Below, in pieces: positions 1 to 45,954 of a stretch of DNA of 45,954 nucleotides. The DNA lies in contig JAGLDN010000049.1 in assembly GCA_023145575.1 (NCBI GenBank), positions 1-45,954 of the forward strand. Direction: 5' to 3'. The position numbers were made by a program, and so were the translations under genes. The notes beneath the pieces are model-generated. The model was given only the letters and a program-made list of their open reading frames with translations. It did not search any database and was not told the DNA's origin. Position 1 is the first letter of the stretch; each line of letters begins with the position of its first letter. This DNA comes from Psychromonas sp. (lineage in GTDB: Bacteria; Pseudomonadota; Gammaproteobacteria; Enterobacterales; Psychromonadaceae).

Positions 1-117
1 GTGAAAGATCAACAGCCCCTAGGCTAACCATTAACTAAAACCTGTCACTTTTTCTAATTCGTAAAATGATTCGGTGATTGTATCTAATTTATCGTCTCAC
101 AATGCTTTTGCATCATT

Positions 118-221
118 TATACCCAAGTGCCGCAAAAATACTTGTGCCCCGCAGGGCAAGGCAACTAGCACCTTGGTACTATTTCCTTGCTGAATTTGCA
201 CTTTTACGTCACATGGGTATA
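118..221. repeat. MITE-like element, family A (about 104 bp)
   Basis: Left end TATACCCAAGTGCCGCAAAAATAC and inverted right end ...GCACTTTTACGTCACATGGGTATA form imperfect terminal inverted repeats. The interior (gtgccccgcagggcaaggcaactag) recurs at about 18286. Confidence 0.65.
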
Positions 222-402
222 AACCTTCATTATAATAGAAACCGCCTACTTATTTATCGGTAAAGAAATCGAGCAAAAATTCAGAATTGAAATTTCTGAT
301 ATCTTGATCGAGTTCAAGTTCGCGTTCAAAATAGTACTGAATTTAATTAATAATGTTTTTTGGTCGTGTCAAAATTTAATTTTTGTCATGCTAAGGTCTC
401 TA

Positions 403-1512
403 TTACAATTGTGTGATTTGAATTTGTTCAATGGCGGGCTGTAAATCACGATAAATATTTATTGACAAGGTTTCTGCAAGCACTAAATAAGGTGCAACAA
501 GCGATGCTTGGCTATTTTTAATCACCGTTGGTATACCTGTATCAGTATCTTCTCGATAATGAATATTTAAGGCAAGCGAGCCTAAATAGGGAATATCAAA
601 TTGCTCTGCTAATTTTTTCCCTCCACCTGTACCAAAAATAGTTTCTTGATGACCGCATTTTTCACATGTATGTATACTCATATTTTCAATGATGCCAGCA
701 ACATGAGTATTCACTTTATTGAACATAGCAATGCCTTTTTTGGCATCAATTAAAGCAATATCTTGTGGTGTTGTAACAATCACAGCACTAGTAACAGCTA
801 CACTTTGTGACATAGTAAGCTGAATATCTCCTGTGCCGGGTGGCATATCAACGATTAAATAATCCAGCTCAGGCCAGTTGGTTTCGTTAAGTACTTGCTG
901 TAGTGCTTTACTGGCCATGGGGCCGCGCCAAATCATAGCGTCATCTTCATTGACTAAAAATCCGATACTATTACAAGCTAATCCATGAGCTAAAATAGGC
1001 TCCATTAATTTCCCATCATTACTGCTTGGCCTAGCCCCTTTTTGACCTAACATTGTAGGCATAGATGGCCCGTAAATATCAGCATCAAGCAAGCCAACTT
1101 TTGCCCCGTTCTTTGATAATGCTAACGCCAAATTGACGCTCACTGTTGATTTTCCAACACCGCCTTTACCTGAAGCCACAACGATAATGTTTTTTATTTT
1201 CGCGAAGTTTGTTTTACCTGCTTCGCCTTGCATGGCAGCAATGTGATAATTAAATACCCATTTCACCGATTTTCCCAAAATAACTTCTAATTTTTTATCA
1301 CATTCAACTTGTAATTTAGCAATCCAGTTTGGCGCATAAAAAGGCAAGTTTAATGTAATAATTCCTTGATCTTCATCAATATTAATGCGATTTTGTGCAA
1401 TTAATTGTTCAAGCACCTTTTTGCTGTCAATCTCTTTGAGGCATGCAAGCACATTATTTGATCTATTTTTTGTCGTAGACATTCCGAAGCCTTTTATGTT
1501 GGTGATCATCAA
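403..1512 (-). CDS. mrp: Mrp/ApbC family iron-sulfur cluster carrier ATPase
   Basis: Walker A-type GKGGVGKST, DADIYGPSMPTMLG, VDMPPGTGD and MSIHTCEKCGHQETIFGTGGG motifs, typical of Mrp/ApbC. Confidence 0.95.
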   Translation of the reverse strand: MMITNIKGFGMSTTKNRSNNVLACLKEIDSKKVLEQLIAQNRINIDEDQGIITLNLPFYAPNWIAKLQVECDKKLEVILGKSVKWVFNYHIAAMQGEAGKTNFAKIKNIIVVASGKGGVGKSTVSVNLALALSKNGAKVGLLDADIYGPSMPTMLGQKGARPSSNDGKLMEPILAHGLACNSIGFLVNEDDAMIWRGPMASKALQQVLNETNWPELDYLIVDMPPGTGDIQLTMSQSVAVTSAVIVTTPQDIALIDAKKGIAMFNKVNTHVAGIIENMSIHTCEKCGHQETIFGTGGGKKLAEQFDIPYLGSLALNIHYREDTDTGIPTVIKNSQASLVAPYLVLAETLSINIYRDLQPAIEQIQITQL

Positions 1513-1583
1513 TTATAATCATTACTATTTTAAATAAACGTATTTATCCATGGTAGCAATTAATAACAAACATAATGCAGTGA

Positions 1584-1607
1584 GTATAATTGGTATACCA
1601 ATTATAC
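1584..1607. repeat. 24-bp perfect palindrome (GTATAATTGGTATACCAATTATAC) in the mrp/metG divergent intergenic region
   Basis: Direct reading. The half-site matches the terminal repeat of the element at 31137-31298. Confidence 0.7.
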
Positions 1608-1712
1608 AGTTTAACAAAATCTAACTGGATTAATAGTGGGATTTTAGCATTTAATTGGGTAGAATTAATCGCTTGAAATTTTTAATCAATTTAATATAGG
1701 AAACTCCATAGA

Positions 1713-3773
1713 ATGGTGAACCATGATCGTAAAATACTTGTTACCTGTGCCCTGCCCTACGCCAATGGTCCTATTCATTTAGGCCACATGCTTGAGCATA
1801 TTCAAGCTGATATTTGGGTGCGTTTTCAACGTTTGCGTGGTCATTCAGTGCATTTTATTTGTGCAGATGACGCACATGGTACACCGATTATGCTTAAAGC
1901 CAATGAATTAGGCATTAGCCCTGAGACAATGATTGCTGATATAAAACGTTCTCACGAACATGATTTCTCTGGCTTTGATATCAATTTTGATAACTATCAC
2001 TCAACACATTCAAAAGAAAACCACGAACTTTCATCAAAAATATATCTTGCCTTACGCGGAAAAGGTTATATAAAAACCAGAACAATTTCACAATTATTTG
2101 ATCCTGAAAAAGAAATGTTTTTACCGGATCGCTTTGTTAAAGGTGGTTGCCCGTCGTGTAAAGCAGATAATCAATACGGTGATAATTGTGATCACTGTGG
2201 TGCGACATATAGCCCAATCGACCTGATCAATGCCACATCAACGATTACTGGAACAACACCTATCATAAAAGATAGCGAACATTATTTTTTCGACTTACCT
2301 CAATTTGAAGATATGCTAAAGACATGGACTCGCTCAGGTAGTCTACAACTTGAAATGGCAAATAAAATTAACGAATGGTTTATCTCTGGCTTAAAACAAT
2401 GGGATATCTCTCGGGATGCCCCTTATTTTGGATTTGAAATACCGAATGCTCCTGGTAAATTCTTCTATGTTTGGTTAGATGCACCCATTGGTTACATGGG
2501 ATCATTTAAAAATCTGTGTGACAAAACTGACCACTTAGATTTTGATGAATACTGGAAAAAAAATTCGACCACTGAACTTTATCATTTTATTGGTAAAGAT
2601 ATTATTAACTTTCATAGTTTATTTTGGCCCGCAGTATTAGAGGGAGCAAATTACCGAAAGCCCACAGCTGTCTATGTACATGGTTATGTCACCGTTAATG
2701 GTTTAAAAATGTCTAAATCTAAAGGGACCTTTATCAAAGCCAGTACCTATTTAGAACATTTAGATCCTGAATGTTTACGTTATTATTATGCGGCAAAACT
2801 TACCAGTAAAATTGATGATTTAGATCTTAATTTAGATGACTTTACACAACGCGTTAATACCGATGTTGTTAATAAATTAGTTAACATTGCTTCTCGCAGC
2901 GCAGGTTTCATTAACAAAAAATATCAAGGTGAACTTTCTGATAGGCTCGTTGCTCCCGATTTATATCAGTCATTTATTGATAAGGGGAAAAGCATAGCCA
3001 CCTTATTTGACCAACGTGAATTTGCGCGTGCGATCAGAGAAATAATGGCACTTGCTGATAATGCGAACAAATACATAGATGAAAAAGCACCTTGGGTAAT
3101 GGCTAAACAGCAAGACAAAAAAGTTGAAGTGCAAGAAATTTGTTCAATGGGCATTAATTTATTTCGCGTATTAATTACTTATTTAAAAGCTGTCATGCCA
3201 AAATTAGCCGCCCGAAGTGAAGCATTTTTAAATGAAACGTTAAACTGGGACAGCATTAAAACCCCCCTTTTAGCGCATCAAATCAATCAATTTAAAGTGC
3301 TGTTTTCGCGTATTGATCCTAAACACGTTGAAGCAATGATTGAAGCTTCAAAAGATAACATCGTGGCGGATAAATCAATAAAAACCGTAAAAGTAGGCGA
3401 TAAATTTAATTCACTAACATGTGAGCTTGATAAAGAGCCTCTTTGTTCAGAGATTGATTTTGATACATTTGCTAAAGTCGATTTGCGTGTTGTCTTAATT
3501 ACTAAAGCCGAATCAGTACCTAAAGCAAATAAGTTGTTAAAACTTACGTTAGACTTAGGGGGGGGAACTCGCACTGTCTTTGCGGGGATTAAATCGGCTT
3601 ATCATCCAGAAGATCTCGAAGGTAAGCTCACCGTGATGGTAGCAAACATCGCGCCACGTAAAATGAAATTTGGGTTGTCACAAGGCATGATATTAGCTAC
3701 AGGTAGTGAAGGGTCTGAAATTCACATTTTACATCCTGACAGTGGCGCAAAGCCCGGTCAACGCATTATGTAA
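1713..3773 (+). CDS. metG: Methionine-tRNA ligase
   Basis: [25 protein letters not shown] (HIGH region), zinc-binding Cys motifs, KMSKS ([11 protein letters not shown]) and C-terminal tRNA-binding domain ([12 protein letters not shown]...). Confidence 0.97.
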
Positions 3774-3853
3774 ATTTATGATTGCCCCATCATTGGCTCG
3801 AATGTATCCCCCCGATTGTATCGCTATGTGACGTAATTATACCTTGTCAAATG

Positions 3854-4792
3854 TTAGCTAGGTTGTAATTTATCTAATAAGGTAGCTAATTGTGGACATA
3901 AAGGTGCGCTGATAGTTGTTCGCTTTGCAAGTCCTGGGTGATAAAAAGTAATGTGCGCAGCATGTAAAAACAAGCGGTTAAGACCCAATGTTTTCATGAA
4001 GGATGTAAATTTATCATCACCATAGCGATCATCGCCAGCAATATTAGCACCTTTGTAGGCAGTATGTACTCTGATTTGATGAGTGCGCCCCGTGACAGGC
4101 ATTGCCTCAATTAATGTTGCCTCTTGATAGCGTTGTATTATTTTAAATCGGGTTTCAGCGGTTTTGCCTTCAGAGCTTACTTTTACAATTGAATTTTGGG
4201 CGTTTTTCAATAGCGGCTCGCTGATTGTCCGCCATTTTTTATCCCAATATCCTTTCACTAGTGCTAAATATTGTTTATTCATGGTTTTATTGCGTAACTG
4301 CTCATGTAATGTACGTAGCATGCTACGTTTTTTAGCAATTAATAAACAGCCAGAAGTCGCTTTATCTAGGCGATGCACCAAGGCTAAAAATTGCGAATGA
4401 GGTCGTAGTGAACGTAAAGCTTCAATGACTCCGAAATCCTGACCGCTTCCACCGTGAACAGCTAATCCAGAGGGTTTGTTTAATATGACCAGCGTATCAT
4501 CTTCATAAATGATTTGCGATGCTAATGCTGCGATTTTATTTAATTTAGGCGATGGTAATGTTTTTTCTTTTGCAACACGAACGGGTGGAATACGCACAAT
4601 ATCGGCTAGTTGGATCTTGTGATCAGGCTTTATGCGTTTTTTATTGACACGTACTTCGCCTTTACGAATGATGCGATATATATGACTTTTTGGTACACCT
4701 TTTAAATGTAACCGTAAAAAATTATCGATCCGCTGTAGGGTATTGTCTGGAGTTACTTGGATATAACGTACTGTATGGTTAATTTCTGACAT
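3854..4792 (-). CDS. rluC: 23S rRNA pseudouridine synthase RluC
   Basis: S4-like N-terminus plus LVHRLDKATSGCLLIAKK motif. Divergent from rne, as in other gammaproteobacteria. Confidence 0.93.
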   Translation of the reverse strand: MSEINHTVRYIQVTPDNTLQRIDNFLRLHLKGVPKSHIYRIIRKGEVRVNKKRIKPDHKIQLADIVRIPPVRVAKEKTLPSPKLNKIAALASQIIYEDDTLVILNKPSGLAVHGGSGQDFGVIEALRSLRPHSQFLALVHRLDKATSGCLLIAKKRSMLRTLHEQLRNKTMNKQYLALVKGYWDKKWRTISEPLLKNAQNSIVKVSSEGKTAETRFKIIQRYQEATLIEAMPVTGRTHQIRVHTAYKGANIAGDDRYGDDKFTSFMKTLGLNRLFLHAAHITFYHPGLAKRTTISAPLCPQLATLLDKLQPS

Positions 4793-5091
4793 ATTAATAA
4801 GCGCTCAACTTGTGTTCGTATCTTATCTATCTCCATCAACATGCAAGCTAAGATCGATAAATTATGCAGGGATCTTAGCCATAAAATTTATCTTGTATTG
4901 GTATTCAAGCAAACGCTACAATAGCAGAATAGTAAATCACTAAAAATAACTGTTAGGGATATTTAAATTTCGATAAGTGTATCACGAATCTAAATATTAT
5001 CCTCTAAATATTTATATTGCAATTTTACAATAAATAATGCGATAATTACGAGAGAAGTGATTAACTATCAAAAATAAAATAAAGCTTATTA

Positions 5092-5163
5092 TAGTCGCCA
5101 CTAGTCGCCACTTAAAAATAAAATCAATCCTTTAGTTGTCACTTAAAAATAAAGTCAAGCCTT
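5092..5163. repeat. Tandem repeat, two 31-bp units (5102-5132, 5133-5163) plus a 10-bp partial unit (5092-5101), upstream of rne
   Basis: TAGTCGCCACTTAAAAATAAAATCAATCCTT followed by TAGTTGTCACTTAAAAATAAAGTCAAGCCTT, preceded by TAGTCGCCAC. Confidence 0.8.
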
Positions 5164-5380
5164 GATGACGTTAAAATTTAAAGGTGATAATACTTTATTA
5201 GCTAGCGTTAATTTCACTTTAAATTGCCCCTCCGTAGATCCAGTCGAGAGACTAAATAACCAGACACGAGGTCAAGTGAATAACGCATTCAGAAAAATAA
5301 GTGCTGACCATCAATTAAAAATTATACTTTACTGGCTCTATATATAGCGAGTGAAGATACAAAATATAGAGTTAAAAAAA

Positions 5381-8173
5381 ATGAAAAGAATGTTAATTAA
5401 TGCGACTCAATCAGAAGAGTTACGTGTTGCCCTTGTGGATGGTCAACAATTATATGATCTAGATATAGAAAGTCCTGGGCATGAACAAAAAAAAGCAAAT
5501 ATTTATAAAGGTAAAATAACGCGCGTTGAGGCAAGTTTAGAAGCCGCGTTTATTGATTATGGTGCTGAGCGGCATGGTTTCTTACCTCTAAAAGAGATAG
5601 CACGTACATATTTCCCTAATGGATATACGTTTAAAGGTCGCCCTAATATCAAGAATATTATTAAAGAAGGGCAAGAAGTTGTCGTACAAATTGATAAAGA
5701 AGAGCGAGGCAACAAAGGAGCTGCACTAACAACTTTTATTAGCCTTGCTGGCAGTTATCTAGTCTTAATGCCTAACAACCCACGCGCAGGTGGCATTTCT
5801 CGTCGTATCGAAGGCGATGAGCGCACACAATTAAAAGAAGCACTTAGTCATCTTAAACTGCCTGCTGGTATGGGGCTAATTGTACGCACAGCAGGTGTTG
5901 GAAAATCAGCAGACAAGTTAAAATGGGACCTTAATGTACTCATAAATCACTGGCGCGCGATTGATGAAGCAGCAAAACAAAAAACCGCACCTTTTTTGAT
6001 TCACCGTGAAAGTAATGTCATTGTGCGTGCAATTCGAGACTATTTGCGTCTTGATATTAGCGAGATCGTTATTGATAATATTAAAACATTTGAAAGTGCA
6101 AAACAACACATCGAAATGGTGCGACCCGATTTTGTAAATCGTTTAAAGCTTTATGAAGGTGAAATACCATTATTAACTTATTATCAAGTAGAAACTCAAA
6201 TAGAGTCAGCTTTTCAACGTGAAGTTCGTCTTCCATCGGGTGGTTCAATTGTTATTGACCCAACGGAGGCATTAACCTCAATTGATATCAACTCAGCCCG
6301 CGCGACACGCGGTGGTGATATTGAAGAAACGGCATTTAATACCAACCTTGAGGCGGCAGAAGAAATTGCTCGTCAACTTCGCTTGAGGGATTTAGGTGGC
6401 TTAGTCGTTATCGATTTTATCGATATGACGTCTACTTATCATCAACATGAAGTAGAAACTCGTATGCGTGAATCAACGCATCAAGATAGAGCGCGTATTC
6501 AACTCGGTCGTTTATCACGTTTTGGTTTAATGGAAATGTCACGCCAGCGTATTCGTCCCTCATTAGGTGAATCTGCATCAAGAGTTTGCCCTCGTTGTTA
6601 TGGACAAGGCACAATTCGTGACAATGAGTCTATTGCTTTAGCTATTTTACGGCTTATCGAAGAAGAAGCATTAAAAGAAGATACTGCTCAGATTCAAGCA
6701 ACTGTTCCTGTTGTTGTTGCTGCCTACTTACTCAATGAAAAACGTAGTTCAGTGGCTAAAATTGAACAACGACAAAAATGTGAAATTTATATCATTCCCA
6801 ACGCAAACTTATTAACGCCACAGTTTGAAGTGAAACGTACGAGAAAAAATGGTAAAGAAGTGATTAATTATGATGCTTTAGAAAAGCAACATATGGTTTA
6901 TATCCCTAACCATGTCAAAGATGATCAAAAAAATGAAGAAAACCCTGCAATAAGTGGATACTCTGCCCCTAAAAAAGATGATTTAAAAAATAATATTGAA
7001 AGCGAAGCCATTGCTAAAAAAAATAAAAAAAACAATCAGTCGATTTTTAAAAAGCTGTTTAATTTCTTTGGTGATGATGATCAAAAGACACCTATAAGCA
7101 CGCCAGATACAAAGGAAAAACCTGTTGAAGAAAAACAAAGTGATGTAAGTAGTAGTCAGACTAATTTATCGAAGAAAGCGGTTGATGATCCGTGTAAACA
7201 ACGCAAGCCTAGACGTAACAATCCTAAAAATAATTCTAAAAATAGTACAACAAATGAAAATATTAAACGACAACAAAGCAACTCATTTTCAAAAAAATTA
7301 GAGAATAATGAGGTAGTTGCCGATCGGCGTAAGCGTAGAAATATGCAAAAAAATGTGCGCGTTCAATGTGACACGATACAAAAAACACCCGAAGTTATCG
7401 AAAATAAGCAACAAATTTTAGTTACAGAAGAGTCTGATAGCGTTGCAAATAATAAGGAAAACACAAGAAAACCAAACACAAAAAAAACATCAAAACATAT
7501 TAAAGAGACAAAAGAAAAGATAAAAGAAAAAGGATCTCATATACATACTGATGACGCTTTGATATCGATTGGTGAAATAGAAGATGCAGGGATACATACG
7601 CCTGTTCCTCTTCCTGCACGAAAGTCATCTCGTTATCCACGTCATATGAATACATCTCAACAGATAGATCGAAAAAACTCGAGTGATTTTAAGGATCCTA
7701 TGATCTTAGAATCAGCGGAAACTGAGGATCAACCACAGGGGATCATTGAAAAAAATCAATTTAAACTACCAAGTATTGCCCTTGAAATATCAAAAATACA
7801 TTCACAAAATAAGAATTTAAATTCAGAAACACTTCAACAAAGTATTGTTAAGCAACCGGTTGATATTGCAGAGAAAATTCTTCCAGAGACAATTCCTTCA
7901 GCAGAAGTTATTGAAAGTAAATCTGATGACGATGAAGAGCTTAATCTAAGCATTGTGCAAAGTAACAAGAAAGTTGGCACTATTAGCTCAGCAAAATCGG
8001 CGGCAACCTCTGCAATGATTAAAACCGTGAGCTCTCCGCTTGATCTAGAAGCAGAAATTAAAATTGTCCCTGCGAAAAATCGCTCTGTTATTATTAAATC
8101 AGCAAGCCAAGCGGGAGGAACGTTCTCAACGAGTGAGGCTAAAAGTGCTATGGTTAAAACGAATATCGATTAA
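5381..8173 (+). CDS. rne: Ribonuclease E (ORF opens at GTG 5351; likely start ATG 5381)
   Basis: [50 protein letters not shown]... is near-identical to known RNase E N-termini. Zinc-link CPRCYGQGT present. Low-complexity charged C-terminal scaffold. Confidence 0.97.
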
Positions 8174-8256
8174 CTCCGTTAATCGTTCGAATGTTTTACC
8201 TTATCTACAAGGCATTATGCATGGATACGAAGCATAAAATAAAGTGATTTATTCTA

Positions 8257-8292
8257 AATGCTTTATGATTAAGATATCACAAAGCATTTTTG
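8257..8292 (+). terminator. Rho-independent-like terminator downstream of rne
   Basis: AATGCTTT-a-TGAT-taagat-ATCA-c-AAAGCATT hairpin followed by a T-run. Confidence 0.65.
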
Positions 8293-8334
8293 CGTAATAT
8301 TTGTATTGAATGTAATTATTCACTGTTCAATTAA

Positions 8335-9300
<966 letters not shown>

Positions 9301-9360
9301 TATCAGCGCGCTATTGCCCTTTGCTGTAATAATTTTTTTGTCTATAAAATAACATCGGTA

Positions 9361-10320
9361 TTACTTATCCAAATTTATGTTACTTAGCTTGCTTAATATG
9401 GCAGTGGTAATACTTACTTTTTTTTTATCTTCAGCCATCAATTCTTGTTGAATTGATGCAAGTGCAAAATAAGAATATTTAAATTCAATAAAATCACGCA
9501 CATTAGTTGCTATGCTTAATTTGTAGTAATAAATAGCTTTATCACGATTACCATGCTCTCTTTCCCATGTTGCTAGGTAAAAATAGAGTTCACACAACCG
9601 CTCTGCGTAATGTTTATTAGTGATTATACCTTTTGAGCTTAAATTAATTAAATCTTTCTGCGAGATCCTGCCGGCGAAATAATCAATAATTTTCCAAATA
9701 AAAAGTGGGTTATCTTTTTCATTTTTTTCTGATTTTAAATTCTTCAGTGCACTTTTCGGATCGACGTTACTGTTGATAATAAAACGCCAAAGAATATCGT
9801 AAGGCTCTTGTTCATCTGCTTGATAAAACTTTTCAATCGCTGATTTTGCAAGATCATTACGTCCGATTGCTAACAAACCGACAGCACTGTATAGATAACT
9901 TAACGTCATGTGCTTATCAAGTTCAATTGCTGAATCAAAGGCTTCAAAAGCGCCTTCATAAGAATGGTTTTGTAATAAATATAAACCTAGCATATTATAA
10001 GATGGTGCGTAACTAGGATCTAACTTGAGCGATTGTAGAATATTAAAGTGACTGTACTCATTTAAACCTATTTTATCATATATCAACCCGCGCTCATAAA
10101 AGAGTCTTGCTTTTTGCCTCGGTGTTAATTTCTTATGTAATAAGATCAGTTGAGTTATGAGTAAAAGCTTATTTTCATCTTGTTGATCCACCTGAACGGC
10201 AGTTGCCATAGGAAATATTTTAAATTCTTCATTTGAAGGCGCTGAATTTTTCAAAAAGGAGCACGCACTAAGACAAAAACAAGCAATAATCATAAATAAT
10301 TTAGAAAAGTGGTAATTCAT
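9361..10320 (-). CDS. nlpI: TPR-repeat lipoprotein NlpI-like
   Basis: Lipobox (CFCLSAC), TPR repeats. RLFYERGLIYDKIGL...YNMLGLYLLQNHSYEGAFEAFDSAIELD aligns with NlpI. Confidence 0.85.
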   Translation of the reverse strand: MNYHFSKLFMIIACFCLSACSFLKNSAPSNEEFKIFPMATAVQVDQQDENKLLLITQLILLHKKLTPRQKARLFYERGLIYDKIGLNEYSHFNILQSLKLDPSYAPSYNMLGLYLLQNHSYEGAFEAFDSAIELDKHMTLSYLYSAVGLLAIGRNDLAKSAIEKFYQADEQEPYDILWRFIINSNVDPKSALKNLKSEKNEKDNPLFIWKIIDYFAGRISQKDLINLSSKGIITNKHYAERLCELYFYLATWEREHGNRDKAIYYYKLSIATNVRDFIEFKYSYFALASIQQELMAEDKKKVSITTAILSKLSNINLDK

Positions 10321-10624
10321 TTAAAACCCTTTCATACGAGAGTAATAAGCCAATAGCAGTAAATCGATTATACACTAACGTAAAGGCCAATGGGTGGTAG
10401 TTGACGTTGGTGCCCGAAAGCGGTTTATTATTAAAAATGCAATGCTTGAAACGTCACATGTTGCGCTTTCTCTTCTGATCATCGAGTTAACGTCTTAGTC
10501 TGCCGTCCCAGATAAAGCAGAGCATTATCTCTTTACGTCAAATAAGTATAGTAAGGTATGTATACTTTTTAATCGAATGTGTCTTCAATCTAGAAAATAG
10601 CACAAGCAGTTTTTTATTACATTA

Positions 10625-11572
10625 TCACATTAAAGATTCTTGATCTGCGCCTTCTTTTTCAACTACTTTTGGTATCATATCTTCTCTTGAAAGACCAAAT
10701 CGAACGGCTAGTGCGCTCGCAACATAGATTGATGAATACGTCCCAACAAAAATACCAATTAATAATGCTGTCGAAAACCCATGAATAACAGGTCCCCCAA
10801 CAACAAATAAGGCAATTAACACAAACGAAGTTAATCCAGATGTTATCGTCGTTCGCGTAAGCGTTTGAGTCAATGACATATCGACGATACCAACAGTAGT
10901 AGAATTTGACATACGCCTAAAGTTTTCACGGATCCTGTCAAACACAACGATGGTATCATTTAAAGAATAACCGATTACTGCAAGCACTGCCGCAAGTACA
11001 GTGAGATCGAATTCTAAATGAAAGAATGAAAATACACCTAACGTAATAATAACATCGTGTGCTAATGCCAATACAGCGCCTAATGCTAATCGCCATTCAA
11101 AGCGAATGCTGACATAAAGCATTATACAAAAAAGGGAAATTACAATAGCAAGTCCCCCATCTATCGCTAATTCTTTACCAACATTCGGACCAACAAATTC
11201 GACCCGCCGCATGCTTAGTTTACCAATATTTGCCGCTTGCAAAGTATGAACGATTTGAGCGCCTAGCACTTCACCTTTTAGCCCTTTAATTGGCGGTACG
11301 CGCACCATCACGGATCGAGAATTACCAAAATATTGGACAATAGCACCAAAATAGTGTGATTTTTCAAGAACATTTCGCACCTTAGGTAAATTCGCAACCT
11401 GTTCAAAAGCAACTTCAATCACTGTCCCCCCCGTAAAATCTAGACCCCAATTAAGTTTATTGATGCCTAACGTCACAAGCGAAGCACCAACTAATAATAT
11501 AGAAAGTACCATTGCAGATCTTGAAAATTTCATAAAGCGAAGCGGTTCTTTCGCTTTAAATAATTCGAGCAT
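10625..11572 (-). CDS. secF: Protein translocase subunit SecF
   Basis: LNWGLDFTGGTVIEV and VIGYSLNDTIVVFDRIREN motifs; adjacent to secD. Confidence 0.96.
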   Translation of the reverse strand: MLELFKAKEPLRFMKFSRSAMVLSILLVGASLVTLGINKLNWGLDFTGGTVIEVAFEQVANLPKVRNVLEKSHYFGAIVQYFGNSRSVMVRVPPIKGLKGEVLGAQIVHTLQAANIGKLSMRRVEFVGPNVGKELAIDGGLAIVISLFCIMLYVSIRFEWRLALGAVLALAHDVIITLGVFSFFHLEFDLTVLAAVLAVIGYSLNDTIVVFDRIRENFRRMSNSTTVGIVDMSLTQTLTRTTITSGLTSFVLIALFVVGGPVIHGFSTALLIGIFVGTYSSIYVASALAVRFGLSREDMIPKVVEKEGADQESLM

Positions 11573-11586
11573 AATTTATCCTTCGG

Positions 11587-13449
11587 TTAAATAGATATTT
11601 TCTTAATATCATTACGTCCACCCCAGAGTGCATTAACAATCGCACGCGTGCCAAAAATGGATGTATACATTGATGTCGCAATACCAATGATTAGCGTCAC
11701 AGCAAAGCCTTTCACCGGTCCAGTGCCAACTGCAAAAAGAATGATTGCAGTGATTAATGTGGTTATATTTGAATCGGCGATAGTAGAAAACGCATTCGCA
11801 TAACCTTCATGAATTGATTTTTGAACACTTCTTCCTGAATTCAACTCTTCTCTTATCCGTTCAAAAATCAAGACGTTTGCATCAACTGCCATACCAACTG
11901 TTAGCACGATACCTGCAATACCAGGCAGGGTAAGTGTCGCCCCTGGGATCATTGACATTACAGCAATAATCATTACGATGTTAAACAGTAATGCAGCAAT
12001 TGCAATCAAGCCAAATTTACGATAATAAATAACCATAAATAAGGTAACAGCAAGCAAACCATACAGCATTGCATGAATACCATTTATTATATTTTGCTTA
12101 CCGAGGCTTGGTCCAATTGTTCGTTCTTCAACAATTTGAATAGGTGCAGTCAAGGCACCTGCACGTAATAATAATGCTAAATTATGTGCTTCAGAGTTAT
12201 TACTCAGCCCAGTAATACGAAAGCTACGACCAAGTTGTGCTTGAATAGTGGCAACATTAGCAATTACCTCATGCTTTTTCATGACCAATTTACCAGCTTT
12301 GTTCTTCTTATTCGTTGGTAAGTACTCGATAAACAGTGTTGCCATTGGTTTACCAATATTATCTTTAGTAAACCGAGACATTTTACTGCCACCCTTAGAG
12401 TCCAGAGAAATATTTACTTCAGGTTGCCCAAACTCATCAGCTCTCGCCTGTGCATTAACAATATGATTCCCCGTTAAAATAACTTGTTTTTTGATAACAA
12501 CGGGTTGCCCATTACGCTTTTTATAGACGATTGAAGACGGAGGTAGACGACCTGCCACAGCATCATTCATTTCAGTACTTGTATCTACAGCATGAAATTC
12601 AAGTGTCGCAGTTGCTCCTAAAATTTCTTTAGCGCGCGCTGTATCTTGAACACCAGGTAGTTCTATTACAATACGATCTGAACCTTGACGTTGTACTAAG
12701 GGCTCTGCAACACCAAGCTCATTGACACGATTGCGTAAAATAGTTAAATTTTGTTGCAAAGCATCTTCTTTGGTTGATTGTATTTTTGCCGTTGTCATTG
12801 CCACGTTGAGGTTATACACGTCACCTGTTTTCTGCTCTGTAAATTGATAGCCACGATTAATAGGCTTTAAAAATTTAAGGGCTTTTTGAAGTGTCCCTTC
12901 ATCGGCAAAACGCAACGCTATTGATCCATTTTCTTTACTTTGACTAATACCCCGAAAACGTATTTTTTGTTCGCGCAAACTTAAACGTAAATCTTGCAAC
13001 ATTTCCTGTTGGGCTTTCTTTATTGCCTCGGACATATCCACTTCCATCAAAAAATGAACACCACCACGCAAATCAAGGCCTAAATTAAGTGGCGTTCCGC
13101 CAATGTCGGTCAACCAGGAAGGCGTCGCAGGTGCAAGATTTAATGCAACAATAAAAGAGTCGCCAAGAGCCTCAGAAATAAGATCGCGCCCTATCAGCTG
13201 ATCATGACCCGTTTTAAAACGGATTAGTATTTGCCCGTGTTCTAATGTCTCTTTTATAGGCTTTATCTTTGCATTACTGAGTAGGTATTGCACTTTTTTA
13301 AGGGTTGTTATTTCAAGTTTAGCGCCTCGTGTTGCAGAAATTTGAACAGCTGGATCATCACCAAATAAATTAGGTGATGCATACAAAAAGCAAATTAAAA
13401 CCACAAAGCCTAACGCGAGGTATTTCCACATTGGGAATTTATTTAGCAC
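11587..13449 (-). CDS. secD: Protein translocase subunit SecD
   Basis: LGLDLRGGVHFLMEVD and GMAVDANVLIFERIREEL motifs. Confidence 0.96.
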   Translation of the reverse strand: MLNKFPMWKYLALGFVVLICFLYASPNLFGDDPAVQISATRGAKLEITTLKKVQYLLSNAKIKPIKETLEHGQILIRFKTGHDQLIGRDLISEALGDSFIVALNLAPATPSWLTDIGGTPLNLGLDLRGGVHFLMEVDMSEAIKKAQQEMLQDLRLSLREQKIRFRGISQSKENGSIALRFADEGTLQKALKFLKPINRGYQFTEQKTGDVYNLNVAMTTAKIQSTKEDALQQNLTILRNRVNELGVAEPLVQRQGSDRIVIELPGVQDTARAKEILGATATLEFHAVDTSTEMNDAVAGRLPPSSIVYKKRNGQPVVIKKQVILTGNHIVNAQARADEFGQPEVNISLDSKGGSKMSRFTKDNIGKPMATLFIEYLPTNKKNKAGKLVMKKHEVIANVATIQAQLGRSFRITGLSNNSEAHNLALLLRAGALTAPIQIVEERTIGPSLGKQNIINGIHAMLYGLLAVTLFMVIYYRKFGLIAIAALLFNIVMIIAVMSMIPGATLTLPGIAGIVLTVGMAVDANVLIFERIREELNSGRSVQKSIHEGYANAFSTIADSNITTLITAIILFAVGTGPVKGFAVTLIIGIATSMYTSIFGTRAIVNALWGGRNDIKKISI

Positions 13450-13735
13450 AATACTTTATCCTTAAAAGGCTAAAAATTAACAACTATTCAAGCTATTAAT
13501 TAATTTAAATGAATAATCACAGTTTGAAACGTTGCAAATGACGACGATACTTTTACTTTCTATACGCATCGCCGTGCGAAAAGCAAACTAATATAGTTTG
13601 TTTGTCTTCCCATGATACTCACAAAAAGAAAACCAGACAACTGTGTAACAATCGAAAAGGACATTTCGTTTATCTTACGTTGTATCTTACTCTGAGAATT
13701 CATATTAAAGTGTCATAGATTGATTCGCGAATGAC

Positions 13736-14071
13736 TTAAATAGACTTAAGTGTGCCTTTAGGCAAAACCGCTGTAATGAAATCTTTTTTAATAACAATCA
13801 CATTATTTTCATTAAGTTCTATCTGAACATAATCGTTTTCTTCTGTGTATTTAGTCACTCTGCCGATTAAACCACCTTGTGTTAATACTTCATCACCTTT
13901 GCCGATGCTACTCATGAGATTTTTATGATCTTTTGTGCGTTTAGCTTGTGGGCGATAAATCATAAAGTAGAAAATTGCAGCAAAAATCACCACCATAAAG
14001 ATTAATTGAAAGGGACTACCGCCCTTTGCATGCTCTGTTGCGGCTTGTGCTTGTGAAATAAATAAACTCAT
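13736..14071 (-). CDS. yajC: Preprotein translocase subunit YajC
   Basis: IFYFMIYRPQAKRTKDHKNLMSSIGKGDEVLTQGGLIGRV. Confidence 0.95.
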   Translation of the reverse strand: MSLFISQAQAATEHAKGGSPFQLIFMVVIFAAIFYFMIYRPQAKRTKDHKNLMSSIGKGDEVLTQGGLIGRVTKYTEENDYVQIELNENNVIVIKKDFITAVLPKGTLKSI

Positions 14072-14144
14072 TTTTTGTTCCTTAAGTGTAATAAACTAAA
14101 TTTTTTCTTTGCTTTTCATTGGTTTATATATAGGTAATAGAAGA

Positions 14145-15290
<1,146 letters not shown>

Positions 15291-15332
15291 TTATCCTCGG
15301 ACAATCCGATGATAATGCTTGTCATTTTTATA

Positions 15333-15615
15333 TATACCCATCACACATGAAGATGCAGGTTTCAGTGAGAATTTAAAAGCTTAGAGGCTAGGCATTGATT
15401 GAACAGAATGGTTATTTCCTTGCCAAAATAAATAACACCTTTAAAACTCGTCCTTTGGGGACAACTGAATAAATCATATTTTGCGTTGCAATACTAAAAA
15501 AGTGAATAACAATAAAGGTTAAAGTCTTTTTTTAAACCCTACCGAAGGGAGCATTGCGTCTTGAACATGAATCACTCAGATGTCCTGAAAAGAGTATCTT
15601 CAGGTGATGTGTATA
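15333..15615. repeat. MITE-like element, family B, long form (about 283 bp)
   Basis: TATACCCATCACACATGAAGATGCAGG ... TATCTTCAGGTGATGTGTATA inverted termini. The interior is shared with 18349-18514. Confidence 0.65.
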
Positions 15616-15721
15616 TACTTCAATTTATGCCTAGCATCTTCGCACAATTGCTTTGTTGACTTTTCAACTTGAAGTTGCGTGGGGATATGCCCATGTTATT
15701 TGCAAGGGAAAAGATAAAGAT

Positions 15722-16783
15722 TTATTTTTTATGTTGTGCTGTTAAAAACATCGCATCACCATAACTAAAGAAACGATACTTTTCTTGTATTGCAATTTGA
15801 TAAGCTGTATCAATGTTTTCTTTTCCAGAAAAGGCACTGACTAGCATTAATAATGTAGATCTCGATAAATGAAAATTAGTTATCATTGCATCTATTAGTT
15901 CAAATTGATAACCAGGATAAATAAATATATCTGTTTCTTCAAAATAAGGGCAAAGCGTATTGTCTTTATTTTTAGATGCTTTTGCCATACTTTCAATAGA
16001 TCTTACTGACGTTGTTCCAACCGCAATCACCCTACCACCCCGTGCTTTAGTGGCATTTATTTTATCAATAACCTCTCGATTCACTTGTGTCAATTCACTG
16101 TGCATATGGTGGTCATGAATATTATTTACTTTTACGGCTTGAAAAGTACCTGCACCAACATGTAATGTTACAAAGGCGAAATCAACACCTTTAGCTTTCA
16201 AGCTCGAAAGTAAGGGCTCATCAAAATGTAAACCTGCTGTTGGTGCTGCAACTGCCCCAGGGTGCTTATTATAAACTGTTTGATAACGCTCTTTATCTGA
16301 ATCGTCATCAGGGCGATCAATATAGGGTGGTAATGGCATATGTCCAATATCTTCGAGTACTTCAAGTACCGTTCTCTTATCATCAATATGAATAACAAAT
16401 AATGATCCTTGCCGTGCTACCATTACCGCATCAACACTGTTTTCTAGGTGTAATTTACAGCCTGGTTTTGGTGATTTTGAACTGCGAATATGTGCTAAAA
16501 AACTTTTATCATCAAGTACTCTCTCAACGAGCACTTCAATTTTTCCACCTGTTGCTTTGTATCCAAAGAGTCGCGCAGGTATAACGCGCGTATCATTTAA
16601 AACAAGCAGATCATTTTTATCGATAAGATCAATGATATGTTTGAAATTTAAATGAGTAAGTTTACCGCTATCTCCATTGAGATAAAGTAAACGACTTGCA
16701 CTGCGATCGGGTATAGGGTAGCGTGCAATTAAAGATTCAGGTAAATGAAATGAAAAATCAGACACTTTCATGAACAAACTCAA
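15722..16783 (-). CDS. queA: S-adenosylmethionine:tRNA ribosyltransferase-isomerase
   Basis: [50 protein letters not shown] and [17 protein letters not shown]. Confidence 0.97.
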
Positions 16784-16957
16784 TATAAATTAAAATAAAT
16801 TTTTACCTATAAGTGACCCACATTAATTCGTGAATAATACAAAGCCACTTCAAAAAACAAAGTATGCGAGGGAAATCGATCTTTGCTGCGAGGTGTAAAA
16901 TGTAAAATTGCTATCAGATAAATAGCATAGCTATTTCCCTCTATTAAATAGGTGTTG

Positions 16958-17584
16958 TTATCTTGTACCGAATATTTTATCACCCGCATCCCCTAGACCT
17001 GGGATTATATAGCCATTTTCATTGAGGTGACTATCAATAGAAGCGACATAAACTTCAATATCTGGATGCGTTTTCTCGAGTGCTTTGATCCCTTCAGGTG
17101 CAGCCACCAAAATAAGTACTCTTATGTTTGTTGCACCACTGTTTTTTAGCAGATCAATCGTTGAAATCATTGAACCGCCTGTTGCAAGCATTGGATCGAC
17201 AACAAGTGTTAACCGTTTATCAATGTTAGTTACTAATTTTGAAAAGTAAGCAACAGGCTTGAGTGTTACTTCATCGCGATAAACGCCGACAACACTTATT
17301 TTAGCATTTGGCATATGTAAAAGCACTCCATCGAGCATACCAATTCCAGCACGTAAAATTGGTACTATCGTCGCTTTTTTACCTTTTATTTGCTGAGTTT
17401 CTATTTGAGCATTCCAACCTTCAATTGTTATGTTCTCAAGTTCAAGATCTTTAGTTGCTTCATAGGTTAATAAACTTGACACTTCACAAGCCAATTCACG
17501 AAAATGTTTTGTGCTAACATCATTTTTCCGCATTAAACCTAATTTATGTTGAATAAGTGGATGTTTTACTTCAAAAACCTTCAT
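16958..17584 (-). CDS. upp: Uracil phosphoribosyltransferase
   Basis: [38 protein letters not shown] and [19 protein letters not shown]. Confidence 0.96.
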
Positions 17585-18161
17585 TTTTATCTCGTTAGAT
17601 TATAAATACTCTGTAAAAAAATTGTCAAAAGTATACCTGCAATGATGTAATTTGCAAAGTATAAATATAGTGAAAAACTATTTTTTTCGCGCATTAATAT
17701 CACTCTAGCGCACTGTGTTTTGAATAAATGAGATTTTAATCTAATGATATATTAAGTCAACAATAGGGGGCAGCCATAAATAGTGCATTATTGTCCCCAT
17801 GGTGCTTCAAGATGGAATGTCAGATAGGCAAATTGTACCGAGGTATATACCCATTAAGTATGCACCGAAATTTAACGCAGTAAAAATAGCTTAACTCAAG
17901 GGTAAAATTGATGTAAATAATTGTTCCATTTACAAAAATAACAAGTAAGTTATTTTAAGCAGTAAAATAAAAAGATATTTGTTTTTATTTGTATAATTGT
18001 CGCGTCATGTCGAGATTATATAACTCGCTAGATTAGTGCAAGTTGTTATTCCTTGTAGGGTATAGCGACTTGTTCCAACCAACAAAGTTATAAAATGTCG
18101 ACTTATAACTACTCGTCAAGTATTAAAGTCTTTATTTTAATTTGACCTTTGGTGATTAACG

Positions 18162-18588
18162 TATACCCATGTGACGTAAAAATGCTTTGTCAGGCTCAAG
18201 CTCGATGATCATAACAAGGCACAATATTAGGTAATTGTTATTCACTTTTTGATTATTGTAACGCAGTCTTGGTTTTCGAATTTGTGCCTCGCAGGGCAAG
18301 GCAACTAGTACAAACCTGCGTTGTTATAAAATCTCTATTTAGAATAACTATACCCATCACACCTGAAGATGCAGGTTTCAGGATAACTGAGTAAATCATC
18401 TTTTGCGTTGCAATACTCAAAAAGTGAATAACAATAAAGGGTTAAAGTTTTTTTTAACCCTACCGAACGGAGCATTGCGCCTTGAACATGAATTACTCAA
18501 GTGTGATGTGTATATACTTCAATTTTATGCCTAGCACCTTGATACTATTTCCCTTGCTGAATTGGCACTTTTGCGTCACATGGGTATA
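18162..18588. repeat. MITE-like family A element, enlarged by a nested family B element (about 427 bp)
   Basis: TATACCCATGTGACGTAAAAATGC at the left end and GGCACTTTTGCGTCACATGGGTATA at the right end. The interior contains the B element at 18349-18514. Confidence 0.65.
18349..18514. repeat. MITE-like element, family B, short form (about 166 bp)
   Basis: TATACCCATCACACCTGAAGATGCAGGTTTCAG ... GTGATGTGTATA. Interior (tgcgttgcaatactcaaaaagtgaataacaataaaggg...) matches 15333-15615. Confidence 0.65.
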
Positions 18589-18748
18589 GCTAATCATCGA
18601 GAGGGCAATTTTATGTCGAGTAACTTAGCACTATTTGCCGATCTGACGTTGCATTTTGAAGCATCACGGGTACATTAAATAATAATAGATACATCACCTT
18701 TAATTTTAATGACGATTTCCCAAATACACCATTATTTGGCTTTTGTTA

Positions 18749-19231
18749 TTAATCTCGAAAATTATTAAACTGGAAAGGTTGGCCTAGCTCGAGCCGTTTT
18801 ACGAAGGCCATGACAGCCTGTAGATCATCACGTTTTTTACCTGTCACACGCAATTGTTCTCCTTGAATGGCAACTTGTACTTTTATTTTTTCAGCTTTAA
18901 TGAGTTTCACTAATTTTTTAGCCGTTTCTTTATCAACACCCTCTTTAAATTTAACGACTTGCGCACATTTTTTCCCGTTATAAGTTGGCGGATCTAGTGC
19001 CATTGTACTGGCCTCTACACCGCGTTTAACAAGGTTTGTCCGCAAAATATCGGCAAGTTGTCTCAGTTGTGTATCATGCTCGGCGGTAAGTTTTGCAAAA
19101 TCTTTTTCATAAGAAATGCTGGCTTCAACACCCCGAAAATCAAAGCGAGTACTTAATTCGCGAGATCCATTGTCGACGGAATTTTTTAATTCAAACAAAT
19201 CAATTTCTGAAACAATATCAAATGATGGCAT
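18749..19231 (-). CDS. yajQ: YajQ family cyclic-di-GMP-binding/nucleotide-binding protein
   Basis: [38 protein letters not shown] ... [15 protein letters not shown]. Confidence 0.95.
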
Positions 19232-19526
19232 GCTGTTTTCCTTTGGTTTTTATATAAATTACAATAAGTTAACGAATAAGTATCACACAGTCAAATGAGT
19301 CAATTTAAGTGAAAAGCTACTGAAAACGTGATTAGCTGTGTAAAGCTTCCCACTATAGCCCGCGATTGTCACGTCAATATTACAATGATGAGATTAATCA
19401 CTTCAGTACAGACGATATAAATTATAAGTAAAAGCATTACTTTACCCGAACTCAGGGTAATTTAATTTAACAAAGTACCCCTCTTCGAGCTATAATATCA
19501 TGCATTCTAATTTACAAAAAAGGTTT

Positions 19527-20417
19527 ATGATGTTGCAAATTATCGGAGCTGGAGCGATGGGTTGTTTATATGCCGCGCATTTTCTGCGAACGGGACAGCA
19601 GGCATGTTTAATCACACAGCAAAAACGATTTTGTCATAAACTATTGTTAACCACGTCTGATAATACCTCATTGTGTTTTAACATCCAAACCAGTGAAAAA
19701 TTAATCAGTCACATTGATCCAATTATCGTTTGTGTAAAAGCGCCACAAGTGATCACTGCGCTTAAACAACACCAGCAATCTATCACAAATAAACAAATTA
19801 TTATTTTAATGCACAATGGAATGGGCTGCGCTGAGGAGGTTGAAAAACTATTCCCTCAAAACCCCATTATTTGTGCGATCACAGGAAATGCATCACTCCT
19901 CAATGCCCCCTTTGATATCACACAAACAGGTCATGGTGATACATTTTTTGGCTCTTTTAATCAAGGTGTAAATGCCTTAAAGGAGCTGGTGTTCTCTTTT
20001 GAAAATGCACTTGGTCATTGCTACTGGCATCAAAATATAAATGAAAAAATGCTGCTTAAATTATTGATTAATACTGTAATAAACCCATTAACTGCAATAC
20101 ACCAAGTAAATAATGGTGCATTAATCGCTACTGAGTTTAGCTCTGTGATACGATCAATAATAAAAGAATGTTTACTTGTTATTGCAAAAGAAGGAATTCA
20201 CTTTAATGAAGACGATATTTTTTCAATCGTTAATACTACAATTCAAGCAACTGCTGAAAATTATTCATCAATGAACCGAGATATTTTTTTTTCGCGTCAA
20301 ACCGAAAACGAGTTTATTAATGGTTATTTTTTAAAAATAGCAGAAAAATATAATTTTCAACTTCCATTGATACGTTCATTTTATGACAAAATCATGATGT
20401 TAGAGAATCACTCATAA
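19527..20417 (+). CDS. panE: 2-dehydropantoate 2-reductase family protein (ORF opens at 19500; the Rossmann motif begins near 19527/19530)
   Basis: IIGAGAMGCLYAAHF Rossmann motif, PIIVCVKAPQV, MHNGMGCAEEVE and KLLINTVINPLTAI. Confidence 0.85.
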   Translation: MMLQIIGAGAMGCLYAAHFLRTGQQACLITQQKRFCHKLLLTTSDNTSLCFNIQTSEKLISHIDPIIVCVKAPQVITALKQHQQSITNKQIIILMHNGMGCAEEVEKLFPQNPIICAITGNASLLNAPFDITQTGHGDTFFGSFNQGVNALKELVFSFENALGHCYWHQNINEKMLLKLLINTVINPLTAIHQVNNGALIATEFSSVIRSIIKECLLVIAKEGIHFNEDDIFSIVNTTIQATAENYSSMNRDIFFSRQTENEFINGYFLKIAEKYNFQLPLIRSFYDKIMMLENHS

Positions 20418-21381
20418 GCTCAATGAGATAAGTTGATATTTTTTTGCTTAAGTTGTCATTTAAACGTAAATTTAACAAGGATTCGTCTTTAGAAGATACT
20501 TTTATCGACCACCTTTTACGGCTGATAACTTTACCACCTTGTGTGATAGAAAGCTGATAACTGCCTCTTAACCAATACCATTGATTAATAAGCACTGGGC
20601 TAGATAAATCTATCTTTGCTATAACTTTCAACTTTCCATTCTCTGTTACATGTACTCCCATTGCGGCAAGACCTGATTCAACGGTTTCTTTATTTTGATT
20701 GTTTTTTGCCGATACACTCACACTAAGTCCTGCAATTTTTTTATTAATCAATCCTTCAATTTTACTGATTGAAATTTCTTTTGGGATATCACCAAGACTG
20801 ACTTCCCTTAATTGAATATTAGCGAGATGACGCGCAATTTGTTTATCGCGCGCAGTGCGAAGTGCATTAATCGAAGCTATCTCATTAGGGGCATGGTGTA
20901 TGCTAAAATCAATATCTTGAGCTGAAGATGTATCAAGTTGATCAATCGTTTTCCGTAAACTATTCGCCAGCTTTTGTTTTTCAAGCACCGCTAATGCGTA
21001 GTATTTCCCCTTTGGACTTAACCAGGTTTGCTTTATGTCTAGGCCACTCACCGCCGCACTTGTTTCTGTTTCAATAGTACGATTCAATGACGTTGAACTC
21101 TCGGCGCTTACGCCTAATGCACTGTCGCTCTTCGTTGCGTTAGTAATTACATTTGTTTGTGCTTTCACGTTAATTGAAAATATTTCAACTAAATTGACCT
21201 GCGCATTTTTACGTGCACGATTGCGCGTAGTACCTTCCCCGACTGCTGTTAAATATTGATTAGAAGGGTAAAGTGACTGTGTTTGATCGATCCACTCGGG
21301 ACGTTTTGTTAAATCCGGTTTTGATACGCATGAAATAATAAGAAAACTAGTTACTAATAAAAACATTAATTTATGATTCAT
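20392..21381 (-). CDS. LPP20-family lipoprotein
   Basis: Lipobox FLIISC; LPP20-type PEWIDQTQSLYPSNQYLTAVGEG..RARKNAQVNLVEIF region. Confidence 0.75.
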   Translation of the reverse strand: MNHKLMFLLVTSFLIISCVSKPDLTKRPEWIDQTQSLYPSNQYLTAVGEGTTRNRARKNAQVNLVEIFSINVKAQTNVITNATKSDSALGVSAESSTSLNRTIETETSAAVSGLDIKQTWLSPKGKYYALAVLEKQKLANSLRKTIDQLDTSSAQDIDFSIHHAPNEIASINALRTARDKQIARHLANIQLREVSLGDIPKEISISKIEGLINKKIAGLSVSVSAKNNQNKETVESGLAAMGVHVTENGKLKVIAKIDLSSPVLINQWYWLRGSYQLSITQGGKVISRKRWSIKVSSKDESLLNLRLNDNLSKKISTYLIELMSDSLTS

Positions 21382-21406
21382 TTATTAATCTCCTGAGAAG
21401 GTTAAA

Positions 21407-22651
21407 TTATTGTTGATAATGGAAAATACTTGAGGTTAAGCTGTTTAGTAAAAGCACATTATCAGTGCCTTTTTTAATCTCCACTTTTTCTGAGGGGACG
21501 TTTTTTCTTCCAAGCGATACGGTGGGCTCATTTGTTTCCATATAAGCAAATTGAATATTTGCGGGTAACATATTCCAACTTCGCAGATCGGCAACTTCTG
21601 AAATGAATGTCGCAACATTAAAGACAATGCCTAACAAATCATCTTTTTCATTTGCTTTTTTAACCAAAGTATCTTTTATCACAGCTCTTGAGGTCGTCAT
21701 TAGTAAAATTGACGGGTATATTTGACTTAAATCCTTGCGCACTGATAGGTTAAGATTGTCAATTAACTGCGTTGTTAATTGTTGTTTATTAACCTTAATT
21801 ATACCATGAGATATTGTCGTATTAGTTTTTGGGTATCTTGGCATTGCAATGCGAATAAGTTGATCGTCATTGGGGCTTGGCACGAGTAATGAAAATTCGG
21901 CTTTGTGATCAACAACAGCATCAAAATATAAAACAAAAATCTTTGATTTAGTATTTTTATTCGGGGTTGGAATATCTGGGAAACGTTTTTTATAGATGGC
22001 ATATTGTGATTTTTTGTCAACTATATAACTCATTCGTAATAAAGCTTGTTTTAATCCCATTGGCGTTGGCAGTTTGTTATCAATTAAAATGACATCTGCT
22101 TTTCGATAACTAATTAAGGCATTAGACTGCTCACCTAATAACTCATAAATGATACCTGAAATAAGATGTGTGCTCGCTAATTGTCCTATTAAGGCGCGCC
22201 CCTTAGCTAACTTTCTCATCGCAACTTGCGCCTGCAATATTTCAACACGCGCTCCACCAATATCATTATTAAAAAGGTAGCTCAGCGCGAGTATATTATG
22301 AACCATAATAAGATCGGTAGGATAACCACTATAAGCTCTATATGTTTCATTTACTGTTGCGGCGGCGGCATTTTCAGAGATAGATATCGCCTGCAAAGCC
22401 GCCATTTCTTTTTTAGCGAGCTCAAGTGCTGTGATTGCTGCAGAAAAGTTGCCTATTTTAAACTGTAAAATACCTACATTAAGATGGTATTGAGCAATGT
22501 CACGCTTAAGTGGCTCAGTTCCCTGCAAGATTTTAAGTACTGCTTTCGGGGGACTTTTGTATAGTGTTTGTGCTATTTGGTTATTTTTACGTTGATAAGA
22601 AGCGCACCCAGTCAGCAGGATAATAAGCACAACAACAAATAAGTTCTTCAT
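21407..22651 (-). CDS. COG3014-like lipoprotein with TPR-like region (ORF opens at 22747; likely start ATG 22651)
   Basis: MKNLFVVVLIILLTGCASYQRKN lipobox. Conserved neighbour of LPP20 and LpoB lipoproteins. Confidence 0.7.
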   Translation of the reverse strand: MKNLFVVVLIILLTGCASYQRKNNQIAQTLYKSPPKAVLKILQGTEPLKRDIAQYHLNVGILQFKIGNFSAAITALELAKKEMAALQAISISENAAAATVNETYRAYSGYPTDLIMVHNILALSYLFNNDIGGARVEILQAQVAMRKLAKGRALIGQLASTHLISGIIYELLGEQSNALISYRKADVILIDNKLPTPMGLKQALLRMSYIVDKKSQYAIYKKRFPDIPTPNKNTKSKIFVLYFDAVVDHKAEFSLLVPSPNDDQLIRIAMPRYPKTNTTISHGIIKVNKQQLTTQLIDNLNLSVRKDLSQIYPSILLMTTSRAVIKDTLVKKANEKDDLLGIVFNVATFISEVADLRSWNMLPANIQFAYMETNEPTVSLGRKNVPSEKVEIKKGTDNVLLLNSLTSSIFHYQQ

Positions 22652-22900
22652 TACAATCCTTGTTAAATTGTATCTTTGCCTATTCTTGCATAAAGAGGAA
22701 ACATCAGATAGGTAAATTATCCGCTGACATAAGTTATAAGACGCCATAAAAGATTAACTGCGTTTCCCTTCATAGAAAAATTAAAATGGAGAATTTAATT
22801 TTTAAATATTGAGGTTACCTTAAGATGGATCACCAGTAATGATAAATAATAATTTAATTAATTTATGTTTTTATGTTTTTATGCAACATTAAAATAAGAT

Positions 22901-23500
22901 TTATTCGCGTAATGTACTATTTTTAATGTACTTTTTGATTTTCTTTTCACCAACCCAAACAATGCGATTGTCTTTGATACTAATTAATTTAAGATTAACT
23001 TGATAATAGCGCACTTGCTTTCTGCCTTCGACATCAATAATTGTATTGATCTGTCCTTGCAACATATAATCAGCGCCAAGCTCATCTCCCATTTTTTTAC
23101 GAGTAGCTTCTGTTGCATTTATATCTTGATCGCCACGCTCTTCCCGAATTTGTGAACGTTGACCGGCCGATGCGACAAACTGAACTTCTCCAGAATTGAT
23201 CATTTCGCGTTGCATATTTTCTACAAAAGTATTGGTATTAATATGTTCGTGGCTTAGGTTTTTAACTGTACCAATAATAACTGTAGGATTTTTCCCTGCT
23301 TTTTTTCTAAAATTTGTAATCCAATTAGCTGAAAGCGCATCTTTAATCATATTCTTTGCGACAAGTTGTGAATCCGTGTCATTCCATGCCCCACTTAAAT
23401 CTACTTGATCGCTTGCATCTATGCGTTTTACTGTTGTAGAACAGGCCGTTAGAAAAATAATGCTCAATAAGAATATGCTTATATTTATTTTTACTTTCAT
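22901..23500 (-). CDS. lpoB: Penicillin-binding protein activator LpoB-like lipoprotein
   Basis: Lipobox FLTAC; DLSGAWNDTDSQLVAKNMIKDAL...GELGADYMLQGQINTIIDVEGRKQVRYYQVNLKLISI. Confidence 0.85.
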   Translation of the reverse strand: MKVKINISIFLLSIIFLTACSTTVKRIDASDQVDLSGAWNDTDSQLVAKNMIKDALSANWITNFRKKAGKNPTVIIGTVKNLSHEHINTNTFVENMQREMINSGEVQFVASAGQRSQIREERGDQDINATEATRKKMGDELGADYMLQGQINTIIDVEGRKQVRYYQVNLKLISIKDNRIVWVGEKKIKKYIKNSTLRE

Positions 23501-23931
23501 TTAAATCTCCAATTACATTTACATTTTTTATCTATACTATACCAATACACATGTGACGTAAAGATGCAATGTCAGCATCTAAAATTATGCCAATACACTC
23601 GACACAAAATTATCCTCTTGATAAAAAAAGAAAGACTTTAACACCTAACGAGTCATGCTAATTCGAAATCTTAGCACTGCGTTGATTGGTGCAAGTATCC
23701 AAGCACATTAACGCAGAACTCTGTTTATTATTAAAACATGCGATCCGTACATTGACTCAACTGAACAGGAATCAACCAATCAATAATTGACATGTTGACG
23801 TTAATTCACAGAAAATGACAAGCGCAGCTAATCATTGATAAGTATCATGTTGTGCATTTTTCTGATCATCAAATTAGTGTCTGAGATTACGTTTTGAAGA
23901 CACATGATCATAATACTATTTTTTATCACGA

Positions 23932-24276
23932 TTAAAGCAAATTACCAAGTTGTTTACCGCCGAGTAAATGTAAATGGATATGATAAACTTCCTGTCCGCC
24001 ATCTTGATTGCAATTCATGATTAAGCGATATCCTGATTTTGCGATCCCTTGTTGTTTGGCTATATTTTTTGCAACTGTATACATTTTGCCAATCAGTTGT
24101 TCATCTTCAATTTCAATGTCATTGACTGTGGCAATAAGCTTATTGGGAATGATCAATATATGCGTAGGCGCTTGCGGAGCTATATCACGAAAAGCCGTAA
24201 CATAATCATCTTGGTATAGTATGTCTGATGGGATTTCTTTATTAATGATTTTTCTAAAAACAGTTTCTTCTGGCAT
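23932..24276 (-). CDS. hinT: HIT-family purine nucleoside phosphoramidase HinT
   Basis: [37 protein letters not shown] and HIHLHLLGG histidine triad. Confidence 0.95.
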
Positions 24277-24352
24277 TGTTATATCCTAGATTATTTTATT
24301 GAAAATGGGCGTTATTAGCATTTATAAACATGTTAAATTTGCAAAGCACGAA

Positions 24353-25384
24353 CTATTCGTCATCTACTAGCTGAGCATCGCGTTTTAATTGCTCGCGTAA
24401 ATTATCGGGGATACCTTTAAACACCAAGGTATCAGTCTGCGCATCATAATGAATGTTATCACCCAAGTGTTTTTGATCAAAGCTAATGGAAACACCGCCT
24501 CCTGAGCCGGCATACTTTGTCAGTTTTCGCACAATCGTTCTCTCGACTGGAAATACAGGCGCCAACTCATAATCTTCACTGGCAAAATCATAAAAACTTC
24601 CTTCTAATTCAGGTCTTTCGAGTAATTGATTTGATAATGTAGTGATCTCAATATCTTCGCCCTCTTTCAGCTGATCTTTACAATAATCAAAAACAACTTC
24701 ACGCACAACTTGTTTTTGCGCAACTTCTAAGGTATCTTTATCACAAAAGTCTTCAACAGCGTTCATTAATATTTGATTTTGTACTTTAGCGTCAAACCCC
24801 TCGATTGCCCCTAGAAAATCTAAAAAGAAATCCGAAATTGTCCGTCCTGCTCTACCTTTTATAAAAGAAATATAACGATTACAATCTGCATCGCGATTAA
24901 ATAGTGTTAAATCAATCCGCGCAGCTAGTTGAATTTGACTGGTATCAATATAATGTCCCACTTGTAATTCTAAGTTGTCATTGACCGTCATTGAGTCAGT
25001 GCTTTGTAATAATGCGATCAGCAAATATTCGCTAGTCGTCCAAGTATATTTACTAATAAGTAGCACGCCTTGCTCAGAAAATTCTTGTTTTTTTAGCGCT
25101 AAAAGTAAGCTATTGGCAAGTATTTGTGAAAAACTAACAAAATCTATTTTTCCAGCAATTTCATCAATGATAGCATTTTTAACAATTTGATGTGACTGCG
25201 TTTCTTTTGAAAAGGATGCAAATATTTTATTATTTTTACTTTGGTATTTTTGATGAAGGACTGAGATAAAAGTAGCGACTGACGGAGATATTACTAACTC
25301 ACCACTTCTTTTAATACACTCTAATTCACCTGTATTTGAGTATTTTAACGAGTGCAAAATGACATTTTCTGTTGTTATATTCAT
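24353..25384 (-). CDS. yejK: Nucleoid-associated protein YejK/NdpA
   Basis: Full-length similarity to the NdpA family (FIKGRAGRTISDFFLDFLGAIEG; C-terminal GGGVSISFDQKHLGDNIHYDAQTDTLVFKGIPDNLREQL). Divergent from yejL-yejM. Confidence 0.9.
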   Translation of the reverse strand: MNITTENVILHSLKYSNTGELECIKRSGELVISPSVATFISVLHQKYQSKNNKIFASFSKETQSHQIVKNAIIDEIAGKIDFVSFSQILANSLLLALKKQEFSEQGVLLISKYTWTTSEYLLIALLQSTDSMTVNDNLELQVGHYIDTSQIQLAARIDLTLFNRDADCNRYISFIKGRAGRTISDFFLDFLGAIEGFDAKVQNQILMNAVEDFCDKDTLEVAQKQVVREVVFDYCKDQLKEGEDIEITTLSNQLLERPELEGSFYDFASEDYELAPVFPVERTIVRKLTKYAGSGGGVSISFDQKHLGDNIHYDAQTDTLVFKGIPDNLREQLKRDAQLVDDE

Positions 25385-25492
25385 ATTATAAAGTATCCAA
25401 ATAGCAAATTCCTAAAAAAATTGATTAACCGAACAGTCGAACTCAGGTATTATAATGATATTCTAAATATTTTTATAGGCTCTCCAACTAAA

Positions 25493-25732
25493 ATGTCAGT
25501 TATCTCTAAATATTCAAATAAAAAAATCGAATATATCTTTGATAAAATGATACAATTTTTAAATGTAAATGGTTTTTCGGTGGGTTTTAAGCTAATGACA
25601 TTAGGCAACATTCTAACACAGAACATCAATAATAATGAGGCTATAGCATATCAAAGCACTGAAATTATCAATAAATTTGTTAAGATCTTTTTAACCTCAA
25701 TCAAGACAAAAGTAACATTGTCATTATGGTAG
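25493..25732 (+). CDS. yejL: YejL/DUF1414 family protein (ORF opens at 25352; likely start ATG 25493)
   Basis: MSVISKYSNKKIEYIFDKMIQFL...LMTLGNILTQNIN aligns with YejL. Overlaps the yejM start. Confidence 0.8.
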   Translation: MSVISKYSNKKIEYIFDKMIQFLNVNGFSVGFKLMTLGNILTQNINNNEAIAYQSTEIINKFVKIFLTSIKTKVTLSLW

Positions 25733-27528
25733 AAACCGGTCACCCCTTTCACGATAGAGTTTCTCGATTAATCAATTGGGCACATTGGTTTACTTTTGCT
25801 AATGTCATTATTATCTGTCTGATCAGCATTCGTTACATCGTTTACGCAGGCGTTTCAACAACTGCACTTGGTATATCCTATCAAATTATTAGTCTTATTG
25901 CTCACTTTAGCTTTTTATCAGCCGTTGTTTTTATACTTACCCTGTTCCCCCTAGCTTTTATTATTTCATCACAACGCATTTACCGTGCGATTGCAATTAT
26001 CATCAGTACGATTGCAATCACTTTCTTAATCCTTGATACGCAAATATTCAAACTTTATAGTTTTCATCTAAACCCACTTATTTGGCGTTTCTTACAGACA
26101 CCAGATCAAGCTGAAAAGATTTATGCCATTACATTACATTACATTTCTATTGCTATTATTTTTTGCATTGAATTTATTATTTCATGGATAATTTGGCAAA
26201 AAAAACGCAATCTACAATTCATTGGCATAGGAAAACCTATTGGCATGATCATCGCTATTTTTTTTGTGCTTTCTCACCTATCTTTTATATGGGCAGATGC
26301 GACACAATATAGGCCAATTACCCGACAAAAGTCATTATTTCCACTGTCTTATCCAATGACCGCGCGTACTTTCTTAAAGGAGCAAGGCTGGTTAACCGAT
26401 AACAAACTATTTAGCAATATAACTCAGCAAAAAAGAACAGAGGTTAAAGGGGCAATGCTCTACCCTAAAAAACCTTTAACATATACAAATGCTTTTCCCT
26501 TTGAAAAAAATCTTAATATACTCATTATTACAGTTGGAGAGTTCAAAGCCGATGCAATCAATAAATACGATATGCCTAACCTTTATAAAGACAGCGAATT
26601 AGGACTCAATTATCACAATCATTTTAGTGGTGGGAATACTCGCGCTTTGGGTATTTTTAGTTTATTTTATGCCTTGCCTAACAATTATTGGTCAGACGTT
26701 AGATTAAATTATATCTCACCTGTATTTATAAACCGTTTACTCGAACTCAATTACACATTTAGTTTATTTTCAAGTGCTCATTTTCTTTATCCGGAATTTT
26801 CACAAAGTGTATATAGCCGCATCGGGTTTCAACTCAATAATGTTATAGGCTCTAGATCTAATTTAGAAATGACTAATCAGTGGCTTGCTTGGTACGCCAA
26901 ACAAAATAAAGCTGAGAAACCGTGGTTTAGTTTTTTATATTACAAGCCAAAATATTCACATATTCTTGAAAATACGGCCTCTTTAACTGTTAAAATAAGG
27001 GCGAAAAAAGAACAGATATATAAACAGCAATTGCGAAAAAAAGACGTACAAATTAACAAAATAATTAACGCACTAAAAGTAAGGCATGCATTAGCTAATA
27101 CCATTGTTATCATCACAGGGGCACAAGGCGTATCAACTTTCAAAAAATCATCAATTAAGGCCGCGATCAATGATGCACACGTTCCGCTTGTTATTCTATG
27201 GCCTAATCAACGGCATCGGCAAATAATACGAATGACAAGCCATATGGACATAGTACCAACATTGATGGAAGCGGCATTAGGCGTTAAATCCGATGCAAAA
27301 GATTATAGCATTGGGCAAAGTTTATTTGATAATTCATATCGCCGCTATCTGCTTTCAGGTAATAATAAACATTATATTATTTATGAGAAAAATGGCATTA
27401 CTCAATTCTCAAATGATGGCAACGTGAGAAGTATTAACTGGCAAGGTAAGGAAATTAACCCTGATAAATTTGATATCACAATACTTATTGATGCGATATC
27501 AAAAATGCGCTTACTGACAAAAAACTAA
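25726..27528 (+). CDS. yejM: DUF3413/sulfatase-domain inner membrane protein YejM (PbgA/LapC)
   Basis: N-terminal multi-TM region, then the sulfatase-like domain (LNILIITVGEFKADAINKYDMPNL). yejK/yejL/yejM neighbourhood. Confidence 0.88.
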   Translation: MVETGHPFHDRVSRLINWAHWFTFANVIIICLISIRYIVYAGVSTTALGISYQIISLIAHFSFLSAVVFILTLFPLAFIISSQRIYRAIAIIISTIAITFLILDTQIFKLYSFHLNPLIWRFLQTPDQAEKIYAITLHYISIAIIFCIEFIISWIIWQKKRNLQFIGIGKPIGMIIAIFFVLSHLSFIWADATQYRPITRQKSLFPLSYPMTARTFLKEQGWLTDNKLFSNITQQKRTEVKGAMLYPKKPLTYTNAFPFEKNLNILIITVGEFKADAINKYDMPNLYKDSELGLNYHNHFSGGNTRALGIFSLFYALPNNYWSDVRLNYISPVFINRLLELNYTFSLFSSAHFLYPEFSQSVYSRIGFQLNNVIGSRSNLEMTNQWLAWYAKQNKAEKPWFSFLYYKPKYSHILENTASLTVKIRAKKEQIYKQQLRKKDVQINKIINALKVRHALANTIVIITGAQGVSTFKKSSIKAAINDAHVPLVILWPNQRHRQIIRMTSHMDIVPTLMEAALGVKSDAKDYSIGQSLFDNSYRRYLLSGNNKHYIIYEKNGITQFSNDGNVRSINWQGKEINPDKFDITILIDAISKMRLLTKN

Positions 27529-28091
27529 TACCATATCTTAAGAAAACAAGATCTAATATACAGTAACTACATAAATATTTGTTTCAACTTTTTGTCAAAG
27601 CCAAGTATTTCAAATAATATTTTTGAGTGTCTATTTCCATATATCCGCATTTAACGTAAAGATGATACGTCAGATTGGAAAATTGTTCTAATATTAGGCA
27701 TAAAATCTTAACCAGTCGTTCTAAATCGAAATGTTAAAACGACCTAAATTTCTACCAGTCGCTCAGCGGCGCAAGCTCACAAGCCCGTCTCACCCTCAAC
27801 ATTTGAAAAGAGAATAACCATTACCTGATGTTTTACCTTGCTTTGCTATCCGTGCTAATGGCTGATAAAGGATCTTGAGGTCGCATGAGGTTATAATAAA
27901 TAAGAAAAGAGCGCTTAAGTCATTAGAAAATAATTTAGTTGGATAAAATTTTTATTGAATTGCGAAACAAAGTATGTAAAAAAAATACGATTAACTGTAA
28001 AAATAAATATTTTATAAATAATGAAAATCTTCTTGATAGAAGATTACTGATAAGAAAACGCTTGATGATATTAGTGAGTTTTGCTTTTATT

Positions 28092-28181
28092 TGGCGGAGG
28101 AGGAGAGATTTGAACTCTCGGATGGGATAAACCATCGCCGGTTTTCAAGACCGGTGCATTCAGCCACTCTGCCACCCCTCC
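28092..28181 (-). tRNA. tRNA-Ser(UGA)
   Basis: Reverse complement GGAGGGGTGGCAGAGTGGCTGAATGCACCGGTCTTGAAAACCGGCGATGGTTTATCCCATCCGAGAGTTCAAATCTCTCCTCCTCCGCCA. Acceptor stem pairs, long variable arm, anticodon TGA, encoded CCA. Confidence 0.96.
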
Positions 28182-29061
28182 GTCACGATGCAAATACTAA
28201 ACAAATTTAACCAAAAAGCCAAGCCTTTTTTTATTTTATTTACAAATCGTATTATTTACCTGCGTGACATCAAAATACTTTATCTGTTGCGTCCTTGGAT
28301 ACCAGATCAGGGGATAATACGCGGTAAATGCTATTCATTTTTCGTTTGTTACGCAGAGGTTGGTTTTCAATCTCACCTCCAGTTGGTCTTGGGTAATTAC
28401 ACTAATCTACGTCGTGATAAAATAAAGACTTTAATTCTTAACGAGTCGTTCTAAATCTACGTTTAATAATTTTGTGGATTGGTACAAGTGTCCTGGCCAA
28501 TTGGTGCGCTAACTTGACTTATTATGAAAACAAAGCAGCGCCACGTTATCAAAATCGAAAAGGAAGTAACCAATCAATTATTAACATCTTTGCGTTAATG
28601 CTACCGAAAAATGATGAACTACTGAGGCTGTTTGCTCTGCGTTATGAAAGCTCTCTGGGCCACCGCTATTTTATATTATTTTTGTACTCGTAGCGCAATT
28701 ATTTAAATGACGAGTAATAGTTGTTTTATGTTTTCGTAAGGCTTGAGATATCATCTCTTTAGACAAATCCTCAGTGGAGAATAAAATCGCTTTTATTCTG
28801 TAGCACTCATGCTTGTCCCGACTGGTTTTATGGCGATGTCCTAAGATTAATTTTTGTCTCTATGATAATGATCTTTGCATAGAAAATAGTCTGATATCTT
28901 TATTGCAAATCTACAATTGCAAGTTGTAGTGTTCTAAATGAGAAGTATTTTCAAAGATCGTGGGTATATAAATTTTACAATTCTTCTTAATTACAGTACA
29001 TTAACTGTTGTTTTTTGTTATTATTTGAAGCTTATAAAGCTTTCATGTTAAAAGGTTATTT

Positions 29062-31062
29062 ATGTTTAAAAACAATCCGTTGCTAAGTCTTTTAAAACAA
29101 CAGATACAAAAAGATACGCCTCACCGGAAAGGCGTTGTAAGAGCGACAGATCGCTCCTATGGATTTTTAGAAACACACAATGGTAAACAAATTTTTATTC
29201 CGCCGAATGAAATGAAAAATGTTTTACACGGTGATCGAATAAATGCTCAAATTTTAGAAAATGAAAATAAACATTCAGCAACCCAAATCAAATTAGTGAA
29301 AACAGAAACATCTTTTTTTATCGCTCGACTTTCAATAAAATCCTTGCCAGAAAATAAACCCAAAATCAGCATTTTGCCAACCAATACTTTAATTAAGGGT
29401 TTTTTTAGAATTCAAGGCGTTAACAAGTTGATAGCGGAAGGCTATAAAGATGGTGATTGGATCCGTGTTAAGTTACTTAGCCACCCTCTTGAAAACGATG
29501 CAAAATACAAGGATAAAGGTTTTTTAATTCAGGTGGTTAAAAAAATTGCAATAGAGAATGATCCGCTTGCCAATCGTTTAGTCGCTGTTGAAACGTATGA
29601 CTTGCCAAATAAAGCGCCTAATTTTGAGTATCCCTCTGAGGTGCTTGACCCTGAATTGCCGCGAAAAGATTTAAGCAACTTGCCTTTTTTTACCATCGAT
29701 TGCAGCAATACCCAAGCGATGGACGATGCGCTTTATATTGAAGAAACAGAAAATGGCTGGATAATTACGGTTGCCATAGCAGATCCAGATGCCTTTATTG
29801 AAGCCGATAGTCCAATTGATCAAGAAGCTAAAAAGCGTGGATTTACGCATTATTTGCCAAATTTTAATGTACCGATCCTCCCGCGAGATTTTATCGATAA
29901 CTTATGCTCTTTAAAACAAGGTAAAAAGCGGGCGGCATTATGTTGTCGTATGAAAATAGATCTTGATGGGCAACTTGTCAATGAGCCAGATTTATTTGCA
30001 GCATGGATAACATCACAACACCGCCTTAATTATGAAGATGTTGAACAATTTTTATCCGATGAAGAGCCTACATCAGCGTGGCAACCATCACCAATCCTTG
30101 GCGCGTTATTACAAATGCTTGCAACTGCAACTTTAAAACGCTTACAATGGCGTACTGCTAATAATATTGTTTTTAAATTTCAGCCTGAATACACACTAAA
30201 ATTAAATAATAAAGGTGAGATCGACGAGATCATTTGCGATTCACGCAGCAGCGCTAGGCGACTGGTTGAAGAATCAATGATTGCAGCAAATATCAGTGTT
30301 GCTAATTTTTTAGCAAAACATGCGAATTCTGGTATTTTCAATACTCACGAGGGTTTTGCAAACAATTACATTAATAACGCCGTCACTTTACTCGCTGAAT
30401 ATGGCATAAAAACAGATCCAAGTAAGCTTACTACGTTAGATGGATATACTAAAGCTCATCAACAAAGTACAGCATTACACCATTCTTATTTGCAACATCG
30501 CCTACGAAAATTACTGTCTTATCCCGACATTAAAAATACACCTTGCGCACATTTTGTAATGGGCGTGCAGCATTATGCAACATGGACGTCGCCGATGCGA
30601 AAATATGGCGATTTAATAAACCATCGGTTAATTAAGTCCCTATTATTAAATCAAAGCCCTATCGACATTGATGAAAACCTTGCCACACATCTCAATAAGG
30701 TGAGACGATCTCAACGTTTAGCTGAACGCGATCTGCATAACTTGCTTTATAGTCATTATTTACAAAAAGAAATTAAATCACAATGGCGGTTTAAAGCAGA
30801 AATCTTCGACATCATAAAAGCAGGCTTACGCGTCAAGGTACAAGAAAACGGCGCAACCTTCTTTATGCCAAAAACGCTACTGCTTAAAAAATCACAAGAT
30901 GCTAAATTTATTGAATGCTCTCAGAACTTAGGCTCTGTCACATTTAACAATCAAATAGAGCTTCAACTTGGTGATGTTATCGATGTTTTACTGTATGACA
31001 TTAAACCTGAAACTGGTCAGCTGATAGGAAAGTTAGCTGATCCATTTATTCACGTTGAATAA
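29062..31062 (+). CDS. rnb: Exoribonuclease II
   Basis: N-terminal MFKNNPLLSLLKQQIQKDTPHRKGVVRATDRSYGFLE; RNB motif FTIDCSNTQAMDDALYIE; LPRDFIDNLCSLKQGKKRAALCCRM. Confidence 0.94.
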   Translation: MFKNNPLLSLLKQQIQKDTPHRKGVVRATDRSYGFLETHNGKQIFIPPNEMKNVLHGDRINAQILENENKHSATQIKLVKTETSFFIARLSIKSLPENKPKISILPTNTLIKGFFRIQGVNKLIAEGYKDGDWIRVKLLSHPLENDAKYKDKGFLIQVVKKIAIENDPLANRLVAVETYDLPNKAPNFEYPSEVLDPELPRKDLSNLPFFTIDCSNTQAMDDALYIEETENGWIITVAIADPDAFIEADSPIDQEAKKRGFTHYLPNFNVPILPRDFIDNLCSLKQGKKRAALCCRMKIDLDGQLVNEPDLFAAWITSQHRLNYEDVEQFLSDEEPTSAWQPSPILGALLQMLATATLKRLQWRTANNIVFKFQPEYTLKLNNKGEIDEIICDSRSSARRLVEESMIAANISVANFLAKHANSGIFNTHEGFANNYINNAVTLLAEYGIKTDPSKLTTLDGYTKAHQQSTALHHSYLQHRLRKLLSYPDIKNTPCAHFVMGVQHYATWTSPMRKYGDLINHRLIKSLLLNQSPIDIDENLATHLNKVRRSQRLAERDLHNLLYSHYLQKEIKSQWRFKAEIFDIIKAGLRVKVQENGATFFMPKTLLLKKSQDAKFIECSQNLGSVTFNNQIELQLGDVIDVLLYDIKPETGQLIGKLADPFIHVE

Positions 31063-31102
31063 TTTATCATTTGTGTGACGATTTCTCGACAACGAGGCTT
31101 GT

Positions 31103-31127
31103 ATTTTGGAAGTCAAAGTTCCAAAAT
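31103..31127 (+). terminator. Hairpin 3' of rnb (9-bp perfect stem, ATTTTGGAA/TTCCAAAAT), terminator-like
   Basis: Inverted repeat followed by an A/T-rich stretch 41 bp after the rnb stop. The T-run is weak. Confidence 0.45.
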
Positions 31128-31136
31128 AATTATTTT

Positions 31137-31298
31137 ATACCAATTATAATTAATAGCGGATCTATTTTACGACTGAAAATAACTTATTTTCTCGTTGTAA
31201 ATTTCATAAATAGAATTGCCATTCACATCAGTTTGCGCCTTAACTTAAGCTGTTTTCTCTGCGTAAAACTCACATAACATTCTTAATGTAATTGGTAT
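31137..31298. repeat. MITE-like element, family C (about 162 bp)
   Basis: ATACCAATTATAATTAATA ... TTCTTAATGTAATTGGTAT inverted termini. Confidence 0.55.
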
Positions 31299-31430
31299 TA
31301 TAATAAAGCTTGTTTTGGCTCCAGAGCCAGACTAAGGATCTTTGCCCAACTTTGGGTAAATTAAGTACAAACTATCATTCAAACGCAGGTTAAATACTGA
31401 GATTGGTAAATTTACCCAGTGAAATAAATA

Positions 31431-32045
31431 TTACGGCCAAAGCCACGGTAGTTTTTTCTTTTGAGCGTCTTCAAATGCCCTTATTTTATCTTCATGTTTA
31501 AGCGTACAGGCGATATCATCAAGTCCAGAAAGCAATGACTCTTTGCGATAAGAATCAATATCAAAAGAAATGATTGCGCCACTACGCGTTGTTACCGTTT
31601 GATCTTCTAAATCCACGGTGAACTCAACACCCTCATTTTCCTTTATTTCCGACATTAAAGTGGAAAGCTCTGTTTTAGTGACTTTAATTGGTAATATTGC
31701 ATTTTTAAAACAGTTGTTAAAGAAAATGTCAGCAAATTTGGTTGATATAATAGTATTAAAACCATATTCAGCAATTGCCCATTGCGCATGTTCACGAGAT
31801 GAGCCACAGCCGAAGTTTTCTCCTGCGACTAATATTTTAGCACCTTGAAAAGCGATCTTATTTAATTCAAAATCTGGGTTGGGTGTTACGTTATCAGAAA
31901 GAAAACGCCAATTATGAAATAAGTGAATACCAAAACCTGTACGCTCTATTTTTTTCAAGAAGTTTTTAGGAATGATTTGATCTGTATCGACATTACTGCG
32001 ATCCATTAGCGCTGCGATACTTGTATGTTTAATATATGCTTGCAT
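31431..32045 (-). CDS. leuD: 3-isopropylmalate dehydratase small subunit
   Basis: NVDTDQIIPKNFLKKIERTGFG, GENFGCGSSREHAQWAI, FKNAILPI. Confidence 0.96.
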   Translation of the reverse strand: MQAYIKHTSIAALMDRSNVDTDQIIPKNFLKKIERTGFGIHLFHNWRFLSDNVTPNPDFELNKIAFQGAKILVAGENFGCGSSREHAQWAIAEYGFNTIISTKFADIFFNNCFKNAILPIKVTKTELSTLMSEIKENEGVEFTVDLEDQTVTTRSGAIISFDIDSYRKESLLSGLDDIACTLKHEDKIRAFEDAQKKKLPWLWP

Positions 32046-32056
32046 TTATAAAGAGC

Positions 32057-33454
32057 CTATTTCCAATGTCGAATATCAACAAAATGACCTGCAATTGAAG
32101 CCGCCGCAGCCATCGCAGGTGAAACAAGGTGAGTTCGCCCGCCTTTACCTTGACGTCCTTCAAAATTCCGATTTGACGTTGATGCTGCACGTTCTCCCTC
32201 TTTTAATTCATCGCCATTCATTGCTAAGCACATTGAACAGCCTGGATCTCGCCACTCCCAACCCGCATTAATAAATATCTTATCAAGACCTTCTTTTTCT
32301 GCTTGGTATTTAACAGGTAATGAGCCTGGGACGGCAATTGCTTTTATGTCTGCAGCAATTTTTTTACCTTTAATGAGTTTTGCAGCCTCCCGAAAATCCT
32401 CAATTCGGCCGTTAGTACAAGAGCCTATAAAAACAGTATCAATGGCGATATCTGTGATTTTTTGTCCTGCAGTCAAATCCATATATAGTAATGCTTTTGA
32501 ACACGCTTGCGCTTTTATTTCATTATCAAAAGAAGTGGGTGATGGCACAACACTATCTACCGCAATAACTTGTTCTGGAGAGGTTCCCCAAGTAACTTGT
32601 GGTGCAATATCTTCCGCTTTTAATGTAATAGTTACATCAAATTTTGCATTATCATCTGAAACTAATAATTTCCAGTATGCTACTGCGTTATCCCAATCTT
32701 TGCCTTTAGGAGCAAATTCTTTATTTTGTAAATAATCATAAGTTTTTTGATCAGGTGCAACTAAACCTGCTCTTGCGCCGGCTTCAATGGCCATGTTGCA
32801 AAGTGTCATGCGCCCTTCCATCGTAAGATCAGTAATTGTATTGCCAGTAAACTCGATGACATAACCCGTTCCTCCCGCAGTACCAGTGGTAGCTATGATT
32901 GCTAATGCAATATCTTTTGCTGTTGAAAATTCAGATAATTTACCTTCCACTTTTATTAGCATTGTTTTTGATTTTTTTTGTGGCAATGTTTGTGTTGCCA
33001 TCACATGTTCAACCTCAGAAGTACCAATGCCAAACGCTAGCGCACCAAATGCACCATGTGTTGCCGTATGGCTATCACCACAACAAATTACCATGCCTGG
33101 ATGTACAAAACCATGCTCTGGTACAACAATATGAATCACACCATTATTTAAGCTATCGAGTCCATATAGATTAATGTTATGTATTGCACAATTTTCAGTC
33201 ATCGCATCAACTTGTTTTTTTGCAATCGCATCAACGATGTGTGTGCGGTTAACTGTTGGAATACAGTGATCAATAGTTGCAAGAATACTGTGACGATTTC
33301 TAATTTCCCGGTTTTGTAATTTTAGCCCTTCAAACGCTTGAGGAGTCGTCACCTCATGTAATAAGTGTCTATCAACAAATAATAATGGCGCTCCTTCTTC
33401 TGGCTCATAAACCATGTGATCATCCCATATCTTTGTATACATTGTTCTCGTCAT
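32057..33454 (-). CDS. leuC: 3-isopropylmalate dehydratase large subunit
   Basis: [74 protein letters not shown]. Confidence 0.97.
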
Positions 33455-34174
33455 TATAACTCCATTACGGACTTGTTAAATTTCATGTCTTTCAACTTAC
33501 TTAAAGAAGTTGCTCTTTTAGGACTATTTTTACAGCAAGCTGTTAAGTAAAATTATTTAAACACTTAGACAACATATTATTAAGATAAATAAAATGATGT
33601 GTGTGAGTATGAAATTGAACCCTCTATGATCAATTAGCCAAATTGTATTTGTAATTTTATACCCATGTCACTTCGAAATGCAACGTCTGCAAGGAAAATT
33701 GTGCTAATATCCTAGGCATAAAATTGCCCTCTCGATGATTAACTACGTTGATCACCAAAAGCCGAATTAAAATAAAATAAAGACTTTAATTGTTGACGAG
33801 TTTTTCAATTTTTCATGGACAAATATCACATCATTAATAAATTATAATAGATGTTTAACAAAATAAAGATATTCCAGTTATAATCTATAGTCATTTTATG
33901 TCTCCTGTCCTCTGGTGATTTTTCTTACCCTGTTTGGCAAGGCTCTATATCCAGAGCTACACTACCAGATTTGTAAAGAAAATAATGATGTAACAATTAA
34001 CATTTATTTGTGAGCTCTACAGGCAAACGATAAGCGCAGCTAATCGTCGATAGGTAAAATTTTACGTGTCGCTTTTAATCTTAAGATCATCACGGATAAA
34101 AGATCTTGAGATAACCTAGGCTTTAGTCAATTATAGTGTATCAAAATTTATGCTTTAATAATAACGAGAAAATT

Positions 34175-35284
34175 ATGCAGTTTGATATGATAACCTCACA
34201 AGAACGACTTAAATCTTTTATACAAACTATTGATAATTCGACGCTATCTATCGATACGGAATTTGTCAGAACACGTACCTATGTCGCAAATTTAGGCTTG
34301 TTGCAACTTAATCAAAATAATAAAATAACCTTAATCGACCCGATTTTGGTGCCTGATTTAAGTACTTTCTGGAAAACATTAGACTCAAAAAAATGCCTTT
34401 TGCACGCAAGTGGAGAAGATTTAGAGATTATCAGACAGCATAAAGGTGATTTAAATTTTACTTTATTTGACACGCAGATTGCTTGTGCATTTTTAAACTT
34501 AGGTGCCTCTTTAGGCTATGCTAAAATGGTTGAGCTATTAAGAGAGGTAATAGTAGATAAGGGTGAGTCTCGTGCAGATTGGTGCATAAGACCCTTAGGT
34601 GAAAAGCAACTCAATTATGCCGCCACAGATGTTTTACATTTACCATATTGTTTTAGTAAATTAAAAGAGAAATTAATTGAAAAAAAAATGTATGATTTTT
34701 TTCTCGATGAATGCCGATCTACACTTGAAGATAAAATGAAAACACAAAACCCTGACAATGCTTATAAATCACTTAATAATTTATTTAAACTTGATAGGCA
34801 AGCTCTGGCAACAGCCAAAGAAATTGCTAAATGGCGTTTGAATACTGCCAGACAACGTAATTTACCACTTAATTTTGTATTAAAATCGGATCACATTTGG
34901 TTAATCGCTTATTATCAACCCAAAAGTATTGCCGATTTGCAACGCCTACACCTTATGCCGAATGAAATACGTCTTCACGGATCAAGCTTGATAAAAGTAA
35001 TCGAGCGTGTTTTAACTGAAGATCCAGAAAGTTATCCTCAGTTAATTTCTCGTTTAATTGATTTCCCTGCTTACAAAAAAACACTTCAATCGATACGTGA
35101 AAAAGTTAAATATTGTGCAGAGCAATACCAACTACCCATTGAACTTATTGCATCTAAGCGCATTATTAATAATTATTTAAGTTGGTTATGGATAATCGAT
35201 GAGGATCATGATCAGCTAAACGGAAAACCAAAACTATTAAAAGGCTGGCGATTTGAATTAATTGGCCACCAATTTGAACATTAA
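34175..35284 (+). CDS. rnd: Ribonuclease D (ORF opens at 34136; likely start ATG 34175)
   Basis: DEDD exonuclease motifs: SIDTEFVRTRTYVANLGLLQL, LLHASGEDLEII, AATDVLHLPYCF; HRDC-like region. Confidence 0.9.
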   Translation: MQFDMITSQERLKSFIQTIDNSTLSIDTEFVRTRTYVANLGLLQLNQNNKITLIDPILVPDLSTFWKTLDSKKCLLHASGEDLEIIRQHKGDLNFTLFDTQIACAFLNLGASLGYAKMVELLREVIVDKGESRADWCIRPLGEKQLNYAATDVLHLPYCFSKLKEKLIEKKMYDFFLDECRSTLEDKMKTQNPDNAYKSLNNLFKLDRQALATAKEIAKWRLNTARQRNLPLNFVLKSDHIWLIAYYQPKSIADLQRLHLMPNEIRLHGSSLIKVIERVLTEDPESYPQLISRLIDFPAYKKTLQSIREKVKYCAEQYQLPIELIASKRIINNYLSWLWIIDEDHDQLNGKPKLLKGWRFELIGHQFEH

Positions 35285-35300
35285 ACCTTAAAGGAATCCT

Positions 35301-36677
35301 ATGCACGAAAGTCAAAGTTGGAAAAACACCATTCAAAGTTACCTTGATAAACGATTACTTTGGATTTTTTTAATAGGCTGCTCAAGCGGTTTTCCATGGG
35401 TATTGATTGGCTCGGCTATGTCTGGCTGGTTAACAGATGCTGGATTGACACGTACTGCTATTGGTTATTTTGGATCTGTTTTTGTTGTTTATGCAATTAA
35501 TTTTTTATGGGCACCACTTGTTGACAGGGTTAAGCTACCTATATTATATCGTTTATTAGGGCAGCGTCGAAGTTGGATCCTACTTTGCCAATTCATTGTT
35601 TTAGTGTTTACGCTTTTAATCGCAGGCACCAATCCTGCACATGATTTAATGTATACCTCAATACTTGCATTAATTATTGCGACTGCATCGGCAACACAAG
35701 ATATCGCCATTGATGCTTATCGCATTGATACATTTCCAAAATCAGCAAAAATCAACAAACTCCCTCAATCCTCAGCCATGGCTGTTATCGGGTGGTGGAC
35801 AGGGTATTCCTTGCCGGGCTATTTAGCATTTATATCCGCTGATACTATTGGCTGGAATAACATCTATTATGGCATGGCAGGTGTTGCCATATTACTGATG
35901 GTCTTCACGCTTGTAGTGCAAGAGCCAAAATCAGATAGAGAAAAGCTACAAACTCAAGCTGAAGCGCGTCATGCAAAAGTATTAGGAACATCAATGCCTT
36001 TAACTACTTGGCTAAGTGTTACAGTTTTTGAACCATTTTTGGATTTTTTCAAAAGGAATGGCGTTAAAGTTTCGCTAACTATCCTCGCGTTTGTGTTTCT
36101 TTTCAAAATTGGAGAAGCATTTTTAGGGCGTATGTCGATTCCTTTTTATAAAGAAATTGGCTTTAGTAATGAGCAAATCGGTTATTATTCTAAACTCATA
36201 GGTTGGGGAGCAACCATGCTCTTTACATTACTTGGGAGTATGATAAATGTGAGGCTTGGGGTGGTTAGAGGGCTTATGATTGGTGGAATTGCAATGTCAA
36301 CAAGCAACTTAATGTTTTCTTGGATTGCACATGTCGGGCCAAATGAACATTTATTTTTAGCAACTATTTTAATTGACAACTTTACCACTGCATTTTCAAC
36401 GGTTGCCTTTGTATCTTTTTTAACCATGATGACTGGAGAAGCTTTTTCTGCAACACAATACGCCCTCCTCGCTTCATTAGGTAATTTAGGACGAACAACA
36501 CTTGCCTCCTTTAGTGGTGAGTTAGTTGATTATTTAAACAATTGGAGCTTGTTTTTTATTATAACAGCATTAATGGTTATCCCTAGTCTCATTATGCTTT
36601 ATTCACTGCGAAATTTCTTTAATACAATACTGTCAAAAAATGCAAAAATTACAGTAGAAAAAGACAAGAGTATTTAA
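35301..36677 (+). CDS. ampG: AmpG-like muropeptide MFS transporter
   Basis: LIGCSSGFPWVLIGSAMSGWLTDAGLTRTAIGYFG; ATQDIAIDAYRID; multiple TM segments. Confidence 0.85.
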   Translation: MHESQSWKNTIQSYLDKRLLWIFLIGCSSGFPWVLIGSAMSGWLTDAGLTRTAIGYFGSVFVVYAINFLWAPLVDRVKLPILYRLLGQRRSWILLCQFIVLVFTLLIAGTNPAHDLMYTSILALIIATASATQDIAIDAYRIDTFPKSAKINKLPQSSAMAVIGWWTGYSLPGYLAFISADTIGWNNIYYGMAGVAILLMVFTLVVQEPKSDREKLQTQAEARHAKVLGTSMPLTTWLSVTVFEPFLDFFKRNGVKVSLTILAFVFLFKIGEAFLGRMSIPFYKEIGFSNEQIGYYSKLIGWGATMLFTLLGSMINVRLGVVRGLMIGGIAMSTSNLMFSWIAHVGPNEHLFLATILIDNFTTAFSTVAFVSFLTMMTGEAFSATQYALLASLGNLGRTTLASFSGELVDYLNNWSLFFIITALMVIPSLIMLYSLRNFFNTILSKNAKITVEKDKSI

Positions 36678-36693
36678 AAGAATTTATACCCAT

Positions 36694-37668
36694 TTACTGT
36701 TTATCTACGTTAGTCCACGAATATAGGTGCAAGCTTTGATGAAGTTGATCTGAAATAGAGAGTTGCATTGTGTTACCACTGAGTATATTGTTTTCATAAC
36801 CATAATAAATATGCAACAGGTAAAATATCGGTGAGCATGTTCCTAATTCGCCAGTAAGATAACTGATTTGTTTGAAATTACAGGTCAGGTTAATATGACC
36901 ATTGAGTTGATCGTAAGCTGATATCCAAGGGTTAACCTGAGACTGCAAGCCATTACCAGGTGCATAAAATGTAGTAATGATTGGGTCGTTAATATCTTTT
37001 AATTGTTTTGTTGCATTACAAAATAAAGTACTCGAGGCGGTCGTTTCATGTTTTTTAATGACTGTTTCATGACTGTTAAAAAACAAATCCAAACCTGATC
37101 CATTAATAGTTAGCTTGGTAAATATTACAGCCTCTGAAGCAATAAATCCTTCTTCGCCATATTCATCTACACATAAATTTTTTGCGTATAAGTCATCCAT
37201 ATCATGGTAAAGGCTATCAACGCCGAGTAGGTATACAGATGAATTAGGCTCTTTGAAAACTTGCTCAATGTCAGTGAGAGCCAAGCTTAATGCAGTTCTG
37301 CCAAAAGGGAAATATTTTATATCGGACTTATTAAATATCTTTGGGAACTTCTCTTTGAGAGTGTTTTGCCAATCAATAAATAGTGGCGTGTCTTCCCCTA
37401 ACTCTGGCAACAGAACATACAAAGGCTGTGCGTTAAAATCAATGTCATCATTATTTTCTAGACGCGTCAGCATAGCTTCTACCAATAAAATTATTCGTGA
37501 TAATTTGTTATCACTTTCTGCTAAATCGCAAAAATTTGCGGGTACAATATGACCATCATCAAAAGTATACAAAGCATGGTCAACAGGTACCAAATCAATA
37601 TTTAACACTAGTTGCATATCACTCTCAATACCTAGTAAAATGTCACTGTGTTGTAATTTAAAAATCAT
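36694..37668 (-). CDS. T6SS-island protein with thiolase/beta-ketoacyl-synthase-like fold (function unknown, probably non-catalytic)
   Basis: VYLLGVDSLYHDMDDL..EGFIASEAVIFTKL and TGELGTCSPIFYLLH resemble KAS/thiolase-fold segments. Lies in a VgrG/PAAR cluster. Confidence 0.5.
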   Translation of the reverse strand: MIFKLQHSDILLGIESDMQLVLNIDLVPVDHALYTFDDGHIVPANFCDLAESDNKLSRIILLVEAMLTRLENNDDIDFNAQPLYVLLPELGEDTPLFIDWQNTLKEKFPKIFNKSDIKYFPFGRTALSLALTDIEQVFKEPNSSVYLLGVDSLYHDMDDLYAKNLCVDEYGEEGFIASEAVIFTKLTINGSGLDLFFNSHETVIKKHETTASSTLFCNATKQLKDINDPIITTFYAPGNGLQSQVNPWISAYDQLNGHINLTCNFKQISYLTGELGTCSPIFYLLHIYYGYENNILSGNTMQLSISDQLHQSLHLYSWTNVDKQ

Positions 37669-37797
37669 TAATGCGCCTCTTTTGCGAACATATAGTATAG
37701 GCTTGTGACCTTTGATATAAATGATGTGAAATTGATTTTTGATTTTCTTGCTTACTTTTTGATATCTTTTTGAGTATTCCTTGGTGTGGTTTGTTTT

Positions 37798-38856
37798 TCA
37801 TAAGATAGCTTCTGCCTCTGCGTAATAATGAAGACCATCATCAACATTCACCATTATTTGATTTATTGACGCAACACGGCGATGTGCTTGACTCGCAGAT
37901 TTATAAATATTTAGAATATTGAGTGGAGTACGATTTTTTCCCGACAATATACATGGGCCAAACACCTTTAAAAAATCACTATCCCAATAATGCAACATTT
38001 TTGCACCATAATAAGCAAGGTTGCTCTTTTGTTTTTCTTGATCGGAATCAAACTGAATATCAGAGGGAATAAGTTCATCTAATTTATCTCCCAATAAAAT
38101 TCTTAGGGAATGATACGCGCATAATGTATACTTTTCGTCTTGTAAATAACGTGCTAAAAAAGGTATAAATTTAGTATATCCGCTTAAAGACATCACTCTA
38201 ATAATTAGTTTGACATGTTCATCATCGGCTGATAGTTTATTCACCACTTCAGTTACTGTTTTTTCATTTAATGCAACAATAAATAGTTCAAATAAATGGC
38301 TTTCGAGTAATTCTAAATCTATAAACAGTAGTAGCAAATCACTTTGCAATTGCGTATCAGAAAATAGCAAGTTAAAATAAAGTTTATTAACGGGAGTAGC
38401 TTCCCAATCCTCACTTTCAACGAGTTTTAGCACATTCTCATATTGATCTGTATAAAAACAATATAATAATTGTATTTGTAAACGATTGCTAGTGCCACTA
38501 AATTTTTTTAATAATCCCTTATTTCCTTTAATTAGCATCAGTTCATCACCTAATAACTGCATTTTAGGATCTGGGGATTCTTGTAAGTTGCTCAATAAAG
38601 AAGTGAAGTTATTATGAATTTTTGCATATACCTGCAATAATAATAATTGTTGATTGTTTGATAATTCTTCATATACTTTAAAAAGATCCAGTGCTAGCAA
38701 GGGATTTTTTTTAGAAAAAAAGTGATCGGGATCTGCACGTAAAAGTCGCGCACAGGCTAATAAACGATTGCTATTATCATCCATGTTTTGTTTAAATGAA
38801 CAAAAGCCATTAGAAAATTGTTTACGTTGGCTCATTAACTCGAATAAATAACTCAT
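37798..38856 (-). CDS. HEAT-repeat-like conserved T6SS-associated protein (function unknown)
   Basis: Helical repeats around VKLIIRVMSLSGYTKFIPFLARYLQDEKYTLCAYHSLRILLGDKLDELIP. Position between PAAR and the thiolase-like gene. Confidence 0.45.
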   Translation of the reverse strand: MSYLFELMSQRKQFSNGFCSFKQNMDDNSNRLLACARLLRADPDHFFSKKNPLLALDLFKVYEELSNNQQLLLLQVYAKIHNNFTSLLSNLQESPDPKMQLLGDELMLIKGNKGLLKKFSGTSNRLQIQLLYCFYTDQYENVLKLVESEDWEATPVNKLYFNLLFSDTQLQSDLLLLFIDLELLESHLFELFIVALNEKTVTEVVNKLSADDEHVKLIIRVMSLSGYTKFIPFLARYLQDEKYTLCAYHSLRILLGDKLDELIPSDIQFDSDQEKQKSNLAYYGAKMLHYWDSDFLKVFGPCILSGKNRTPLNILNIYKSASQAHRRVASINQIMVNVDDGLHYYAEAEAIL

Positions 38857-38922
38857 TATTTACAATTTTTCCTACTAGCATGAAATCCGAAGCTACTTTA
38901 ATTATTTAGTATACTTTGATCG

Positions 38923-39213
38923 TCATCCAATTAATACTGTGGGGTTCCCAATTGTTACTTTAGCTCCGTGCACTGTGGAATCGCCCAATCTAACCGCGGG
39001 TTTTCCACCAATCATTACCGTAAAGGATCCTATAATAATTTTATCTGGCGGCCCGACACAAACACACTGATCTCCTAAAATTGCAGCGGGTAGACCACCA
39101 ATCAAGACATTCAGAGCGCCAGGGCCTATAATGGGCCCGCCAACATGTGGCACTACGCCTGTGACTTGTGCGCATACATGTATACCAGTAATTGTTGCTG
39201 CTGGAACTCCCAT
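38923..39213 (-). CDS. PAAR-domain T6SS spike-tip protein (ORF opens at 39345; likely start ATG 39213)
   Basis: MGVPAATITGIHVCAQVTGVVPHVGGPIIGPGALNVLIGGLPAAILGDQCVCVGPPDKIIIGSFTVMIGGKPAVRLGDSTVHGAKVTIGNPTVLIG; glycine-rich PAAR repeats. RBS-like ggagg just upstream of 39213. Confidence 0.9.
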   Translation of the reverse strand: MGVPAATITGIHVCAQVTGVVPHVGGPIIGPGALNVLIGGLPAAILGDQCVCVGPPDKIIIGSFTVMIGGKPAVRLGDSTVHGAKVTIGNPTVLIG

Positions 39214-39435
39214 CGCTCCCTCCTTAATTTTTATTAAATTAAAAATCGATGAGTATTTAATATTTAGTGAATAAATCAAATAAAGATTATGTATATACCC
39301 ATGTAAAGTAAAGTTGAAAAGTAACATGGGCATCGTTATGAACACCGCTTGTTCTTTTATTTAAACTAATTTACGATCATACTCGTTATCATTTATTGGC
39401 GTAGCTCCTCAGTCTGTGACAAAGCAATACTTTCC

Positions 39436-39460
39436 TATCTTGTATTTATAATACAAGATA
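39436..39460. promoter_or_regulatory. Perfect 10-bp inverted repeat (TATCTTGTAT-ttata-ATACAAGATA) between vgrG and the PAAR gene
   Basis: Direct reading. No adjacent T-run, so not a canonical terminator. Confidence 0.5.
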
Positions 39461-39723
39461 TTCAATTAATTTCGCTTGAGCATCGTTATTTTGATTAAAT
39501 TCAGCATTATTTATATAATTAATCAAATCTATCATTATATTACGATCATGTCTCTATGGATATGTCATGCATAAATTAAATAGAACAAACTCGACTAACG
39601 ATAATCTCCATACTTGGTTTGGCCAACAAAGGTTTATTGTTAGGGTTGCACGCAAGGTAAAGATAGGCTAAATCAAATATTAAAATTATTGCTTTATTGT
39701 CGTTAAAATAAGTTTTTTTCATA

Positions 39724-41679
39724 TCAATTCAACTGAATCATCGCGGCTTTTTGGGCGATTTTAGAACCAGTAATACTTATATCTGTTCCTTTAATGTCAA
39801 CCTGACCGTTAGCCGATAATTTAATAGAGGCCAATCCCACTTCAAAACTAAGCTCTGTACCCGCTTTAATAGTTAATTTCATTTTCGATTCTAATGTATG
39901 ATCTTGAGTTGATATTGCGGATCTAGTACCTTTAACTTCTAAAGAATCGTTGCTTGCAACTGTTACCGTCTGAGCAGCTCCTAGTTCTAACTTATATTCA
40001 CCGTCAATTTTGGTAGAACTGGTTCCCTCAACAGTTAGCTCGTCGTTTTTCTTCACTGAAACAGTACGATTTTCACCAACTTCAATAGTTTGCACCTTAG
40101 TCACGCTTTCAGTACTATTATTGAGTACTTTAGTAGTAGAGTCGTTTTTGATTACTATTTCATAATCTTTTTCTGCCTGCAGGGCGAATAATTCTTTACC
40201 TTTCTCATCCTCAAAACGTAATTCATTAAAATTATCTGATTGCCCATTTTTTGTGCTCTTTGTTTTAATACCACTTTGCGTTTTTTTCGCTGGCAATTCA
40301 TAAGGTGGCATGTAATCTACATTATTAATCGCACCAATAATGATAGGCTGATCAGGATCGCCATTGACAAAGTTAACAATTACTTCTTGCCCAACGTGAG
40401 GGTAGAAGAATGCCCCCCATCCATTCCCTGCCCAATTTTGAGAAACACGGATCCAGCATGAACTGCTTGAATCCTTCTTTCCTTCTCTATCCCAGTGGAA
40501 TTGTACTTTAACTCGCCCATATTTATCTACTAAAATTTCATCTCCCTTTTCACCAGTTACTACAGCGGTTTGAATGCCATTAATTAATGGTTTTTCCCGT
40601 AATAATACAGGGCGATAAGGTGTATCTTCAGGGACACATTCAAAATGATTCTTGTATATGCCAGTTTTATTTGAAGCTTCGGTTATTACCGAAGTGAGCA
40701 TAAACGTTTTACCAACATAATTAGGATCTAAATGATCTTTAAAGGTAAATAGCTTCCCGACCAGAAAACTAATGCAAGAACTCGTGCCGAAACATTTGCG
40801 CATGTCTTTTTGCACTGCTTCAAGACGTATGTTAGCAATAGGTTCAGCGCGTTTATTTAATTCAGATTCACCGACAAATTTATATATTTCGTATGCATTT
40901 TGATCTGGTAATGAGGCTACAACACTCTTTCCAGAGGGTAAACCTTTTGGCCGTGTATAGTCATAACCTAGTTGAGAGTAGGCTCCGCTGGTCATCGTTA
41001 ATCCACCAGACCACGTATCAACTTCTGAAAAGTGGTCGCTAGGCCTGTGCGTTATTTCACTTTGATCACATTTTACGTAGCTACTCACATCGTTTATAAG
41101 AATTAACATATGTTCTTTTTTAGTATGATCAAAGTAGTAGAAGATCCCTTCTTGCTCGAGTATCCGGCTAATAAAAGCTAAATCGGTCTCTTGATATTGT
41201 ACACAGTATTCATATTTTGGATGGCTACCTTTAGTTGAATCCTTAAAGGCAACTTTATGTTGACCGAATAAATCAGAACAAATATCAATCACAGATTTAT
41301 TTTGAAAAATCCTGCAATTTATTCGATTTTCCATAAACGCTACTTTGGGAACAATCATTGCCTTATAACGGATAAACTTTTCAGCAGAATCTGTGTCTAG
41401 TGTTTGGACACCATCGGATTCTATGTGAGTAATAAACCCGTGGAACTCACGCAAATATTTTTTGGATTCTCTGGTACAAGATAAGGAGATAGAGACTGAC
41501 TTTCCGATTAAATCATCTAATTTAATTTTACTGTCAACAGCATGCATTAATACTACAATCGAAAAAGGTTCCGACATTTTTTCAGTTACGCTAAAACCAG
41601 TTAAAGCAAGTTTACCTTTGCCTAATGGCGTTGATATCTGAATGCGATCAATCATTAAATTTTCTGAACTAGTTGCCAT
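39724..41679 (-). CDS. vgrG: T6SS spike protein VgrG/TssI (ORF opens at 41748; likely start ATG 41679)
   Basis: gp27-like N-terminus (CVQYQETDLAFISRILEQEGIFYYF); gp5 OB segment (VDKYGRVKVQFHWDREG...CWIRVSQNWAGNGWGAFFYPHVGQEVIVNFVNGDPDQPIIIGAINN); beta-helix tail, no C-terminal extension. Confidence 0.94.
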   Translation of the reverse strand: MATSSENLMIDRIQISTPLGKGKLALTGFSVTEKMSEPFSIVVLMHAVDSKIKLDDLIGKSVSISLSCTRESKKYLREFHGFITHIESDGVQTLDTDSAEKFIRYKAMIVPKVAFMENRINCRIFQNKSVIDICSDLFGQHKVAFKDSTKGSHPKYEYCVQYQETDLAFISRILEQEGIFYYFDHTKKEHMLILINDVSSYVKCDQSEITHRPSDHFSEVDTWSGGLTMTSGAYSQLGYDYTRPKGLPSGKSVVASLPDQNAYEIYKFVGESELNKRAEPIANIRLEAVQKDMRKCFGTSSCISFLVGKLFTFKDHLDPNYVGKTFMLTSVITEASNKTGIYKNHFECVPEDTPYRPVLLREKPLINGIQTAVVTGEKGDEILVDKYGRVKVQFHWDREGKKDSSSSCWIRVSQNWAGNGWGAFFYPHVGQEVIVNFVNGDPDQPIIIGAINNVDYMPPYELPAKKTQSGIKTKSTKNGQSDNFNELRFEDEKGKELFALQAEKDYEIVIKNDSTTKVLNNSTESVTKVQTIEVGENRTVSVKKNDELTVEGTSSTKIDGEYKLELGAAQTVTVASNDSLEVKGTRSAISTQDHTLESKMKLTIKAGTELSFEVGLASIKLSANGQVDIKGTDISITGSKIAQKAAMIQLN

Positions 41680-42507
41680 ATAATTTACTTCCTCCAGCAT
41701 AAGCTTTTTCAAGCTCATCTTAATTAAGCCGTGGTATACTATACTCATGCTACTTCACAGAAAAAATGTAAAATTAGCAAGGTAAATTGTATTACGATAG
41801 TTACTAGGTATAAAATTGAAGTATTAATTATTCTACGACAAGATATTATAACAAAATAGATACCTCCATGCGATAAATAATCTTGAATATAATCCACACT
41901 AAACAGTAAGTAAGAACGTAGCGTTCAATAAATTTTAGAATTGTATTTCAGCCTAAGTTTATGTTTCGTAAGCATTTTTTCTTCACATAAGTAAGAAGAA
42001 TAGACACACAACAATATTACTCTTTCTAAACATAATTAAACATCGAGTCTCTTTGTTGAAGTAAATCTATATACTTAAGACCAATTGCTTTATCATTCAC
42101 AATAATTTATGGCTGTTAATACTGAAACTCTCAATGAAAGAAATTTTATTATTCCAAAATAACAAATTATTAATCGAGTCTTTAATTAAAGTGTAAGTAC
42201 AGCAAAGACTTATATAAGTAGGGGCATAAAATAGTCAACATTCTATGATGCAAATAATTAGTTGCTAGTTTAAATATCTAAAGAAATATTAAAGCAATTA
42301 TCGCTCACTCATAAAATATTTATAGGACTTTATTATCCTATTATGACCATTTATTAAAGCTTATGGTTTTGCAATATATTTACTATACTATATATCAAAA
42401 ATAAACCACCTTTTTTTAACATTAATATGTATATATGTACTTTAAATAGTAAATTTCTCTAAAATCATTACTATTTAAAGTTATCATATGATTTTTTTAT
42501 CTTACTA

Positions 42508-42978
42508 TCATTGCTTTCCCTTATTACCCACAACGGATGGATCGTAATGATATACTTGTACAGATACAGGCTTTCCATCTTCATAAACAGAGATTTCCAC
42601 CCCTAGCGAAGTGAAGTGCAGAACCCCAGTTTCAACAGGTGACTCGCCTTGTATCGACAAATGATAAGTTGTCAAAAATACGTTTTCCATTTCGACGCCC
42701 ATGGTTTTCACAAAATTCTTCCCATCTGCTCTGCACATGGATATAACAACTTTTTTACCGGTTCCTTCATAAAATTCTTTTAAAAGCTCTGTCGATCCAA
42801 CGCACATTGGTTTAGTAAAATTCAGTTCCCCGAGTTGTGTAGTACCAGCAATTGCATTTTCGAAACCTCGCCAAACACCAAAGTCACAAGAAAGAAGCGC
42901 CATGTTCTCTTTATAATCATCAACCCCGATGCCACCTTGTATAGTTTCGTAAAGCATAAACATTTTTACGGTTGCCAT
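42508..42978 (-). CDS. Hcp-family T6SS tube protein (hcpA of this island)
   Basis: MFMLYETIQGGIGVDDYKENMALLSCDFGVWRG...LLKEFYEGTGKKVVISMCRADGKN...VFLTTYHLSIQGESPVETGVLHFTSLGVEISVYEDGKPVSVQVYHYD, an Hcp-type layout. Confidence 0.75.
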   Translation of the reverse strand: MATVKMFMLYETIQGGIGVDDYKENMALLSCDFGVWRGFENAIAGTTQLGELNFTKPMCVGSTELLKEFYEGTGKKVVISMCRADGKNFVKTMGVEMENVFLTTYHLSIQGESPVETGVLHFTSLGVEISVYEDGKPVSVQVYHYDPSVVGNKGKQ

Positions 42979-43045
42979 TTTATTTCTCCTTAAAGATAGT
43001 AATATTTTTTTGTAAACTAAATAATTTTAATATTAAGCAGCAAAA

Positions 43046-43293
43046 TTAAGCTGCACCAAGTTCGAAATTTTTATTCGTAAATCTGTAATGTTTCTTGCTA
43101 GTTATTTTCCCTTCCTCGCTAATAATATTTATAGTACAATTTAGGGACGGATAGCCCATGCCGTAGATTTTCACTGCTGTGCCTCCATGTATTGTAACCG
43201 AATAATTGGTTATCAAACAAGTTATAGTCGAAACTTGTACTGCCCCGACTGTTTTTCCTTGATTTTGTTTAGTAACATCAAAGTACGTATGTT
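43046..43293 (-). pseudogene. N-terminally truncated copy of the Hcp-like gene hcpB
   Basis: The minus strand reads YFDVTKQNQGKTVGAVQVSTITCLITNYSVTIHGGTAVKIYGMGYPSLNCTINIISEEGKITSKKHYRFTNKNFELGAA*. It aligns end to end with the C-terminal half of the ORF at 44170-44652. No start or N-terminal half. Confidence 0.85.
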
Positions 43294-43551
43294 AAGTACC
43301 TTCTATAAATTTTTAAATGATATTAATTAAATAATAATATTATTACTAATACTAACGTAAATTAAGTAATGATACAATATTTCATTTTACTAATATATAA
43401 CATTTAAAATTGAAGATCAAATGTTAAGAACATAATAAAATAAAACTTTTAACTTATTATACTGAAACATAGAGCTAAATCATAAAAAACTATTCTGTTA
43501 GTATCATTATATTTGCATAGAAACCGCTTGTTCAATATACGAAAGTTAAAT

Positions 43552-43735
43552 TAAAAGGTCCAAAAATAAGACGAATCATCATAAACTCGATAAGCATGGA
43601 TCTCACCGAAGAAGCGAAAGATAATCTTTGAATAAATTAGCACTGTATTGATTAAACACCTTGATCTGAGTAAAACATTAATTTTTTAGTTTCTGGCTTG
43701 ATAAATGAAACAATAGGATCAATCAAGAGATCTTC
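43552..43735 (-). mobile_element. IS3-family transposase remnant (unit 1)
   Basis: Minus strand DLLIDPIVSFIKPETKKLMFYSDQGV, the DDE-region segment of an IS3-type OrfB. Flanking block aattaaaaggtccaaaaataagacgaatcat is shared with 44992. Confidence 0.7.
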
Positions 43736-43872
43736 AAATTTATTTCAATACGACATATTGAATGATTATTAATAAAACTTGAACGTATTCAACACTGGCG
43801 GCATAAAAACTGATCAGATTAATGAAGAAAAAATATTAAATATTTGCGCTCTTTATCAAGATGCGCAGGCTT

Positions 43873-44094
43873 TTAAAAAATTGCCCAAATAACGATTAGC
43901 GTTATTAAAATCATCAAAATACCAGCTGTTGAGCTATCCAAAGCAACATTAACAATAAAATAAGACCTTGTTGAACGATCAGAATATGGATCTATTCGTT
44001 GGCGGTTTTGATGTGGCAACTGGTGAGGTGTTCTCAGTTTATTTAAATCATCTACTCCGATATTACCCTGAATATCTTGGTAAGACATAAACAT
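43873..44094 (-). pseudogene. Decayed hcpA copy: Hcp N-terminus joined to an unrelated TM-containing tail
   Basis: VKMFMSYQDIQGNIGVDDLNK matches the hcpA N-terminus. The position of the hcpA start codon is ATA here. The tail ends STAGILMILITLIVIWAIF (predicted TM). Confidence 0.6.
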
Positions 44095-44169
44095 TTTTAC
44101 AGCTGCTATTTTATTTCACTTTAAAGATAATGCTATTTTTCTGTAACACAAATAATATTAAATTTAATA

Positions 44170-44652
44170 TTATTCTGAACCAAGTGCGAAATTTTGATTC
44201 GTAAATTCGTAATGTTTCTTGCTCGTTATTTTTCCATCCTCGGCAATAATATTTACAGTAAGACCTAGTGACGAATAGACCATACCATAGCTTTCTACTG
44301 GTGTGTCAGCATGTATTGATACAGAATAAGTGGTTATCAAACAATTTATAGACGCAACTTGTATTGCCCCGACTGCTTTTCCTTGACTTCTTTTAGTAAC
44401 ATCAAAGCACGTATTTTCTGCCGCACCCTCACAAGCTTGTTTATAAAGTAAGGCCGATGCAGCATCTTGCCTTTTAGTAAACGTAAGTGGACCTGAAACA
44501 GGTTTACCTCCCGCTCGAAAATCTCCTCCCTTGGGTGCCTGTTTAAAAATTCTGAAATTCACAGTGTTGCACATTATTCTATCTTTAAAATTCTTAGCTT
44601 GCGAGTATCCCTTAATAGTGTCGAATTTTAAAAAAGTACTTGGCTTACGCAT
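44170..44652 (-). CDS. Hcp-like T6SS protein (hcpB of this island)
   Basis: FLKFDTIKGYSQAKNFKDRIMCNTVNFRIF...INCLITTYSVSIHADTPVESYGMVYSSLGLTVNIIAEDGKITSKKHYEFTNQNFALGSE resembles the Hcp layout, including the TTYHLSI/TTYSVSI strand and C-terminal strands. Confidence 0.6.
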   Translation of the reverse strand: MRKPSTFLKFDTIKGYSQAKNFKDRIMCNTVNFRIFKQAPKGGDFRAGGKPVSGPLTFTKRQDAASALLYKQACEGAAENTCFDVTKRSQGKAVGAIQVASINCLITTYSVSIHADTPVESYGMVYSSLGLTVNIIAEDGKITSKKHYEFTNQNFALGSE

Positions 44653-45179
44653 AGTCTATACTCCTGTTTAGATTTGTGTAATGTATATACGGTCAAATAC
44701 TTTCTATAACTTTTAATTGATATTCATTAATAAAGTAACAAGATTACTATAACCAAATTAAGTAATGACCCAATATCTACTTAAACTTATATATTACATT
44801 TCGAATTATAGATCGAAATTTCATCCTATAATAAAATAAAATATAATAAAACGAAATAGAACTTATAACTTATATTCTAAAACTTAGATCTAAATCATAA
44901 AAATCTTTTTTCTATTAGTATGATGATACTTGCATCTATTATCATAACATTTGCACTTAAACAGCTTGTTATATATACAAAAGTAAAATTAAAAGGTCCA
45001 AAAATAAGACGAATCATCTTAAACTCGATAGGCATGGATCTCACCGAAGAATCGAAATATTTTAAATAAAATCGTATTATCTTAACAGTTTATTATACCT
45101 AATATAAACTTATGACAAATGTAATATAAAGCGGCATGCCATAACTCAGCTTGTACCTATCAATGGCTTTATAAAAATT

Positions 45180-45874
45180 CTACTTGGAGCGCAGCGGTCA
45201 ATTTTTTTTATGCTTTCTATGCCACATCTCAAGATTTTTTCTTGTTTAAGCGGGTGTATTACACCAAGTGATGAATGAGGTCGTTTATTGTTGTATTACC
45301 TAATGTAGAACACTGTAGCGTGAATTACAGGAACTTGATTGATGAAGATTCCCCCCTTTAAACATTCGCTTTTTAAGCTTCTCAAAAACGTTCTTGTACG
45401 CCACTATCTCAGCAGTTTCCTCTTAGGCTCACATTTTGTGTAATGTCATGAAGCGATAGATAATTTTTGAATAAATTAACACTGTATTGAACGCCTCGAT
45501 CTGAGTAAAACATTAATTTTTTTGTCTCTGGCTTGACAAATTAAACAGCATTCATTAAGGCTTTTTTAGCGAGTTTCGCGACAGGTGTTCTTGATAATGC
45601 ATAGCCAACGATCTCCCGAGTATGAAGATCTAAAAAGCTAAAAAAATAACGCCAACCTTGGCAATTTCTACTGTAATATAACCTAGCCAATGAGTATTAA
45701 TGATGACCGAGTTAAACTGTCTTTTATGAATATTCGTATATTATGTTTTTCATTACCCTCTGGATAAAAATGAAGTTTTTTAGGGATCTTTGCGATGACA
45801 ACAGGATCCTTCATCAGTCTAGCAACTTTAAACGAACCAATTGTAAAGCCTCTTTTTAGCAATGCTTTATGCAT
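45180..45874 (-). mobile_element. Degenerate IS3-family transposase (OrfB-like) remnant
   Basis: Minus-strand fragments in several frames: RGFTIGSFKVARLMKDPVVIAKIPKKLHFYPEGNEKHN; GWRYFFSFLDLHTREIVGYALSRTPVAKLAKKALMNAV*; FVKPETKKLMFYSDRGVQYSVNLFKNYLSLHDITQNVSLRGNC*; NNKRPHSSLGVIHPLKQEKI. Stops and frameshifts present. Confidence 0.9.
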
Positions 45875-45954
45875 TTTCTGCGGTCAAGTCTGTGGAGGTA
45901 CTTTTCATGCAATGCTTGAATTATTGTGACGAGCAAGTAGGTTTTAGGATTGAT

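What the first reader, a model, noticed from the sequence alone, without database searches (positions are those of the whole stretch)
42508..45545. Tandem duplication of an [IS3 fragment - hcpB - hcpA] unit with reciprocal decay
Two copies of one unit lie in tandem. Unit 1 (about 42508-43740) has intact hcpA, truncated hcpB and an IS3 fragment. Unit 2 (about 43873-45545) has decayed hcpA, intact hcpB and a longer IS3 fragment. Homology is visible in the hcpB-hcpA spacer (42979-43045 vs 44095-44169), in the region upstream of hcpB (43297-43540 vs 44690-44980) and in the IS3 segment. Each unit has kept the paralogue the other lost, which suggests both Hcp types are maintained while redundant copies erode.
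Basis: partly seen in the sequence, partly recalled or inferred. Interest (0 to 1): 0.75.

Follow-up and report, generated by a model that had tools for sequence, protein, structure and literature searches.

The report
Decayed tandem duplication of T6SS tube genes
A marine Psychromonas-like bacterium duplicated a pair of genes for the tube of its type VI "syringe" and then lost one gene from each copy; less ordinary is that both surviving tube proteins have drifted to about 28% identity with a protein that is normally about 81% conserved.

Summary
Colinear self-alignments (79%, 72%, 87%; E 1e-93 to 1e-29) show a tandem duplication of [hcpA–hcpB–upstream–IS3 fragment]. Unit 1 keeps hcpA; its hcpB lost the start codon and first ~79 codons by deletion. 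Unit 2 keeps hcpB; its hcpA is a ~27-codon start-less stub. This is duplication followed by reciprocal loss, ordinary in an IS-rich genome. A neutral-decay simulation gives about 0.1–0.2% chance that either surviving frame would still be open, so both were probably kept by selection.

The unexpected part lies around it. The genome keeps intact T6SS core genes (TssB/C/H 73–80% identical to relatives), and no third hcp was found. Yet HcpA and HcpB are only 25–33% identical to canonical Hcps of the order (median 81% among themselves) and 26% to each other, on tree branches 60–77 times the median. Both are predicted to keep the Hcp fold. I read them as two fast-diverging tube subunits; that functional step is inferred.

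The parts
42508..42978 (-). hcpA, intact (unit 1), 156 aa; in the slot directly upstream of vgrG
   Evidence: ORF; PF05638 E 6.5e-14; AF2 pLDDT 86.7 and Foldseek hits to solved Hcps, TM about 0.8
42979..43045 (-). hcpB-hcpA spacer, unit 1 (78% to 44110-44169)
43046..43293 (-). psi-hcpB, unit 1: last ~82 codons kept in frame, start codon and first ~79 codons deleted
43294..43613 (-). upstream (5') region of hcpB, unit 1; includes an 81-nt block 94% identical to unit 2
43611..43717 (.). internal IS3 fragment, unit 1
43718..44045 (+). internal fragment of an IS630-type (DDE_3) transposase at the junction of the units
   Evidence: own-genome copies C22, C61, C299; PF13358 match of the C22 copy
44029..44109 (-). 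psi-hcpA, unit 2: about 27 codons, start codon ATG replaced by ATA, cut off by the IS630 remnant
44110..44169 (-). hcpB-hcpA spacer, unit 2
44170..44652 (-). hcpB, intact (unit 2), 160 aa
   Evidence: ORF; PF05638 E 8.9e-16; AF2 pLDDT 84.0 and Foldseek hits to solved Hcps
44653..45053 (-). upstream (5') region of hcpB, unit 2 (about 78% to unit 1, with indels)
45195..45954 (-). IS3-family transposase remnant (rve), cut by the contig end; many degraded copies elsewhere
39724..41748 (-). vgrG (55-58% to relatives' VgrG)
38923..39345 (-). PAAR protein
   Evidence: PF05488
36694..38856 (-). two genes conserved downstream of vgrG in relatives' T6SS clusters (42% and 40% to G023)

Best explanation
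Shown: a bicistronic unit (hcpB then hcpA, read on the minus strand towards vgrG), with its upstream DNA and an IS3 fragment, exists in two tandem direct copies. Unit 1 lost the 5' part of hcpB and part of the IS3; unit 2 lost nearly all of hcpA, now bounded by an IS630-type remnant. One intact hcpA and one intact hcpB remain, each with its own copy of the old upstream region. Shown: the T6SS core genes in the genome are intact, and these two are the only Hcps found. Inferred: tandem duplication then reciprocal loss in an IS-rich, eroding genome (confidence 0.85); both genes kept by selection (0.8); both descend from the canonical hcp of this T6SS by accelerated evolution, hcpA keeping the ancestral place next to vgrG (0.6); both proteins now build the T6SS tube, as two ring types or mixed rings (0.45).
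For: Colinear self-matches and gapped alignment. Neutral-decay control: chance of an open frame 0.2% for hcpA and 0.1% for hcpB; zero indels in 245 nt of psi-hcpB/hcpB where 6.2 are expected (P 0.002), so psi-hcpB stayed coding for part of its history. Core T6SS genes intact on contigs C46 and C57, TssB 76%, TssC 79%, TssH 79% to G023. Only two Hcps by family model and by canonical Hcp query. Single hcp before vgrG in G005/G009/G023/G028. Identity 25-33% to 28 canonical Hcps whose own median is 81%. ML tree puts A and B in or beside the canonical clade with branches 2.66 and 3.32 against a median of 0.043. Predicted Hcp fold kept.
Against: No relative with an intact undecayed hcpB-hcpA pair was found, so the pre-duplication state is inferred. 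Long branches make the tree placement unsafe. Both structure models were built on alignments that contain canonical Hcps, which biases them to that fold. The assembly is 94% complete in 500 contigs, so a canonical hcp may be missing from it. Nothing here shows expression, ring assembly or secretion.
Confidence: 0.8

Rival explanations
1. HcpA and HcpB are xenologues: one or both arrived from an unsampled lineage and displaced the canonical hcp, rather than evolving fast in place.
For: No intermediate was found: best matches are 31-32% in 395 genomes of the order, and nothing reached the E-value limits in 369 genomes of the class. A genome-contig scan with hcpB found no relative. VgrG next to them is only modestly diverged.
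Against: The tree places both in or beside the canonical clade of this T6SS. hcpA sits in the canonical place before vgrG and the two conserved downstream genes. The search found no donor.
Confidence: 0.3
2. A canonical hcp exists in the unassembled 6% of the genome and runs the T6SS; HcpA and HcpB are accessory paralogues or eroding leftovers.
For: Completeness 93.9% in 500 contigs. Omega of about 1 between hcpB and its pseudogene shows no strong constraint.
Against: The place of hcp after tssH on C46 is taken by a carboxypeptidase Taq-like gene, and the place before vgrG by hcpA. Open frames are unlikely under neutral decay.
Confidence: 0.25
3. The two units are not one tandem duplication but two dispersed copies later brought together by IS recombination, with independent IS3 insertions.
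For: The junction is an IS630 remnant and both flanks are eroded. Over 57-61 bp the unit IS3 pieces are about as close to copy L149 as to each other.
Against: Same orientation, adjacency and unbroken colinearity across coding, spacer, upstream and IS3 sequence.
Confidence: 0.12
4. Assembly artefact: two strains' alleles joined at a repeat.
For: Fragmented assembly with many IS repeats.
Against: The units differ by 13-28% and by large indels, and the IS630 copies are only 70-79% alike, too diverged to mislead an assembler.
Confidence: 0.03

Closest known systems
Tandem duplication-random loss (TDRL), best known from mitochondrial gene-order changes (e.g. PMC5745709, salamander mitogenomes, abstract read)
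   Same: Tandem copy of a multigene segment, one copy of each gene lost, pseudogene remnants still visible
   Different: Bacterial secretion operon; gene order unchanged (the outer copies survive); mobile-element remnants inside the unit and at the junction
Bacteroides T6SSs with several Hcps in one system forming heterohexamers (Zheng et al. 2026, as cited in PMC13323088; the paper itself is not held)
   Same: More than one divergent Hcp for one T6SS, no other hcp found
   Different: Gammaproteobacterium whose relatives' equivalent clusters hold a single hcp; no assembly data
Salmonella Typhimurium: one T6SS, three hcp genes (PMC13055400, abstract only)
   Same: Several hcp genes for one T6SS
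   Different: Here two, about 26% identical, beside decayed duplicate copies

Membership tests
Hcp / TssD (T6SS tube protein, PF05638) | Match to the Hcp family model | tested here: met
   52.8 and 58.8 bits against cut-off 23.5; weakest of all Hcps in the genus (others 75-117 bits); neither matches an NCBIfam model
Hcp / TssD (T6SS tube protein, PF05638) | Hcp beta-barrel fold | tested here: met
   AF2 models pLDDT 86.7 and 84.0; Foldseek best hits are Hcps, TM about 0.8; alignment includes canonical Hcps
Hcp / TssD (T6SS tube protein, PF05638) | Extended loop that contacts the next ring (Asp40-Arg56 in B. pseudomallei Hcp1, PMC4650826) | tested here: inconclusive
   Shortened by 7 residues in HcpA and 3 in HcpB at the aligned place, and the DREAS motif is lost; a low-confidence region of both models
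Hcp / TssD (T6SS tube protein, PF05638) | Hexameric ring and secreted tube | not testable with these tools
   Needs biochemistry or cryo-EM
Tandem duplication with reciprocal loss (TDRL) | Two colinear direct copies side by side | tested here: met
Tandem duplication with reciprocal loss (TDRL) | Complementary inactivation with remnants | tested here: met
   psi-hcpB without start and 5' part; psi-hcpA of about 27 codons without start codon
Tandem duplication with reciprocal loss (TDRL) | Unduplicated ancestral state in a relative | tested here: inconclusive
   Relatives G005, G009, G023 have one canonical hcp before vgrG; none has an hcpB-hcpA pair

The most novel reading that the evidence does not exclude
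This T6SS has given up its nearly invariant single Hcp and runs on two very divergent Hcps that co-evolve as a two-component tube, driven by duplication and relaxed or diversifying selection, while the sheath (TssB/TssC) and ClpV (TssH) stay conserved.
Probability: 0.3. Interest if true: 0.65.

Novelty: new variant of a known kind. Interest (0 to 1): 0.42.

Why it matters
The duplication is a good mid-way snapshot of operon duplication and reciprocal loss, but that process is well known. What could matter is the contrast inside one machine: sheath and ATPase at 73-80% identity to relatives, tube protein at about 28%. Hcp was thought to be held tightly by ring stacking, sheath templating and cargo binding. 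If both proteins really build the tube, the system shows how far the tube can drift while the sheath does not, and whether a second paralogue releases that constraint. Heteromeric Hcp rings have, in the papers seen here, been reported from Bacteroides.

Tried and rejected
Relatives of hcpB in genome contigs: none. Class-wide searches for closer HcpA or HcpB: none. PDB search by sequence: none for HcpA, only weak Hcp hits for HcpB. The conserved 81-nt block 43531-43613 (reads YTKVKLKGPKIRRII-NSI-MDLTEE on the + strand): no Pfam match, no match in the fetched relatives' loci. Promoter scan: no more sites than shuffles, so no promoter claimed. IS3 co-duplication by unique similarity: not decisive. 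The Zheng et al. heterohexamer paper is not held. The record name of the window's genome was not determined; the genus (Psychromonas) rests on a 4,559,598-base relative that I recall as P. ingrahamii 37 and on G004 matching the three-contig 1.69-Mb CDP1 genome of PMC5893861.

Full report
WHAT IS THERE. The window is the whole of contig C434 (45,954 bases) of a 3.18-Mb, 500-contig genome, 93.9% complete. It belongs to a genus that I identify as Psychromonas: one member has a single 4,559,598-base contig, which I recall as P. ingrahamii 37 (memory), and another is a 1.7-Mb, three-contig genome like CDP1 of PMC5893861. On the minus strand, reading towards lower coordinates, the end of the contig holds: an IS3-family remnant, hcpB, an hcpA stub, an IS630-type remnant, a short IS3 fragment, an hcpB fragment, hcpA, then vgrG, a PAAR gene and two genes conserved downstream of vgrG in relatives.

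THE OBSERVATION. Self-BLASTN gives three colinear direct matches between the units with E-values of 3e-93, 6e-57 and 3e-29. By segment, gaps left out: hcpA 5' end 76% over 76 nt, spacer 78%, hcpB 3' half 83% over 245 nt with no indel, upstream AT-rich part 78% with eight indel events, an 81-nt block 94%, IS3 fragment 87%. Unit 1 lacks 44415-44691 of unit 2, which holds the start codon and first ~79 codons of hcpB, and about 45061-45449. Short repeats (GTAT; GAAGCGA) lie at the two deletion junctions (read from the alignment). Unit 2's hcpA has ATA where hcpA has its start ATG and ends after about 27 codons.

CORRECTION. It is an internal piece of that element, so the original tandem junction has been lost. 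The IS3 of unit 2 begins near 45195, where other copies also begin, and runs off the contig.

HOW IT AROSE. The simplest history is one tandem duplication of [hcpA, hcpB, upstream DNA, IS3 fragment], followed by deletions that removed hcpB from unit 1 and hcpA from unit 2. Reciprocal outcome is not itself informative: if one copy of each gene is kept at random, half of outcomes are reciprocal (inference). What does carry weight is a neutral control: evolving each intact gene for half the inter-unit distance (K 0.196) with the indel rate seen outside coding sequence leaves the frame open in 0.2% (hcpA) and 0.1% (hcpB) of runs. Also, psi-hcpB shows no indel in 245 nt where 6.2 would be expected (P 0.002), so it probably stayed a coding gene for part of its history before the deletion. 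dN 0.20 and dS 0.21 between hcpB and psi-hcpB (omega about 0.97 by bootstrap median, range 0.48-2.6; differences by codon position 17/15/11) give no sign of strong amino-acid constraint.

THE SURROUNDINGS. Relatives G005, G009, G023 (same genus) and G028 carry a single hcp directly before vgrG, preceded by the clpV gene tssH in G009, G023 and G028 (the G005 contig starts just before hcp). The window's genome keeps intact tssA, B, C, C2, E, F, G, H on contig C46 and tssJ, K, L, M, tagF, pppA on C57. After tssH on C46 there is no hcp but a carboxypeptidase Taq-like gene (my reading of the sequence), so the hcp-vgrG part has been separated from the core. A canonical Hcp query and the Pfam model both find only hcpA and hcpB.

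THE OUTLIER. Twenty-eight canonical Hcps of the clade are 72-99% identical to each other (median 81%); HcpA is 26-33% and HcpB 25-32% identical to them, and they keep only 23 and 25 of 72 invariant positions. In the same genome TssB is 76-78%, TssC 77-79%, TssH 73-80% and VgrG 55-58% identical to relatives. The ML tree gives HcpA 2.66 and HcpB 3.32 changes per site against a median end branch of 0.043, attached in or beside the canonical clade and not as sisters (long branches make this unsafe). No closer relative was found in 395 genomes of the order or 369 of the class. AlphaFold2 models (pLDDT 86.7 and 84.0) match solved Hcps at TM about 0.8, with the caveat that the alignments contained canonical Hcps. 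Both proteins have a shortened loop at the place where the ring-stacking loop of B. pseudomallei Hcp1 lies (PMC4650826), and have lost the DREAS motif.

INTERPRETATION. I hold the duplication and reciprocal loss as well supported. I think it likely that both genes are kept by selection, and more likely than not that they are fast-evolving descendants of the canonical hcp, with hcpA in the old place. That they form a two-component tube is a guess with a precedent: PMC13323088 cites Bacteroides T6SSs with several Hcps forming heterohexamers. The main rivals are import of divergent Hcps and a canonical hcp missing from the assembly.

NOVELTY. The duplication alone is ordinary. A T6SS with a conserved sheath and two extremely divergent Hcps is, as far as these searches show, an unusual variant of a known machine.

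Noticed in passing
window 165-221, 15333-15640, 18068-18672, 23626-23815, 28418-28610, 33660-33801: A family of short dispersed repeats, direct and inverted, 68-97% identical.
   Followed up: no
window 43531-43613 and 44971-45053: An 81-nt block 94% identical between the units inside flanks of about 78%; open on the + strand as YTKVKLKGPKIRRII-NSI-MDLTEE; no family match.
   Followed up: partly
L164 (C46) 13676-15700: Transposase-like ORF remnants lie between tssA and tssB, and the T6SS core is split over C46 and C57: the cluster is being broken up or is fragmented in the assembly.
   Followed up: partly
G006 C1:19777-41666: A relative (4.56 Mb, one contig) has two Hcps and two long VgrG open frames (1067 and 1212 aa) within 22 kb.
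   Followed up: no
L037 2682-3986, L035 4995-6083, L036 3912-7994: Genes between vgrG and the conserved downstream pair differ in length among relatives and look like variable cargo; the window has only a PAAR gene there.
   Followed up: no
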